Origin: Anaeromyxobacter paludicola
GTDB lineage: Bacteria; Myxococcota; Myxococcia; Myxococcales; Anaeromyxobacteraceae
Direction: 5' to 3'
Assembly (NCBI RefSeq): GCF_023169965.1
Contig: NZ_AP025592.1
Location: 3,348,001 to 3,412,000 of the forward strand
DNA: 64,000 nt
Part shown: one piece after another, positions 1 to 64,000 of the stretch
Layout: each line of letters starts with the position of its first letter
Numbering within the stretch: position 1 is the stretch's first letter
Notes under the pieces: generated by a model
What the model was told of the DNA's origin: nothing
Seen by the model: the letters and a program-made list of their open reading frames with translations, nothing else
Database searches by the model: none
Position numbers and translations under genes: made by a program

Positions 1-1
1 C

Positions 2-910
2 ATCGGCGCGATCGGCATGCGCTTCGAGCTCGACGCCGCCAAGGGCTACCAGCTCGCCGGCGCCTCCGACACCCACTCGGCCACCCTGCGCGTGCGCCAC
101 GCCTACGGCACCGTGGGCGACTGGCTCCTCATCGGCCAGACCTGGAGCACGTTCGCCGATCTGAACGCCTTCCCGGATCAGATGGACGAGAACCCGGTCA
201 CGAACCTCGCGGCGCTCCGCGCCCCGATGATCCGGCTGACCGCCCCGACCGGGCCGGTGAAGCTCACCCTCGCCCTCGAGGACCCGTACTACACGAGCCT
301 CAGCAACAAGGCGAACGTGACCGCCTACGGCAACCCGTACTGGACGGTTCCGGACATCATCGGCCGCGTGGACGTGCCCTTCTCGATGGGCAGCTTCTCG
401 GTCCGCGGCGTGGCGAAGCAGTACAAGAACGACGTCGCCAGCAAGTTCGGCTTCGGCGGCGCCGTCGGCGCGGCCTTCAACATCGGCGGTGACGCCCTCG
501 TCCTCGACGTCTCGGGCGGCCCCGGCATCGGCACGTACATCTACGGCACCACCCTCGACGCTCCCGAGGACGTGGTCGTGGCCGGCACCGACATGAAGCT
601 CTGGACCGTGGTCGGCGCCTCGCTCGGCTTCACCCACAACTGGACGCCGCAGGTGGCCTCGAACCTCATCGGCAGCGGCACCTGGACCAAGGACGACTCC
701 GACGTGAAGGCGGCGGTCGAGGCGGCCTCGGCCGGCTCCTACGGCGGCTTCAACAAGAGCGTCTACACGGCCGGCTTCAACACCCGGTACAGCCCGGCGA
801 AGAGCTTCTGGGTCGGCGCCGAGTTCTACTACAACCGTCGCGAGACCTTCTCCGGCGCCAAGGGCGAGGAGTGGCGCGGCGAGCTCGTGTCGCACTTCAA
901 CCTGTTCTAG
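2..910 (+). CDS. DcaP-like outer-membrane porin, 5' partial
   Basis: The reading frame is open at the left edge, so the signal peptide and N-terminus lie outside; about 302 residues are visible. The stretch RVRHAYG followed by LLIGQTWSTF-x-D matches the DcaP family of trimeric outer-membrane porins, which take up small organic acids and dipeptide-like compounds. Alternating polar/hydrophobic strands run through the protein and it ends in HFNLF, a terminal-Phe beta-signal for BamA. A hairpin terminator follows closely. The family call is good; the substrate cannot be read from the sequence. The in-frame ATG at 17 is internal and not the true start. Confidence 0.8.
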   Translation: MGAIGMRFELDAAKGYQLAGASDTHSATLRVRHAYGTVGDWLLIGQTWSTFADLNAFPDQMDENPVTNLAALRAPMIRLTAPTGPVKLTLALEDPYYTSLSNKANVTAYGNPYWTVPDIIGRVDVPFSMGSFSVRGVAKQYKNDVASKFGFGGAVGAAFNIGGDALVLDVSGGPGIGTYIYGTTLDAPEDVVVAGTDMKLWTVVGASLGFTHNWTPQVASNLIGSGTWTKDDSDVKAAVEAASAGSYGGFNKSVYTAGFNTRYSPAKSFWVGAEFYYNRRETFSGAKGEEWRGELVSHFNLF

Positions 911-936
911 GTCGAAGACGAGCCTGACGTAGCTTC

Positions 937-975
937 GAGGGCCGCGGCCGAGAGGTCGCGGCCCTCTCCTTTTCC
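937..975 (+). terminator. Intrinsic terminator of the porin gene
   Basis: A perfect 10-bp stem (GAGGGCCGCG at 937-946 with CGCGGCCCTC at 957-966) and a 10-base loop are followed by a T-rich run TCCTTTTCC. It lies 26 bases past the porin stop. Confidence 0.85.
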
Positions 976-996
976 GCTCCCTGCCCCTGCTCGGCA

Positions 997-1280
997 GCCC
1001 GCGCCGCGGGGCCGCCGGGAGCCCACCGCTGCGGTGCTCGCTCCGGCGGCTCCGCCGGTCGCTGGTCGGCGAGCGGCGCCGTGGGCGCAGAGCGCTCGAA
1101 CCCGCTGCGGTGCCGTCCTGGCTCTGGTGCTCGGCTCCGGTTTCGGCGTTGCCCGGGGGAGCGGCGCTTCCATCGTGTCACGCGGTCCGACGCCGGCGGG
1201 CGGCCCGCCTGCGCTGCGCGCCTCGGGAGGGCTCCCGTCGGCCGGGGGGGCGGCGCTGATGGAGTGCCTGGCGCCGCCGG
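997..1280 (+). repeat. 280-bp dispersed repeat, copy A
   Basis: This fills most of the 373-base gap between the porin and azlD. It is nearly identical, in inverted orientation, to 22871-23155. The two outer arms (about 997-1110 and 1157-1250) differ at only a few positions, while a 43-base middle block (about 1114-1156) matches at only about 60 percent but keeps the same length. It carries several small palindromes, such as CCGGCGG/CCGCCGG near 1042-1059. Open frames cross it on both strands, but none has a plausible start or a family resemblance, so I call it a non-coding repeat. Confidence 0.8.
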
Positions 1281-1283
1281 ACC

Positions 1284-1604
1284 TCAGCGCGCCACGAGGT
1301 ACTGCAGGAGCCAGAGCGCGGCCATCCCGGCGCCGATGGTGGCGAGCACGTTGCGCGTCCAGATCGCGACGCCGGTGGCGAGGAGCCCGGCGAGCAGCCG
1401 GACGTTGCCGAGCGAGAGGTCCACGGCGCCGCGCCGCAGGAGCAGCTCCGGCAGGATGATGGCCGAGAGCACCGCCGGCGGGACGAGCCGGAGGGCGCGC
1501 GCCAGGAGCGGCGGGGTCTCGACCCGCCCGAGCAGCGCGATGAACGAGAGCCGGATGAGGAAGGTGAGGAGGCCGGCGACGGCCAGGGTCGGGAGCCAGC
1601 TCAC
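1284..1604 (-). CDS. azlD: AzlD-family branched-chain amino-acid exporter small subunit
   Basis: This 106-residue, very hydrophobic protein has about four membrane segments and the AzlD pattern of Arg/Pro-rich turns ([19 protein letters not shown]). AzlD works with AzlC as a two-part inner-membrane exporter of branched-chain amino acids (BrnFE in Corynebacterium). Its start overlaps the azlC stop by four bases, so it is translationally coupled. The length is normal for the family. Confidence 0.88.
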
Positions 1605-2332
1605 GCCTCGCGCTCCGCGCGGTCGGCGACGAGGCCGACGGCGATGCCGCCCACCGCCGCCAGCATCAGGCCGAGCTTGTAGGGCAGGCCGAAGGCGAGC
1701 ACGGCGATGCCGCCGCCGCCGAGCGCCGCGGCGAAGGCGCCCCGGTCGCGCAGGGACGGGAACACGAGCGCGATGAAGGTGAGCGGCAGCGTGAAGTCGA
1801 GGCTCCAGCTCGCCGGCACGAGGGCGCCGAGGAAGATCCCGACGCCGGTGCTCACCTGCCAGGAGCCCCAGAGCACGAGCCCGGCGCCGAGGAAGTACCA
1901 GTGCCGGTTGGGCGAGACCGGGTCGGCGTCGGTCCGGTCGCCGTCGCGCAGGTAGCGGCCGATCGCCACCGCGTAGGCCTCGTCGGTGAGGAGGTAGGCG
2001 AGGAGCCCCTTCCAGCCGGCGCGCAGGTGGCGCAGGTAGGGCGCGACCGAGGCGCTGTAGAGGAGGTGGCGCAGGTTCACGACGAGCACCGTCACCGCCA
2101 CCACCAGCCCGGGCGAGCCCTCGCGGATGAGCTGCGCGGCGATGAACTGGGCCGACCCGGCGAAGACCACCGAGGACATCGCCTGGGCGGCGAAGGCGGA
2201 GAGCCCCGCGCCGACGGCGAGCGCCCCGTAGATCATGCCGAAGGGCGCCACGCCGAGGATGATCGGCAGCTCGGCGCGGCAGCCGGCAAGGAACTCGGCC
2301 CGGCGCGTCCAGTGGGCGGGGAGGGGTTGCAT
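1601..2332 (-). CDS. azlC: AzlC-family branched-chain amino-acid exporter large subunit
   Basis: This 243-residue membrane protein has the AzlC signatures [15 protein letters not shown] and [10 protein letters not shown] near the N-terminus and [14 protein letters not shown] around residues 85-100. With AzlD it should form a leucine/isoleucine/valine exporter. Transcription runs azlC then azlD. There is no Shine-Dalgarno; a TATCTT box ends seven bases before the ATG, suggesting a leaderless message. Export here contrasts with the liv importer 2.5 kb away. Confidence 0.88.
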
Positions 2333-2339
2333 CGGCGGG

Positions 2340-2345
2340 AAGATA
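2340..2345 (-). promoter_or_regulatory. Start-proximal -10 box of azlC
   Basis: On the minus strand TATCTT is followed by seven bases (CCCGCCG) and the azlC ATG. With no ribosome binding site, transcription would begin at or next to the start codon. Confidence 0.5.
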
Positions 2346-2347
2346 CC

Positions 2348-2833
2348 TCAGGGCTCGACGAGGTCGGCCACCGCGCCGCCGGTGACCCGCGCGAGCTCGC
2401 CCGGCGCGACCGCGAAGACGGCGTTCGGCGCGCCGGCGGCGGCCCAGACCACGGCGTAGGAGAGCAGGGTGCGGTCGATGAGGACCACCGGCGGCTCCCG
2501 GTGGCCGACCGGGGCCACGCCGCCGATGGCGAAGCCCGACTTCTCGCGGACGAAGGCCGGGTCGGCGCGGGCCACCGGCTCGCCGAGGAGCTCCGAGAGG
2601 CGCGCCTCGCTGGCGCGGGCGGCGCCGTTCACGAGGGCCAGCACCGGGCGGCCGCTCGCGGCGCCCTTGAAGACGAGCGACTTCACGATCTGCCCCACGT
2701 CGCAGCCGACCGCCGCGGCCGCCTCCTGCGCGGTCCGGGTGCTCTGGGAGAGCTCCTTCACCTCGCAGCCCAGCCCGTGCCCGGCCAGCGCCGCCCGCAC
2801 CCGCTCCACGCCGCCCATCGCCTTCTCCGCCAT
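2348..2833 (-). CDS. ybaK: YbaK/ProX-family aminoacyl-tRNA deacylase
   Basis: This 161-residue protein has the YbaK fold signatures: IVKSLVFKG at about residues 49-57 with the catalytic Lys51, LVNG at 67-70, and the loop [11 protein letters not shown] at 101-111. These enzymes hydrolyse mischarged tRNA (Cys-tRNAPro or Ala-tRNAPro) in the cytoplasm. The frame runs open far upstream, but composition and family length place the start at 2833; M6 is an alternative. Whether it is YbaK-type or ProXp-type cannot be decided here. Confidence 0.85.
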
Positions 2834-2984
2834 GCCGCGCCTCCTCGTCTCGTGGCCGGCGCCGCGGCGGGGCCGCCCGGGCCCGCCCGCGCGAGGGGAG
2901 GGCCGGCCGGGGACCCGCGGGCGCCGGAAGCGCTCCATGTTAGCGCGCCGCGGCGCACCCGGCCCGGCCGAGTCGCGGCCGCGG

Positions 2985-3013
2985 TTGGACACGGCGCGCA
3001 TTCGCGCCATACT
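2985..3013 (+). promoter_or_regulatory. Candidate sigma-70 promoter of ald
   Basis: TTGGAC at 2985-2990 and CATACT at 3008-3013 are separated by 17 bases, about 46 bases before the ald start. It lies in the divergent spacer between ybaK and ald. The match is fair, not strong. Confidence 0.35.
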
Positions 3014-3058
3014 CCCGGGTCCGGGTCCTCGCCCCCTCTTCCAGCATCGGAGACGCAC

Positions 3059-4171
<1,113 letters not shown>

Positions 4172-4195
4172 TCGCACCGGCCTCCCGGCGCCGCG

Positions 4196-4322
4196 CCCCC
4201 TCCCTTTCCCTCCCCCGCTCACGCGGGAGAGGGGAAGAGGGGCGCTGCGGGGCGCTCTCGAGGTGCCTCGCTGCGCTCCCTCCCCGCTCGGGCGGGGAGG
4301 GCCGGGGAGGGGCGGCCAGCGG
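4196..4322. repeat. Two-hairpin GC-rich repeat element, copy 1
   Basis: Hairpin 1 (4197-4241) pairs TTCCCTCCCCCGC with GCGGGAGAGGGGAA; hairpin 2 (4276-4322) is built on CCCTCCCCGC/GCGGGGAGGG and ends in GGCGGCCAGCGG. The same two-part layout recurs at 36586-36710. It sits between the convergent ald and livF genes, so it may also act as a two-way terminator. Confidence 0.75.
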
Positions 4323-4334
4323 TTCCGCGTCGCC

Positions 4335-5060
4335 CTACTTCCGCCCGCCCAGGTACGCGCTCTGCACCTTGGGGTCGGCGATGAGCGCCTCGGCGGTGTC
4401 CTCGAGCACCATCCGGCCCACCTCCATCACGTAGCCGCGGTGGGCGAGCTTGAGCGCCGCGCGGGCGTTCTGCTCGACCAGCAGCACGGTGAGGCCGGTG
4501 GTCTGGTTCACCTCGCGGATGGCCTGGAAGATGGCCTTCACGAGGAGCGGCGCGAGGCCGAGCGACGGCTCGTCGAGGAGCAGCACCCGCGGCTTCGCCA
4601 TGAGCGCCCGCCCGATGGCGAGCATCTGCTGCTCGCCGCCGGAGAGGGTGCCGGCGAGCTGGTCGCGCCGCTTCTCGAGCACCGGGAAGAGCCGGTAGGC
4701 CCAGGCGAGCGACTCGGCGATGCCGGCCTTGTCGGAGCGGGTGAACGCCCCGAGCATCAGGTTCTCGCGCACGGTGAGCGTGCCGAACACCCGCCGCCCC
4801 TCCGGCGACTGGGCGATGCCGAGCTTCACGCGCTCGTGGGCCGGGACGGTGTGGGCCGGCTTGCCCTCGAAGCGGATCTCGCCGCCCGAGGGCTTGAGGA
4901 GCCCGCTGATGGCGCGCAGGGTGGTGGACTTGCCGGCGCCGTTCGCGCCCAGGATGGTGACGATCTCCCCCTGGTTCACGGTGAGGCCGATGCCGTGCAG
5001 CGCCTCGACGTTGCCGTACTTCACGTGGAGGTCGCGGATCTCGAGGATGGGCGTCGACAT
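4335..5060 (-). CDS. livF: Branched-chain amino-acid ABC transporter ATPase LivF
   Basis: This 241-residue ATPase has Walker [10 protein letters not shown] at 38-46, the signature [15 protein letters not shown] near 140, Walker [12 protein letters not shown] and the switch His region. The LivF-specific tail [22 protein letters not shown] is spread across the end. It powers import with LivG at the membrane face of LivHM. Its ATG lies two bases past the livG stop, and it is the last gene of the livKHMGF run. The frame extends upstream through livG, but only this part is real. Confidence 0.95.
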
Positions 5061-5062
5061 GG

Positions 5063-5830
5063 CTAGACCTCCTCCGTGCCGAGGTAGGCCTCGATCACCC
5101 TGGGGTTCTTCTGGATCTCCGCCGGCGTCCCCTCCGCGATCTTGCCGCCGTACTCGAGGACCACGATCTTCTCGCAGGCGCGCATCACCAGGCTCATGTC
5201 GTGCTCGATGAGGAGCACGGTGACGCCGCGCTTCTGGATGTGCTGGATGAGCTCGACGAGCTGGTCGGTCTCCTGCTCGTTCATGCCGCCGGCCGGCTCG
5301 TCGAGGATGAGGAGCTTCGGCTCGGTGGCGAGCGCGCGGGCGATCTCGAGCTTGCGCTGGTTGCCGTAGGAGAGGTTCCGCGCCTCCTCCAGCGGCCGGT
5401 CGGCGAGCCCGACGAACTCGAGCTCGGCCATGGAGCGCCCCACCGCCTCGCGCTCCTCGCGCGCCTGCCACGGCGGGCGGAACATGGCCGAGAAGAGGCC
5501 GGCCTTGGTGCGGCAGTGGCGCCCGGCGAGCACGTTCTCGAGCGCCGAGAGCTGCTGGAAGAGCCGGATGTTCTGGAAGGTGCGGGCCACGCCGAGCTGG
5601 ACGATCTTGTGGGTCCGCATCCCCACCAGCGAGCGGCCCTCGAAGGTGACCGTGCCCTTGTCGACCCGGTAGTTCCCGGTGATGAGGTTGAAGGTGGTGG
5701 TCTTGCCGGCGCCGTTCGGGCCGATGAGGCCGACGATCGAGCCCGGGGCGACGTCGAAGCTGACGTCGTCCACGGCGGTGAGGCCGCCGAAGGTCTTGGT
5801 GATGCCGTGGACGTCGAGGAGCGCGCTCAC
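5063..5830 (-). CDS. livG: Branched-chain amino-acid ABC transporter ATPase LivG
   Basis: This 255-residue ATPase has Walker [10 protein letters not shown] at about 37-45, the LivG-type signature [15 protein letters not shown], Walker [13 protein letters not shown] and the C-terminal EAYLG motif. It pairs with LivF. Its start overlaps the livM stop by four bases, so the two are translationally coupled. Confidence 0.95.
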
Positions 5831-6816
5831 CGGGCCACCTCCGCCGGCGCCTGCGCGGCGCGCGCCGCCTCGGCCCGTTTCAGATCGGAGGGCTTGAAGC
5901 GCATCCGGCGCAGGGGGAGGAGCCCCTGCCGCCGCACCACCATCATCACCATCATCACCAGGCCGAACACCAGCATGCGGGCGGTGGCGAAGCCGCGGAA
6001 GATCTCGGGGAGCCCCACCACCAGGGCGGCGCCGAGCAGCACCCCGGGGATCGAGCCGGAGCCGCCCAGGATGACGATGAGGAACAGGACCACCGACTCC
6101 CAGAAGCTGAAGGACTCGGGCGAGATGATGGTCATCTTGGCCGCGTAGATGCTGCCGGCCATGCCGGCCCAGGCGGCGCCGAGCACGAAGGCCATGAGCT
6201 TGTAGCGCGCGGTGTTGACGCCGCTGCCCTCGGCGGCCACCGGGTCCTCGCGCAGGTAGTTGAGCGCGCGGCCGAAGCGCGACTGCTCGAGCCGGTGGAA
6301 CAGGAACACCGTGGCGGCCACGAAGCCCCAGATCAGGTAGAGGAACTCCTCGGGCTTGCGGATCTTGTGGCCGAAGAGCACCGGGCGCGGGATGCCGAAG
6401 ATGCCGTTGGCGCCGCCGGTGAGGCCGAACACGTCGTTCACGAGCGCGATGCGGACGATCTCGCCCATGCCGATGGTGACGATGAGCAGGTAGTCGCCGC
6501 GCAGGTGGATGACCGGCCGCGCCACCACCGCCGCGAAGATCGCCGCGGTCACGGCGGCGAGCGGCACCGCGTAGAGGATGGGGAGCTCGAAGCGCGTGCT
6601 GACGATGGCGCCGGTGTACGCGCCCACCGCGTAGAAGGCGGCGTGGCCCATGTTGAACAGGCCGGCGTCGCCGAGGATGAGGTTGAGCGAGAGCGCGAGC
6701 AGCGCGTAGAGGCCGACGCTGTTGAGCACGTCGAGCCAGTAGGAGTCGAGGAGGTGCGGCGCGGCGAGGAGCGCCGCGGCCACCACCGCGTAGCCGGCGA
6801 GGAGCTTCTTGCTCAT
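5827..6816 (-). CDS. livM: Branched-chain amino-acid ABC transporter permease LivM
   Basis: This 329-residue permease has about nine membrane segments. LivM-family motifs include LSLNLILGDAGLFNMGHAAFY (split over residues 42-62), VTIGMGEIVRI and FVLGAAWAGMAGSIYA. It forms the translocation pore with LivH. The charged C-terminal tail of about 45 residues is longer than usual. It overlaps livG by four bases, and livH ends two bases upstream. Confidence 0.95.
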   Translation of the reverse strand: MSKKLLAGYAVVAAALLAAPHLLDSYWLDVLNSVGLYALLALSLNLILGDAGLFNMGHAAFYAVGAYTGAIVSTRFELPILYAVPLAAVTAAIFAAVVARPVIHLRGDYLLIVTIGMGEIVRIALVNDVFGLTGGANGIFGIPRPVLFGHKIRKPEEFLYLIWGFVAATVFLFHRLEQSRFGRALNYLREDPVAAEGSGVNTARYKLMAFVLGAAWAGMAGSIYAAKMTIISPESFSFWESVVLFLIVILGGSGSIPGVLLGAALVVGLPEIFRGFATARMLVFGLVMMVMMVVRRQGLLPLRRMRFKPSDLKRAEAARAAQAPAEVAR

Positions 6817-6817
6817 C

Positions 6818-7723
6818 TCAGACCTTCTCCGCGACGCGCTCGCCGAGGAGCCCGGTGGGCCGCACGATGAGGATGAGGATGAGCACGCAGAAGGCGAAGG
6901 CGTCCTTCCAGGCGATGGAGAGGTAGGCCGCGCCGAGCGCCTCGATGACGCCGAGGAGGAGCCCGCCCACCATGGCGCCGGGGATGTTGCCGATGCCGCC
7001 GAGGATGGCGGCGGTGAAGGCCTTCATGCCGTAGACCCACCCCATGGTGAAGTCCACGCGGCCGTAGTAGAGCCCCACCAGCAGGCCGGCCGAGCCGCCC
7101 AGGGCGGGGCCGATGAGGAACACCAGCGAGACCACCTTGTTCACGTCGATGCCCATGAGGCGGGCGGCGCCCTGGTCGATCGCGGCGGCGCGGACGGCGG
7201 TGCCGATCTTGGTCTTCTGCACGAAGAGGTAGAGCGCCGCCATCATGACGATCGAGGCGAGCACCACCAGGATGCGGATGAGCGGGATCTGGATCCCGCC
7301 GAGGCTCACCGCCGTCTGCGGCAGGAGGCCCTCGGGGTAGGTCTGGAACTGCGCGCCGTAGATCAGCATCAGCGCGTTCTGCAGGAAGATCGAGGCCCCC
7401 AGGGCCGACACCACCGCCGAGAGGCGCGGCGCCTCGCGCAGCGGCCGGTAGGCGGCGCGCTCGAGGACCACCCCCATCACCCCCACGAGCCCCATCACCA
7501 TCACGGTGAGGATCCCGATCCCGGCCATCACGCCCATCCGGTCCTGGAGCAGGAAGGAGGTGAGGAGCGTGAGCCCCAGGTACCCGCCGTAGGTGAACAG
7601 GTCGCCGTGGGCGAAGTTGATGAGCTTCAGCACCCCGTACACCATCGTGTAGCCGAGGGCGATGAGCGCGTAGATGCCCCCCACGGCGAGGCCGTTGGTG
7701 AGCTGCTGGAAGAATTGCTCCAT
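6818..7723 (-). CDS. livH: Branched-chain amino-acid ABC transporter permease LivH
   Basis: This 301-residue permease starts MEQFFQQLTNGLAVGGIYALIALG, the standard LivH N-terminus, and has GVMGVVLERAAYRPLR and the cytoplasmic loop KAFTAAILGGIGNIPGA near residue 220. It is the pore partner of LivM. It is preceded by a strong hairpin that separates it from livK. Confidence 0.95.
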   Translation of the reverse strand: MEQFFQQLTNGLAVGGIYALIALGYTMVYGVLKLINFAHGDLFTYGGYLGLTLLTSFLLQDRMGVMAGIGILTVMVMGLVGVMGVVLERAAYRPLREAPRLSAVVSALGASIFLQNALMLIYGAQFQTYPEGLLPQTAVSLGGIQIPLIRILVVLASIVMMAALYLFVQKTKIGTAVRAAAIDQGAARLMGIDVNKVVSLVFLIGPALGGSAGLLVGLYYGRVDFTMGWVYGMKAFTAAILGGIGNIPGAMVGGLLLGVIEALGAAYLSIAWKDAFAFCVLILILIVRPTGLLGERVAEKV

Positions 7724-7751
7724 GGGGGCTCTTGGGATCAGGCGTTGGAGG

Positions 7752-7793
7752 GGCGGACCCCGCGGCCCCCCGGAAGGCCGCGCGGAGTCCGCC
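7752..7793 (-). terminator. Hairpin between livK and livH, probable partial terminator
   Basis: GGCGGAC...GTCCGCC with an inner GCGGCC/GGCCGC stem forms a long GC hairpin in the 86-base livK-livH gap, with no T-run. Such hairpins commonly stabilise the binding-protein message and reduce downstream read-through. Confidence 0.6.
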
Positions 7794-7809
7794 CCGGGTG
7801 TTGCGGAAG

Positions 7810-8931
7810 CTACTTCTGCATCACGAAGTTGCCGGCCTTGTCGACCTTGTAGACGCGGTACAGCTCACCCACGCGGTCGCCCTTCTGGTTGAAGGAGATC
7901 TTGCCGGTGTAGCCGGGGAAGTCCTTCAGGTTGTTCACGAGGTAGTTGCGGATGTCGGCGGCCTTGGTGCTCTTGGTCTCCTGGATGGCCTTCACCACCA
8001 CGCGGAAGCCGTCGCCGGCGAGCACGCCGTAGATCGACGCCGGGGCGCCGCCGTAGGCCTTCTTGTAGGCGGCCAGGTAGGCCTTGGCCTCGGGGGTGTC
8101 GAGGTCGGCCGGGACCGGCGGCGACAGGAACTCGAAGCCCGCGGCGGCCTCCTTGCCGGCGATCTTCACGAGGTCCGGGTTGTTGATGGCGTCACCGCCG
8201 ATGAAGGGCACGTTCCAGCCCATCTGCTTCTTCTGCTTCAGGAGCAGGCCGGCCTCGGGGTAGTAGCCGGTGAAGAAGACGACGTCGGGGCTCGCGGCCT
8301 TGAGCTTGGTGAGGATCGCCGAGTAGTCCTGCTCCTTCGGCGTCAGCGCGTCGAAGAAGACCACGTTGGCGTGCTTGGCCTTGAGGATGCCGTTGATCTC
8401 GTCGGCGAGCCCCTTCGAGTAGGCCGAGCTGTCGTGGAGGAGGGCGATGCGCTTCGCGCCGATCTTGGCCACGGTGTTGGCGCCGACCTTGCCCTGCTCG
8501 TCGTCGCGCGGGCAGGTGCGGAAGAAGTACTTGAGGCCCTTCTCGGTGAGGCGCACGGCGGTGGAGCCGTTCGCCACCTGGACGATCTCGTTCTCGTTGT
8601 AGATGTTCTGGGTGGCCTCGGTCACGGCGGAGCCGTAGGTGCCGATGACCGCCGCGATGCCCTTGGTGGAGAGCCGCTGCGCGGCGAGCGAGGCGGTGCG
8701 GGGATCGCCGCCGTCGTCCTCGACGATGACCTCGATCTTCTTGCCGTTGACGCCGCCCTTGGCGTTCTGCTCCTGCGCCAGCAGCTCGACGTTCTTCTTC
8801 ATCTCCTGGCCCTCGCTGGCCCAGGAGCCGGTCATGGGGGCCATGAGGCCGATCTTGATCGTGTCCGCCGCGCGCGCGGTGCCGGTGGCCGAGAGGCCGA
8901 GGGCCAGCGCGAGGCCCATCATCTTCTTCAT
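7810..8931 (-). CDS. livK: Periplasmic branched-chain amino-acid binding protein
   Basis: This 373-residue protein has a cleavable signal peptide (cut near ARA-AD, residue 21) and then IKIGLMAPMTGSWASEGQEM, the start of type-I periplasmic binding proteins of the Leu/Ile/Val group. Later hallmarks are YGSAVTEATQNIYNENEI and FFTGYYPEAGLLLKQ. It delivers substrate to LivHM. A clean GAGGAG lies upstream of the ATG. It follows pruA on the same strand, so the ligand might be proline or another catabolised amino acid instead of a branched-chain one. Confidence 0.92.
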   Translation of the reverse strand: MKKMMGLALALGLSATGTARAADTIKIGLMAPMTGSWASEGQEMKKNVELLAQEQNAKGGVNGKKIEVIVEDDGGDPRTASLAAQRLSTKGIAAVIGTYGSAVTEATQNIYNENEIVQVANGSTAVRLTEKGLKYFFRTCPRDDEQGKVGANTVAKIGAKRIALLHDSSAYSKGLADEINGILKAKHANVVFFDALTPKEQDYSAILTKLKAASPDVVFFTGYYPEAGLLLKQKKQMGWNVPFIGGDAINNPDLVKIAGKEAAAGFEFLSPPVPADLDTPEAKAYLAAYKKAYGGAPASIYGVLAGDGFRVVVKAIQETKSTKAADIRNYLVNNLKDFPGYTGKISFNQKGDRVGELYRVYKVDKAGNFVMQK

Positions 8932-9040
8932 TGGATTCTCCTCGTTTCGGGGGAAGAGGCGACGCGGCGCATTTCACCCCAACGCGCGCCGCCCGGGAAG
9001 GACGATTTCACACACGCGTCCCGGATGGAGCAGGTGCACC

Positions 9041-9067
9041 GACCCTCGCCGCATCGCGGCGAGGGTC
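9041..9067 (-). terminator. Hairpin after pruA
   Basis: A perfect 12-bp stem (GACCCTCGCCGC / GCGGCGAGGGTC) has a three-base loop 13 bases past the pruA stop. There is no T-run, so it may end pruA transcription only partly, or act as a processing site before livK. Confidence 0.6.
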
Positions 9068-9080
9068 GATATCGCGCGCG

Positions 9081-10721
9081 CTATTCTCCCGAGGCCTGAT
9101 GCGGGTACTCGATCCGGGTCGGCGGCGCGAAGTTCTCCTTGATGGTGCGCGGCGAGACCCAGCGGATGAGGTTCCACATCGAGCCGGCCTTGTCGTTGGT
9201 GCCCGAGGCGCGGGCGCCGCCGAACGGCTGCTGGCCCACCACGGCGCCGGTCGGCTTGTCGTTCACGTAGAAGTTGCCCGCGGCGTCGCGGAGCTTCTCG
9301 CCGAGCTGCTCCACCACCGCGCGGTCCTGCGCGAAGATGGCGCCGGTGAGCGCGTAGGGGCTGGTGGCGTCGCAGAGCGCCACGGTCTCGTCGAGCTTCG
9401 CGTCCGGGTAGACGTAGATCGTCAGCACCGGCCCGAAGATCTCCTCCTCCATCAGCTTGTGGCGGGGGTTCGTGACCTGGACCACCGTCGGCGAGACGAA
9501 GTAGCCGACCGAGTCGTCGCACTCGCCGCCGGCCAGGATCTTCGCCTCGGGCGAGGACTTCGCGAACTCGACGTAGGACTTGATGCTGTCGAAGGCGCCG
9601 CGGTCGATGACCGCGCCCATGAAGACGGAGAAGTCCTCGGCCGGATCGCCCATCTTGATGGAGGCCACCTGGGCGAGGAGCTTCTCCTTTACGCGCGGCC
9701 AGAGGCTCTCCGGCACGTAGGCGCGCGAGGCGGCGGAGCACTTCTGCCCCTGGGCCTCGAAGGCGCCGCGGCAGAGCGCCGTGGCGAGCGCGTCGGGGTC
9801 GGCCGAGGCGTGGCCGAAGATGAAGTCCTTGCCGCCGGTCTCGCCCACGATGCGCGGGTAGCCCTTGTAGCGGGGCAGGTTGCCGGCGATGGTCCGCCAC
9901 ATCCCCTGGAACACCGCGGTGGAGCCGGTGAAGTGGATGCCGGCGAACTCGGGGCTGGCGAGGACCGGGTCGCCGACGGCGCGGCCGGAGCCGGGCACGA
10001 AGTTGATGACGCCCGGGGGCAGGCCGGCCGCCTCGAGGAGCTTCAGCACGAACCAGTTCGAGTAGACGGTGCTGGAGGCCGGCTTCCAGACCACCGTGTT
10101 GCCCATCAGCGCCGGGGCGGTGGGCAGGTTGGCGGCGATGGAGGTGAAGTTGAAGGGCGTCACCGCGAAGACGAAGCCCTCGAGCGGGCGGTACTCGACC
10201 CGGTTCCAGACGCCGGGGGACGAGATCGGCTGCTCGGCCAGGATCTGCTCGCCGAAGGCGGCGTTGAAGCGCCAGAAGTCGGCGATCTCGCAGCAGGAGT
10301 CGATCTCCGCCTGGTAGGGCGTCTTCGACTGGTTGAGCATGGTGGCGCCGTTCAGCGTGGGGCGCCAGCCGCCGGCGAGGAGGTCGGCCGCCTTGAGGAA
10401 GATGGCGGCGCGGGCCTGGTACGGCATCGCGGCCCAGGCCGGGCGCGCCTCGCGGGCGGCGGCGATGGCGGCGTTCACCTCGGCCTCGCCGGCCTGGTGG
10501 AAGCGGGCCAGGCGGTGGGCGTGGCGGTGGGGCGCGCGCACGTCGGCGAGCTTGCCGGTGCGGACCTCCTTGCCCCCGATGACGAGCGGGATCTCGAGCT
10601 CCTCGCGGGAGAGCTCGCCGATGCGGGCCTTGAGCGCGCGCCGCTCGGCGGTGCCGGGGGCGTAGGAGAGCACCGGCTCGTTGAAGGGCGCGGGGATGCG
10701 GAAGTTGCCGAACGACGACAT
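9081..10721 (-). CDS. pruA: L-glutamate gamma-semialdehyde (P5C) dehydrogenase
   Basis: This 546-residue aldehyde dehydrogenase resembles the ALDH4A1 type, longer than the bacterial RocA type. It oxidises P5C/glutamate semialdehyde to glutamate with NAD. Visible are the cofactor loop FTGSTAVF, the general base in IVGETGGKDFIF, the nucleophile in GQKCSAASR and the C-terminal FGGARASGTNDKAG. It carries GGAGG nine bases before the ATG. The two genes upstream encode a flavin/iron-sulfur amino-acid dehydrogenase, so the pair should complete proline to glutamate. Confidence 0.93.
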   Translation of the reverse strand: MSSFGNFRIPAPFNEPVLSYAPGTAERRALKARIGELSREELEIPLVIGGKEVRTGKLADVRAPHRHAHRLARFHQAGEAEVNAAIAAAREARPAWAAMPYQARAAIFLKAADLLAGGWRPTLNGATMLNQSKTPYQAEIDSCCEIADFWRFNAAFGEQILAEQPISSPGVWNRVEYRPLEGFVFAVTPFNFTSIAANLPTAPALMGNTVVWKPASSTVYSNWFVLKLLEAAGLPPGVINFVPGSGRAVGDPVLASPEFAGIHFTGSTAVFQGMWRTIAGNLPRYKGYPRIVGETGGKDFIFGHASADPDALATALCRGAFEAQGQKCSAASRAYVPESLWPRVKEKLLAQVASIKMGDPAEDFSVFMGAVIDRGAFDSIKSYVEFAKSSPEAKILAGGECDDSVGYFVSPTVVQVTNPRHKLMEEEIFGPVLTIYVYPDAKLDETVALCDATSPYALTGAIFAQDRAVVEQLGEKLRDAAGNFYVNDKPTGAVVGQQPFGGARASGTNDKAGSMWNLIRWVSPRTIKENFAPPTRIEYPHQASGE

Positions 10722-10773
10722 GGACTGTGCCTCCGGGGTGCGGGGGACGGAAAGAAGGAGGAGTGTTCTAGCG

Positions 10774-12249
10774 CTATCCGATGATGAAATCTTCCCCGGC
10801 GGTCTCGCCCCGCTCGAAGCGGGAGAGCGTGAACCGCTCGAAGATCTCGTCCGGCGGGTCGCCCGCCATCCAGCCGGCCATGAGCTCGGTGACCGCCGGC
10901 GCCATCATGAAGCCGTGGCCCACCCAGCCGTTGAGCTGGAGGAAGTTGTCGTACCCGGCCGCCCCGAGGATCGGGTTGTTGTCGGGGGTGACGTCGTAGC
11001 AGCCGGCCCACTGGCGCATCACCTTCACGCCGCCGGTGATGGGCATCACCTCGGTGAGGGCGCGCGCGAAGCGGGAGAGGAAGCGCAGCGTCGAGCCCAT
11101 CTGGATCCCCTCGGGCTCGTTGGGATCGGCCATGCCGCCCACGATCTCGCCGCGGAGGCTCTGCGAGAAGTAGAGGCCGTTGCCGAGGTTGGAGACCAGG
11201 GGGCCGAGAAAGGGCTTGAGCGGCTCGGACACCAGGATCTCGTGCCGCTCCGGCTCGTTGGGGAGCTTCACCCCGGCGAGCGCCGCCACCTCGGGGCTCC
11301 AGGCGCCGGCCGCGTTCACCACGATGTCGGCCTGGATGGTGCCCTGGTCGGTCTTCACCGCGGTGAGCCGCTTGCCCTCGCTCTCGAAGCCGGTGACGCG
11401 GGTGAAGGTGAGCACCTTCACGCCGAGGGCCTCGGCGCGGGTGGCGTAGCCCCAGACGTACGGCCAGGGGAAGACCACCGCGTCGTCCGGGTTCCAGGAG
11501 GCGGCGAGGAAGCGGGTCGGGTCGAGCTCCGGCACCACGTCCTTCGCCTCGGCGGGCGTGAGCACGCGGGTGCGCATCCCGTGCTCGTTGTGGAGCACCG
11601 CGTTCTTCTCGATCCGCTCCACCTGCTTCTTGGAGGGCGCGAGGAAGAGGTAGCCGCCGCGGCGGAACCAGGTGTTGATCCCCATCTCCGCCGCGAAGGA
11701 GTCGCCGATCGCGAGCGACCGCTGCGCCAGCCGGATCATGGTGGGGGTGGTCCACTGGGCGCGGACGCCGCCGCCGTTGCGGCCGGAGGCGCCGCCGGTG
11801 AGGTACCCGCGCTCGATCAGCACCACGTCGGTGACCCCGCGCTTGGCGAGGTTGTAGGCGAGGCCGAGCCCCATGATGCCGCCGCCGACGATGACCACGT
11901 GCGCCTTCTTCGGCAGCGCGCCCGAGGGGCGCGGCTTCTCGACCGGCGCCGGCTTGCGCGGCACGCCCTCGTCGAGCGGCAGGGCCTCCGGGTCGAGCGA
12001 GGCCAGGGCCGAGAAGAAGGTGGGGTGGAGCGGCGGGCGGACGGTGAACGGCATCACCTCGCCCGGCGTGGCGCCGAGCTTGAGGAGCTCCCGCGCCGCG
12101 ATGGCGAGGCAGGTCTTGCCCTGGCACGGCCCGGTGCCGATGCCGGTGTAGCGCTTCACCGACTCGAGATCCCGGTAGCCCTTCTCGAAGGCGCGCCGCA
12201 CGTCCTTCACGGTCACGTCCTCGCAGGTGCAGATGAACGTCCTAGCCAC
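10774..12249 (-). CDS. FAD-dependent amino-acid dehydrogenase subunit with N-terminal BFD-type [2Fe-2S] domain
   Basis: The 491-residue protein begins with a bacterioferredoxin-like domain (Cys in ICTCEDV at 7-9 and TGPCQGKTC near 40-47). After a linker comes a DAO-type flavoprotein fold with VVIVGGGIMGLGLAYNLAKRG near 118-138 and GGASGRNGGGVRAQW. It resembles HcnC, SoxB and the beta subunit of dye-linked L-proline dehydrogenases. The neighbouring ferredoxin/FAD protein would be its partner, passing electrons towards a quinone. It overlaps its upstream partner by eight bases. With pruA next to it, proline is the likeliest substrate; sarcosine- or octopine-type substrates are alternatives. Confidence 0.82.
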   Translation of the reverse strand: MARTFICTCEDVTVKDVRRAFEKGYRDLESVKRYTGIGTGPCQGKTCLAIAARELLKLGATPGEVMPFTVRPPLHPTFFSALASLDPEALPLDEGVPRKPAPVEKPRPSGALPKKAHVVIVGGGIMGLGLAYNLAKRGVTDVVLIERGYLTGGASGRNGGGVRAQWTTPTMIRLAQRSLAIGDSFAAEMGINTWFRRGGYLFLAPSKKQVERIEKNAVLHNEHGMRTRVLTPAEAKDVVPELDPTRFLAASWNPDDAVVFPWPYVWGYATRAEALGVKVLTFTRVTGFESEGKRLTAVKTDQGTIQADIVVNAAGAWSPEVAALAGVKLPNEPERHEILVSEPLKPFLGPLVSNLGNGLYFSQSLRGEIVGGMADPNEPEGIQMGSTLRFLSRFARALTEVMPITGGVKVMRQWAGCYDVTPDNNPILGAAGYDNFLQLNGWVGHGFMMAPAVTELMAGWMAGDPPDEIFERFTLSRFERGETAGEDFIIG

Positions 12250-13531
12250 GGGCCACCGCCTCCCCGGCCACGCGGCCGGCCTCCGCCGCTTCGGCGGCGC
12301 TGCAGGGGCCGGTCACCTCGCCGGCCGCATGGATTCCAGGTGCGATCCGCCCCGCCTCGCCGGGCTTCACCCGGAAGGCGCCGGTCGCGGCGTCGAGCGC
12401 CAGCGTGGCGCCGCAGGCGCGGGCCAGCTCGGCCGCCGGCATCCGGTCGGTCGCCACCGCGAGCGCGTCGCAGGAGACCTCGCCGCCGTCCACCAGCGTG
12501 AGGCCGGAGATGCGGCTGCGGCCGCGGGCGCGCGCCACCTCGCCCTCCACCAGCTCCACCTTCAGGCCGGCCTGGGAGAACCGCTTCGCCACCGCGGCCG
12601 CCTCCGGGCCCTTGCCGAGCACCGCGAGCCGCTCGCCCGGCGTGACCCCCTCCTCGGCGAGGAGCACCGCCAGGCTGCGGGCGGCGTGGATGCCGGGGAG
12701 GTCGTTGCGCTCGAAGACCGGCCGCTGGATCCAGCTGCCGCTGCCGAGCACGACCCGAGGGGCGAGGATCCGGCGCATCCGCGAGGGCTCGCCCCGCTGC
12801 ACCACCGCCGCCTGCGTCCCCTCCTGGCCGGGGTAGAGGCCGATCACGGCCGCGCCCGTCGCCACCTCGCCGCCGGCGCGGCGGACCGCCTCGGCGACCT
12901 CCGCGGCCCAGGCCAGCTCCGGATCTCCGGGGAGGCCGAGCCGGCAGCGGAGCCGGCCGCCGAGGGCCGGCTCGCGCTCGGCGAGCAGCACCTTCTTGCC
13001 GGCGCGGGCGAGCGCCAGGGCGGCGCCGAGGCCGGCGGGGCCGCTGCCGACCACGAGCGCCTCGAACCGCTCGTCGCTCGCAGCGGGCCACGGCGCCGGG
13101 ACCTCGTCGGGCAGGAGGCCGAGCCCGGCGAGCTGGCGCGAGGCCTTCACCGCCACGCGGTTCGCGAGCTGGTTCCAGGTCGCCATCTTGTGGTGGTCGA
13201 TCCCCTTCGGCAGGAGCCAGTCGATGGCGCCGAGGAGGTCGTGCGACGCGCCGCCGACCGCGTTCTGCGTCTCGATCCGCATCCCGTCGCGGCAGGGCGT
13301 CTCGCACGCCCGCACGTTGGGGACGCCGTCCACGCGCACCAGGCAGGAGGCGCAGGAGCCGGCGAGGCAGAAGGGACCGCGCGGCCGGTGGTACTTGGGG
13401 CTGCGGCTCAGGAGCGGCCGCCCGGCGGCGATCAGGGCCGAGGTCACGCGCTCGCCGGCGCGAGCCGGGACGCGGTGGCCGTCCACCAGGATGGTGCAGT
13501 CGGGGGCGAAACGTTCGTTTAGGCGACCCAT
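12242..13531 (-). CDS. Ferredoxin-domain/FAD oxidoreductase, alpha subunit of amino-acid dehydrogenase
   Basis: This 429-residue protein starts with a 2Fe-2S domain (CLAGSCASCLVRVDG, with CETPC downstream) like the N-terminus of sarcosine oxidase alpha or HcnA. A Rossmann flavin domain follows (ALVVGSGPAGLGAALALARAGK) with pyridine-nucleotide-oxidoreductase character (GIHAAGEVTG near the end). Together with the BFD/DAO subunit it looks like the alpha-beta core of a dye-linked L-proline-type dehydrogenase. I chose the ATG at 13531 because the upstream ATG at 13546 lies inside a TATGCT -10 box; the chosen ATG then heads a leaderless message. Confidence 0.8.
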   Translation of the reverse strand: MGRLNERFAPDCTILVDGHRVPARAGERVTSALIAAGRPLLSRSPKYHRPRGPFCLAGSCASCLVRVDGVPNVRACETPCRDGMRIETQNAVGGASHDLLGAIDWLLPKGIDHHKMATWNQLANRVAVKASRQLAGLGLLPDEVPAPWPAASDERFEALVVGSGPAGLGAALALARAGKKVLLAEREPALGGRLRCRLGLPGDPELAWAAEVAEAVRRAGGEVATGAAVIGLYPGQEGTQAAVVQRGEPSRMRRILAPRVVLGSGSWIQRPVFERNDLPGIHAARSLAVLLAEEGVTPGERLAVLGKGPEAAAVAKRFSQAGLKVELVEGEVARARGRSRISGLTLVDGGEVSCDALAVATDRMPAAELARACGATLALDAATGAFRVKPGEAGRIAPGIHAAGEVTGPCSAAEAAEAGRVAGEAVARG

Positions 13532-13541
13532 CTCGCGGCGC

Positions 13542-13569
13542 AGCATAGCCCCCGCACCGGGCGGTGCAA
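13542..13569 (-). promoter_or_regulatory. Promoter with start-proximal -10 of the proline-dehydrogenase-like operon
   Basis: On the minus strand TTGCAC, a 16-base spacer and TATGCT are followed by ten bases and the ATG at 13531, without a Shine-Dalgarno. It would drive the dehydrogenase, pruA and perhaps the liv genes. Confidence 0.5.
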
Positions 13570-13689
13570 GGGGGTCCTCGCGCCGCCCTCGCCGCCGCGA
13601 ATCGCCCGCTTTACTGCGCGTTCCAGCGAGGGCGCGCCTCACCCCGGAGAGGCGCGCCGGCCGGCGGGGAGGACGAGCCTCCCGCCCGC

Positions 13690-13968
13690 TCAGTTGGGCT
13701 GGACGGTGATGCGGGACTTCTGGAGCGCCTGCGCGGCGACGCGCCCGCGGCCGTGGGTCTCGAAGACCGCCGGGGCCTGGAGGACGTGGTCCTCCGGGTC
13801 GCCCTCCACCGTGATCCAGACGGTGCCGGTCTCGCAGCGGATGGCGACGCCGTGCCGGCGCCCCTCCGCGCTCCAGGCCTTCCCCTCGTCGAGGTCCACC
13901 GTGCCGGTGACGGCGGCGCGGGGGGGAGCGATGGAGGGGCCCTGGGTCGTGTGGCTGTGGTTCATCAT
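13690..13968 (-). CDS. DUF2917 small protein
   Basis: The 92-residue protein carries the DUF2917 pattern CETGTVWITVEGDPEDHVL in its middle, a small beta-rich domain seen in many proteobacteria with no settled function. It has no signal peptide. It is transcribed away from the MocR-type regulator at 14072 across a 103-base spacer with operator-like repeats, so it is a likely regulatory target. Confidence 0.75.
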   Translation of the reverse strand: MMNHSHTTQGPSIAPPRAAVTGTVDLDEGKAWSAEGRRHGVAIRCETGTVWITVEGDPEDHVLQAPAVFETHGRGRVAAQALQKSRITVQPN

Positions 13969-13996
13969 GGCGAGGACCTTACGCCCGCGCCGGGTC

Positions 13997-14048
13997 CCGG
14001 TACAGATACAGACCGAGCGAACTGTTACCGGTACAGATGCGCATCTGT
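13997..14048. promoter_or_regulatory. Operator region: CCGGTACAGAT direct repeats and 16-bp palindrome
   Basis: CCGGTACAGAT occurs at 13997-14007 and again at 14028-14038, 31 bp apart (three helical turns). The second copy runs into a perfect palindrome ACAGATGC/GCATCTGT at 14033-14048. MocR-type regulators usually bind direct repeats near their own divergent promoters, and this spacer separates such a regulator from the DUF2917 gene. Confidence 0.7.
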
Positions 14049-14071
14049 TCGATGTGTGCTAGTCAGGGGGA

Positions 14072-15553
14072 ATGGCGTCATCCGTCGAGCAGCAGACCGC
14101 CTCCCCGGCCGCATCGGAGGCCCAGATCCCGCGGTATCAGGCCATCGCGCGCCGCTTCGCCCAGGCCATCCGGGAGGGGACGCTCGCCCCCGGCGAAAAG
14201 CTCCCGTCCGTACGACGGCTGCGGGCCGACGAGGGGACCTCGGCCTCCACCGTCCTCCAGGCGCTGGCCCAGCTCGAGTCGTCGGGGCTCATCGAGGCGC
14301 GGCCCCGGTCGGGGTACTTCGTGCGGGCGCGGACCTCCCTGCCGGTGCCGCGGCCGTCGGCGCCGGGCGTCGAGGCGGGCACGCCGCTCGACGGCGTGAG
14401 CGCGCTCGTGGCCGACCTCTACCACTCGGCGAGCGATCCCTCCCTGGTGCACCTCGGGGCCGCGACCCCCGCGCCGTCGCTCCTGCCCAGCGCCGCGCTC
14501 GCCCGGGCCCTCGCGGCGGCGACGCGCCGCTCCGGCTCCGGCGGCGTGGAGCTCGCCTACCCGCCGGGGCTGCGGTCCTTGCGGCGCCTCGTGGCGCAGC
14601 GGCTCGTCGCGACCGGCTGCGCCCTCGGCGAGGACGACCTCCTCGTCACCGCCGGCGCCACCGAGGCGATCCAGCTCGCGCTGCTCGCCGTGACGAACCG
14701 CGGCGACACCGTGGCCGTCGAGTCGCCCTGCTACTACGGCACGCTGCTCGCCCTCGAGGCGCTCGGCCTGCGCGTGCTCGAGGTGCCGTGCCACCCCGAG
14801 ACCGGCATGGACGTGGACGAGCTCTCGCGACGGCTCGACCTGCACCGGGTGGCGGCGGTGCTGGCGGTGCCGGTCTTCTCGAACCCGCTCGGCAGCAGCA
14901 TGCCGGACGAGGCGAAGGAGCGGCTCGTCTCCCTCCTCTCGGCGCGGCGGATCCCGCTCATCGAGGACGACGTCTACGGCGACCTCGCCTTCGCCCCCTC
15001 CCGGCCGCGCCCGGCCAAGGCGTTCGACCGAGACGGCACGGTGCTCTACTGCGGCTCGTTCTCGAAGACGCTCGCGCCCGGGTTCCGCATCGGCTTCGTC
15101 GCGGCGGGCCGGTTCAAGGAGCGGGTGGAGGTGCTCAAGTTCGCGACCAGCATCGCGACCGCCACGCCGGCGCAGCAGGCGCTGGTGCAGTTCCTCGCCG
15201 ACGGCGGCTACGACCGCCACCTGCGCACGCTGCGCGCGCGGCTCGAGCAGAACGTGGCGCGGGTGGGCGAGGCGGTGGCCGGCTCCTTCCCCGCCGGCAC
15301 CCGCGTGTCGCGGCCGCGGGGCGGCTGCTTCCTCTGGGTCGAGCTGCCGCCGTCGGTGGACGCGCTCAAGCTCCACCGGCGCGCGCACGACGCCGGGGTG
15401 GCGATCGCGCCGGGGCACATCTTCTCCGCGGCGCACGTCCACGCGAGCTGCATCCGCTTCTCCTGCGGCGAGCCCTGGAGCGAGCGGGTGGACGTCGCGG
15501 TGCGGCTGGTGGGGCGGCTCGCGGGGCAGCTCGTGGGGCGGAAGGGGAGGTAG
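14072..15553 (+). CDS. MocR/GntR-family PLP-dependent transcription regulator
   Basis: This 493-residue protein fuses an N-terminal winged helix (RYQAIARRFAQAIREGTLAPGEKLPSVR, split over residues 21-48, then STVLQALAQLE) to a fold-type I aminotransferase domain. The aminotransferase motifs are LVTAGATEAIQLAL, SPCYYG, PVFSNPLGSSMP, IEDDVYGDL and the PLP lysine in SFSKTLAPGFRIGF near residue 330. MocR proteins use PLP or an amino-acid adduct as effector. AGGGGG lies before the ATG. Its effector is unknown; the adjacent amino-acid catabolic genes and the DUF2917 gene are candidate targets. Confidence 0.9.
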   Translation: MASSVEQQTASPAASEAQIPRYQAIARRFAQAIREGTLAPGEKLPSVRRLRADEGTSASTVLQALAQLESSGLIEARPRSGYFVRARTSLPVPRPSAPGVEAGTPLDGVSALVADLYHSASDPSLVHLGAATPAPSLLPSAALARALAAATRRSGSGGVELAYPPGLRSLRRLVAQRLVATGCALGEDDLLVTAGATEAIQLALLAVTNRGDTVAVESPCYYGTLLALEALGLRVLEVPCHPETGMDVDELSRRLDLHRVAAVLAVPVFSNPLGSSMPDEAKERLVSLLSARRIPLIEDDVYGDLAFAPSRPRPAKAFDRDGTVLYCGSFSKTLAPGFRIGFVAAGRFKERVEVLKFATSIATATPAQQALVQFLADGGYDRHLRTLRARLEQNVARVGEAVAGSFPAGTRVSRPRGGCFLWVELPPSVDALKLHRRAHDAGVAIAPGHIFSAAHVHASCIRFSCGEPWSERVDVAVRLVGRLAGQLVGRKGR

Positions 15554-15579
15554 GGGCGCCGCCCGGTCGGCAGCGCCCC
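15553..15579 (+). terminator. Possible terminator after the MocR gene
   Basis: GGGGCGC at 15553-15559 pairs with GCGCCCC at 15573-15579 immediately after the stop codon. There is no T-run, so this is weak. Confidence 0.35.
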
Positions 15580-15591
15580 CGCCCCGGCGCC

Positions 15592-16011
15592 TCAGTGCAT
15601 CGGCGCGCCCGCCTCCGCGCCGCTCGCGCCCGGCTGGGCGCGGCTCCCCGCCTGGGCCCGCGCGTAGTTCGCCGCCCCCGCGAAGTCGAGGAACACGCAC
15701 GGCTCGTCGCCCAGCGTCCAGCCGTCGTGGCCGGGCGGGATGACGACGTAGTCGCCGGGGCCGATGTCCCGCTCCTCGCCGTCGTCCATGACGAGGTGCA
15801 TCCGGCCGGAGAGCACGTAGCCGGAGTGGGCCACCTCGCAGGTGCGGGTGCCGGCGAGCGGCTTCACGTCGGCGGACCAGCGCCAGCCCGGCTCGAAGAC
15901 GGCCCGGCCCACCATCCCTTCGCCCGTGTCCACGAGCTCGACCCGGCCGTGCGCCTGGAAGGGCCTGCGCTCGTCCGCCTGCGAGAACTGCTTCACCATC
16001 AGCTTCGCCAT
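15592..16011 (-). CDS. Cupin-domain protein
   Basis: This 139-residue single-domain cupin has motif 1 around HSGYVLSGRMHLVMDDGEE and motif 2 around GPGDYVVIPPGHDGW; several metal-ligand positions differ from the classic His set. Family members are small-molecule sensors, isomerases or dioxygenases. The last 20 residues are Ala/Gly/Pro-rich and disordered. Its Shine-Dalgarno (AGGAGGAT) is paired inside a long leader hairpin, suggesting translational control. The function is not identifiable. Confidence 0.75.
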   Translation of the reverse strand: MAKLMVKQFSQADERRPFQAHGRVELVDTGEGMVGRAVFEPGWRWSADVKPLAGTRTCEVAHSGYVLSGRMHLVMDDGEERDIGPGDYVVIPPGHDGWTLGDEPCVFLDFAGAANYARAQAGSRAQPGASGAEAGAPMH

Positions 16012-16014
16012 GCC

Positions 16015-16059
16015 ACCATCCTCCTGCGGGCGCGACGGGCGCCCGCGGGCAAGGATGGT
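16015..16059 (-). promoter_or_regulatory. Leader hairpin that pairs the Shine-Dalgarno of the cupin gene
   Basis: Reading the minus strand, ACCATCCT (16059-16052) pairs perfectly with AGGATGGT (16022-16015), and inside it GCGGGCGC pairs with GCGCCCGC. The 3' arm contains most of the AGGAGGAT ribosome binding site, three bases before the ATG. It could be a thermometer, riboregulator or protein-binding site; a DNA operator is the alternative. Confidence 0.6.
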
Positions 16060-16150
16060 GGCGGCCGGCGCGCGCGCGGCAACCGCGGCGGGGCGGGCCG
16101 AAGGGGAGGGCTCCCGATGCGCCGCGGCCGGGCGGACGGGCGCCTTCCGC

Positions 16151-17443
16151 TCACTCGCCCGAGGCGCGGTCGCGAGCCGGGGCCTCGGGCGCGTTGGCGG
16201 CCGCGAGCCGGGGGGCGCGCAGCAGCGGCGCGCCCGCGGGGACCACGCCCTCCCAGCAGGCGACCACGGCGGTCGCGACGCAGTTGCCGACCACGTTCAC
16301 GCAGGAGCGCCCCATGTCCATGAGCTCGTCGATGGCGAGCAGGATGGCGACGCCCTCGAGCGGCAGGTGGAAGGCGGTGAGCGCGCCGGCCAGCACCACC
16401 AGGGCCGACCGGGGGACGCCGGCCACGCCCTTCGTGGTGAGCATGAGCGTGCCCATGATCGCGAGCTGCTCCACGAGCGAGAGGTGCACCCCCGCCGCCT
16501 GGGCGACGAACATCACGGCCACCGAGAGGTAGAGGGTGGAGCCGTCGAGGTTGAAGGAGTAGCCGGCCGGCATCACGAAGGCGACCACCGCGCGCGGGAC
16601 GCCGAGCCGCTCCATCGCCTCCATGGCGCGCGGCATGGCCGCCTCCGACGAGGTGGTGGTGAAGGCCACGATCGCCGGCTCGCGGATGGCGGCGAGGAGC
16701 GCCGAGACGCGGACGCGGGTGAGGAGGCGCACCGCGAGGAAGAGCGCCGCGAAGAAGACGAGGAGCGAGCCGTAGAGCGTGCCGATCACCTTGGCGAGCG
16801 GCAGGAGCACGCCGAGCCCCTTGGCGCCGAGGGTGCTCGCCATGGCCGCGCCCACGCCGAACGGCGCGAAGCGCATCACGAACCCGACCACCTTGAACAT
16901 CGCCTCGGCGCCCTGCTCGGCGAGCTCGCGGAGCCGCGCCGCCTTCTCGCCGGCGGCCGCGATCCCGAGGCCGAGGAAGACGCCGAAGACGACGATCTGC
17001 AGCACGTCGTTGCGGGCCAGGGCGTCGAAGATGGAGGTGGGGAAGGCCTCGAGCAGGAAGTCCACCGCGCCCTTGGCGTGCGCGAGCTTGCCGGCGGTGG
17101 CCGCGTCGGCGGCGAGCCCCACCCCCGCGCCCGGGTGGACGAGGTGCGCGCCGGCGAGGCCGATGAAGAGCGCCACCGTGGTGGCGGCCTCGAACCAGAG
17201 CAGCGCCTTCAGCCCGAGCCGCCCGGCCATCTTCCCGCCCGCGCCGGCCAGGCCGGCCACGAGCGAGGTGAGCACGAGCGGGCCCACGATCATCTTGATG
17301 AGCCGGAGGAAGAGCTGCCCCACCGGCCGGAGCTGCACGGCGAAGCCGGGGCAGAGCCAGCCGAGGAGCACGCCGGCCGCGAGGCCGATCGCGATCTGGT
17401 GGGTGAGCGAGAGCTTGCGGCGGGGAGCGGAGGCGGCGGGCAT
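16151..17443 (-). CDS. Dicarboxylate/amino-acid:cation symporter (DAACS family)
   Basis: This 430-residue protein has eight membrane helices and hairpin loops of the glutamate/C4-dicarboxylate carrier family. Diagnostic are FTTTSSEAAMPRAMEAM (re-entrant loop 1 near residue 270), VMPAGYSFNLDGSTLYLSV and the C-terminal NVVGNCVATAVVA. The SFNLDGS form is closer to DctA than to GltP, so uptake of succinate/malate/fumarate with sodium or protons is likely; glutamate/aspartate is possible. It stands alone. Confidence 0.88.
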   Translation of the reverse strand: MPAASAPRRKLSLTHQIAIGLAAGVLLGWLCPGFAVQLRPVGQLFLRLIKMIVGPLVLTSLVAGLAGAGGKMAGRLGLKALLWFEAATTVALFIGLAGAHLVHPGAGVGLAADAATAGKLAHAKGAVDFLLEAFPTSIFDALARNDVLQIVVFGVFLGLGIAAAGEKAARLRELAEQGAEAMFKVVGFVMRFAPFGVGAAMASTLGAKGLGVLLPLAKVIGTLYGSLLVFFAALFLAVRLLTRVRVSALLAAIREPAIVAFTTTSSEAAMPRAMEAMERLGVPRAVVAFVMPAGYSFNLDGSTLYLSVAVMFVAQAAGVHLSLVEQLAIMGTLMLTTKGVAGVPRSALVVLAGALTAFHLPLEGVAILLAIDELMDMGRSCVNVVGNCVATAVVACWEGVVPAGAPLLRAPRLAAANAPEAPARDRASGE

Positions 17444-17530
17444 GGGCCGCCGGTCCCTATCACGGAAGGGGCGGGCCGCCCGACGGACGGGTGGGCGGGG
17501 GCATGGCCGTCTGGCTGCCGGCGGCCGGGC

Positions 17531-18175
17531 TCAGCTCCGGGGAGCGAAGACCAGCCGCAGCCCCAGGCCGAGGAACACCGCGCCGGTGATCCGGTCGAGC
17601 GCGCGGGCCACCCGCGGACGCGCGTCCATGGTGCGCCGCACCTTCCCGGCCGCGACGCCGACCACCGCGTTCACGAGGGTGCCGGTCACGCAGAAACTCA
17701 GCCCGAGCACCAGGAACTGCAGCCAGATCCGCCCCCGCGCCGGATCCACGAACTGCGGCACGAAGGCGAGGAAGAAGATGGCGACCTTGGGGTTGAGGAC
17801 GTTCGTCACCACGGCGCGGCGGAACACGCGCTCGGCCGGGCCCGCCTCGGCCCGGGCGCCCGGGGCCGGCGTGGCGGCGAGCGCGGCCGGCGCGAGGAGC
17901 GCCTTCCCGCCCAGGTAGACCAGGTACGCGGCCCCGGCCCACTTCACGGCGGTGAAGGCGGTGGCCGAGGAGACGAGCAGCGCCGAGAGCCCGGTGGCGG
18001 CGGCGAAGGTGTGCACCGCGCAGCCCGCGCCCACGCCGCAGGCGGCGAGCACGCCCGAGCGCGGCCCGGCGCGCGAGCCGCTCGCGAGCACGTAGAGCAT
18101 GTCGGGGCCGGGCGTCAGGTTGAGCGCGACGCCGGCGGCGAGGAAGGCGACGTAGACGTGGAGCGAGACGATCAC
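17531..18175 (-). CDS. LysE/RhtB-family amino-acid exporter
   Basis: This 214-residue membrane protein has about six helices and the family hallmark GVALNLTPGPDMLYVLASG near residues 16-34, plus VTNVLNPKVAIFFLAFVPQF in the middle. These carriers export amino acids (Thr, homoserine, Leu, Lys) by proton antiport. It is a single gene on the minus strand. A second LysE paralogue lies at 19896. Confidence 0.9.
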   Translation of the reverse strand: MIVSLHVYVAFLAAGVALNLTPGPDMLYVLASGSRAGPRSGVLAACGVGAGCAVHTFAAATGLSALLVSSATAFTAVKWAGAAYLVYLGGKALLAPAALAATPAPGARAEAGPAERVFRRAVVTNVLNPKVAIFFLAFVPQFVDPARGRIWLQFLVLGLSFCVTGTLVNAVVGVAAGKVRRTMDARPRVARALDRITGAVFLGLGLRLVFAPRS

Positions 18176-18338
18176 GGTGGGGACCTCGGACCCCCGAGCC
18201 TAGCCGAGTCCGTCCGGGCGCGCTCGTCCATGGCGGCCGTCCAGCGGTCGAGGTGGCGGCCAGGGGCGTCCGGTGTTCTCGGTGCCGCGGCTCCGGCGCT
18301 CTCGGGAGCGCGGCCTGGCCGGTGGGCCGGCGCGAGCG

Positions 18339-19712
18339 CTACTTCGCGATCTTCCGCGGGCTCGGGCCGGCGGCCTCGGTCCAGTAGACGTTCGCTGCGT
18401 CCACGGCGATGCACTTCGGAGAGGCCAGCCCGGACGCGAGCGTCGTCACGGTGACCACGGCCCCGCCAGCGAGGGGGACCTTCTTCACGGCCCCGTCCTG
18501 GATCGACGACATCGTCGCCTGCTCGACCCAGTAGACGTTCGATCCGTCGACGGCGACCCCGTACGCCATGTTCGGCTGGCCCGACGCGAGCAGCGACGCG
18601 ATGCCGCCGGTCTTCCTCACGCTCGCGACGCCGTAGTTGGACGGAAAGTAGACGCTGGTCGCGTCGAGCGCGAGGAGCCCCGCGCCCGTTCCGGTGGCGA
18701 GCAGCGTGACGGTCCCCCCGTTCAGCCCGGTCTTCTTGACCGCTCCGCTCGACTCGGTCCAGTAGACGGCGCTCCCATCCACCGCCACCCCGACCGGCCA
18801 GTCCAGGCCCGAGGCCAACGTCGTCACGCTCCCGCCGCCGATGGAGACCTTCTTCAAGGCGCCGGCCGGCTGGTACTCCACCCAGTAGACGCTGGCCGCG
18901 TCCACCGCGATCGCGGTCACCTGGGCGAGCCCACTCGCCAAGGTGGTGGCGCTCCCGCCGGCGAGCGGGACCTTCTGGAGGGTCCCGCTCAGGCTGTTCT
19001 CCGCGAAGTAGACGCTGGTGGCGTCGATCGCGATCGCCTGCGGGTTCGTCAGGCCGGTCGCGAGCGTGGTCGCCGCGCCGCCGCCGCGGGCGATCTTCCT
19101 CACCGCCCCGGCCGTCTCCGTCCAGTAGACGGAGGTCGCGTCCACCGCGATCCCCCACGCCCCGGCGCTCTGGCCGAGCGTGACCGGCGCGGGCAGCACC
19201 GAGAAGGAGCCGGTGGACGAGGCCGTGCCCGACGGCGTGACGACCTCCACCGGGCAGCTCGACGCGCTCATCGCCGGGACGGTGAAGACCACCTGTGTCG
19301 TCGAGACACTGGTCACGGCGGCGCTCACGCCGCAGAGCGAGACGCTCACGCCCGTCGAGGTGGCGGGGAAGCCGGTCCCGGTCACGGTCACGGAGCTGCC
19401 TGGAGCGCCCGCCGCGACGCTCAGGCCCGTGATGGACGGCGGCGTCGAGCCACCGCCCCCCGCTCCCTCGCAGGAGCAGACCGACGTCAGGATGTACGTA
19501 TGGCGCCAGGCCTCACAGGCGGCCGCGTCCGCGAACGGCCCCGCGGTGCCGCTGTAGCCGCCCATGACCGAGGCGCACTGCGTCCCGGAGCAGGTCCAGC
19601 TCACGGAGCACACGCCGCTGGTCTGTGAGCCGGGGGACTGGGAGCCTCCGGCTCCGCACGCCGTCAGTGCCGCGACGACTACAGCGAGACCGAACCGGGG
19701 CTTCGTCGCCAT
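18339..19712 (-). CDS. Lipoprotein with IPT/TIG domain and seven-repeat beta-propeller
   Basis: The 457-residue protein opens with a lipoprotein signal (lipobox LTAC, Cys about 19). A Cys-rich region (CSVSWTCSGTQC, VCSCEG) follows, then an IPT/TIG immunoglobulin-like domain (SVTVTGTGFPATSTGVSVS), then about seven repeats of 44-50 residues with the pattern VDATSVYWTE...GAVRKI...GG..TTLASGL. The repeats build a YW-type beta-propeller such as those common in myxobacterial surface lipoproteins. The start at 19712 is the only Met that gives a proper signal peptide; the frame runs open far upstream. The ligand is unknown. Confidence 0.85.
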   Translation of the reverse strand: MATKPRFGLAVVVAALTACGAGGSQSPGSQTSGVCSVSWTCSGTQCASVMGGYSGTAGPFADAAACEAWRHTYILTSVCSCEGAGGGGSTPPSITGLSVAAGAPGSSVTVTGTGFPATSTGVSVSLCGVSAAVTSVSTTQVVFTVPAMSASSCPVEVVTPSGTASSTGSFSVLPAPVTLGQSAGAWGIAVDATSVYWTETAGAVRKIARGGGAATTLATGLTNPQAIAIDATSVYFAENSLSGTLQKVPLAGGSATTLASGLAQVTAIAVDAASVYWVEYQPAGALKKVSIGGGSVTTLASGLDWPVGVAVDGSAVYWTESSGAVKKTGLNGGTVTLLATGTGAGLLALDATSVYFPSNYGVASVRKTGGIASLLASGQPNMAYGVAVDGSNVYWVEQATMSSIQDGAVKKVPLAGGAVVTVTTLASGLASPKCIAVDAANVYWTEAAGPSPRKIAK

Positions 19713-19726
19713 GGATGGCCACCTTG

Positions 19727-19759
19727 TCGCACCCCCCGCGAGGTGCGATGACCCTATTA
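19727..19759 (-). promoter_or_regulatory. Leader hairpin and -10-like box of the propeller lipoprotein
   Basis: On the minus strand a TAATAG box (19759-19754) is followed by an inverted repeat TCGCACC-8 bases-GGTGCGA (19748-19727) within the likely 5' leader. It could be an operator or an mRNA hairpin. Confidence 0.4.
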
Positions 19760-19880
19760 CGACCTTCGCACGGCCGCAACGCGGCGCGGCCAGGGCATCG
19801 CCGGCCCTGACGCGCCCGTCGGGGCCGCGAGCGGTCGCCACCGAAGAGCTGCGCGAAGGCGCTCCGCGCCCCCGCGGCGC

Positions 19881-19886
19881 TATAGT
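19881..19886 (+). promoter_or_regulatory. Start-proximal -10 box of the second LysE gene
   Basis: TATAGT is followed by nine bases (CCCGCCCCC) and the GTG start at 19896. No Shine-Dalgarno is present, so a leaderless message is likely. Confidence 0.55.
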
Positions 19887-19895
19887 CCCGCCCCC

Positions 19896-20522
19896 GTGCT
19901 CCTCTCCTCCGCCCGCATCGTCCCCATCCTCGTGGCCTACGCCGCCGCCGCCGCGACCCCCGGCGCGAGCGTGATCGTGGTGGCCCGGAGCAGCCTCGCC
20001 GCCGGGCGGGGCGCCGGGGCGCGCACCGCGCTCGGCGTCGCGCTCGGGACGGCGATCTACGCCACCGCCAGCCTGTTCGGGATCTCGGCCCTGGTCGCGG
20101 GAGTGCCCGGCGCGCTGCGGGCGCTCACGGTCGGCGGCGCGCTCTACCTCGGCTTCGTCGGCGCGAAGCTCGCGGTGCTGCGCCCCGGGGCCCGCTTCGA
20201 GGCCGCCGCCGCGCCGCGCCCCGCCTCCGGCGACTTCGCGCGCGGCCTCCTCACCAACCTCTCGAACCCGCACACGGTGATCTTCTTCCTCGGGATCTTC
20301 GGCGCCATGCTCGCGCCGGACGTGCCGGCGGGCGAGCGGGCGCTCGTCCTCGGGGCCGTCATCGCGATGTCGGTCGCGTGGTACACGACCGTGGCGCTCA
20401 CCCTCTCCACCTCGCGCGCGCAGGCCGTCTACGAACGGGCCGCGCGCCTCGTCGATCTCGCCGCCGGGACGGCGCTGGTCGCGCTCTCGCTGAAGCTCCT
20501 CCTCCCGGCGCTGAAGGTGTAG
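19896..20522 (+). CDS. LysE-family amino-acid exporter
   Basis: This 208-residue membrane protein contains AAAATPGASVIVVARSSLAAG near the N-terminus and LTNLSNPHTVIFFLGIFGA in the middle, the two signatures of LysE/RhtB carriers. GTG is the start, placed by the TATAGT box nine bases upstream. The stop is nine bases before the next gene, an aminotransferase, so exporter and enzyme probably form an operon acting on a shared amino acid. Confidence 0.87.
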   Translation: MLLSSARIVPILVAYAAAAATPGASVIVVARSSLAAGRGAGARTALGVALGTAIYATASLFGISALVAGVPGALRALTVGGALYLGFVGAKLAVLRPGARFEAAAAPRPASGDFARGLLTNLSNPHTVIFFLGIFGAMLAPDVPAGERALVLGAVIAMSVAWYTTVALTLSTSRAQAVYERAARLVDLAAGTALVALSLKLLLPALKV

Positions 20523-20531
20523 GACCGACCC

Positions 20532-21716
20532 ATGACCGACCGACCCGCCTCCCCCGCCCGGCTCGCCGCCCGGATGCGCGCCATCGAGCCCTTCCACGCC
20601 ATGGACGTGCTGGCGCGGGCGCACGCGCTCGAGGCCGCCGGCCGGAGCATCGTCCACATGGAGGTGGGCGAGCCCGACTTCGAGACGCCGCGGCCGGTGC
20701 TCGAGCGGGCGGCGCGGGTGACCGCCAAGGGGAGCGTGCCGTACACGCAGGCGCTGGGGCTGCCCGCGCTGCGCGAGGCGATCGCGCGCTTCTACGCCGA
20801 GCGGTACCACGTCGAGGTGGCGCCGGAGCGGATCGTGGTCACCGCCGGCGCCTCCGGCGCGCTGCTCCTCGCCATGGGCGTCCTCGTGAACCCGGGCGAG
20901 GAGGTGCTGATGGCCGACCCCTGCTACCCGTGCAACCGTCAGTTCATCCGGGTGATGGGGGGCGAGCCGCGCTGCCTGCCGGTCGGGCCGGAGACGCGCT
21001 GGCAGCCCACGGCCGAGCTCCTCGGGCGGCACTGGGGCGAGCGGACCGCGGCGGCGCTGGTGGCCTCTCCCGCCAACCCGACCGGCACCATGATCGATCA
21101 CGCCGAGCTCGGCCGGATCGCGGCGCTGGTCGAGGCGCGCGGCGGCGTGCTCGTGGTGGACGAGATCTACCACGGGCTCACCTACGGCCTGGACGCGCGC
21201 ACCGCGCTCGCGCTGTCGGACCGGGTGTTCGTGGTGAACAGCTTCTCCAAGTACTTCGACATGACCGGCTGGCGCCTCGGGTGGCTGGTCGCGCCGCCCG
21301 AGTACGTGCGCGAGCTCGAGAAGCTGCAGCAGAACCTGTTCATCTGCCCGTCCACCGTGGCGCAGCAGGCGGCGCTCGCGGCGTTCGAGCCGGCCACCAT
21401 CGACCTCCTCGAGGGGCGGCGGCGCGAGTTCCAGGCCCGGCGCGACTTCCTCCTGCCCGCCCTGCGCGAGCTCGGCTTCGGGCTGCCGGTGGTGCCGGAG
21501 GGCGCGTTCTACCTGTACGCCGACTGCGCCCGCTTCTCGTCCGACAGCTTCGCCTTCGCGCTCGAGATCCTGGAGCGGGCCGGAGTGGCGCTCACGCCCG
21601 GCCGCGACTTCGGCCAGCACCTGCCGGAGCGCCACCTGCGGATCGCGTACACCACCTCGAGGCCCAACCTCGAGCTGGCCGTGGAGCGGCTGCGGTCGTT
21701 CCTGGCCAGCCGATAG
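20532..21716 (+). CDS. Class I/II pyridoxal-phosphate aminotransferase
   Basis: This 394-residue enzyme has MEVGEPDFETPRPVL, YTQALGLPALREAIARFY, VTAGASGALLLAMG, the substrate/cofactor SPANPTGTMI, DEIYHGLTYG and the PLP lysine in SFSKYFDMTGWRLGWL near residue 240. It belongs to the aspartate/alanine-type branch of fold-type I transaminases. The exact amino donor cannot be read. It follows the LysE gene with nine bases between and is followed by the metQ promoter region. Confidence 0.9.
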   Translation: MTDRPASPARLAARMRAIEPFHAMDVLARAHALEAAGRSIVHMEVGEPDFETPRPVLERAARVTAKGSVPYTQALGLPALREAIARFYAERYHVEVAPERIVVTAGASGALLLAMGVLVNPGEEVLMADPCYPCNRQFIRVMGGEPRCLPVGPETRWQPTAELLGRHWGERTAAALVASPANPTGTMIDHAELGRIAALVEARGGVLVVDEIYHGLTYGLDARTALALSDRVFVVNSFSKYFDMTGWRLGWLVAPPEYVRELEKLQQNLFICPSTVAQQAALAAFEPATIDLLEGRRREFQARRDFLLPALRELGFGLPVVPEGAFYLYADCARFSSDSFAFALEILERAGVALTPGRDFGQHLPERHLRIAYTTSRPNLELAVERLRSFLASR

Positions 21717-21736
21717 GTGGCGGCGATAGGCGGAGC

Positions 21737-21752
21737 GTCCGTCATAACGGAC
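21737..21752 (+). promoter_or_regulatory. Inverted repeat upstream of metQ
   Basis: GTCCGT-CATA-ACGGAC is a perfect 6-bp inverted repeat about 50 bases before the metQ -35 box. It may be an operator. It has no T-run to suggest a terminator. Confidence 0.35.
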
Positions 21753-21793
21753 AGCGGTGTGTCGTGTTTCGAGCGGAATGCACGTTCCTCCGC

Positions 21794-21823
21794 TTGACAG
21801 GACACCCGTCCGCTATGCAAGAT
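21794..21823 (+). promoter_or_regulatory. metQ promoter candidate
   Basis: A consensus TTGACA (21794-21799) lies in TCCGCTTGACAGGA. The -10 is less clear; CAAGAT at 21818-21823 gives an 18-base spacer. A similar TCCGCTTGACCGGA occurs at the cystine operon promoter (about 27274-27287, minus). AAGAGGA precedes the metQ ATG. Confidence 0.5.
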
Positions 21824-21865
21824 TCTCCCTCGACACCCACCTGAGAGAAGAGGAAAGCACCCCCG

Positions 21866-22663
21866 ATGACGTCCGCACTCCGCCGCACCCTGTTCGCCGC
21901 CGTGGCGCTCGCCGCCTTCGGCCTCGCCCCCTCCGCCCGCGCCGCCGAGACCATCAAGCTCGGCGTCGAGAACGGCCCGCACGCCGAGATCGCCGAGCTG
22001 GTGAAGAAGCTCGTCGCCAAGCAGGGCATCGAGCTGAAGGTCTTCGAGCTCTCCGACTACGCCCAGCAGAACCCGGCGCTCGTGGCCGGCGACCTCGACG
22101 TGAACTCCTTCCAGCACCAGCCCTACCTCGACCAGCAGGTGAAGGACCGCGGCTTCCAGATCGTGAGCGTGGGCCGCACCATCGTGTTCCCGATCGGCGT
22201 CTACTCGAAGAAGGTGAAGTCGCTCGACCAGCTGCCCAAGGGCGGCAAGGTGGCCGTCCCGAACGACCCCACCAACGGCGGCCGCGGCCTCCTGCTCCTC
22301 CAGGCCAAGGGGCTCATCAAGCTCAGGCCCGGCAGCGGCCTCAGCCCGACCCCGGCCGACATCGTCGAGAACCCGAAGAAGCTCAAGATCGTCGAGGCCG
22401 ACGCCGCGCAGCTCCCGCACCTGCTCCCCGACGTGGACGCCGCCGTCATCAACACCAACTACGCCATCCAGGGGAAGCTCGACCCGGCCAAGGACGCCAT
22501 CGCCCGCGAGGCGGCCGACTCCCCGTACGTGAACGTGCTCGTGGTCCGCAAGGCCGACCAGGCGAAGCCCTGGGTGCAGAAGATCGTCGCCGCCTACCAC
22601 TCGCCCGAGGTGAAGAGCTGGATCCTCCAGAAGTACCCGGGCGTCGTGGTGCCCGGCTTCTAG
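21866..22663 (+). CDS. metQ: D-methionine-type ABC transporter binding protein MetQ
   Basis: This 265-residue protein is of the NlpA/MetQ family: IKLGVENGPHAEIAELVKK, FELSDYAQQNPALVAGDLDVNSFQHQPYLDQ (split over residues 54-84) and AVINTNYAIQGKLDPAKDAI. It captures methionine for MetNI. Unlike most MetQ proteins it has no lipobox cysteine; the signal ends SARAAET, so it should be a soluble periplasmic protein. It is on the opposite strand from metNI and converges on metI across a 646-base repeat-filled gap. Confidence 0.92.
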   Translation: MTSALRRTLFAAVALAAFGLAPSARAAETIKLGVENGPHAEIAELVKKLVAKQGIELKVFELSDYAQQNPALVAGDLDVNSFQHQPYLDQQVKDRGFQIVSVGRTIVFPIGVYSKKVKSLDQLPKGGKVAVPNDPTNGGRGLLLLQAKGLIKLRPGSGLSPTPADIVENPKKLKIVEADAAQLPHLLPDVDAAVINTNYAIQGKLDPAKDAIAREAADSPYVNVLVVRKADQAKPWVQKIVAAYHSPEVKSWILQKYPGVVVPGF

Positions 22664-22754
22664 CTCGACCGACCCTCCCGTTCCGTCCCCGCCCGCCCCG
22701 GCCTCAGCGCCGGTGGCGGGCGGTCTCGTTTCTGCCGATCCGACCGCGGTTCCC

Positions 22755-22866
22755 CTGGCCGCCCCTCCCCAGCCCTCCCCGCCCGGCGGGGAGGGAGTTC
22801 GGCGCTGGCCCCGCGAGCCCAGCGAAGCGGGGCGCGGCGGGAGGGACGGGGAGGGGGTGAACGGGG
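22755..22866. repeat. GC-rich hairpin repeat, reverse-oriented partial copy
   Basis: CTGGCCGCCCCTCCCC and then CCCTCCCCGCC/GGCGGGGAGGG at 22755-22795 are the reverse complement of hairpin 2 in the elements at 4196 and 36586. A looser C-rich/G-rich stem follows to 22866. Confidence 0.6.
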
Positions 22867-22870
22867 CCTC

Positions 22871-23155
22871 GCTGGCGCCAGGATCCACTCAGCGCCGCTC
22901 CCCCAGGCCGACGGGAGCCCTCCCGAGGAGCGCAGCGCAGGCGGGCCGCCCGCCGGCGTCGGACCGCGTGACACGATGGAAGCGCCGCTCCCCCGTGCAG
23001 CTCCGCAGCCGGAGCCGCACGCCTCAGCCCGATCGGAACCGCAGCGGGGTCGAGCGCTCTGCGCCCACGGCGCCGCTCGCCGAACCGCGACCGGCGGAGC
23101 CGCCGGAGCGAGCACCGCAGCGGTGGGCTCCCGGCGGCCCCGCGGCGCGGGCGGC
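22871..23155 (-). repeat. 280-bp dispersed repeat, copy B
   Basis: Reverse-complement copy of 997-1280. The arms are almost identical, including GCGGCGCTTCC and the stretch around CATCGTGTCACGCGGTCCGA. The central 43 bases are diverged but equal in length. It is flanked on both sides by the hairpin repeat family. Confidence 0.8.
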
Positions 23156-23174
23156 GAACGTGGGGGCGGAGCGC

Positions 23175-23232
23175 TGCACCGCTGGCCGCCCCTCCCCGGC
23201 CCTCCCCGCCCGAGCGGGGAGGGAGTACCTCG
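23175..23232. repeat. GC-rich hairpin repeat, single-hairpin copy
   Basis: GCTGGCCGCCCCTCCCC followed by CCCTCCCCGCCCGAGCGGGG and GAGGG matches the reverse complement of hairpin 2 in the 4196 element, including its loop GCTCGGGC. It ends about 80 bases before the metI stop and may terminate that operon. Confidence 0.65.
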
Positions 23233-23309
23233 GGGCCTGCGGAGAGGGAGTGCCGCGCGGCGCTGCGGCCGACTCGCCGCTCTCCTCGATGCCAGAGCGG
23301 CCCAGCACC

Positions 23310-23984
23310 TTACCCCCGCTCCTGCCGCACCCTCCGCTTGTCGAGCCGCCGCGCGAGGCGATCGCCCGCGCTCTGCAGCCCCTGCACGAGCACGATGAGG
23401 ACGATCACCACCGCGATCATCACCTCCGGCTGGAAGCGCTGGTAGCCGTAGCGGATGCCGAGGTCCCCGAGCCCGCCGCCGCCCACCGCGCCGGCCATCG
23501 CCGAGTAGCCGACCAGCGTCACCACCGTGATGGTGAAGGCCGCCACCAGGCCCGGCAGCGCCTCGGGGATGAGCACCTTCAGGATCACCTGCCGCGGCGA
23601 CGCGCCCATGGCCTGGGCCGCCTCCACGAGCCCGTGGTCCACCTCCCGCAGCGCCGCCTCGGCGAGCCGCGCCACGTAGGGGATGGCGCCCACCGTGAGC
23701 GGCACGATGGCCGCCGCCGTGCCGAGCGAGGTCCCGACCACGAGCCGCGTGAAGGGGATGATCGCCACGAGGAGGATGATGAAGGGGACCGAGCGGCCCG
23801 CGTTCACCACCGCCCCGAGGAGCCGGTTGAAGGGGCCGTGCTCGAGGAGCTGGCCGCGCCCCGTCACGTGCAGGAGCACGCCGAGCGGCAGCCCCAGGAG
23901 CGCCGAGAGGGCCGAGGAGACGCCGACCATGAGGAGCGTCTCGACGAGCGCGTCCCAGAGCAGCTCAAGCATCGCCTGCGACAT
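23310..23984 (-). CDS. metI: Methionine ABC transporter permease MetI
   Basis: This 224-residue permease has five to six helices and the MetI signatures LWDALVETLLMVGVSS at the N-terminus, GRSVPFIILLVAIIPFTRLVVGTS (spread over residues 64-87) and the EAA loop EAAQAMGASPRQVILKVLIPEALP. It forms the channel with MetN. It overlaps metN by 20 bases, an unusually long coupling overlap. Confidence 0.94.
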   Translation of the reverse strand: MSQAMLELLWDALVETLLMVGVSSALSALLGLPLGVLLHVTGRGQLLEHGPFNRLLGAVVNAGRSVPFIILLVAIIPFTRLVVGTSLGTAAAIVPLTVGAIPYVARLAEAALREVDHGLVEAAQAMGASPRQVILKVLIPEALPGLVAAFTITVVTLVGYSAMAGAVGGGGLGDLGIRYGYQRFQPEVMIAVVIVLIVLVQGLQSAGDRLARRLDKRRVRQERG

Positions 23985-25032
23985 GGCCGAGGATCTCCGC
24001 TCCGAGGTGGTTGCTGCGGATGTAGTCGAGCGCCGCCGCGATGGCCTCGTCGGAGCCGATGGCCTCGACGAGCAGGTTCCCGTACGGCGCCTCCTGGATG
24101 TACTCGATGCTGCCCTGGAGGATGTTGAGGAGCACGTCGTAGCGGCGCACCACCTCCGAGATGATCGGGTCGTGCGCCCGGGCGCCGGTGAAGATCACCC
24201 GGATCACCGGGTTGCCGCGCCCCGGCGCGCCCGCCGCGAGCCGCTCGCGCAGCCGGGGCGGCAGCGCCCGGTCCACCACGTCCTCGAGGAACTTGCGGGT
24301 CACCTCGGCCTGCGGGGCGGTGAAGACGTCGAAGACCTTCCCCTCCTCCACCACCTGGCCGTGGTCGAGCACCGCCACCCGGTCGCAGATCTCCTTGATG
24401 ACCGCCATCTCGTGGGTGATGAGCGCGATGGTGAGCCCGAGCTTGCGGTTGATGTCCTTGAGGAGCCCCAGGATGGAGCGGGTGGTCTCCGGGTCGAGCG
24501 CCGAGGTGGCCTCGTCGCAGAGCAGCACCTCCGGCCGCGAGGCGAGCGCGCGAGCGATGCCCACCCGCTGCTTCTCGCCGCCGGAGAGCTCCGAGGGATG
24601 GCGGTCCGCCTTCCCCGCCAGCCCCACCAGCTCGAGGAGCGGCAGCGCCGCCGCCCGGATGGCGTCCTTCTTCTCGCCGGCGAGCTCGAGCGGCAGGGCC
24701 ACGTTCTCGAGCGCGGTGCGCGAGGAGAGCAGGTTGAAGTGCTGGAAGATCATCCCGATGCGGCGCCGCGCCGCCCGGAGCTCCCTGCCGGAGAGCGCCG
24801 AGAGCTCCTGCCCGGCCACGAACACCTTGCCCGAGCTCGCCCGCTCGAGCTGGTTCACGCAGCGGATGAGCGTGCTCTTGCCGGCGCCGCTCCGGCCGAT
24901 GATGCCGAAGATCTCGCCGCGCCGGACCGTGAGCGAGATGCCCCGGAGCACGGGCACCGGGCCGCCCGCGCCCGGGAAGGACTTCTCGAGCCGCTCCAGC
25001 CGGATCATCTCCGGCGCGTCGGCCGCGGTCAC
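23965..25032 (-). CDS. metN: Methionine ABC transporter ATPase MetN with NIL domain
   Basis: This 355-residue protein has Walker [10 protein letters not shown] near 48-56, signature [15 protein letters not shown], Walker [17 protein letters not shown], and a C-terminal regulatory NIL domain (about 265-345; [19 protein letters not shown]). The NIL domain binds methionine and inhibits transport when the cell is replete. Its start overlaps the upstream cystine-type ATPase by four bases, so two ABC systems share one transcript. Confidence 0.95.
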
Positions 25033-25763
25033 CGCCGCACCCGCGCGAGGAACTGGCGGGTGCGCTCCTCGCGCGTCCGCTCGAAGACCTCGGCCGGCGT
25101 CCCCTCCTCGACGATCACGCCGCCGTCGATGAATGCGACCTTGCTCGCCACCTCGCAGGCGAAGGCCATCTCGTGCGTCACCACCACCATGGTCATGCCT
25201 TCCTTCGCCAGCGCCTTCATCACCCCCAGCACCTCGCCCACCAGCTCCGGGTCGAGCGCCGAGGTCGGCTCGTCGAAGAGGATCACCTCCGGGTCCATCG
25301 CCAGCGCGCGGGCGATGCCGACGCGCTGCTGCTGCCCGCCGGAGAGCTGCGAGGGGTAGTGGTGCAGCCGGTCCGAGAGCCCCACCTTGGCGAGCACCGC
25401 CTCGGCGCGCCCGCGGGCCTCCGCCGCGGGGAGCCGGCGCACCTGGGTGAGCCCCTCCATCACGTTCCCGAGCGCGGTCTTGTTCCGGAACAGGTTGTAC
25501 TGCTGGAACACCATGGCGGTGGAGCGCCGGATCCGCAGCACCTCCGCCCGGGTGGCGCGGCGCGCGTCCACCGTGAGGTCGCCCACGGTGATGGTGCCGG
25601 CGTCCGGCCGCTCGAGGAAGTTGACGCAGCGGAGCAGGGTGGACTTGCCCGAGCCGCTCGGGCCGACGATCACCACCACCTCACCCTTGGGGACGGCGAG
25701 GCTCACCCCCTTCAGCACCGGGGTGCGGTGGAAGCGCTTCTCGATCCCCTGGACCGCGATCAT
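25029..25763 (-). CDS. tcyC: Polar amino-acid (cystine-type) ABC transporter ATPase
   Basis: This 244-residue ATPase is of the GlnQ/TcyC group: Walker [10 protein letters not shown] at 34-42, [16 protein letters not shown], signature [15 protein letters not shown] at 140-154, Walker [16 protein letters not shown] and VVTHEM. It is coupled to the permease by a four-base overlap. The cystine assignment rests on the binding protein of the same operon. Confidence 0.85.
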
Positions 25764-26476
25764 GCCGGCTGCATCCCCTCGAACCGGCGCACGCGCCGCT
25801 CGAGCACCGCCACCACCCGCTCGATGCCGATGCAGATCACCCAGTAGATGAGCGCCACCACGATGTAGACCTCGAAGAACTGCAGCCCGCGCGCGCCCAG
25901 GATCTTGGCCTCGCCCATGAGCTCCACCACCGAGACCAGGAAGGCGAGCGAGGTGTCCTTCACCAGGCTGATGGCGGTGTTGCCGATGCTGGGCAGCGCC
26001 ACCGCCAGCGCCTGCGGCAGCACGATGCGGCGCATCCCCTGCCACGGCGTCATGCCGATGGAGAGCGCCGCCTCGAGCTGCCCCTTGTCGATGGCCTGGA
26101 TGGCGGCGCGGATCGACTCGGAGGAGTAGGCCCCCACGTTGAGCGTGAAGGCGAAGTAGATGAAGGTGATGGCCGGGATCCCGGCCACGTCGACGTTCCA
26201 GCCGTACCGCTCGCCGAGCCAGGCGAGCAGCTTCGGCAGGCCGTAGTAGGCGAGGTAGATCTGCACCAGGAGCGGCGTGCCGCGGATGAACGACACGTAC
26301 ACCGCCGCCAGCTGGGAGAGCACCGGCGTCCGGTAGATCCGGATCAGCGCCGTCGCCAGCCCCACCAGGAGGGCCAGGGCCAGCGACACCGCCGTGATCT
26401 GCAGGGTGAGGGGCACGACCCGGAGCAGGTCGGGCACCACCTCCCACATGAAGCCGAAGTCGAGGAGCGGCTGCAC
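25760..26476 (-). CDS. tcyB: Polar amino-acid (cystine-type) ABC transporter permease
   Basis: This 238-residue permease is of the HisMQ family: [19 protein letters not shown] near residue 20, [19 protein letters not shown] at about 62-80, [21 protein letters not shown] (the EAA loop) and a C-terminal Arg-rich tail. It begins three bases after the binding-protein stop. Confidence 0.87.
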
Positions 26477-26479
26477 GCG

Positions 26480-27244
26480 CTACTTCGTGTAGTCGGCGCC
26501 GAACCAGGACTTGGAGAGCTTCTCGAGCGTGCCGTCCTGGCGCAGCGAGGCGAGCGCCTGGTCCACCTTCTTCGCGACCGCCTCGCCGGCGGCGTCCTTG
26601 CGGACCACGAAGTGCGACGGCACGAGCTCGATCGGCTCGCCGACCAGCTTCACGTCGATCTTCAGCTGCTTGGCGTTGTAGCCGGCGGTGAGCCGGTCGT
26701 TCACGGTGGCGTCGAGCCGGCCGGCGGCGATGTCCTGCAGCACCACCGGGAGGTTGCCCTCGTAGTACTTGAGCTCGATCTTGGGGGAGTGGGTCTTGTT
26801 GTACTCCTCGAGCAGCTTCGTGTAGTTGCTGCCGACGCCGGTGCCGACCCGCTTGCCGCGGAGGTCGTCGAGGCCGTGGATGTCCTTGCGGTCGCCGCGC
26901 ACGATGATCTGCGCGCCCGAGACCAGGTACGGGGCGGTGAAGGCGTACTTCTTCTCGCGCTCCGGGGTCTTCGCGATCTGGTTGGCGATGAGGTCGAACT
27001 TCCGCGACTCGAGCGCCAGGAACATGCTGTCCCAGGGCGTCGGCACGAACTTCACGTCGTAGCCGGCGCGCTTGCCGACCTCCTTCATCACCTCGACGTC
27101 GTAGCCGGTGAGGTTCTTCGCCTGGTCGAAGAAGGTGAAGGGGGCGTAGGTGCCCTCGGTGCCCACGGTGAGCGGCGGGGCGGCGCGGGCGGCGCCCGCG
27201 GCGAGGAGGACGGCGGCGAGCAGCGCGGTCTTCAGGGTTCGCAT
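26480..27244 (-). CDS. tcyA: Cystine-type amino-acid binding protein
   Basis: The 254-residue protein has a signal peptide cleaved near AARA-AP (residue 22) and the motif [17 protein letters not shown]. Next come [35 protein letters not shown] and [14 protein letters not shown], all close to the TcyA/FliY L-cystine-binding group. It lacks a lipobox. Placing it with MetNI in one operon makes a sulfur amino-acid uptake unit. Another polar amino acid remains possible. Confidence 0.82.
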
Positions 27245-27252
27245 GGTGGCCC

Positions 27253-27281
27253 TCTCTAATAACAGATAGTCATCCGGTCAA
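27253..27281 (-). promoter_or_regulatory. Promoter of the cystine-methionine transport operon
   Basis: On the minus strand TTGACC (27281-27276), a 17-base spacer and TAGAGA (27258-27253) lie eight bases before the ATG at 27244. The -35 context TCCGCTTGACCGGA resembles the metQ promoter. Confidence 0.5.
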
Positions 27282-27360
27282 GCGGATTCCGGCTCGGCTG
27301 CAGCCGGTCGATATGCTCGGGCGCGGCCCGGCGCGCCGGTACCTGGCTGGCGAAGGCCCC

Positions 27361-28320
27361 TCAGGCCCCGCGGGCGCGCGGCCCGAGGTCGGCCCGCGCC
27401 AGGAGGAGCACCGCCCCGACGATGAGGGCGCCCCCGGCGAGGCGCGAGGCGGTGAGCGGCTCGCCGAGCAGGGTCGCGGCCAGGACGAGGGTGCAGGCCG
27501 GCTCCACGGTGGAGTAGACCGACGCGCGCACCGGGCCGATCCGCTCGAGCCCGGCCAGGAAGAGGCCGATGGCGAGCACGGTGCAGACGACCGCGATCCC
27601 GGCCACCGCCCACCAGCCCGCCGGCGTGCCCGGGAGCTTGAGCCCGCCGGCGCAGGCCACCACCCCGTAGACCACCGCCGCGGCGCTGGTGACCACCGCG
27701 GTCGAGGCGGCCGCCCCGGCCCGCTCCGGGAGCCGGCTGCCGGTCAGGATGTAGCCCGCGTAGATGAAGGCGGCGAGGAGCCCGAAGCCGACCGCCACCG
27801 GCGTGCCCTCGCCGGCCTTGCCGATGGTGAGGAGGCTCCCGGCGAGCGCGGCGACGAGGGCGGCGAGCTGCAGCCGCGAGAGCGGGTGGTGGAAGACGAC
27901 GCGGGCGAGGAGCGCCACCAATGCCGGGTAGAGGTAGAGCAGGAGCGCCGCCAGCCCGGCCGAGCCGAGCCGCACCGCGGTGAAGTAGGAGAAGGCCTGC
28001 CCGGCGTACCCGAGCGCCCCCATGCCGGCGAGGGTGAGGAGGGTGCGCCCGCGCGGCACCGGCTGCCGGCGGAGGAAGACCACGAGCCACATGAAGGCGG
28101 CCGCCGAGGTGAAGCGGAGCAGCAGCAGCGTCTGGGTGTCGGCGCCGGCCGCGTAGGCCACCCGGGCGAAGATGGGGAGCGCGCCGAAGCAGAGGCCGGA
28201 CGCCACCGCGCAGAGCGCCCCGCTCGCGAGCCGGGGCGGCGGGGCGTGGCCGCCGCGGGCGGCGCGCGCCGGGGCCGCGGCCGGACGGGACTCCTGGGCG
28301 AGGGCGCGCGCGTCGGGCAT
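27361..28320 (-). CDS. EamA/DMT-family transporter
   Basis: The 319-residue protein has about ten helices as two EamA repeats. The first covers SGLCFGALPIFARVAYAAG to LVALLARVVFHHPLSRLQL; the second covers STAVVTSAAAVVYGV to TLVLAATLLGEPLTASRL. Such carriers export metabolites or amino acids. The start at 28320 avoids a 93-codon non-coding extension and sits nine bases after a TATGCT box. It is divergent from another EamA gene 58 bases away. Confidence 0.85.
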   Translation of the reverse strand: MPDARALAQESRPAAAPARAARGGHAPPPRLASGALCAVASGLCFGALPIFARVAYAAGADTQTLLLLRFTSAAAFMWLVVFLRRQPVPRGRTLLTLAGMGALGYAGQAFSYFTAVRLGSAGLAALLLYLYPALVALLARVVFHHPLSRLQLAALVAALAGSLLTIGKAGEGTPVAVGFGLLAAFIYAGYILTGSRLPERAGAAASTAVVTSAAAVVYGVVACAGGLKLPGTPAGWWAVAGIAVVCTVLAIGLFLAGLERIGPVRASVYSTVEPACTLVLAATLLGEPLTASRLAGGALIVGAVLLLARADLGPRARGA

Positions 28321-28329
28321 GGACCGCGC

Positions 28330-28335
28330 AGCATA
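28330..28335 (-). promoter_or_regulatory. Start-proximal -10 box of the minus-strand EamA gene
   Basis: TATGCT is followed by nine bases (GCGCGGTCC) and the ATG, with no Shine-Dalgarno, the same arrangement as at 13542. Confidence 0.5.
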
Positions 28336-28378
28336 GCAGCCCCGCGGCCCGGGCCGGGGTTCCGGCGGGGTCCGGACC

Positions 28379-29293
28379 GTGCGATGCTCCGCCGCCGTGC
28401 GCACCGAGTCCAAGGCCCGCCTCGAGATCGTCCTCGCCGCCCTCCTCTTCTCCACGGGCGGGGCCGCCATCAAGGCCACCACGCTCGGCGCCTGGCAGGT
28501 GGCGAGCCTGCGCTCGGCGGTGGCCGCGGCGGCGCTCGTCCTCTTCATCCCCGAGGCGCGGCGGGGCTTCGGCCGGCGCAGCGCGCTCGTGGCGGTCACC
28601 TACGCCGCCACGCTCACGCTCTTCGTCACCGCCAACAAGCTCACCACCTCGGCGAGCGCCATCTTCCTGCAGGACACGGCGCCGCTGTACGTGCTCCTGC
28701 TCGGGCCGCTGCTGCTGCGCGAGCGGGTGTCGCGCGCCGACCTCGGCTTCATGGTCCTCGTCGCCGCCGGGATGGCGCTCTTCTTCTTCGGCGCCGACGC
28801 GCCGCTGCGCACCGCGCCCGATCCGCTCAAGGGAAACGTCATCGCCGCCGTGTCGGGCGTCACCTGGGCGCTCACCATCCTCGGCCTGCGCTGGGCCTCG
28901 GCCGACCCGGAGGGCGGCGGCCCGCTCGCGGCGACGGTGCTCGGAAACGCGCTCGCCTTCGCCGCCTGCCTCCCGGCGGCGCTGCCGCTCGGGCCGGTCC
29001 GGGCGGCCGACGTCGCCGCCATCCTCTTCCTCGGGGTGGTGCAGATCGGGCTCGCCTACTTCCTGCTCGGCCGCGGCGTGCACCACGTCCGGGCCCTGGA
29101 GGCGTCGCTGCTGCTCCTGGTCGAGCCGGCCCTCAACCCCATCTGGTCCTGGGCGGTGCACGGCGAGCGGCCCGGGCTGCCGACGATGGTCGGCGGCGCG
29201 CTGGTCATCGGGGCGACCGCCCTCAAGTCGTACCTCGACGCCCGCGCCCGGGGGGCGCCGGAGCAGGCGACCGCCGCCCCGGGCTCCGGTTAG
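28379..29293 (+). CDS. EamA/DMT-family transporter
   Basis: This 304-residue ten-helix carrier has the RhaT/EamA hallmarks ALLFSTGGAAIKATTLGAWQ, FLQDTAPLYVLLLGPLLLRE and the second-repeat end EPALNPIWSWAVHGERPG. GTG at 28379 is the first possible start; GTG at 28397 is equally plausible and removes six residues. It stops 21 bases before ptb and may be co-transcribed with ptb-buk. It is not closely related to its divergent neighbour. Confidence 0.85.
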   Translation: MRCSAAVRTESKARLEIVLAALLFSTGGAAIKATTLGAWQVASLRSAVAAAALVLFIPEARRGFGRRSALVAVTYAATLTLFVTANKLTTSASAIFLQDTAPLYVLLLGPLLLRERVSRADLGFMVLVAAGMALFFFGADAPLRTAPDPLKGNVIAAVSGVTWALTILGLRWASADPEGGGPLAATVLGNALAFAACLPAALPLGPVRAADVAAILFLGVVQIGLAYFLLGRGVHHVRALEASLLLLVEPALNPIWSWAVHGERPGLPTMVGGALVIGATALKSYLDARARGAPEQATAAPGSG

Positions 29294-29314
29294 ACTCGGG
29301 GACCGGGAGCGCCC

Positions 29315-30232
29315 ATGACGCCCATCCGGAACATGCGCGAGCTGGTGGAGCGGGCCTCGGCGCTCGGCCCCTGCCGCGTGGCGGTGCCGGGGGCCGACTC
29401 CAAGACCGCGCTCGGCGCGGCGCTGGAGGGCGAGGCGCGGGGGCTCGTCGAGCCGGTGCTCATCGGCGACCGGGCCGCCATCGTGACCGCCCTCGAGTCG
29501 TACGGCGCCGACCCGGCCCGCTACCCGGTGGTGGACGAGCCCGACCTCGACCGCGCCGCGCGGCGCGCGGTGGCGCTGGTGCGCGGCGAGGGGGCGGAGA
29601 TCGTCCTCAAGGGGAGCCTCTCCACCGCCCAGCTCCTGCGGGCGGTGCTCGACCGCGATCACGGCCTGCGCGGGCCGGGGCTCCTCTCCGACGTCCTCGT
29701 CACCGAGGCGCCCGGCGGCGAGCCGCGGCTGCTCGGCGTCACCGACGGCGGGCTCAACGTGGCGCCCTCGCTCGAGGACAAGCGGCGCATCCTCGAGAAC
29801 GCGGTGCGGGTCTTCCACCGGCTCGGGGTGGAGCGGCCGAAGGTGGCGCTCCTCTGCGCCATCGAGACCGTGACCCCGGCCATGCCGCACACCGCCGAGG
29901 CCGCGGCGCTGCAGGCGCTCGCGGAGCGGGGCGAGCTCGAGGGGTGCGAGCCGTTCGGCCCGGTGGCGCTCGACGGCGCGCTCTCGGTGGGCGCCGCCCG
30001 CGCCAAGGGGATGAGCCACCCGGCGGCGGGGAAGGCCGACGTGATCCTCGTCCCCAACATCGAGACCGGCAACGCGCTCGGGAAGTCGTTCACCTGGCTC
30101 GCCGAGAAGCGGGTCGGCCACGTGGTGGAGGGGGCGCGCGCCCCGGTGCTCATCCCCTCGCGCGCGGAGGGCAGCATGGACAAGCTCTGCTCGCTGGCGC
30201 TGGGCGTGCTCGTGGCGCGGGGTGGGCGGTGA
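29315..30232 (+). CDS. ptb: Phosphate butyryltransferase
   Basis: The 305-residue enzyme is of the phosphotransacetylase family, in the shorter Ptb form. It converts butyryl-CoA (or branched acyl-CoA) and phosphate to the acyl phosphate. Visible are AEIVLKGSLSTAQLLRAVL, LLSDVLVTE, GVTDGGLNVAPSLEDK, LLCAIETVTPAMPHTAEA and ADVILVPNIETGNALGKS. GGGAGCG precedes the ATG. It overlaps buk by four bases. The pair recovers ATP from acyl-CoA by substrate-level phosphorylation. Confidence 0.93.
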   Translation: MTPIRNMRELVERASALGPCRVAVPGADSKTALGAALEGEARGLVEPVLIGDRAAIVTALESYGADPARYPVVDEPDLDRAARRAVALVRGEGAEIVLKGSLSTAQLLRAVLDRDHGLRGPGLLSDVLVTEAPGGEPRLLGVTDGGLNVAPSLEDKRRILENAVRVFHRLGVERPKVALLCAIETVTPAMPHTAEAAALQALAERGELEGCEPFGPVALDGALSVGAARAKGMSHPAAGKADVILVPNIETGNALGKSFTWLAEKRVGHVVEGARAPVLIPSRAEGSMDKLCSLALGVLVARGGR

Positions 30233-31326
30233 GCGGGGGCGGCGAGGCGAGCCCCCCGGCCGCGCCGCTCCTGCTGGCGGTGAACCCCGGCGCCGGCTCC
30301 ACCAAGCTCGGGCTCTTCCGCGGCGCCGCGCTCGTGTCCGAGCACGTGGAGCGGCACGACGAGCGAGCGCTCGCGGCGCTGGGGCGCGTCGCGGCGCAGC
30401 GCGCGCTCCGGGCCGCGGCGGCGCGGGAGTTCCTGGCGCGGGCCGGCGTGCGTCGCGGCGAGCTCGCCGCGGTGGTCGGCCGGGGCGGGCTCTTCAAGCC
30501 GCTCGAGAGCGGCGCGTACCTGGTGGAGGACGCCATGCTCCGCGACGCCGAGGCGGGCGCGCGCGGCGACCACGCCGCCAACCTGGGCGCGCTCCTCGCC
30601 GCGGAGCTCGGGGCCGAGCACGGCTGCCCGGCGCTGGTGGTGGACGCGGTCTCGCTCGACGAGCTCGAGCCGGTGGCCCGGATCTCCGGGCTCGCCGGCG
30701 TGGAGCGCACCAGCCTCTGCCACGCGCTCAACATGCGCGCCGTGGCGCGGCGGCACGCCCGGACCGCGGGGCGGCCGTTCGCCGAGGCGCGGCTCGTGGT
30801 GGCGCACCTCGGGACCGGCGCCTCGCTCGCGGCGGTGCGCGACGGCCGGCTCGTGGACGTGGTGAACCCGCAGGACGAGGGGCCGTTCTCCGGCGACCGC
30901 TCGGGCGGCGTGCCCGCGACCGCGCTCATCGAGCTCTGCTTCGCGCCGGGCGCGGACCGCGGGGCGCTGCGCAGGCGGCTCTTCGGCGACGGCGGGCTCC
31001 ACTCCTACCTCGGCACGCGCGACGTCCGCGAGGTGGCGCGCCGCGCCCGCGAGGGGGACGCGCAGGCGGCGCTGGTGCTCGACGCCGCCGCCTACCAGCT
31101 CGCGAAGGCGATCGGCGAGATGGCGACGGTGCTCGAGGGGCGGGTGGACGCGATCCTGCTCACCGGGGGCGCGGTGAACGAGCCCGCGCTCGTGGAGCGG
31201 GTGCGGCCGCGGGTCGAGTGGATCGCGCCGGTGGCGCTCTACCCCGGCGAGGACGAGCTGCGGGCGCTGGCGGAAGGGGCGCTGCGGGTGCTCGCGGGGG
31301 AGGAGCCGGCGAAGCGGTACGGGTGA
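30229..31326 (+). CDS. buk: Butyrate kinase
   Basis: The 365-residue protein is an ASKHA-fold acyl kinase: LAVNPGAGSTKLGLF near the N-terminus, VVGRGGLFKPLESGAYLV, CHALNMRAVARRHAR, VVAHLGTGASLAAVRDG, DEGPFSGDRSGGVP and ILLTGGAVNEPALV. It makes ATP and butyrate (or isobutyrate/isovalerate) from the Ptb product. The start is GTG within a GTGA overlap with ptb; the frame is open upstream but shadows other genes. It ends seven bases from the convergent MFS gene. Confidence 0.93.
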   Translation: MSGGGEASPPAAPLLLAVNPGAGSTKLGLFRGAALVSEHVERHDERALAALGRVAAQRALRAAAAREFLARAGVRRGELAAVVGRGGLFKPLESGAYLVEDAMLRDAEAGARGDHAANLGALLAAELGAEHGCPALVVDAVSLDELEPVARISGLAGVERTSLCHALNMRAVARRHARTAGRPFAEARLVVAHLGTGASLAAVRDGRLVDVVNPQDEGPFSGDRSGGVPATALIELCFAPGADRGALRRRLFGDGGLHSYLGTRDVREVARRAREGDAQAALVLDAAAYQLAKAIGEMATVLEGRVDAILLTGGAVNEPALVERVRPRVEWIAPVALYPGEDELRALAEGALRVLAGEEPAKRYG

Positions 31327-31333
31327 GCCGCGG

Positions 31334-32566
31334 CTAGCGCGAGCCCAGCCGCTCCCGCCGCGCGGGACCCGAGGCGAGCTGCGCGGCGGCGAAGACGAGG
31401 CCGATGCCGAGGCACCCGAGCCAGACCGCCGGCGCGCCGAGGTGGCGCAGCGCCCACGCCCCCGCGCCGGGCGCGGCGAAGGCGGCGAGGCCGAAGGTGC
31501 TCGTGTACGCGCCCTGGTAGCGGCCGCGCGCGTGCGCCGGGGCGAGGGAGGCGACGAGCGCCGCGGCCACCGGCAGCCCGAAGATCTCGCCGACGGTCCA
31601 GAGCACCACGCCCGCGGCGTAGCCGGCGGCCGAGGTGGTGACCGCGTAGAGGCCGAAGCCGGCGCCGGTGAGCACGCCCGCCACGGCGAGCGCGCGCGAG
31701 GGGTCGAGCCGGGCCACGGCGCGGCCGGCGAGCGGCTGCAGCAGCACCACCAGCGCCCCGTTGAGCGCGGTGACGAGGCCGAAGGTGGCGGGCGAGTGGC
31801 CGTGGGCGGCCATGTCGATCGGCATCGCCACCTGGTGCTGGAAGAAGACGAAGGCGAAGAGGAAGTTCTGGACGAGGAAGGCGACGAAGACGCGGTCGGC
31901 GAGCGGGCCGCGCTCCCTCGCGCCCGGCCGGGCCCCGTCCCCGTCCGCCGCGTGGGCCGCCGGGGCGCCCGCCTGCGGCCGCGTCTCCGGCACGAACCGC
32001 CAGACGATGGCGGCGAAGGCGAGCGTGGTGGCCGCGTCGGCGGCGAAGAGCGCGAGGTAGCTCCGCTTCGCCACGTACCCGGCCACCACCAGCGCGAACG
32101 ACACGCCGAGGTTCGCCGCCCAGTACATCAGCGCGAAGGCCCGCAGCCGCTTCACCGGGTCGGTCACGAGGTCGGCGACCGCGGCCTGCATCGCCGGCCG
32201 GTAGAGCTCGGAGAGGAACCCCGCCGCGAGCGTCGCCGCGGCGATCGCCGGCACCCCGCGCGCGAACCCGAGCGCGAGCACCGCCGCGCCGCCGAGCGCG
32301 AGCCCGGTCATCGCCGTGGCGCGCCGTCCCACCCGGTCCGCGAGCCACCCGCCCAGCGCCGAGGAGAAGATCGCCCCGAGCCCCCAGAGCGACACCACCG
32401 CCCCGGCGGTGGACACCGGCAGCCCGCGCTGCCCGGTGAGGTAGAGGGCCAGGAACGGCACCACGAACGTCCCGAGCCGGTTCACGAGCGCGCCGGCCCA
32501 GAGCGCCCAGTAGGCGCGGGGCAGGCCGCCGAGGCGCTGGCGGAGGAGGTCGCGGAGGTGCGTCAC
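31334..32566 (-). CDS. MFS transporter
   Basis: The 410-residue protein has about twelve helices. MFS motif A is GGWLADRVGRRATAM near residue 70. Arg/Pro-rich loops and a central acidic loop (QAGAPAAHAADGDGARPGA) separate the two halves. It looks like a drug/metabolite-efflux type of the DHA1-like group; the substrate is unknown. The start is GTG, nine bases after a TAGAAG box. Confidence 0.85.
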   Translation of the reverse strand: MTHLRDLLRQRLGGLPRAYWALWAGALVNRLGTFVVPFLALYLTGQRGLPVSTAGAVVSLWGLGAIFSSALGGWLADRVGRRATAMTGLALGGAAVLALGFARGVPAIAAATLAAGFLSELYRPAMQAAVADLVTDPVKRLRAFALMYWAANLGVSFALVVAGYVAKRSYLALFAADAATTLAFAAIVWRFVPETRPQAGAPAAHAADGDGARPGARERGPLADRVFVAFLVQNFLFAFVFFQHQVAMPIDMAAHGHSPATFGLVTALNGALVVLLQPLAGRAVARLDPSRALAVAGVLTGAGFGLYAVTTSAAGYAAGVVLWTVGEIFGLPVAAALVASLAPAHARGRYQGAYTSTFGLAAFAAPGAGAWALRHLGAPAVWLGCLGIGLVFAAAQLASGPARRERLGSR

Positions 32567-32575
32567 GGAGCGTCG

Positions 32576-32581
32576 CTTCTA
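32576..32581 (-). promoter_or_regulatory. Start-proximal -10 box of the MFS gene
   Basis: TAGAAG on the minus strand is followed by nine bases and the GTG start, with no Shine-Dalgarno. Confidence 0.4.
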
Positions 32582-32637
32582 GCGCGGGGCGCGGAGGCTG
32601 TCGATGCGCGCCCGCGCGGCCCGCCGGCGGGGGCCCG

Positions 32638-32676
32638 CGAAAAGGAAGCGGCCGCCCCGGGATCGGAGCGGCCGCC
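32638..32676 (-). terminator. Intrinsic terminator of glnA
   Basis: On the minus strand GCGGCCGC (32676-32669) pairs with GCGGCCGC (32656-32649) with extra G/C pairs inside, followed by TTCCTTTTCGCG. It lies 37 bases past the glnA stop. Confidence 0.75.
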
Positions 32677-32712
32677 GTGCTGCGCTGGGCCTGTCGGATG
32701 GCCCGCCGAGAG

Positions 32713-34137
<1,425 letters not shown>

Positions 34138-34186
34138 CTCTGTACTGTCTCCAGGGGTCAGGTGGTGCGTCGTGGGCGGATCGTCT

Positions 34187-34202
34187 AGCACTTCATGTGC
34201 CA
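34187..34202 (-). promoter_or_regulatory. Sigma-54 promoter of glnA
   Basis: The minus strand reads TGGCACATGAAGTGCT. The -24 GG and -12 GC are spaced exactly as in the RpoN consensus TGGCAC-N5-TTGCW, with only one mismatch in the -12 part. It is 50 bases upstream of the glnA ATG and the ntrC gene is adjacent. Confidence 0.85.
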
Positions 34203-34251
34203 CGGTGGAACGCCCCTCAAAGCCCCGGGGGCGCGGGGTCCAGGCGTCCGG

Positions 34252-34272
34252 GCTGCCCGTCGGGCGGGCAGC
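34252..34272. repeat. 8-bp inverted repeat upstream of the glnA promoter
   Basis: GCTGCCCG-TCGGG-CGGGCAGC lies between the sigma-54 promoter and the dyad at 34282. It is a possible protein-binding or termination hairpin for the ntrC-glnA spacer. Confidence 0.4.
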
Positions 34273-34281
34273 GAGTTGCCT

Positions 34282-34301
34282 GCAAAGCGAGCAGCGCTTG
34301 C
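34282..34301 (-). promoter_or_regulatory. Candidate NtrC enhancer site for glnA
   Basis: GCAAAGCG-AGCA-GCGCTTGC is an imperfect dyad (6 of 8 pairs) about 95 bp upstream of the sigma-54 -12 element, a typical enhancer distance. It differs from the enteric TGCACCA-type site, so the call is tentative. Confidence 0.35.
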
Positions 34302-34338
34302 CCTGAAAGCGGGCGTGGGCGCGGGGTGGAACAGGGGG

Positions 34339-35808
<1,470 letters not shown>

Positions 35809-35873
35809 CCTCTCGTCGCTCGGGCCCCGGCCGGCGCGAGGCGCGGCCCGGGGCGGGTGATTAAGGAAAGGCG

Positions 35874-36578
35874 ATGCAACTTGCCCACGTTCCTGCGGAA
35901 AAGCGGTACGGGTTCAAGGAGGGCTGGCTCGAGACCCGCTGGCACTTCTCCTTCGACCACTACTACGACCCCGCGAACGTCCGGTTCGGCGCGCTGCGCG
36001 TCTTCAACGACGACCGGATCGCGCCCGACTCCGGCTTCGACCGCCACCCCCACCGCGAGATGGAGATCGTGACCGTGATGCTGGCCGGGACCCTCGAGCA
36101 CCGGGACAGCTCGGGCGGCTCGGCGCGGCTCGTGGCCGGCGATGTCCAGCGCATGTCGGCAGGGACCGGGATCGCCCATTCGGAGCGGAACCCTAGCAAG
36201 AGCGAGGCCACCCACCTCTTGCAGATCTGGGTGCTGCCCGACACCCCCGGCCTCCGCCCCGGCTACGAGCAGCGCCGGTTCGAGCGGGCCGCGCGCCGGG
36301 GGCGGCTCGAGCGCGTCGTCACCCGCGACCCCGGGCCGGGCGAGCTGAAGATCCACCAGGACGTGGATTTTTACCTGGGCACCCTGGTGCCGGAGGTGGA
36401 GCTGGAACACCGCGTCCGGCCAGGGCGGCGGCAGTACCTGTTCGTCATCGAGGGGGCGGTGGCGCTGGACGGGACCCGCCTGGAGGAGGGGGACCAGGGC
36501 CGGATCACCGGCGCCGAGGCGCTGCGGCTCCGGGCGCTGGGGAAGGAGGCGGAGGTGATCCTGATCGACCTCGCGTGA
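35874..36578 (+). CDS. Pirin-family bicupin protein
   Basis: This 234-residue protein has two cupin halves. The pirin motif is FDRHPHREMEIVTVMLAGTLEHRDS, spread over residues 58-82, with metal ligands His60, His62, His104 (IAHSERN) and Glu106. Related proteins (YhhW) are quercetin dioxygenases or redox sensors. AAGGAAAGG precedes the ATG. It lies on the strand opposite to its neighbours and splits ntrB from ntrC, so it looks like a later insertion into a nitrogen-control operon. Confidence 0.92.
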   Translation: MQLAHVPAEKRYGFKEGWLETRWHFSFDHYYDPANVRFGALRVFNDDRIAPDSGFDRHPHREMEIVTVMLAGTLEHRDSSGGSARLVAGDVQRMSAGTGIAHSERNPSKSEATHLLQIWVLPDTPGLRPGYEQRRFERAARRGRLERVVTRDPGPGELKIHQDVDFYLGTLVPEVELEHRVRPGRRQYLFVIEGAVALDGTRLEEGDQGRITGAEALRLRALGKEAEVILIDLA

Positions 36579-36585
36579 GCCGCGG

Positions 36586-36710
36586 CCCCTCCCGTCCCTC
36601 CCCCGCTTCGCGGGAAAGGGGAAGCGGCGCGCGTCGTGGGCAGCTCCGGGGCGACCGCGCTGCCCTCCCTCCCCGCCGGGCGGGGAGGGTCGGGGAGGGG
36701 CGGCCAGCGG
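36586..36710. repeat. Two-hairpin GC-rich repeat element, copy 2
   Basis: Hairpin 1 (36586-36625: CCCTCCCCCGC-TTC-GCGGGAAAGGGGAAG) and hairpin 2 (36662-36710: CCCTCCCCGCC-GGGCGGGGAGGG, ending GGCGGCCAGCGG) repeat the order, spacing and tail of the element at 4196-4322. It again lies between convergent genes (pirin and ntrB). Confidence 0.75.
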
Positions 36711-36714
36711 GAGC

Positions 36715-37770
36715 CTAGACGTCGAGCGGCAGGTACACGCTCGCCTCGGCCCCGCCGCCGTGCCGGTTCTTCACGTCGATGCGCCCGCCGTGCGCCTCCA
36801 CGATGCGGCGCGAGATGGCGAGCCCGAGGCCGGTGCCGTGCGGCTTCCCGGTGGCGAAGGGGGTGAAGAGCCGCGGCAGCATGGCGTCGGAGATCCCGGG
36901 CCCGTTGTCGAGCACCGAGAGCCGCATCATCGGCCGGCTCCGGCCGCTCGCCTCGCGCAGCCGGAGCGGCGACATGGTGGTCTCGAGCACCACCTCGGGC
37001 GCGGAGGCGCCGGCGACCGCCTCGACGGCGTTCCGCACCAGGTTGAGCACCACCTGCGTGAGCTTCTCCTGGTCGGCCCTCACCGATGGCAGCGAGGGGT
37101 CGAAGCGCTGGACCAGCTTGACCGGGTCGGCCCCGGGGATGCCGCGCGCCAGCAGCATCACGTCGCCGAGCACGGTGTGGACGTTCACCGGCCCGGTGGC
37201 GAGCGCGGCCGGGCGGGCCAGGTCGAGCAGCTCGCGCACCAGCCCGTCCACCCGCTTCGCCTCGCGGGCGATGACGAGCGCGTACTGCCGCGCGGGCCCC
37301 TCGGCCTCGCGCGCGAGCAGCTCCGCCGATCCCTGCAACCCCGCGAGAGGATTCTTGATCTCGTGCGCCAGGCCGGCCGCCAGCGCCTCGAAGTCGAGCG
37401 CCCGCTCCCCCTGTCGCGGCACGCGCATGGCGATGACCGCGCCGGCGCAGGTGGGCCCGTCGAAGAGCGGGCTCGCCTCGGCGCCGATGGAGATGCCGCT
37501 GTCGTGGGGGGCCGGGAAGTCGATGCGCGCCCCCTGCTGCGAGACGCGCACCCGCTCCGCCAGCATCGCGAGCTGGGCGCCGCCGGGCAGGGCGCGGGCC
37601 GGCAGGCCGACCGCCCGCTCGCGGCTGTGCCCGAAGAGCTCCTCCGCCGCCGGGTTGACGTGGAGGACGCCGCCGTCGGCGCCCACCACCACCACCGCGT
37701 CGCCGAGCGAGTCGAGCGCCGCCCGGGCCAGCGTCGCCGGGAGCGCCGGGAGCTTGGGGGCTCTCGCCAA
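36715..37770 (-). CDS. ntrB: NtrB-family nitrogen sensor histidine kinase
   Basis: The 351-residue soluble kinase has a PAS domain (about 14-116), a DHp helix with the phospho-acceptor His136 in GLAHEIKNPLAGLQ, and an ATPase domain (N-box VLNLVRNAVEAV, G1 VLDNGPGIS, G2 GTGLGLAISRRI). It has no membrane segment, as in NtrB/GlnL, which is controlled by binding of PII. glnB lies directly upstream with three bases between, and ntrC is the natural partner. Confidence 0.92.
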   Translation of the reverse strand: MARAPKLPALPATLARAALDSLGDAVVVVGADGGVLHVNPAAEELFGHSRERAVGLPARALPGGAQLAMLAERVRVSQQGARIDFPAPHDSGISIGAEASPLFDGPTCAGAVIAMRVPRQGERALDFEALAAGLAHEIKNPLAGLQGSAELLAREAEGPARQYALVIAREAKRVDGLVRELLDLARPAALATGPVNVHTVLGDVMLLARGIPGADPVKLVQRFDPSLPSVRADQEKLTQVVLNLVRNAVEAVAGASAPEVVLETTMSPLRLREASGRSRPMMRLSVLDNGPGISDAMLPRLFTPFATGKPHGTGLGLAISRRIVEAHGGRIDVKNRHGGGAEASVYLPLDV

Positions 37771-37773
37771 CGG

Positions 37774-38115
<342 letters not shown>

Positions 38116-38132
38116 TCACCTCTACGGGAAGT

Positions 38133-38171
38133 TGGCGGTGTGGATCCGGACGCTACGCTGGCGGTGTGGAT
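38133..38171 (-). repeat. 13-bp direct repeats in the glnB leader
   Basis: TGGCGGTGTGGAT occurs exactly at 38133-38145 and 38159-38171 (26 bp start to start), between the sigma-54 promoter and the glnB ATG. It could be a binding site or the trace of a small duplication. Confidence 0.6.
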
Positions 38172-38202
38172 GGGGTCAAGGTTCTCCGCCGGGCGTTCGG
38201 GG

Positions 38203-38218
38203 TGCAACCGGCAGGCCA
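38203..38218 (-). promoter_or_regulatory. Sigma-54 promoter of glnB-ntrB
   Basis: The minus strand reads TGGCCTGCCGGTTGCA: the -24 GG and -12 GC are at exact RpoN spacing, with a perfect TTGCA. It is 91 bases upstream of the glnB ATG. Confidence 0.85.
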
Positions 38219-38226
38219 CGACCCGC

Positions 38227-38232
38227 TACACT
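38227..38232 (+). promoter_or_regulatory. Start-proximal -10 box of the alpha/beta hydrolase
   Basis: TACACT is followed by ten bases and the ATG at 38243, without a Shine-Dalgarno. It faces away from, and nearly touches, the glnB sigma-54 promoter. Confidence 0.45.
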
Positions 38233-38242
38233 GTTCGACGAC

Positions 38243-39331
38243 ATGAGAGAGGTCTCCTTCGCCCTCGCCGCGGCGGCGGCGCTCGCCCTGGCCACCTGGC
38301 TCCACTACCTGTTCTGGAGCTGGCGCTTCCGGCTGCCGGGGCGCGAGGACGCGCTGGTCTTCGCCGACACCCGCGACGGCTGGCGGCTCGCCCTCGCCCG
38401 GCGCCGCCCGCGCGGCGCCCCGCGGGCGACCCCGGTCCTGCTCTGCCACGGCCTGGCCGCCAACCGGGGCGCCATGGACTTCGGCCTCGTCCGGTGGTCG
38501 CTCTCCGCCTTCCTCTCGGCGGCCGGGTTCGACTGCTTCGCGCTCGACCTCCGCGGGCACGGCGCCTCCCGCCCGACCCGGAGAGGGCTCCCGCGCGACT
38601 GGACCTTCGACACCTACGTCCGGGAGGACGTGCCGGCGGCCCTCGACGCGGTGCGCCGGGAGACCGGCGCCGCCCGCGTCCTCTGGGTGGGGCACAGCCA
38701 GGGCGCGCTGCTCGGGCTCGCCGCCTGCGCGCTCTACCCCGAGGCGGTCGCCGGTGTCGTCGCGCTGGCCGCCCCGACCCACTTCCGGTCCCAGCGCCCG
38801 CTCCTCCCGCCGGAGCGGCTCGCCATCCGGCTGCTCGCGCGCGTGAACCGCTTCCTGGCGCGCTGCCTCGCGCCGTTCTCCGGCTTCTGGCACCCGCCCA
38901 TCTCGGAGGTGGCCATCAACGGCCGCAACGTGTCGCGGCCCGTCTTCCGGCGGGTGCTCGCGAACGTGGTCGAGGACATGCCGCCGGGCGTGCTCCGGCA
39001 GTTCGGCGACTGGGTGGCCCACGACCGCTTCGCGGCGGCGGACGGCGCCGCCGACTACCGCGCGCTCCTCGCCCGCTGCCGGCAGCCGGCGCTCTTCGTC
39101 GCCGCGCACCGGGACAAGCTCGCGCCGCCCGAGGTGGTGCGCGCCGCGCGCGACCTCTGGGGCGGCGAGAAGGCCTACCTCGAGATCGGCCTCGCGGGCG
39201 GCCACGCCTGCGACTACGGCCACTCCGACCTGCTCTTCGGCGTCCGGGCGCCGGAGGAGGTCTTCGGTCCGGTGCGCGACTGGCTCGCCGCCCACGACGC
39301 GCCGGCGAAGGCGCTGGAGCGCGGCGCGTGA
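38243..39331 (+). CDS. Membrane-anchored alpha/beta hydrolase
   Basis: The 362-residue protein has an N-terminal membrane helix (FALAAAAALALATWLHYLFW) and an alpha/beta-hydrolase fold. The oxyanion region is LCHGLAANRGAMDFG, followed by LDLRGHGASRP, the nucleophile elbow GHSQGALLG, and an acid/His pair near the end (HRDKLAPPE; GGHACDYGHSD). It resembles lysophospholipase/esterase-type enzymes. The open frame extends back over glnB, but the start is fixed by the TACACT box. The substrate is unknown. Confidence 0.85.
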   Translation: MREVSFALAAAAALALATWLHYLFWSWRFRLPGREDALVFADTRDGWRLALARRRPRGAPRATPVLLCHGLAANRGAMDFGLVRWSLSAFLSAAGFDCFALDLRGHGASRPTRRGLPRDWTFDTYVREDVPAALDAVRRETGAARVLWVGHSQGALLGLAACALYPEAVAGVVALAAPTHFRSQRPLLPPERLAIRLLARVNRFLARCLAPFSGFWHPPISEVAINGRNVSRPVFRRVLANVVEDMPPGVLRQFGDWVAHDRFAAADGAADYRALLARCRQPALFVAAHRDKLAPPEVVRAARDLWGGEKAYLEIGLAGGHACDYGHSDLLFGVRAPEEVFGPVRDWLAAHDAPAKALERGA

Positions 39332-39852
39332 CGGCGCTCGCGCTCGCCCTGGGCCTCGCGCTCGCCGCCGGCGGCCCGGCGCCCCTCGCGTGCCCGCCGG
39401 GCGCCGCGGTGGCCGGGGCGGCGTACCCCGACGGCTTCGAGCAGTGGTGCGAGAAGCCCGACGACGCCGGGCGCCCGCAGAAGCACGGGCCGTACCGGAC
39501 CTGGTACGACGACGGCGCGCCGCAGCTCGCGTCCACCTGGAAGATGGGACGGCTCGACGGGCCGTTCGTCGAGTACCACCGCAACGGCAAGAAGGCGCGC
39601 GAGGGGGCCTGGCGCGACGGCGAGAAGGACGGCCGCTGGACCACCTGGTTCGAGGACGGCCGCCCGGCGGAGGAGGCCGGCTACGACCGCGGGATCCTGC
39701 ACGGCCGCTTCGCGACCTTCTTCGCGGGCGGAGGGAAGCGCGTCGAGGGGCGCTACTGCCACGGCATCCAGTGCGGCCGCTGGACCACCTGGGACGAGGG
39801 CGGGCGCGAGCTCGGGCGCATGGACCACGAGGAGATCCGGAGCGAGCCTTGA
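39328..39852 (+). CDS. MORN-like repeat (YwqK-type) secreted protein
   Basis: The 174-residue protein has a short signal peptide (cut near AAGG-PAPLAC). About five MORN-like repeats follow (HGPYRTWYDDGAPQLAS, DGPFVEYHRNGKKAREG, DGRWTTWFEDGRPAEEA, HGRFATFFAGGGKRVEG, CGRWTTWDEGGRELG). YwqK-family proteins are often labelled antitoxins, without strong evidence here. The start GTG overlaps the hydrolase stop (GTGA), so both are translated together. Confidence 0.8.
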   Translation: MTALALALGLALAAGGPAPLACPPGAAVAGAAYPDGFEQWCEKPDDAGRPQKHGPYRTWYDDGAPQLASTWKMGRLDGPFVEYHRNGKKAREGAWRDGEKDGRWTTWFEDGRPAEEAGYDRGILHGRFATFFAGGGKRVEGRYCHGIQCGRWTTWDEGGRELGRMDHEEIRSEP

Positions 39853-39867
39853 GGGGCGCCCGCGGCC

Positions 39868-41475
39868 TCAGGCGTGCATCCAGCGGTCCTCGTCGCGGGC
39901 CGCGAGCCCCTCGCGCTCGAGCTTGAGGAGCGTGGCGAGGCAGCTCCGCTCGGCGGCCGGCAGCATGAGGCGCGGCGCGTCCGGGTAGGCGCGGGCGGTC
40001 ACCTCGGCGAGCGGCGCGGGCGGCGAGAGCGCGGCCAGGATCCGGTCCTCGCGCTCCTGCCGGTGCGAGAGGTAGCCCTCGAGCTTCGCGACCGCGTTGG
40101 GGGCGGGCGAGCCGTGCGCCGGGAAGAGCGTGCGCGGCGCGAGGTCCACGAGCCGCGCGAGCTGCCGCTGGTACTCGGCCATGTCGCCGTCGGGCGGGTC
40201 GATCACCACGGTGGAGAGGGTCGAGACCATGTCGCCGCAGAAGAGGGCGCGGGTCCGCTCGTCGTGGAAGCAGAGGTGGCCGGAGGCGTGGCCGGGCGTG
40301 TGGAGCGCGCGCCAGCGGCCGTGGAGGAGCGCGGCGTCCCCCACCGGCTCGCCGCCGCGACCGAGGTCGCCGAGGAGCTCGAGCGTGCGCGGGTGCGCGA
40401 GGAGCGGCAGCCCCCGCGCCCGCAGCGCGGCGACGCCGCCGACGTGGTCGGGGTGGTGGTGGGTGAGCCAGATCTCCCGCGCCCGGAGCCCCTCGCCGGC
40501 GAGGTGGGCGAGGAGCGCGTCGAGCCGGGAGAGCTCCGCGGGCTCGCCCGAGCCGGGATCGACGAGCGCGAGCCCGCCGTCGCCCGTGTCGAGCAGCCAG
40601 CAGTTGGTGTGCGTCGCCGGCGGGAGCGTCGGGGTGCGCAGCGCGCAGAGGAACACGCCCTTCTGGAACTCGATGCGGGCCGGGACGTGGGCGGCGCACT
40701 CGGGCGGCTCGCGCATCGCCTCGGCGGCGCGGTCGGGCGGGTGGCGGGCGAGGCAGGTGACGGCCCAGAGGTTCGGCGGGTGGAGCAGCGCGTCGCCGCG
40801 GGCCCAGCGCGCCAGCGCCTCGACGGCGGGGATGAACTCGCCGCCGGAGAGCTCGCCGGGCCAGACCTCCGGGGCCTCGCCCGCGGGCAGGGGCGCGAGG
40901 AAGAGGCGCGCGTCGTAGCGGAGCGGGAGGAAGTGCGGGGTGATCCAGCGGCCGGCGCGGGTGAGCAGCGCGGCGTCGAGCGTGAGCCGCTGCGCCTCGA
41001 GGAAGCGGGCGAAGAGGGCCGCGTCGGTCGGCTCGCCGGCCCCCTCCGGAGCTCCTCCGCGCGGCGGGGGAGAAGAGAGCCCCGCGCCGCCCGGAACCGG
41101 CACGCCAGCCGTCGCGAGCCGGACCGTGGAGGCCTCGAGCAGCGCCCGCCGGGCGGACTCGCGGGCCGCCGCCGGCACCCGCTCGGCGCCGCGCGCGAGG
41201 AGCACGCCCGTCTCCTCGAACAGCTCCCGGCAGGCGCAGGCCACGAGCGCCGCCTGCTCGCCCGCCGCGCCGCGCACCGGCAGCTCCCGGTCGGCCGGGT
41301 CGAGCCGCCCGCCGGGGAAGGCGTGGAAGCCGCCCGCGAACCGGAGCGGCTCGCCGCGCCGCACCCAGTAGAGCTCGCGCCCCTGCGGCCCGGCGCGCCA
41401 GAGCACCACCGCGGCGGCGGGCACGGGATCGGTCGGGGGCGGGGCGGGGGGCAGGCCGGGGAAGGTGGCGCTCAT
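39868..41475 (-). CDS. Fusion of NUDT19-type Nudix hydrolase and LACTB2-like metallo-beta-lactamase
   Basis: This 535-residue protein joins two enzymes. Residues about 15-250 are a Nudix domain with GGFHAFPGGRLDP and, after an insertion typical of NUDT19/CoA-diphosphatase types, CRELFEETGVLL. Residues about 280-480 are a metallo-beta-lactamase domain with THHHPDHVGG, HTPGHASGHLCF and FCGDMV, close to LACTB2-type hydrolases. A winged-helix-like tail (about 480-535) fits LACTB2. The start at 41475 is set by the onset of domain similarity. The combined reaction is not known; CoA-ester or RNA-end hydrolysis are options. Confidence 0.85.
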   Translation of the reverse strand: MSATFPGLPPAPPPTDPVPAAAVVLWRAGPQGRELYWVRRGEPLRFAGGFHAFPGGRLDPADRELPVRGAAGEQAALVACACRELFEETGVLLARGAERVPAAARESARRALLEASTVRLATAGVPVPGGAGLSSPPPRGGAPEGAGEPTDAALFARFLEAQRLTLDAALLTRAGRWITPHFLPLRYDARLFLAPLPAGEAPEVWPGELSGGEFIPAVEALARWARGDALLHPPNLWAVTCLARHPPDRAAEAMREPPECAAHVPARIEFQKGVFLCALRTPTLPPATHTNCWLLDTGDGGLALVDPGSGEPAELSRLDALLAHLAGEGLRAREIWLTHHHPDHVGGVAALRARGLPLLAHPRTLELLGDLGRGGEPVGDAALLHGRWRALHTPGHASGHLCFHDERTRALFCGDMVSTLSTVVIDPPDGDMAEYQRQLARLVDLAPRTLFPAHGSPAPNAVAKLEGYLSHRQEREDRILAALSPPAPLAEVTARAYPDAPRLMLPAAERSCLATLLKLEREGLAARDEDRWMHA

Positions 41476-41519
41476 GTCGCGGGACGAGGGCTGCGCTGCA
41501 CCTCGAGTGTAGCGCCCCG

Positions 41520-42710
41520 TCACGAGATCCGCACGACCTCCTCCTGCACCTTGGAGAAGACCTGCGGCCCGTCGCCGGTCATCACCACGTCGATCTCGCT
41601 GCGCACCCCGAGCCCCTGCTCCGGCAGGTAGATGCCCGGCTCGATGGAGAAGGCGAGCCCCTCGATGAGGAGCCGCGTGTCGTGCGTCTCGAGGTCGTCG
41701 AGGTTGGCGCCGTCGCCGTGGACGTTGGAGGCGCCGATGGAGTGGCCGGTCCGGTGCAGGAACCGGTCGCCGTAGCCGCGCGCGGCGATGTGGTCGCGCA
41801 CCACCCGGTCCACCTCGCAGCCCTGCAGCACCTTCTTCGCGGCCCAGGCCTCGCGCAGCGCGGCGAGCCCGGCGTCGCGGGCGCCGGCGGTCACCGAGAA
41901 GATCTCCTGGAGCTTCTCCGGCGGGCGGTCGCCGCAGAAGGCGACCCAGGTGATGTCGGCGTAGGCGTCGTCCGGCTTCTCGCCCTTGGCCCAGAGGTCG
42001 ATGAGCACGAGGTCGCCCTTCCGGATGGGCGTGGGGCGCGTCTCGGAGGGTTCGTAGTGCGGGTCGCCGGCGTGGCCGTTCACCGCCACGATGGGCGCGT
42101 GGTCGGTCTGGAGCCGCGCCCGCGCGAACTCCTGCATCAGGAAGCGCTGCACCGCGGTCTCGGTGATCTCGCGCCCCGCCTTCTGTGCGAGGCCGATCTG
42201 CTCGAAGGCGGCGTCCTTGGCGTCGTCGATGGCGCGCAGCGCGCGCACGTGGCTCGCGAGCTGGTGCGGGCTCCAGCGGCAGAGGAAGCGCTGCACCAGC
42301 TCGGCCGAGGAGACCACGCTCACGCCGAGGGCGCGGATGAGCTCGAGCGTCCCGGCGTCCACGCGCGAGAGGTACGGGATGGTCGCGAGCGGGCAGTACT
42401 CCATCGCCACCTGCGGCCGCGGCGGCAGCGCGCCGACGAGCCGCTCGAGCCCGGCGCGGAGCGACTGCCACGAGGTGTAGGCGAGCCGCTCGCCGGGGAC
42501 GTCCTTCGGGAAGCTCCCGAGCTCGATGGCGTGCACGAGGAGGCGCGGCGGTCCCTCCACCGGCACGAGGTAGAACCAGCGCCGGGTGAGCATGTGGCCG
42601 CCGAGGCCGAGCGCGTCGCGCGCCGTCGGGTTCTGGCCGTGGAAGTCGTAGAGCAGCCAGCCGTCGAGTCGCTCTTCACGCAGCGTCTTCTGCAGGGCGG
42701 CGATGTCCAT
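41520..42710 (-). CDS. M24-family metallopeptidase (Xaa-Pro aminopeptidase type)
   Basis: This 396-residue cytosolic protein has a creatinase-like N-terminal domain and a pita-bread M24 domain. The metal ligands are visible: Asp in LVLIDLWAKG, Asp in DAYADITWVAF, His in HRTGHSIGAS, Glu in FSIEPGIYLP and Glu in GVRSEIDVVM. The family removes residues before proline. It lies 33 bases from pyk on the same strand. Its exact peptide preference is unknown. Confidence 0.9.
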   Translation of the reverse strand: MDIAALQKTLREERLDGWLLYDFHGQNPTARDALGLGGHMLTRRWFYLVPVEGPPRLLVHAIELGSFPKDVPGERLAYTSWQSLRAGLERLVGALPPRPQVAMEYCPLATIPYLSRVDAGTLELIRALGVSVVSSAELVQRFLCRWSPHQLASHVRALRAIDDAKDAAFEQIGLAQKAGREITETAVQRFLMQEFARARLQTDHAPIVAVNGHAGDPHYEPSETRPTPIRKGDLVLIDLWAKGEKPDDAYADITWVAFCGDRPPEKLQEIFSVTAGARDAGLAALREAWAAKKVLQGCEVDRVVRDHIAARGYGDRFLHRTGHSIGASNVHGDGANLDDLETHDTRLLIEGLAFSIEPGIYLPEQGLGVRSEIDVVMTGDGPQVFSKVQEEVVRIS

Positions 42711-42743
42711 GCGGCCGGATCTACCGCCGCCGGGCGGCGGACG

Positions 42744-44195
42744 CTACTCCCCGCTGCGCGGGGCGACCGGCGGGTGCACCTCGTGGAGCCGCATCGAGTT
42801 GGTGGCGCCGCGGATCCCGAGCGGCGAGCCGTAGACCAGCACCACGCGGTCGCCCGGCCGGGCGTGCTCCTCCTCGAGGAGCCGCTGCGAGACCATGTCG
42901 CTCATCACGTCCGGGTCGATGACCGGCGCCATCACCTTCGGCACCACCCCCCAGTAGAGCGAGAGGCGGCGGCGGATCGACTGGTCGGGGGAGAAGGCGA
43001 TGATCGGCACGCGCGGCCGGCCGTGCGCCAGCAGCCGCGCGGTGTCGCCCGAGAGGGTGAAGCAGCAGATGGCGGAGGCCCGGGCCTCCTCGGCGGCGCG
43101 GACCGCGTTGGCGGCGATGACCGGCGGGAACCCGCCCTGCACCGCCGGCGCCTGGTAGCGCAGGTAGTACTCGGAGGTGAGGCTCTCCTCGGTCTCGCGG
43201 ACGATCCGGTCCATCATCTGGACCGCGAGGAGCGGGTACTTGCCGCTCGCGGTCTCGCCCGAGAGCATCACCGCCGAGGCGCCGTCCCAGATGGCGTTGG
43301 CGACGTCGCTCGCCTCCGCCCGCGTGGGCCGGCTGTGGTCGATCATCGAGTTGAGCATCTGGGTCGCGACGATGACCGGCTTCCCGGCGGCGTTGGCGCG
43401 CCGCACGATGTCCTTCTGGATCGACGGCACCCGCTCCGGGAGGATCTCCACGCCGAGGTCGCCGCGGGCCACCATGAGGCCGTCGGCCGCCTCCAGGATC
43501 GCGTCGATGTGCTCGATCGCCTCCGGCTTCTCGATCTTGGCGATGATCGGCACCACCCGGCCGGCCGCCTCCATCTCGCGGCGGCAGAGCGCCACGTCCT
43601 CCGGCGAGCGGACGAAGGAGAGGGCGACGAAGTCCACGCCGTGGGTGATGCCGAAGGCGAGGTCGTTCTTGTCCTTCTCGGAGAGCGCGCTGGTGCGCAG
43701 CGCGACCCCCGGGAGGTTGATGCCCTTGTGCTCGCCGAGCCACCCGCCCTCGACCACCTCGCAGCGGACGCGCACGCCGTCGGTGTCGAGGACCCGCAGC
43801 TCGATGAGCCCGTCGTCGATGAGGAGCCGGTCCCCGGCGCGCACGTCCTTCGCCAGGAACTCGTAGGTGGTGGAGACGAGGCTCGCGTCCCCCGCGACCT
43901 CGCCCGCGGTGGTGATGACGAGCTCGGACCCGTTCTCGAGGGTCACCCCGGCCTTGCCGGCCTTGAGCGGGCCGGTGCGGATCTTGGGCCCCTGCAGGTC
44001 CTGCAGCACGCCCACCGCCTTGCCGAGCTGGCGGGAGGCGGCGCGGATCCGGTCGAGGCTGCGGGCGTGGTCGTCGTGGCTGCCGTGGGAGAAGTTGAGC
44101 CGGGCCACGTCCACGCCCAGCTCGAGGAGCTTGCGGATGGTGTCGAGGTCGGAGGAAGCGGGACCGAGGGTGGCGACGATCTTGGCGCGGCGCAT
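42744..44195 (-). CDS. pyk: Pyruvate kinase
   Basis: This 483-residue enzyme transfers phosphate from phosphoenolpyruvate to ADP. Signatures are [37 protein letters not shown], the active-site [22 protein letters not shown] and [10 protein letters not shown]. The C-terminal allosteric domain is present. The ATG is preceded by a promoter TTGGCC-16-CATAAA only 12 bases away and no Shine-Dalgarno. Confidence 0.97.
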
Positions 44196-44207
44196 CGAGG
44201 GAGGGTT

Positions 44208-44235
44208 TTTATGCGAGCGGGCCCGGGCTGGCCAA
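44208..44235 (-). promoter_or_regulatory. Promoter of pyk, start-proximal
   Basis: On the minus strand TTGGCC (44235-44230), a 16-base spacer and CATAAA (44213-44208) are followed by 12 bases and the ATG. Transcription should start within a few bases of the start codon. Confidence 0.5.
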
Positions 44236-44317
44236 CGCTTTCGCGGGCTCGCCGCGGTCCGGGCGGGCGCACGGGAGGCTCGCGGCGGGCCGGTTGCGCC
44301 GGCCCGGCCCGGGCGGC

Positions 44318-44323
44318 TACCCT
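44318..44323 (+). promoter_or_regulatory. Start-proximal -10 box of aag
   Basis: TACCCT is followed by eight bases (CCGCCGCC) and a TTG start at 44332. It supports this TTG as the start of a leaderless message. Confidence 0.4.
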
Positions 44324-44331
44324 CCGCCGCC

Positions 44332-44892
44332 TTGATCCTGCCCCGCGACTTCTACGCCCGCCGCGACACGCGCGCCGTGGCCCGGGCCCTGCTCGGCAAG
44401 GTGCTCGTGCACCTCGACGGCGGCGTGCGGCGCGCGGCGCGGATCGTGGAGACCGAGGCGTACCACGGGCCCCGCGACCAGGCCTCGCACGCGCGCTTCG
44501 GGCCGACGCGGCGGGCCGCGGTGATGTTCGGCCCGCCCGGCGTGGCGTACGTCTACCTCATCTACGGGCTCTCCCACTGCATGAACGTGGTGACCGGCGA
44601 GGAGGGCCACCCGGCGGCGGTGCTGCTCCGGGCGGGCGAGCCCCTGGAGGGCTGCCTCCACTCCACCCGCGGGCCCGGCAACCTCTGCCGCGCGCTCGCC
44701 ATCCGGCGCGAGACCGAGAACGGGCTCGACCTCACCGGGCCGCCGCTGTTCCTCGAGGACGCGCCGCGCCCGCGCGAGCCCATCGTCGCCGCGCCGCGCG
44801 TCAACGTCGGCTACGCCGGCGAGTGGGCCGGCAAGCCCTGGCGCTTCCTCCTCGGCGGCAACCCCTGGGTGAGCCGCCCCGCGCCGCGCTAG
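44332..44892 (+). CDS. aag: 3-methyladenine DNA glycosylase (AAG/MPG family)
   Basis: This 186-residue protein begins [22 protein letters not shown], as family members do, and contains the catalytic region [19 protein letters not shown] and [34 protein letters not shown] and VNVGYAG follow. It removes alkylated purines in base-excision repair. The only reasonable start is TTG at 44332; the frame upstream is a shadow of pyk. rlmN follows ten bases later. Confidence 0.92.
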
Positions 44893-44902
44893 AAAGGACC
44901 TC

Positions 44903-45910
44903 GTGCTCCACCTGCAGGGACAGGACAGCCGCGCCCTCGCCCGCGCGCTCGGCATCGAGCTCGCCGACGCGCGCCGGATCGTCGGCGCGGTGATCGGCCG
45001 GGGCGAGGGGCTGCGCGGGGCGCGCAACGTGCGGCGGGAGGTGCTCGACCGCGCCGAGCGGGCCGCCACGCCCGGCGCGCTCGCCTGCGACGCGGCGGTG
45101 GACGCGAAGGACGGCTTCCGCAAGTACCTCTTCCGCTGCCCCGACGGCGCGAAGGTGGAGGCGGTCCGGATCCCGCTCTTCGACACCCACTACACGATGT
45201 GCCTCTCCTCGCAGGCCGGCTGCGCGCTCGGGTGCGCCTTCTGCGCGACGGGACGCATGGGGCTCGCGCGCTCGCTCGCGTCCTGGGAGATGGTGGCGCA
45301 GTTCCTCCACCTGCGCGCCGACAGCGCGCGCCCCATCACCGGGGCGGTCTTCATGGGCCAGGGGGAGCCGTTCCACAACTACGAGGCCGTGCTCGCCGCC
45401 GCCTACGCCCTCTGCGATCCCTCCGGCGGCCGCATCGACCAGCGGCGGATCTCGATCTCCACCGCCGGCGTCGCCCCGATGATCCGGCGCTACACCGCCG
45501 AGGGGCACAAGTTCCGGCTCTGCGTGTCGCTCAACGCCGCCATCCCGGAGAAGCGGGCGGGGCTCATGCCTGTGGAGAAGGGCTACCCGCTCGACGAGCT
45601 GGTGGACGCGGTGCGCGAGCACGCCGCCGCGCGGGGCCGGGTGACGCTCGAGTACGTGATGATGGCGGGCGTGAACGTGGGCGACGACGACGCCGCCGCG
45701 CTGGGGCGGCTGCTCGCCGGCATCCCGGTGCGGCTCAACCCCATCGACGTGAACGACGCCACCGGCCGCTTCCGCCCGCCCTCGCCGGAGGAGTGGCGGA
45801 CGTTCCGCGACGCCCTCGCCCGCGAGCTGCCCGGGCAGCCGGTGGTGCGCCGCTACTCCGGCGGCCAGGACGAGCACGCCGCCTGCGGGATGCTGGCGTC
45901 GCGGGGGTAG
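44903..45910 (+). CDS. rlmN: RlmN-family radical SAM rRNA/tRNA adenine-C2 methyltransferase
   Basis: The 335-residue protein has the radical SAM cluster motif [11 protein letters not shown] near residue 112 and [18 protein letters not shown] ahead of it. [25 protein letters not shown] and the C-terminal methyl-carrier Cys in [11 protein letters not shown] follow. RlmN methylates A2503 of 23S rRNA and A37 of some tRNAs. AAAGGA precedes the GTG. It is shorter than the usual 350-390 residues, mainly at the N-terminus, and has GQGEP where GMGEP is typical, so it may be a paralogue. Confidence 0.88.
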
Positions 45911-45928
45911 GGCGCGGGCCGCCGCGCC

Positions 45929-46195
45929 TCACGGCGCCTTGTCGTCGAAGAGCTCGAGGTGCTGCAGGAGCTCGAGCTGCCGGATCTCCTCGAGGTGCCG
46001 GAGCAGCTCCGGGTCGGGCTCGGGCGGCCTCCGATCGCGCTCCCGCTCGCGCGCGGCGGGGGGCGTCCCGCCGTCCGGCCGCTCCGGCGCGCCCGCGTCC
46101 GGGCGGTCCCGGGGCGGCGGCACGTCGGCGCGCGCGGGGCCGGCGAGGAGCGCCACGGCGGCTCCGCTCGCGAGCGCCGCGCGGAGCCGGCTCAC
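45929..46195 (-). CDS. Small secreted protein with Leu-rich helical tail
   Basis: The 88-residue protein has a signal peptide (cut near ARA-DV, residue 24). A Pro/Asp/Arg-rich linker follows, and the C-terminal helix is DPELLRHLEEIRQLELLQHL. I recognise no family. The GTG start overlaps the stop of the outer-membrane protein gene by four bases (GTGA). It is the last gene of the ECF-sigma operon. The amphipathic leucine-rich tail suggests oligomerisation or binding to a partner. Confidence 0.65.
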   Translation of the reverse strand: MSRLRAALASGAAVALLAGPARADVPPPRDRPDAGAPERPDGGTPPAARERERDRRPPEPDPELLRHLEEIRQLELLQHLELFDDKAP

Positions 46196-47829
46196 CACCG
46201 CGGCACCACGTCCACGCCCAGCACCACCTTCGTCACCGGCGAGCCGCCCCCGAAGAAGTCGCCCGGCACGAGCACGTCCCCCTCCGCCGCGAAGGTGAGC
46301 CACTCGAGCGGCGACCAGGTGAGCTCCAGGTCCACCTCCGGCCCGTAGTCCTGCCCGCCGTAGGGCCCCGCCTGCGGGGCGAGGAGCCAGGCCGCGCGCG
46401 CGTCCACGCCGAAGTGGACGCTCGGGTCCCAGGTGACGTTCACGCCCGGGGCGACCACGCCGCGCCCGTTCACGCCCGGCGCGGTGGCCTGCCGCGCCGC
46501 GAAGCTCTCGGAGACGCCGCCCTGGAAGAAGATGTTGGTGGCGGTGACGTAGGGAGAGACGCCCAGGAACCCGCCGTAGCGGTCGCCCTCGCCGAGCCGC
46601 GCCTTCTCCGCCGGCGGCACGTCGCCCGAGAGGAAGACGAAGAAGCCGCCCACGCCCACGTCGTGCCCCACGTCGCGCTTGTAGCGGAGCGAGACCAGCT
46701 GCCCGAGCACGCTCGCCTTCACCGTCGAGGGGATGTCGCCGCCGCCGCCGGCCGGGAGCTGGAGGGAGAGGCTCCCCGCCGCGATCGCCGCCGTCCACCC
46801 GAGGCGGCCGCCGCGGCCGGCCACGAGGTCGCCGCTGGTGCCGGCCCAGAAGAGCGTCGCGTCCCCCGTCGCCTGCCCGGCGACGATGCCCGCGAGCCGC
46901 TGCTGCTCCGCCGCGAACGCCGCGCTCCCCTCGGCGAGCGCCTGCAGCCGCAGCGCCGAGCTCTCCACGTTGGCCCCGCGGAAGAGCTCCGCCACGTTCC
47001 CGCCCCGGTCGCGGAAGACCGCGGCGAACACCCCCGCGTGCTCGAAGAGCGACGGCAGCCAGTCGGCCCGGAGCACCAGCAGGGGCGAGAACGGGTCGAG
47101 CCAGGGGAGGTCGCGCCCCGGCTGGATGGCCGCGAGGCCCACGTCGAAGCTGGGGCCGATGGCGCCGAGGTCGAGGTCCGCCTCCACCCCCGTCGCCCAG
47201 TCGTCGAAGACGAAGCCGTCCGCCACCGTGAAGCGGCGCCGCCCGGCGCGGACGGTGGCGAAGCCGGCGCGGCCGAAGCTCGCGCTCACCCAGGCCTCGC
47301 GCAGGAAGCCGGTCCGGCTCGCCTCGTCGCCCACCGGCCGACCGTTCGCGGTCACCACCCCCGGCGAGAGGCGCGTCTCCGGCAGCGGCACCACCGGGTC
47401 GAGCACGCCGGTGCGCCGCCGGTTCACCACCACGACGCAGCGGCCGCTCCCGACCACGTCGAGCCCGGTGGGCGAGCTCGGGGTGAGGCAGACCGGCGCG
47501 GTGGCCGGGAAGGACTGGGCGCGCAGCTCCCCGGTGTCGAGGAGGAGGCCGAAGCGGACCGCGTCGCCGAGCCGGCCGTCCACCCCGGCGGCGGCGTAGG
47601 CCGAGCCCCACTGCTGCGAGTCCACCGGCCGCAGGTAATCCTTCACCTGCAGGGTCCGCAGCGCGCGGGCGTAGAGGACGTCCTGGAGCGGCGCGTTCTC
47701 CCGGTCGGTGAAGCGGCCGTGCAGCACGAGCCGCGGCACGAGCTCGAGGCCGGCGTCGTCGGCGCGCGCGCCCGCGGCGAGCGCGAGCGCGGTGAGCGCG
47801 GCGAGGAGCGGTCGCGGCGGGAGCGTCAC
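46192..47829 (-). CDS. Outer-membrane beta-barrel-like protein, unknown function
   Basis: The 545-residue protein has a signal peptide (cut near ARA-DD, residue 23), long alternating beta-strand sequence (for example VRAGRRRFTVADGF and VSLRYKRDVGHDVGVGGFF) and a C-terminal aromatic strand ending VPRW. This pattern suggests a barrel resembling alginate-export or porin-like proteins, but I cannot name a family. It has no lipobox. It lies 32 bases after the DUF3106 gene and is coupled to the small secreted protein. Confidence 0.7.
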   Translation of the reverse strand: MTLPPRPLLAALTALALAAGARADDAGLELVPRLVLHGRFTDRENAPLQDVLYARALRTLQVKDYLRPVDSQQWGSAYAAAGVDGRLGDAVRFGLLLDTGELRAQSFPATAPVCLTPSSPTGLDVVGSGRCVVVVNRRRTGVLDPVVPLPETRLSPGVVTANGRPVGDEASRTGFLREAWVSASFGRAGFATVRAGRRRFTVADGFVFDDWATGVEADLDLGAIGPSFDVGLAAIQPGRDLPWLDPFSPLLVLRADWLPSLFEHAGVFAAVFRDRGGNVAELFRGANVESSALRLQALAEGSAAFAAEQQRLAGIVAGQATGDATLFWAGTSGDLVAGRGGRLGWTAAIAAGSLSLQLPAGGGGDIPSTVKASVLGQLVSLRYKRDVGHDVGVGGFFVFLSGDVPPAEKARLGEGDRYGGFLGVSPYVTATNIFFQGGVSESFAARQATAPGVNGRGVVAPGVNVTWDPSVHFGVDARAAWLLAPQAGPYGGQDYGPEVDLELTWSPLEWLTFAAEGDVLVPGDFFGGGSPVTKVVLGVDVVPRW

Positions 47830-47861
47830 GGGCGCAGTCTAGACCCGGCCGGCCCCGCGGG

Positions 47862-48356
47862 TCAGCGGCGCCGCGCGCCCCGGAGCTGGCGCCACTGCTC
47901 CCGCGCCTGCTGCCGCTCCGACGGGGACATGTCGCGCCAGCGGCGCAGGTTGTCGAGGTAGCGCTGCCGCTCGCGGGGCGACGCTTGGATGAGCTCCCGG
48001 AAGGCCTGCCGGAGCTGGGCGCGCCGCTCGGGCGACATCTCCTCGAAGCGCGAGAACCGGTCGAGGATCTCCCGCCGCTCCGACGGAGAGAGCTTCTGGA
48101 AGGCCTCGTAGTTCTTCTGGATGTCGGCGCGGCGCTCCGGCGGGAGCTGGTGCAGGCGCTCGAGCTTCTCGCGCAGGCCGGCCTTCTGCTCGGGGCTGAG
48201 CTTCTTCCAGCGCTCGAAGTCCTCCTGCGCCTGCTGCTTCTGCTCGGGCGTGAGCGCGTCCCAGGCCGCGCGGGCGCCGGCCGGCGGGTCCTCGGCGCGG
48301 GCGGCGGCCGGGAGCGAGAGGGCGAGGGCCAGCGCGAGGGCGAGCCGGCGCGTCAC
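47862..48356 (-). CDS. DUF3106 periplasmic helical-repeat protein
   Basis: The 164-residue protein has a signal peptide (cut near ARA-ED, residue 22) and about six tandem helical units of 20-25 residues. Each carries a motif like LSPEQKAGLREKLERLHQLPPERR, split over several units, as in DUF3106. These highly charged helices recall periplasmic stress proteins of the CpxP/Spy type, but no function is established. The start GTG overlaps the anti-sigma stop by four bases. Confidence 0.85.
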   Translation of the reverse strand: MTRRLALALALALSLPAAARAEDPPAGARAAWDALTPEQKQQAQEDFERWKKLSPEQKAGLREKLERLHQLPPERRADIQKNYEAFQKLSPSERREILDRFSRFEEMSPERRAQLRQAFRELIQASPRERQRYLDNLRRWRDMSPSERQQAREQWRQLRGARRR

Positions 48357-48832
48357 GGGCGCCTCCCGGCCGGCAGCTCGTCGAGGTGGCCGACCACCTC
48401 CACGTCCTCCGGCTCCTGCACGGCGTCGAGCCCGGCCACGAGCTCGTAGTCCTGGTAGAGGTCGAGGCCGCGCGCGAGCCGGTTCTGCTCGGCCCGGTAG
48501 TTGGCGACGGTGCCGATGACGAAGGCGAGCGTGAGCGCGCCGCCGGCGATGGGCACGAGGTTGCGCCAGCGCGCGCGCCGGAAGACGTCGAGGAGCCCGG
48601 GGCGCGGCGAGGGCTCGGCGTCGAGGCGGGCGTAGAAGGCGCGGGCGAAGCCGGGGGACGGCGGCGGCGGCGCGGGGAGCGCCGCGAGGAGCCGGAGCGC
48701 CCCCTCGAGCCGCTCCTTCTCGGCGCGGCACGCGGCGCAGGCCGCGAGGTGCGCCTCGACCTCCCGGACCCGCTCCGCGGGGAGCGCCCGGTCGAGGTAG
48801 GCGGTCAGCTCCTCGTCGAGGTGAGCGGTCAC
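48353..48832 (-). CDS. Zinc-finger anti-sigma factor
   Basis: The 159-residue protein has an N-terminal ZAS/zf-HC2 domain (HLDEELTAYLD, then EAHLAACAACRAEKERL with the HxxxCxxC set). A single membrane helix (LVPIAGGALTLAFVIGTVAN, about 92-111) and a 45-residue periplasmic tail follow. It should hold the adjacent ECF sigma factor at the membrane. It overlaps the sigma gene by four bases, the usual arrangement. Confidence 0.88.
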   Translation of the reverse strand: MTAHLDEELTAYLDRALPAERVREVEAHLAACAACRAEKERLEGALRLLAALPAPPPPSPGFARAFYARLDAEPSPRPGLLDVFRRARWRNLVPIAGGALTLAFVIGTVANYRAEQNRLARGLDLYQDYELVAGLDAVQEPEDVEVVGHLDELPAGRRP

Positions 48833-49425
48833 GGGCGGACCTCCTTCTCGGGGCCGGACCAGGGCGCGAGCGCCTCGGCGGCGGCGACGGTGGCGCGGTG
48901 CAGGAGCGACTTCACGGCGGAGACGCTGGTCTCGAGCACCTCGGCGATCTCCTCGTAGGAGAGCCCCTCGAGCCGGCAGAGCACGAACGCCGCCCGCTGC
49001 TTCTCGGGGAGGCGCGCCAGCAGCCCCTCGACGGCGCCCGCGAGCGCCTGGCCCATGGCCGCTTCCTCCGGGGTGGTCGCGCCGCCGGGGAGCGCGTCGA
49101 GGTCGGCCGGCTCGGACGGGACGCCGTCGGCGCGGGCCGGCTCGCGGGCGGCGTACTCGCCGCGGCGCAGCTCGTTCAGGCAGTGGTTGGAGGCGATGCG
49201 GTAGAGCCAGGTCTTGAAGCGGGCCGTCGGCTGGTAGCGGGCGGCCGAGCGGTGGACCTTGAGGAACACGTCCTGCGCCAGCTCCTCGGCCCGGGCGTCG
49301 TCCTTCACGTAGTGGTGGCAGAAGCGGACCATGGCGCGCCCGTGGCGATCGAACAGCGTCCGGAACGCCCGCTCGTCGCCGCCCTGGAAGGCCAGCATCA
49401 GCGCGGCATCGGGGTCCGAGGCCAT
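48829..49425 (-). CDS. ECF (group 4) RNA polymerase sigma factor
   Basis: The 198-residue protein has region 2 (FRTLFDRHGRAMVRFCHHYV, ELAQDVFLKVHRSAARY, FKTWLYRIASNHCLNELRR) and region 4 (LARLPEKQRAAFVLCRLEGL, SYEEIAEVLETSVSAVKSLLHRA). It would direct transcription of the envelope operon it heads. GAGGA lies before the ATG. The frame continues upstream, but only this part is coding. Confidence 0.92.
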   Translation of the reverse strand: MASDPDAALMLAFQGGDERAFRTLFDRHGRAMVRFCHHYVKDDARAEELAQDVFLKVHRSAARYQPTARFKTWLYRIASNHCLNELRRGEYAAREPARADGVPSEPADLDALPGGATTPEEAAMGQALAGAVEGLLARLPEKQRAAFVLCRLEGLSYEEIAEVLETSVSAVKSLLHRATVAAAEALAPWSGPEKEVRP

Positions 49426-49478
49426 CCGGCTTCCTCTAACACGGGGGACCGCGCCGGGTTGCGCCGGCGCGGGGCGGC

Positions 49479-50510
49479 TCAGTGGATCGCGGCGACCACC
49501 CGGAGGGCGTGCAGCGCCTCGTACGCCAGGAAGGCGACGGTGGCCGAGGCCGGGATGGTGAGCACCCAGGCCCAGATGATGCGACCGGCCACGCCCCAGC
49601 GCACCGCGCGGGTGCCGCGGGTGGCGCCCACGCCGACGATGGCGCCGGTGATGGTGTGGGTGGTCGAGACCGGGATGCCGAGGTGGGCCAGGGCGAGGAT
49701 GGTCACGCCCCCGCCGGTCTCCGCGCAGAAGCCGTGCACCGGCTGGAGCTTGGTGAGGCTGTGCCCCATGGTGCGGACGATGCGCCACCCGCCGAAGAAG
49801 GTGCCGAGGGCGATCGAGGCGTGGCAGAGGATCACCACCCAGAACGGGACCCCGAACGGCCGGTCCTTCCAGATGGTGCCGAAGAGGACCACCGAGATGA
49901 TGCCCATCACCTTCTGCGCGTCGTTGGTGCCGTGGCTGAAGGAGAAGATGCCCGCCGAGACGAGCTGCAGCCGGCGGAACCACCGGTCCACCTTGGCGCC
50001 GCTGGCCTTGCGGAAGATCCAGGCCACCACGAGCATGTTGAAGGTGCCGAGGACCATGCCGATGACCGGCGACAGCACGATGAAGGCGACGATCTTGCCG
50101 ATGCCGGAGGGCACGAGCCCGCCCGGCCCGAGGGCCGGCAGGGTGGCGCCGATCATGCCGCCCGCGAGCGCGTGGGACGAGGAGGACGGGAGCCCCCACC
50201 ACCAGGTGAGCAGGTTCCAGACGATGGCGCCCAGGAGCGACGCGAAGATCACCGACAGCACCGTCTCGACGCCCTGGGACTTGAGCGCGTCGAAGTGGAT
50301 GATCCCCTTCCCCATGGTGTTGGCGACGCTCAGGCTGCCGAAGAAGGCCGCGATGAAGTTGAAGAAGGCGGCCCAGAAGACGGCGTAGAGCGGCGCCAGC
50401 ACCCGCGTCGAGACCACCGTCGCGATGGAGTTGGCCGCGTCGTGGAAGCCGTTGATGAAGTCGAAGACGAGCGCGACGGCGATGAGCCCGATGACGATGG
50501 CGAGGAGCAT
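49479..50510 (-). CDS. pit: PiT-family inorganic phosphate transporter
   Basis: This 343-residue membrane protein has the PiT family repeats FDFINGFHDAANSIATVVSTRVL at the N-terminus and FSFSHGTNDAQKVMGIISV in the second half. It imports phosphate, usually as a metal-phosphate complex, with protons or sodium. The DUF47 gene 39 bases upstream on the same strand is its usual partner. Confidence 0.95.
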   Translation of the reverse strand: MLLAIVIGLIAVALVFDFINGFHDAANSIATVVSTRVLAPLYAVFWAAFFNFIAAFFGSLSVANTMGKGIIHFDALKSQGVETVLSVIFASLLGAIVWNLLTWWWGLPSSSSHALAGGMIGATLPALGPGGLVPSGIGKIVAFIVLSPVIGMVLGTFNMLVVAWIFRKASGAKVDRWFRRLQLVSAGIFSFSHGTNDAQKVMGIISVVLFGTIWKDRPFGVPFWVVILCHASIALGTFFGGWRIVRTMGHSLTKLQPVHGFCAETGGGVTILALAHLGIPVSTTHTITGAIVGVGATRGTRAVRWGVAGRIIWAWVLTIPASATVAFLAYEALHALRVVAAIH

Positions 50511-50549
50511 GTCTGGCTGGGGTCTCCGGGGGCCTGGCGCCGGCGGGCG

Positions 50550-51173
50550 CTAGGCGTGCTCCAGCACCACGCCCTCGATCACGTTGGCGACGTCCTCGGC
50601 CCGGTCGGTGGCGCTCTCGATGAGGTCGAGGATCTCCTTCCACTTCATGACCGTCAGCGGGTCGGAGCCGCTCTTGAAGAGCCGGGCGATGGCCACGCGC
50701 AGCAGGGTGTCCGCCTGGTTCTCGCAGACGTTCACCTCCTTGCAGGCCTCGAGCACCGCCGGGTCGCGCACGTTGCGCAGCCCGCGCACGGCCTCCTGCA
50801 TCCGCTGGGCGGCGGCGAGGAGCACGCCGGCGAGCTCGCGGGCCTCCGGGATCACCGGGCCGACGTCGTAGAGCCCGAGCCGCTCGCTGGCGGCGTCGGT
50901 CAGGTCGAGCACGTCGTCGATGCGCGACAGCAGCCGGTGGATCTCGGCGCGGTCGAAGGGCGTGATGAAGTGGGTGTGCAGCCGCTCGAAGGCGCGGTGG
51001 GTGATGTCGTCCGCGCGGTGCTCGACGTCCTTGATCGCCTGGCACTTCGCTTCGATGTGGGTGAAGTCGTCGAGCAGGTCCTTGAAGAGCCGCGCCCCCT
51101 CCACCGTGGCGGCTGCCTGCTTCTCGAAGTCGTCGAAGAACTCGTCCGACCTCGGCATCAATTTCTCGAGCAC
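50550..51173 (-). CDS. DUF47 (PhoU-like) phosphate transport accessory protein
   Basis: The 207-residue all-helical protein has the DUF47/TIGR00153 pattern: PRSDEFFDDFEKQAAATVEGA, IEAKCQAIKDVEHRADDITH, FDRAEIHRLLSRIDDVLDLTD and KWKEILDLIESATDRAEDVANV. It resembles PhoU and is thought to control the PiT carrier. It leads the DUF47-pit pair. Confidence 0.93.
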   Translation of the reverse strand: MLEKLMPRSDEFFDDFEKQAAATVEGARLFKDLLDDFTHIEAKCQAIKDVEHRADDITHRAFERLHTHFITPFDRAEIHRLLSRIDDVLDLTDAASERLGLYDVGPVIPEARELAGVLLAAAQRMQEAVRGLRNVRDPAVLEACKEVNVCENQADTLLRVAIARLFKSGSDPLTVMKWKEILDLIESATDRAEDVANVIEGVVLEHA

Positions 51174-51340
51174 GTGGCTCCTCCTGCCCTGGGGCGCGCG
51201 GAAGATAGCGCGTCCGGGTGCGCGCGCAAAGGACGCGGTGACGCCGGGGGAGCGCGGCGCGGCGGCGCCCGGCGGGAGCGAGCTACCGGCCGAGCGGCTG
51301 CTTGCCGGAATGACTTGGAATGGCGGGTGCTTCGGTCGGG

Positions 51341-51745
51341 TCAGAGCGTCGAGGGCTGCCCGTCGGGCGTCTCGCCGGCGCGGCTCGCCGCGAGCCGGAA
51401 GCTGCGGCCGAGCGGCCGGTGCTGCGGGTGCGGCGACCGGGTGCGCTGCTTGTCGAGCTGCCGCTGCACGAGCCGCTTCAGCCGGTCGGCCGCGTCGAGC
51501 ACCGCCTTGTGGAGGTCGTCCTGGAGGCTCTCCAGGTGGATGGCGCGGGCCCCCGGCATGCGGAAGGTGATGCGGGCCAGGCGGTCGAGCCCGCCCTTCG
51601 AGCCGTTCGGGTCGTCGAAGTGGATCTCGAGCTGGGCCGCGGCGTTGTCGTAGAGCCGCGCGAGCGGGCGCACGAGGTGCTGGCGGATGAAGGCCGTGAG
51701 CTCGCGGGGGGTGGCGATCTGGTGGGCGTGGATCGTGAGTTTCAT
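51341..51745 (-). CDS. HPF/RaiA-like ribosome-associated protein
   Basis: The 134-residue protein has the ribosome-hibernation fold: MKLTIHAHQIATPRELTAFIRQHLVRPLARL (split), ARITFRMPGARAIHLESLQDDLHKAVLDAADRLKRLVQRQL (split). A basic tail follows in place of the HPF C-terminal dimerisation domain, so it resembles short HPF/YfiA. The similarity is moderate. Its Shine-Dalgarno GGGG sits in a small hairpin CCCCT-AAGA-AGGGG (51747-51760). It is divergent from the coiled-coil gene. Confidence 0.7.
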   Translation of the reverse strand: MKLTIHAHQIATPRELTAFIRQHLVRPLARLYDNAAAQLEIHFDDPNGSKGGLDRLARITFRMPGARAIHLESLQDDLHKAVLDAADRLKRLVQRQLDKQRTRSPHPQHRPLGRSFRLAASRAGETPDGQPSTL

Positions 51746-51832
51746 GCCCCTAAGAAGGGGATGGCGGCCCGATCTTTCAACGAAGGACCGCTCCCTCTTG
51801 GGGCAGGTCCGGTCGTTTTCTTGACCGGCCGC

Positions 51833-51847
51833 TGGTTTGCCCCTTGC
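51833..51847 (+). promoter_or_regulatory. Candidate sigma-54 promoter
   Basis: TGGTTTGCCCCTTGC has the -24 GG and -12 GC at exact RpoN spacing and a good TTGC. It is 95 bases upstream of the coiled-coil gene at 51942. Only the CA of TGGCAC is lost. Confidence 0.45.
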
Positions 51848-51941
51848 CCGGGGCCGAAGCGGGCACCAGCTTGAGGGAGAGGCCGCCGAGGGTGCAGGCG
51901 CGGGGAGAGGGTGGGGGGGAGCGGCCCCGCGAGGACCTGGG

Positions 51942-52256
51942 ATGACGCTCGTGGACCAGATCCGTCGGCTCACCCCCAACCAGCAGAAGGCCCTGCGCGC
52001 CATCGACCGCGAGGAGCAGAACGCGGTCGCCCTCGAGAACCTCGAGGACGAGCACATCGCCGCGGAGGAGGCCTACCTGCGCCGCAAGGACCGGCTGCTC
52101 GGGCGCGAGGTGGCCGGGGTCTACGTCGAGATCGAGGCGGCCCGCGCCGCCCTGGCGACCGCGAGCCGCAAGCGGCAGGAGCGGTTCGAGGCCCGGCGGC
52201 TGGCGGTGCTCCACATGCAGGAGCGCCCCGGCGCGGCGCAGCTGGAGTTGATCTAG
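51942..52256 (+). CDS. Small coiled-coil protein, unknown function
   Basis: The 104-residue protein is almost entirely helical and charged (DREEQNAVALENLEDEHIAAEE, split; ARAALATASRKRQERFEARR). I recognise no family. GAGG lies seven bases before the ATG at 51942; an earlier in-frame ATG at 51837 would overlap the promoter. Its stop overlaps the convergent Smr gene stop by four bases (CTAG). The candidate sigma-54 promoter upstream suggests regulated expression. Confidence 0.6.
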   Translation: MTLVDQIRRLTPNQQKALRAIDREEQNAVALENLEDEHIAAEEAYLRRKDRLLGREVAGVYVEIEAARAALATASRKRQERFEARRLAVLHMQERPGAAQLELI

Positions 52257-52549
52257 GGGCGGAGGGTCACCAGGGTCGCGCCCCAGCCCCCGCCGTCCTC
52301 GCCCGCCGGTCCGAACGCCGCGACCCGCGGGTGGCGCCGGAGCGCCGCCTCCACGGTCCGCCGCAGCGCCCCCGTCCCCTTGCCGTGCACGATCCGGACG
52401 GCGAGGAGGCCGCGCGCGTGGCAGGCGTCGAGGTAGTCCGCGACAAGCGCCGCCGCCTCCGCGGGCCGGAAGGCGTGCAGGTCGAGCGTGCCGTCGATGG
52501 GCAGCTCCACCGGCGGCGGCTCCGCGCCGTCCTCTCCCGGTCGGCTCAC
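52253..52549 (-). CDS. Smr-domain protein
   Basis: The 98-residue protein is a stand-alone Smr domain: LDLHAFRPAEAAALVADYLD, the loop VRIVHGKGTGALRRTV, and a C-terminal WGATLVTL strand. Smr domains are nucleases or nucleic-acid binders related to the MutS2 C-terminus. The start is GTG. It lies seven bases after the hybrid kinase stop on the same strand, so both are probably co-transcribed. Confidence 0.88.
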   Translation of the reverse strand: MSRPGEDGAEPPPVELPIDGTLDLHAFRPAEAAALVADYLDACHARGLLAVRIVHGKGTGALRRTVEAALRRHPRVAAFGPAGEDGGGWGATLVTLRP

Positions 52550-52556
52550 CCCGCCA

Positions 52557-55394
52557 TCATACGGCGGAGCTGCGGCGCGCGCCCGCGGCCGGGGCGCCGA
52601 GGCAGGCGCGCACCTTCTCGCGCAGCGCCCCGACCTCGAACGGCTTCTCGATGCAGACGATGCCCGGCCCCTCGATGAACCGGCGCGCCGCCGGCGTGAA
52701 GGCGCCGCCGGTGAGGAAGACGACGGGCGGCGCCTCGGGCCCGAGCCGCAGGAGCTCGCGGTAGAGGTCCATGCCCGTCATCTCGGGCATGAGCACGTCG
52801 GAGATCACGAGGTCGAAGCGCTCGCCCTGCTCCACGAGCTCGAGCGCCGCCGCCGCGCTCGACACCACCGTGACGTCGTGCTCGGGGAGGAGCGCGCGCC
52901 GCACCGAGGCGCCCACCAGCGGCTCGTCGTCCACCACGAGCACGCTGCCGCGGCGGCCGGGGGAGAGCGGCACCACCGCGTCGGCCGCCTCGTCGAAGGC
53001 GGCGTCGGGGTCGGCGTGGAGCAGGACGCGGAAGGTGGCGCCCTTGCCGAGCGTGCTCTCCACCTCGAGCTCGCCGCCGTGCGCGCTCACGATGTTGTGG
53101 CAGATGGAGAGGCCGAGCCCGGTCCCCTCGCCCACCGGCTTGGTGGTGAAGAACGGGTCGAAGATGCGCTTGCGGTTCTCCGGCGGGATGCCGCAGCCGG
53201 TGTCGGCCACCTCCACCGCGACCCGCCCGTCGGGGCAGAGCCGCGTGGCGACGCGGATCTGGTTCTTCTCGGCGCCGCCCTCCGGGATGGCCTGGGCCGC
53301 GTTCACGAGCAGGTTCAGGAACACCTGCCCGAGCCGCGCCGCGCTGCCCTCCACCGGCGGGACCGCGCCGAAGTCCTTCACCAGCGTGGCCCGGTGCTTG
53401 ATCTCGTTCCAGGCCATGCCGATGCAGGACTCGAGCACCGGCCCGAGGTGCACCGGCCCGCGCTTCGCCTCCTCGCCGCGCGAGAAGGTGCCGAGGTCGC
53501 GGATGATGACGCGCATCCGGTCGGAGCCCTCGCGCGCCTCCTGCACCGCCATCTGCATCTCGCAGAGCTCCTCCTCGAGCGCCTTGGCGGGGGGCGGGGC
53601 GCCCTGGCCCGCGGCGCCGGCCAGCTCGCCGAGCTTCTCGGCCACGAAGGAGAGGTTGGCCGAGACGTAGGCGAGCGGGTTGTTGAGCTCGTGGGCCACG
53701 CCGGCGGCGAGCGTGCCGACCGAGATCATCCGGTCGGCGAGCGCGAGCCGGCTCTGCATCTGCTTGCGCTCGGTGATGTCGCGCAGCACCGCGAGGTGCC
53801 GGCCGGGGAGGATGTCGGCGATGGTGGCGAACTCGACGTTCTTGGCGGGGCGCTCCGGCAGGCGCAGCTCGAGCGTCCCCTCGTGGCGGCCGCCGGCCGC
53901 GAAGCCCTCCGGGATCCCGGCGCCCTCGGGCGAGACCCCGGGCGGCGCCCGGCCGAGCAGCTCCGCCCGCGCCGTCTCGAAGATGGCGCACGCCGCCGGG
54001 TTGCAGTCCACCACCCGGCCGGAGCGATCCACGATCAGCATGCCGTCGAGGGAGGCGTCGAAGACCGCCCGCAGCTCGCGCGTCTGCCGGGCCAGGGCGG
54101 CCTCGGCGTCCTGGCGCGCCGCGGCGGCGGCGAGGATGCTCGCGACCGTCTCGAGCAGGTGGACGTCGTCGATGCCGAAGGCGGCCGCGCGGCGGGAGTG
54201 GACGCCGAGCACGCCGAGGTGGCGCTCCTTCCCGGGCACCACCACGGTGGCGCTCGACACCATCCCCTTCGAGGCGAGGAGCGGGTCCTGGAACCGGGTC
54301 TCGGCGGCGAGGTCGCCGCTGATCACGGGCTCGCTCCGCTCCAGCGTGTAGGCGGCCTGCGACGGGCCGCCGGGCTGGAGGGCGGGGTAGGGGTGCGGCC
54401 AGCCGATGCCGCCCTCCATCACGAGCCGTCCGTCGGGCGCGACGAGGAGGAGCTCCGTGAGCTCGGCGTCGAGGGTGTGGCAGGCGAGCCGCAGCGCGAT
54501 CTCGACCAGGTCCTCGAACCGCTCGGTGGCGATGGCGATCTCGCCGAGGGCGGCGACCGCCGCCTGCTGCCGGGCCCGGGCGCGCAGCTCGCGCTCGGCG
54601 CGGCGGCGGGCGGTCACGTCGCGGCAGAAGGAGATGCGGCCGGTCTGCCGCCCCTCCTCGTCGCGGGTGGGCAGCGAGTAGAGCTCCACCGCCGAGCCGT
54701 CGAGCAGCCCGAACTCGCGCGTGGCGACGTGCCGGTCGGTCACGAGCGGCCGGGAGAAGGCGAGGAAGTCCTCGGGGCACTCGGTCCGCGGGGCGAGCAG
54801 CGCCAGCAGCCGCTCGCGGGCCCCGGGCAGCGTGGGCTCCAGGGCCTGCACCTCCTCCTCGGTGACGTTCCAGAGCCGGTGGAAGCCGCGGTTGAGCGAG
54901 AGGAGCCGCTCCTCCGGATCGTAGGCGACGAACCCGTCCTGCGCGGAGTCGAGCACCTCGTGCTGCCGGAGGAACTGCTCCTCGCGCGCGTGGCGGCTCG
55001 CGGCGTCCCGGAGCACGCAGACCGCCCCGGTGACCTCCTCGCCCTGGAGGATGGGGCGGCCGGCCCACTCCATCCAGCGGTAGGCGCCGTTGGCGCAGCG
55101 GATCCGCAGATCCACCCGCGGAGGGGAGCCGGTGGCGGGGAGCCGGGTCGGGAGCTTCTGGACGTCGTCGGGGTGGATGAGGTCGAGGCCCCGGCACGCG
55201 AGCAGGTCGTCCGGCGGGTAGCCGAAGAGCGTCTCCGCCGAGGGAGAGGCGTAGATGACGTCGCCGGCCCGCGAGACGATGCAGATGAAGTCGCTCGCGC
55301 ACTCGGCCACGAGCCGGTAGAGCGTGCAGTTGCCGTCGTCGAAGGTGCGGGGGGGCCCGCCCGGCGGGCGCTCGTTCTCCGGAGTCTGCGACAC
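52557..55394 (-). CDS. Soluble PAS/GAF hybrid histidine kinase with C-terminal receiver
   Basis: The 945-residue protein has PAS domains at about 25-140, 145-265 and 440-545 and a GAF domain at about 275-425. A DHp helix has His568 in GVAHELNNPLAYVSAN. The ATPase domain carries VFLNLLVNAAQAIPEG, VADTGCGIPPENRK, GTGLGLSICHNIV. The receiver has VLVVDDEPLVGASV, LVISDVLMPEMTGMDL and the Lys in CIEKPF. No membrane segment is seen, so it senses internal cues. The start is GTG at 55394, since no in-frame ATG is nearby; the receiver suggests a phosphorelay partner elsewhere. Confidence 0.92.
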   Translation of the reverse strand: MSQTPENERPPGGPPRTFDDGNCTLYRLVAECASDFICIVSRAGDVIYASPSAETLFGYPPDDLLACRGLDLIHPDDVQKLPTRLPATGSPPRVDLRIRCANGAYRWMEWAGRPILQGEEVTGAVCVLRDAASRHAREEQFLRQHEVLDSAQDGFVAYDPEERLLSLNRGFHRLWNVTEEEVQALEPTLPGARERLLALLAPRTECPEDFLAFSRPLVTDRHVATREFGLLDGSAVELYSLPTRDEEGRQTGRISFCRDVTARRRAERELRARARQQAAVAALGEIAIATERFEDLVEIALRLACHTLDAELTELLLVAPDGRLVMEGGIGWPHPYPALQPGGPSQAAYTLERSEPVISGDLAAETRFQDPLLASKGMVSSATVVVPGKERHLGVLGVHSRRAAAFGIDDVHLLETVASILAAAAARQDAEAALARQTRELRAVFDASLDGMLIVDRSGRVVDCNPAACAIFETARAELLGRAPPGVSPEGAGIPEGFAAGGRHEGTLELRLPERPAKNVEFATIADILPGRHLAVLRDITERKQMQSRLALADRMISVGTLAAGVAHELNNPLAYVSANLSFVAEKLGELAGAAGQGAPPPAKALEEELCEMQMAVQEAREGSDRMRVIIRDLGTFSRGEEAKRGPVHLGPVLESCIGMAWNEIKHRATLVKDFGAVPPVEGSAARLGQVFLNLLVNAAQAIPEGGAEKNQIRVATRLCPDGRVAVEVADTGCGIPPENRKRIFDPFFTTKPVGEGTGLGLSICHNIVSAHGGELEVESTLGKGATFRVLLHADPDAAFDEAADAVVPLSPGRRGSVLVVDDEPLVGASVRRALLPEHDVTVVSSAAAALELVEQGERFDLVISDVLMPEMTGMDLYRELLRLGPEAPPVVFLTGGAFTPAARRFIEGPGIVCIEKPFEVGALREKVRACLGAPAAGARRSSAV

Positions 55395-55499
55395 GACCCG
55401 GGGCCATGCACGAGCCGTACTCCCGGCCCGGGTGGCCCTGCCGGGGAAAGAGGCTCCTGATCCCGAGCGCTTGGGCGGGGCGGCGCGGGTCGAGGGAGC

Positions 55500-55515
55500 G
55501 GGTGCGAACGCACCC
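55500..55515. promoter_or_regulatory. Palindrome in the kinase/helicase divergent spacer
   Basis: GGGTGCG-AA-CGCACCC is a perfect 16-bp palindrome midway between the divergent hybrid kinase and helicase genes, in an operator-like position. Confidence 0.4.
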
Positions 55516-55578
55516 AGGGTGCCACGACTCCCGCATCTGGGGGGCAGGGCGGTCCCTCCCCTGCGGTACGGAAGGCTA

Positions 55579-55618
55579 TTCCCCTCTCCCGCGGAGCGGG
55601 CGAGGGTTAGGGAGGGGG
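55579..55618. repeat. GC-rich hairpin repeat, single hairpin-1 copy
   Basis: TTCCCCTCTCCCGC-GGA-GCGGGCGAGGG and following G-rich bases match the reverse complement of hairpin 1 in the elements at 4196 and 36586. It lies just before the helicase start, the only copy next to a gene start. Confidence 0.6.
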
Positions 55619-55628
55619 TGGGAGGCAC

Positions 55629-57491
55629 GTGGAGCTCGAGACGCTGCTGAAGGACTTCCAGGCGCTGCTCCAGGCGGAGCGGGAGGAGGAGCGCGCCCGG
55701 TTCGCGGAGGCGCGCGGACGGCTCTCGCTCGCGGAGCGGGAGGGGCGCGGCCTCGCGCTCCTCGACGTGGAGGCGGTGGAGGAGTCGGCCCTCGCCGGGC
55801 GGGCGCTCGTCACCTTTGGGAAGGGCCGGAACGAGCCGCTCGCCGGCGCCCGGCTGGGCGTGGGATCGCTGGTGCGTGTCGGCCTGCGGCGGGAGGAGCG
55901 GCCGGACGCGCCGGAGGGGGTGGTGGCGCGCCGGAGCCGGACGCGGGTGGCGGTCGCCTTCGACGAGCCGCCGCCCGACTGGGCCACCGAGGGCCGGGTG
56001 GTCCTCGAGCTGCTCCCGTCGCCGGTGACCTGGGAGCGCCTCTCGGCCGGCGTGCGCCGCATCGGAGAGAAGGAGGCGCGGCGCTGGCAGCCGCTCCTCA
56101 CCGGCGCGCCGCCGCGCTTCGAGGACCGGGCGCCGCCCGGCGGCACGGCGCCGGCCGGGCTCAACCCCGAGCAGCGCCGCGCCCTCGACCTCTGCGAGCG
56201 GGCCCTCGACGTCGCGCTCGTGCACGGGCCGCCCGGCACCGGGAAGACCACCGTGCTCGTGGAGGTGATCCGCCGCGCGGTGGAGCGGGGCGAGCAGGTG
56301 CTCGCGGCCGCCCCCTCCAACCTCGCCGCCGACAACCTCCTCGAGCGGCTCGCCCGCGCCGGGGTGGACGGGGTGCGGCTGGGCCACCCGGCGCGGGTGC
56401 TCCCGCAGCTCCTCCCGCACACGCTCGAGGCGCGGGTGTCGGCCCACGAGTCGGCGCGGATCGCGAAGGGGCTCGTGGACGAGGCGCTCGCGCTCCGCCG
56501 CGACGCCCGCAAGCGCAAGCAGCGGCGCGGCCCGGGCCGCTTCTCCGAGGCGCGCCAGGCGGAGCGGGACGCGCGGGCGCTCCTCGCCGAGGCGCGCGCG
56601 CTCGAGGCGCGGGCCGAGGCGGAGGTGCTCTCGCGGGCCGAGGTGGTGGTGGCGACGCTCACCGGGCTCGACGCGCCGCCGCTCGCCGGCCGCCGCTTCC
56701 CGCTCGCGGTGGTGGACGAGGCCACCCAGGCGGTGGAGCCGGCCGTCTACCTCGCGCTCCTGCGCGCCGGCCGGGCGGTGCTGGCGGGCGATCACCTGCA
56801 GCTCCCGCCCACGGTGCTCTCGGCCGCGGCCCAGGCCGGCGGCCTCGGGACCTCGCTCTTCGAGCGGCTGGTGGCGCTGCACGGCGACGCGGTGAAGGTG
56901 ACGCTCGCCGAGCAGCACCGGATGAACGCGCTCATCATGCGCTACCCCTCGGAGGCGCTCTACGGCGGGCTCCTGCGCGCCCACCCGGCCGTGGCCGGGC
57001 ACGCCCTCGACGGCCTCCCGCTCGAGCTGGTGGACACCGCCGGACGCGGCTTCGAGGACGAGACGCCGGAGGGGAGCGACTCCAAGCAGAACCCCGGCGA
57101 GGCGGAGCTGGTCGCGGCGCAGGTGGAGCGGGTGCTCTCCCTCGGCGTCTCGCCGGCCGAGGTGGCGGTGATCGCCCCCTACGACGCGCAGGTGCAGCGC
57201 CTCCGGCAGCTCCTCTCGGCGCGGCTCGACGAGGGGCTCGAGGTGGACACGGTGGACGGCTTCCAGGGGCGGGAGAAGGAGGCGGTGCTGGTCTCCCTCA
57301 CCCGCTCCAACGACGCCGGCGAGGTCGGCTTCCTCGCCGACGTGCGCCGGATGAACGTGGCGGTGACCCGCGCCCGCAAGAAGCTGGTGGTGGTGGGCGA
57401 CGGGGCGACCGTGGCGAGGCACCCCTTCTACGAGGGGTTCGTCCGCTACGCCCAGGAGATCGGCGGCTGGCGGAGCGCCTGGGAGCTCTGA
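55629..57491 (+). CDS. Superfamily 1 DNA/RNA helicase (SMUBP-2/IGHMBP2-like)
   Basis: The 620-residue protein has an N-terminal OB/1B-like region (about 1-175), then helicase motifs: Walker [16 protein letters not shown] near 200, [14 protein letters not shown] (II), [11 protein letters not shown] (III), [10 protein letters not shown] (IV), [20 protein letters not shown] (V) and [15 protein letters not shown] (VI). This is the Upf1-like SF1B order, so 5'-to-3' unwinding is likely. An Arg/Lys-rich insert ([11 protein letters not shown]) could bind nucleic acid. The start is GTG. A DEDDy nuclease gene follows 68 bases later. Confidence 0.92.
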
Positions 57492-57542
57492 GCCGACCGC
57501 GCTCCCGCCGCGCCGGGTTGCGAGGAGGGGGCCGGGGCGGGG

Positions 57543-57548
57543 TAAGCT
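57543..57548 (+). promoter_or_regulatory. Start-proximal -10 box of the nuclease gene
   Basis: TAAGCT is followed by 11 C-rich bases and the ATG at 57560. A TTGCGA 19 bases upstream could be the -35. Confidence 0.45.
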
Positions 57549-57559
57549 CCGCCCCCTTC

Positions 57560-58363
57560 ATGATCCGCTCCACGTTCCAGCTCGCTCCCGGCATCGGCCC
57601 CTACCGCGAGCGCCAGCTCTGGGACTCGGGCGTGACCGCCTGGGACCGCTTGCCGCCCGGCCCCGAGGTGGTGCTCTCGCCCCGGCTCGACGACCGGGTG
57701 CGCACGGCGGTGGACGGGGCGCGGGAGGCGCTCGCGCGCGGCGACGCCGGTGCCCTCGCGGCCATGGTGCCGCAGCGGGAGCGCTGGCGGCTCTTCTCGC
57801 GCTTCGCCGAGGACGCGGGCTACCTCGACATCGAGACCGACCTCGAGGGGCGGCCGACGGCGGTCGGCATCCTCGATCGCGACGGGCCGCGGCTCTTCCT
57901 GCGCGGGCGCGACCTCGAGGGCTTCCAGGAGGCGACCGCCGGCTGGAAGCTCCTCGTCACCTTCAACGGGCTCTCCTTCGACGTCCCCATGCTGCGCCGC
58001 GCCTTCCCCGGCTGGAGCCCGCCGCCGGTGCACGTGGACCTGTGCCACCTCTGGCGCCGGCTCGGGCACGCCGGCGGGCTGAAGCTCCTCGAGCACGAGG
58101 TGGGCATCGGGCGGCCGCCCCACCTCGACGGCGTGGACGGGCGGGACGCCGTCCGGCTCTGGGCGGCCTGGGAGCGGGGCGACCGGGCGGCGCTCCGCCT
58201 CTTCGCCGAGTACAACCTGCTCGACGTGGTGAACCTCCGGACGCTCATGGGCATGGGCTACAACCGCGCGGTGGAGCGGCTGCGCATGCCGGGCGAGCCG
58301 GTCCCGGTCTCCATGCCGGGCGACGTCCGCTACGACGTGACGCGGCTCGTGATGGCGCTCTAG
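57560..58363 (+). CDS. YprB-type RNase H-like exonuclease
   Basis: The 267-residue protein has a short N-terminal helical region ([20 protein letters not shown]) and a 3'-5' exonuclease fold. The motifs are GYLDIETD (motif I, near residue 91), [13 protein letters not shown] (II) and [10 protein letters not shown] (III, YxxxD), giving a complete DEDDy set. B. subtilis YprB is encoded beside the helicase YprA; here the partner is an SF1 helicase. The ATG is set by the TAAGCT box. The biological substrate is unknown. Confidence 0.85.
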
Positions 58364-58420
58364 GCCGGCCCGGGCTCGGGCCCGCTGGCGACCCGCCGCG
58401 CGCGGCCGCGGGCGGCGCGT

Positions 58421-58426
58421 TAAGCT
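58421..58426 (+). promoter_or_regulatory. Start-proximal -10 box of the metallo-hydrolase
   Basis: TAAGCT is followed by six bases (CGCGAA) and the GTG start at 58433, a leaderless arrangement. Confidence 0.45.
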
Positions 58427-58432
58427 CGCGAA

Positions 58433-59434
58433 GTGATCCCCGCCGCCGCGCTCGTCCTGGCGCTCGCCGCCGACCCCGACTTCCGCCAGCCGCGGGACGC
58501 CGAGGGGCGGTTCGTGAACCTCGACGGCACGGGGGCGATGCCGTTCTCGACCGTGTGGAGGTGGGGGGTGGTGGACCGGCTGCTCGGCCGGCGGCGGCAG
58601 TCGCCGGCCCGCGCCGAGGTGCCGCACCGGCCGGTGGACCTGGCGCGGGTGGACCGGCCGCCGGCGCGGGGAGAGCCGGCCCGGATCACCTGGCTCGGCC
58701 ACGCCGGCTTCCTGGTGCAGCTCGACGGCGTCTCGCTCCTCGTGGACCCGGTGCTCGCGGAGTCGCCGCGCTTCCTCGACCGGAACGTGCCGGCCGGCCT
58801 GCGGGTCGAGGACCTGCCGCACGTGGACGCGGCGCTCGTGAGCCACGCCCACTACGACCACCTCGACCTCGAGACGCTGGCGCGGCTCCGCGCCCCGGTG
58901 GTGGCGGGGCTCGGGACCCGGCCCCTGCTGGAGGCGGCGGGGCTCGCCACGACCGAGCTCGGCTGGTGGCAGTCGGCCCGGGTCGGCCCCGAGCCCGGCG
59001 TGGTGGTCACCCTCGTGCCGGCGCAGCACTGGAGCCGGCGGGGGCTCTCCGACCTGAACCGCCGCCTCTGGGGCGGGTTCGTGATCCAGGGCCGGACCCA
59101 GGCCGTGTACCACTCCGGCGACACCGCGCTCTTCGACGGCTTCGCCGAGATCGGCCGCCGGTTCCCGGGGCTCGACGCCGCCCTCCTCCCCATCGGCGCC
59201 TACGATCCGGGCTGGTTCATGGAGCGGCAGCACATGAGCCCCGAGCAGGCGCTCCGCGCCTTCGAGGCCCTGGGGGCGAGGCGCTTCGTGGCCATGCACT
59301 GGGGCACCTTCAAGCTCACCGACGAGCCGCTCGACGAGCCCCCGCGGCGGCTCGAGGCGGAGCGGGCGCGGCGCGGGCTGCCCCGCGAGCGGATCTTCGT
59401 CCCGGCCGTGGGCGAGACCCTGGACCTGCGCTAA
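58433..59434 (+). CDS. Metallo-beta-lactamase-fold hydrolase (NAPE-PLD/UlaG-like)
   Basis: The 333-residue protein has [23 protein letters not shown], the metal motif [10 protein letters not shown] (HxHxDH), [27 protein letters not shown] and the final [13 protein letters not shown]. These match the NAPE-hydrolysing phospholipase D/UlaG branch. A hydrophobic N-terminal stretch ([11 protein letters not shown]) may be a weak signal or anchor. It is followed by purL 14 bases later. The substrate is unknown; a phospholipid or phosphoester is possible. Confidence 0.87.
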
Positions 59435-59437
59435 TAT
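59432..59437 (+). promoter_or_regulatory. Start-proximal -10 box of purL
   Basis: TAATAT overlaps the stop of the preceding gene and is followed by 11 C-rich bases and the ATG at 59449, with no Shine-Dalgarno. Confidence 0.5.
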
Positions 59438-59448
59438 CCGCGCCCCCT

Positions 59449-61701
<2,253 letters not shown>

Positions 61702-61724
61702 CCCGGCGCCCGGTCCCGGCCTGA

Positions 61725-64000
61725 TCAGGGGCAGGTCGGGGTTGGCGCGGTGACGCTCAGGCCGACGACGCCATCGGTGACCTCGATCCCGGTCGTGCCG
61801 GCCACCTCGGCCTGGCAGTTGCCCTGGGTGAGGTGCACCTCGCAGCCGCCCATCGAGAGGGAGGCGCACGGTGCGCCCGGGGCGCAGGTGGCGCTCGTGC
61901 CGCCTACGGGGACGCAGGTCGCGCCGGGCACTTGGGCGTCGGCCACGGTCGCCTTCCAGGTCACCTGGACGGGATCGCCATCGGGGTCGCTGCCCACCGG
62001 GGTCCCGGTGAAGCTCGAGGCGGCCTTCTCCGTCCAGGTCTCGAGCTGCAGGCTGCCCGGGTCGTAGGCGCGGCAGCTGCTGGTCCGCGGGACGCAGGCG
62101 GAGAAGGCGAGGGTGGCGCCCGGCGCGCGATCGAGCACGGCGAGGGTGGTGGAGCCCGCGCCGCCCAGGCCCCACGCGTCCTGGACGGCGTAGCTCAGCG
62201 GCTGCGCCTGGGCGAAGGTGGCGAGGGGCGGCAGGCCGCCCTGGGCGACCGACCAGGCGAGGTCGCAGGCGCCGGTCACCTGGTAGCCGCCGCCGGAGGC
62301 GACCACGCCCATCCGCGCGCAGACCCCGCTCGAGGTGGCCGCAGCCTGGAGCGGGTCGCCGTCGGGATCGATCCAGATGCCGGAGACGAGCTCGGGCTGC
62401 GTCCGGTAGCCGGTCCCGTCGTAGCTGTGCGCGACCGGGACCACGCTCGGCGAGGCGGTCGTGAGCACCGGAGCCCGGTCCTTCACGCGGACCGAGGTCC
62501 GCACCTGGACCGCCTCCCAGGGATCGCGGCCGGTGGAGACGAGCGTGAAGGGCGAGCTGTCGTCGGCGTGGCGGAGCTCCCCGGGCCACGCGATCGGGAC
62601 CTCGAGCTGGAAGTCGCCGCCGGCGGAGACGGCGGCCGCCGCGTGGGGCGCCCAGGCCGCGTCCACCTCCACCTGGAAGTCGCTCGTCACCGGATCGCCG
62701 TCGGGATCGACGACCTGCAGCGGCTGCGATCCCTGCACGCGGTAGCTGCGAGGCGCGCCGGGGAGGTCCACGAAGTGGTCGAAGGCCGCGAGCGGGGGCG
62801 CGGTGACGACGGGAGGGCGGTTGCCGACGAGCATCGGGAAGGTGGACCTCGCGGTGGCGCCCGAGCCGTCGCCGACGGTGCACGCCGTGACGTGGGCCAC
62901 CGCGCCCGTGAGCTCCAGCGGGTCCTGGCAGGCCAGCTGGACATGGACCGCGCCGCCCTCGACGGTCGCCACGAAGGCACAGGCGTGGGCCCGGCTCGGC
63001 TCGTCGGCGCAGGTCACCGTGAGCGGATCGCCGTCGGGATCGGAGGCGGCCAGCGGCGCCGAGAACTCGGTCGTGTACCGCTGCCGGACGGGGTCGTAGG
63101 CGTGCGGGAGCGACTGCGCGACTCCCTCGCTCACCCGCGGCGCGGAGTTCTGCGGGCTCAGGTGGAAGGCGAGCTGGATCGCGAGGTCGCCGTCGCTCAC
63201 CGACGCCACGACGACATGCCGGACGTCGGTCCCCACGAGGTCCCGCAGGTCGGCGCAGCCGATCCGGACGACCGCGTGGCCATCGGTGACGGACGGCTCC
63301 AGCGCGCAGCCGGTCGCCCGCGCGGACTGGAGCGACCAGCCGAGCGTGGTCGGGTCGCCCTCGGGATCCGAGGCCGTCACGTCCACCGCGATCTCGGACC
63401 AGTAGCGGCGGCTCTGGGCGTCGTAGGAATGGGTGGGCGAGAGCGTGGTGCCGGCCTGCGGCGAGCTGGCGGTCGGGACCTGATCGAGCACCGTGAGCGG
63501 GAAGCGCGTCGTGGCGGAGCTGCCGGCGGGGTCGGTGCCCGTGAACGCGAGCACGTGCGTGAGATCGCCCTGCGTCAGCTCGGCCAGCGTCGGGCACTCG
63601 ACGCGGAAGTGCATGCCGCCCGCGGCGGCGTCGGTGGCGAGGGTGCAGGAGGTCGGCCGGGAGGTCTCGAGCGCGGCAGTGAACCGGAGGGTGTCGCCGT
63701 CGGGCTCGGTGAACTGGACGGGCGCGGTCCCCTCCGCGACGTACCGGCGGGCCGCCGGGTCGTAATGGTGGGGCACGGCGAGCTGCGAGCCCGCGCCGGC
63801 GCGGACCGGCCGGTCCTTGACCGTGACCACCACCTCGTCCCTCGCCCGCTTGCCCCGGGCGTCGGTCACGGTCACGAAGAAGCGCCAATCACCAGAGAGC
63901 GGCGTCCCGGCGGTGCTGATGCGCACCTCGGCCTGCGCCCCCTCGGTGCCCCCGAAGAACTCCACCTTGGGCGCGGGGAGCCCGCTCAGCCCCGCCGGCG
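61725..64000 (-). CDS. Large extracellular protein with YDP...DPDGDP repeats, 5' partial
   Basis: The frame stays open to the right edge, so at least 758 residues are coded and the N-terminus lies outside. The protein is built of about six Ig/cadherin-like units of about 100-130 residues. Each carries HxYDP..RRY near its start and an acidic turn such as DPDGDPLTV, DPEGDPTTL or DPDGDPVQV, likely calcium-binding. Paired cysteines occur in most units. It ends in a Cys-containing stretch (GGCEVHLTQGNCQAEV) and VTAPTPTC. It is probably a secreted or surface adhesin-like protein; I cannot name a family. The in-frame GTG at 63965 is internal. Confidence 0.72.
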   Translation of the reverse strand, partial: PAGLSGLPAPKVEFFGGTEGAQAEVRISTAGTPLSGDWRFFVTVTDARGKRARDEVVVTVKDRPVRAGAGSQLAVPHHYDPAARRYVAEGTAPVQFTEPDGDTLRFTAALETSRPTSCTLATDAAAGGMHFRVECPTLAELTQGDLTHVLAFTGTDPAGSSATTRFPLTVLDQVPTASSPQAGTTLSPTHSYDAQSRRYWSEIAVDVTASDPEGDPTTLGWSLQSARATGCALEPSVTDGHAVVRIGCADLRDLVGTDVRHVVVASVSDGDLAIQLAFHLSPQNSAPRVSEGVAQSLPHAYDPVRQRYTTEFSAPLAASDPDGDPLTVTCADEPSRAHACAFVATVEGGAVHVQLACQDPLELTGAVAHVTACTVGDGSGATARSTFPMLVGNRPPVVTAPPLAAFDHFVDLPGAPRSYRVQGSQPLQVVDPDGDPVTSDFQVEVDAAWAPHAAAAVSAGGDFQLEVPIAWPGELRHADDSSPFTLVSTGRDPWEAVQVRTSVRVKDRAPVLTTASPSVVPVAHSYDGTGYRTQPELVSGIWIDPDGDPLQAAATSSGVCARMGVVASGGGYQVTGACDLAWSVAQGGLPPLATFAQAQPLSYAVQDAWGLGGAGSTTLAVLDRAPGATLAFSACVPRTSSCRAYDPGSLQLETWTEKAASSFTGTPVGSDPDGDPVQVTWKATVADAQVPGATCVPVGGTSATCAPGAPCASLSMGGCEVHLTQGNCQAEVAGTTGIEVTDGVVGLSVTAPTPTCP

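Follow-up and report, generated by a model that had tools for sequence, protein, structure and literature searches.

Organization of the operon

A five-gene operon is located on the minus strand at positions 45929-49425 of the window, which is the whole analysed stretch of 64,000 nucleotides from Anaeromyxobacter paludicola. It encodes an ECF sigma factor, a zf-HC2 anti-sigma factor, a DUF3106 protein, a predicted barrel, and a small secreted protein of 88 residues, in this order. The features are as follows.

49438..49462, minus strand: ECF-type promoter GCAACCCGGCGCGGTCCCCCGTGTT (-35 GCAAC, -10 CGTGTT), exact site, 12 bases ahead of the sigma start codon
48829..49425, minus strand: ECF sigma factor, 198 aa (Pfam Sigma70_r2 and r4_2; NCBIfam sigma70-ECF, 1.5e-30)
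48353..48832, minus strand: zf-HC2 anti-sigma factor, 159 aa, HxxxCxxC at H28/C32/C35, one TM segment (Pfam zf-HC2, 1.4e-8)
48497-48559, minus strand: predicted TM segment of the anti-sigma factor
48356..48502, minus strand: residues 111-159 of the anti-sigma factor, an acidic Leu-rich tail in the periplasm with net charge -6 (sequence reading)
48374..48409, minus strand: anti-sigma tail motif EDVEVVGHLDEL, common to the small protein (sequence comparison of tails)
47862..48356, minus strand: DUF3106 protein, 164 aa, signal peptide, seven-helix repeat, basic (+10 mature) (Pfam 3.9e-25; AlphaFold2 mean pLDDT 84)
46192..47829, minus strand: predicted outer-membrane beta-barrel, 545 aa, AlgE/OprD-like fold (AlphaFold2 mean pLDDT 78)
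45929..46195, minus strand: small secreted protein, 88 aa, with signal peptide, variable linker, and conserved acidic Leu-rich C-terminus
45932..46018, minus strand: tail-mimic segment PDPELLRHLEEIRQLELLQHLELFDDKAP of the small protein
45983-46018, minus strand: motif PDPELLRHLEEI inside the tail-mimic segment

A gene caller based on codon usage, with the window and relatives as training data, calls all five genes. Three junctions are overlaps of 4 bases (48829-48832, 48353-48356, and 46192-46195), and the DUF3106 and barrel genes are spaced by 32 bases. By eye, the leaders of the DUF3106 protein, the barrel, and the small protein are hydrophobic with A-x-A-like ends (..AARA/ED, ..GARA/DD, and ..PARA/DV). 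Coordinates and leaders confirm the layout given in an earlier note on this DNA, a five-gene operon with three 4-base overlaps and signal peptides on the last three products. An Rfam search of the operon returned zero RNA families.

Features of the encoded proteins

The sigma factor is matched by Pfam in region 2 (3.5e-18) and region 4 (5.8e-20). These two regions with no region 3, together with an adjoining HxxxCxxC anti-sigma factor, place the pair in the class of ECF sigma factors paired with zinc-finger anti-sigma factors (ZAS). Residues H28, C32, and C35 of the anti-sigma factor are invariant in 18 relatives.

The third protein belongs to DUF3106 (PF11304), with a Pfam score of 88.8 bits against a cut-off of 24.3. 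Of 195 Myxococcota genomes sampled, half contain the family, which is named in no paper of the literature searched. The earlier note had described the protein as Spy/CpxP-like, a likeness with weak sequence support: Metal_resist, a family linked to CnrX, is matched by 5 of 16 members at 1.2e-5 at best, and the protein of this operon matches neither LTXXQ nor Metal_resist in Pfam. MucB_RseB is matched by none of the operon proteins in Pfam or NCBIfam. With DUF3106, a sequence search of solved structures gave chance helical matches only, and a fold search of the seven-helix model gave nothing above Z 6; that no family is listed does not speak against one.

The structural model predicts a fold for the barrel like that of the alginate exporter AlgE. 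The model was aligned with AlgE (5d5d) at a VIA Z of 28.4 over 359 residues (rmsd 3.5, 12% identity) and with OprD-type porins at Z about 25. It differs from these barrels in its low identity, in the poor matches of 3 of 10 members to Pfam Alginate_exp (E no better than 0.053), and in being encoded with a sigma module. The window barrel has no Pfam match, a sequence search of solved structures found no relative, and plasmids yielded no copy of it. The small protein also has no Pfam match. The earlier statement that these two proteins match no family is revised in that the barrel is AlgE-like in predicted fold and both proteins form conserved families across Myxococcota.

Distribution in Myxococcota

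Relatives were searched within the phylum Myxococcota. The five parts recur together in distant members of the phylum, in three different orders: sigma, anti-sigma, DUF3106, barrel, small protein in the own family (f1); barrel, sigma, anti-sigma, small protein, DUF3106 in family f11; and barrel, small protein, sigma, anti-sigma, DUF3106 in f26 and f31. The barrel and small genes adjoin in f1, f26, and f31. Among 24 genomes with a strong barrel match, the barrel lies beside the sigma module in 20 and is unlinked in the other four. The earlier note had considered that the barrel and small protein might be unlinked from the sigma gene in all relatives; instead, linkage recurs within the phylum. 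The four other genes are kept without the barrel in f4 and f9, and f4 has no clear barrel relative, so that the module does not strictly require the barrel. A Myxococcus-like branch keeps sigma, anti-sigma, DUF3106, and small protein, with the barrel absent. The small gene was not found in f2 and f15.

The recurrence of barrel and sigma factor together in different gene orders would suit a receptor for an outside substrate that acts on the anti-sigma tail in the way that FecA signals to FecR. However, unlike FecA, the operon barrel is without a plug or signalling domain, as Pfam found no Plug, TonB_dep_Rec, or STN domain in ten barrels, and the retention of the other four genes in f4 also stands against such a receptor, which is quite improbable.

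Promoter and predicted regulon

All promoter predictions are sequence matches. The consensus GCAAC-N16-[G/T]GTT is found ahead of the sigma gene in most loci and ahead of the barrel gene in three lineages. It lies 5' of the sigma gene in 10 of 10 f1 loci, 21 of 25 in f4, 4 of 4 in f11, and 2 of 2 in f31, versus 0.5% of shuffled regions. The sigma factor is predicted to be autoregulated through an ECF-type promoter, a feature of its class. Only 2 exact copies exist in this 4.59 Mb genome; 12 f4 genomes contain 29 exact matches, all called intergenic, and the reversed-pattern control gave 0. Elsewhere, the promoter precedes genes for lipoproteins and exported proteins, including exported charged proteins. 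Therefore, the operon sigma factor is, as far as sequence can tell, the head of an autoregulated envelope regulon.

Linkage in several gene orders, a common autoregulatory promoter, and a regulon of exported proteins give good support to the linked envelope-sensing system proposed earlier. That it is self-contained does not hold, as further promoters of the same type are present elsewhere in the genome. Genomes of the Anaeromyxobacter-like genus g3 mostly lack the operon but contain the exact pattern nonetheless, for the most part within genes; single exact matches in g3 are therefore background. Further targets from a one-mismatch genome scan were rejected as too noisy (75 matches versus 24 in the control).

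A tail common to the anti-sigma factor and the small protein

Sequence comparison shows that the small secreted protein has an acidic, Leu-rich tail similar to that of the anti-sigma factor. The mean best 12-residue BLOSUM score between the two tails is 32.5, compared with 20.7 for shuffled tails (sd of set means 0.44) and 21.9 for reversed ones, and the true score exceeds the reversed score in 45 of 47 loci. Profile-profile comparison of the two tails gave E 8e-7, versus 0.17 when reversed. Among 679 proteins, a profile of anti-sigma tails alone matched 62 anti-sigma factors and 23 of about 50 small proteins; the reversed profile had zero matches in the same set. For the window itself, the tail pair matches modestly (p 0.036 versus shuffles), and its small protein has no individual match to the profile. 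Co-evolution of the two tails within families is not supported, as same-genome pairs match no better than pairs of relatives in three families (p 0.41-0.79); the own family is a weak exception, with same-genome tails matching better (p 0.014).

Both tails are short, acidic, and Leu-rich, and low-complexity sequence inflates alignment scores, so that the likeness might reflect only the common composition of Leu-/Glu-rich helices. This is very improbable, because shuffled controls of the same composition and reversed controls fail and no unrelated protein was matched among the 679.

The similar tail on the small protein gives a specific basis to the earlier suggestion that the secreted proteins may signal to the anti-sigma tail; the signalling itself stays conjectural. 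The tail look-alike in a secreted protein suggests a new way of controlling sigma switches.

In several f7 genomes the sigma gene is gone, and a TM-plus-tail protein without HxxxCxxC still lies beside DUF3106 and the small protein. This arrangement points to an interaction of just these three proteins. The mean net charge is -11.2 for anti-sigma tails, -8.8 for small-protein tails, and +14.0 for DUF3106. Two acidic tails would be expected to repel one another and to favour a shared basic partner, for which gene order, charge, and co-occurrence suggest DUF3106.

Comparison with known systems and proposed mechanism

In Pseudomonas aeruginosa, the AlgU/MucA/MucB/AlgW/MucE system comprises an ECF sigma factor, a membrane anti-sigma factor, the periplasmic partner MucB, and small periplasmic MucE, which feeds into anti-sigma control by activating AlgW through its C-terminal peptide (PMC8545111). 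The operon likewise encodes an ECF sigma factor, an anti-sigma factor, a candidate periplasmic partner, and a small periplasmic protein, and its barrel has the predicted fold of AlgE. It differs in that DUF3106 has no match to MucB/RseB, and in that MucE acts on a PDZ protease whereas the small protein is a look-alike of the anti-sigma tail and has its gene within the sigma operon.

By analogy with MucE and AlgW, the tails could be ligands of a PDZ site-1 protease or of the barrel, the small protein activating or blocking anti-sigma cleavage and DUF3106 being a bystander chaperone. The small protein is exported with a conserved C-terminal region, and its gene adjoins that of the barrel in three families, which would suit this scheme. 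However, the conserved motif is internal and followed by variable residues; the C-termini (KAP, KAR, QED, VER, RQP, and others) lack the aromatic or hydrophobic end tripeptide of MucE and OMPs, and DUF3106 remains beside tail-bearing proteins even where the sigma factor or barrel is missing. This scheme is unlikely.

Rather unlikely as well is that DUF3106, the small protein, and the barrel are mere outputs of the regulon, i.e. a periplasmic chaperone pair and a porin, with the tail as a DUF3106-docking tag and no sensing. The three genes do sit in an autoregulated operon whose sigma factor has lipoproteins and exported charged proteins as other predicted targets. However, the anti-sigma factor itself bears the tag, and a pure output role is less likely because any tag binder would meet the anti-sigma tail.

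In the preferred reading, DUF3106 would take either tail as its ligand; the small protein would rival the anti-sigma factor for it and so report outer-membrane state. The module and its regulon are shown by sequence, whereas we infer the competition of tails; as a whole, the model is given a little less than an even chance. The anti-sigma factor, its tail reaching into the periplasm, would hold the sigma factor at the inner membrane. Basic, helical DUF3106 would bind this tail and set whether the anti-sigma factor stays intact, either by protection, as RseB does, or by destabilisation. The small protein would be a soluble look-alike of the tail competing for DUF3106, and, with the AlgE-like barrel where present, would tie the competition to the outer membrane. 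A change there would move DUF3106 between the tails, release the sigma factor, and induce the operon and the lipoproteins. It is possible, at a somewhat lower probability, that this represents a phylum-wide class of sigma control, in which a secreted peptide that copies the sensor tail of the anti-sigma factor reports outer-membrane state by competing for DUF3106 as a periplasmic adaptor.

An envelope regulon is also controlled by SigmaE/RseA/RseB of Escherichia coli (PMC8103513, PMC4598750). Compared with that system, RseB belongs to another protein family than DUF3106, and the operon's anti-sigma factor has a short tail and belongs to the zf-HC2 type. A tail look-alike peptide is not known there. 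In CnrH/CnrY/CnrX of Cupriavidus metallidurans, a periplasmic sensor switches the anti-sigma factor of an ECF sigma factor (PMC4598750). The operon resembles it in having a sigma factor, an anti-sigma factor, and a candidate periplasmic sensor, and in the weak Metal_resist matches of some DUF3106 members; it differs in the signal peptide of DUF3106 and in the added barrel and tail look-alike.

DUF3106, a family of unknown function, thereby gains a function-bearing context. If the tail competition is true, it would be a new coupling of anti-sigma factor and envelope, the messenger being the sensor tail copied in soluble form. The predicted envelope regulon, previously unrecognised, has a clear promoter and is present in Myxococcus-like genomes, and is therefore open to genetics.

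Gene content and distribution of the module

The window corresponds to G000:C1:3348001-3412000 of a complete genome of 4.59 Mb. An earlier note had described in it an operon of five coupled genes; the genes, which are on the minus strand, and their junctions were confirmed in the window sequence. These encode an ECF sigma factor, a zf-HC2 anti-sigma factor, a DUF3106 protein, an outer-membrane barrel (545 aa) and a small secreted protein (88 aa). All five were called by a codon-usage gene caller; Pfam matched the sigma factor, zf-HC2 and DUF3106 and recognised neither the barrel nor the small protein. Two further genes, which we take to encode a PiT-like phosphate transporter and a DUF47-like protein, lie directly upstream:

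Window 49479-51173, same strand as sigma: PiT-like phosphate transporter and DUF47-like genes

A gap of 54 bases separates the end of the PiT-like gene from sigma, and read-through from the pair into the sigma operon is possible. The pair is kept upstream of sigma in most own-family genomes and is absent beside the operon in G004 (locus L074).

DUF3106 is present in 97 of the 195 Myxococcota genomes searched, and gene order was read at about 60 loci, drawn from 13 families.

Gene orders by Myxococcota family (f1, own family of the window's genome)
f1: sigma-anti-DUF3106-barrel-small
f4, f9: sigma-anti-DUF3106-small
f7: anti-DUF3106-small, sigma not adjacent
f11: barrel-sigma-anti-small-DUF3106
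f17: the f11 order, as far as contigs reach
f19: sigma-anti-small-DUF3106
f26, f31: barrel-small-sigma-anti-DUF3106

The barrel was found in 10 of 60 near relatives, every one in f1, and its closest named relatives belong to Anaeromyxobacter and Myxococcales metagenome genomes, so that f1 is probably the Anaeromyxobacter family. In each of these 10 genomes it lies 3' of DUF3106, and on every contig that extends far enough the small gene comes next (at L078 the reading frame there is poorly resolved). A barrel profile built from 16 members gave strong matches in 24 genomes, and in 20 of them the barrel is inside the sigma cluster. The barrels outside it, in G075, G165, G166 and G167 (L147, L146, L149 and L150), are more divergent relatives; no DUF3106 was among the matches listed for G165. 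Within the own family, most genomes of genus g3 lack both barrel and DUF3106. As a matter of sequence the module is a solid result, and the repeated association of the same genes in differing orders points to a shared function, being hard to explain otherwise.

The barrel model (pLDDT 78) matched AlgE (Z 28.4, 359 residues, rmsd 3.5, 12% identity), followed by OprD-type porins (Z about 25). The Alginate_exp sequence match was below the cut-off.

Similarity of the two tails

Behind its signal peptide and a linker of variable sequence, the small protein has a conserved segment (for example EDxEVVENLELLESLD..DLELLLEL) resembling the periplasmic anti-sigma tail (EVAANLELVEDYEVLGLDSSEDLEVVENLHEL, for instance). 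Over the 47 loci with both proteins, the mean best ungapped 12-residue score between them was 32.5, compared with 20.7 (sd 0.44) for shuffled and 21.9 for reversed anti-sigma tails, and true order outscored reversal in 45 of the 47; because these loci share ancestry, such set-level spreads overstate significance. Single loci from several families gave p 0.002-0.02, and the window's own pair, EDVEVVGHLDEL and PDPELLRHLEEI, gave p 0.036. Profile against profile, the two tails matched at E 8e-7 (reversed, 0.17). Among 679 proteins from the loci and the window, a profile of the anti-sigma tail only matched anti-sigma proteins, 23 small proteins and no unrelated protein, and the reversed profile matched none; nine matches labelled "other" proved to be eight anti-sigma proteins and one small protein (L007_2). 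The tail similarity is also a solid sequence result. In f1 a genome's two tails match one another better than they match the tails of relatives (p 0.014). This was not seen in the other families tested, and co-evolution is therefore not claimed.

DUF3106 and a possible mechanism

The AlphaFold2 model of DUF3106 has seven helices (pLDDT 84), and a fold search of solved structures gave no convincing relative. Mature DUF3106 is basic (mean charge +14), and the tails are acidic (-11.2 for the anti-sigma factor, -8.8 for the small protein). The last repeat, which is best conserved (invariant R130, N136, R139, W140, R148 and R152), is a candidate binding site. Several f7 tail proteins have lost the HxxxCxxC motif for sigma binding and lack an adjacent sigma gene, and DUF3106 and the small protein are retained; tail, DUF3106 and small protein therefore look like a physical unit. 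At four such loci (L099, L100, L101, L103) the tail protein is membrane-anchored, its tail is kept beside DUF3106, and the small gene follows, with no adjoining sigma gene.

The best reading is a testable model, which we consider slightly less than evenly probable, in which the small protein competes with the anti-sigma tail for DUF3106. Outer-membrane information would be carried by the small protein and, where there is one, by the barrel, in an RseA/RseB-like logic built from different parts. RseB and CnrX come closest as precedents (PMC4598750, PMC8103513), together with MucE, which activates AlgW through its C-terminal peptide (PMC8545111). No paper in the literature searched names DUF3106.

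Promoter and putative regulon

Spaced words were enumerated in 58 regions upstream of sigma. GCAAC-N16-GGTT occurred in 23 of them, with related forms in more; in shuffled regions any word reached at most 6. The broader G[CA][AG]AC-N16-[GT]GTT (shuffled rate 0.5%) precedes sigma in f1 (10/10), f4 (21/25), f11 (4/4), f31 (2/2) and single f2, f9 and f28 loci, and precedes the barrel in L132, L135 and L142. This motif is likewise solid at the sequence level.

The exact f1 form has two copies in G000, one before sigma and one before a lipoprotein gene; a second lipoprotein family also follows a sigma-type promoter:

G000:C1:3048106-3048130 (L241): second exact promoter copy; the gene for a 383-aa DUF4382 lipoprotein begins 24 bases downstream
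G000:C1:2948183-2949382 (L253), minus strand: locus of the second lipoprotein family, sigma-type promoter upstream

The DUF4382 gene has the same arrangement in the sister genome G001 (L242). Sites of the second family were found in four own-family genomes (G000, with a GGGTT form of the -10, G001, G004 and G015); in G004 the site is 66 bases upstream and the gene adjoins the sigma operon. Twelve f4 genomes contain 29 exact sites, all intergenic by the gene caller (reversed-pattern control, 0), and those not before sigma mostly precede lipoprotein or exported-protein genes, whose products include EF-hand lipoproteins as well as small charged helical proteins. Sites before such genes support a putative envelope regulon under this promoter type. 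EF-hand repeat lipoproteins follow the sigma promoter at the f4 loci L212 (called by Pfam scan), L234 and L237 (both by resemblance), and such targets hint at calcium or envelope ion links.
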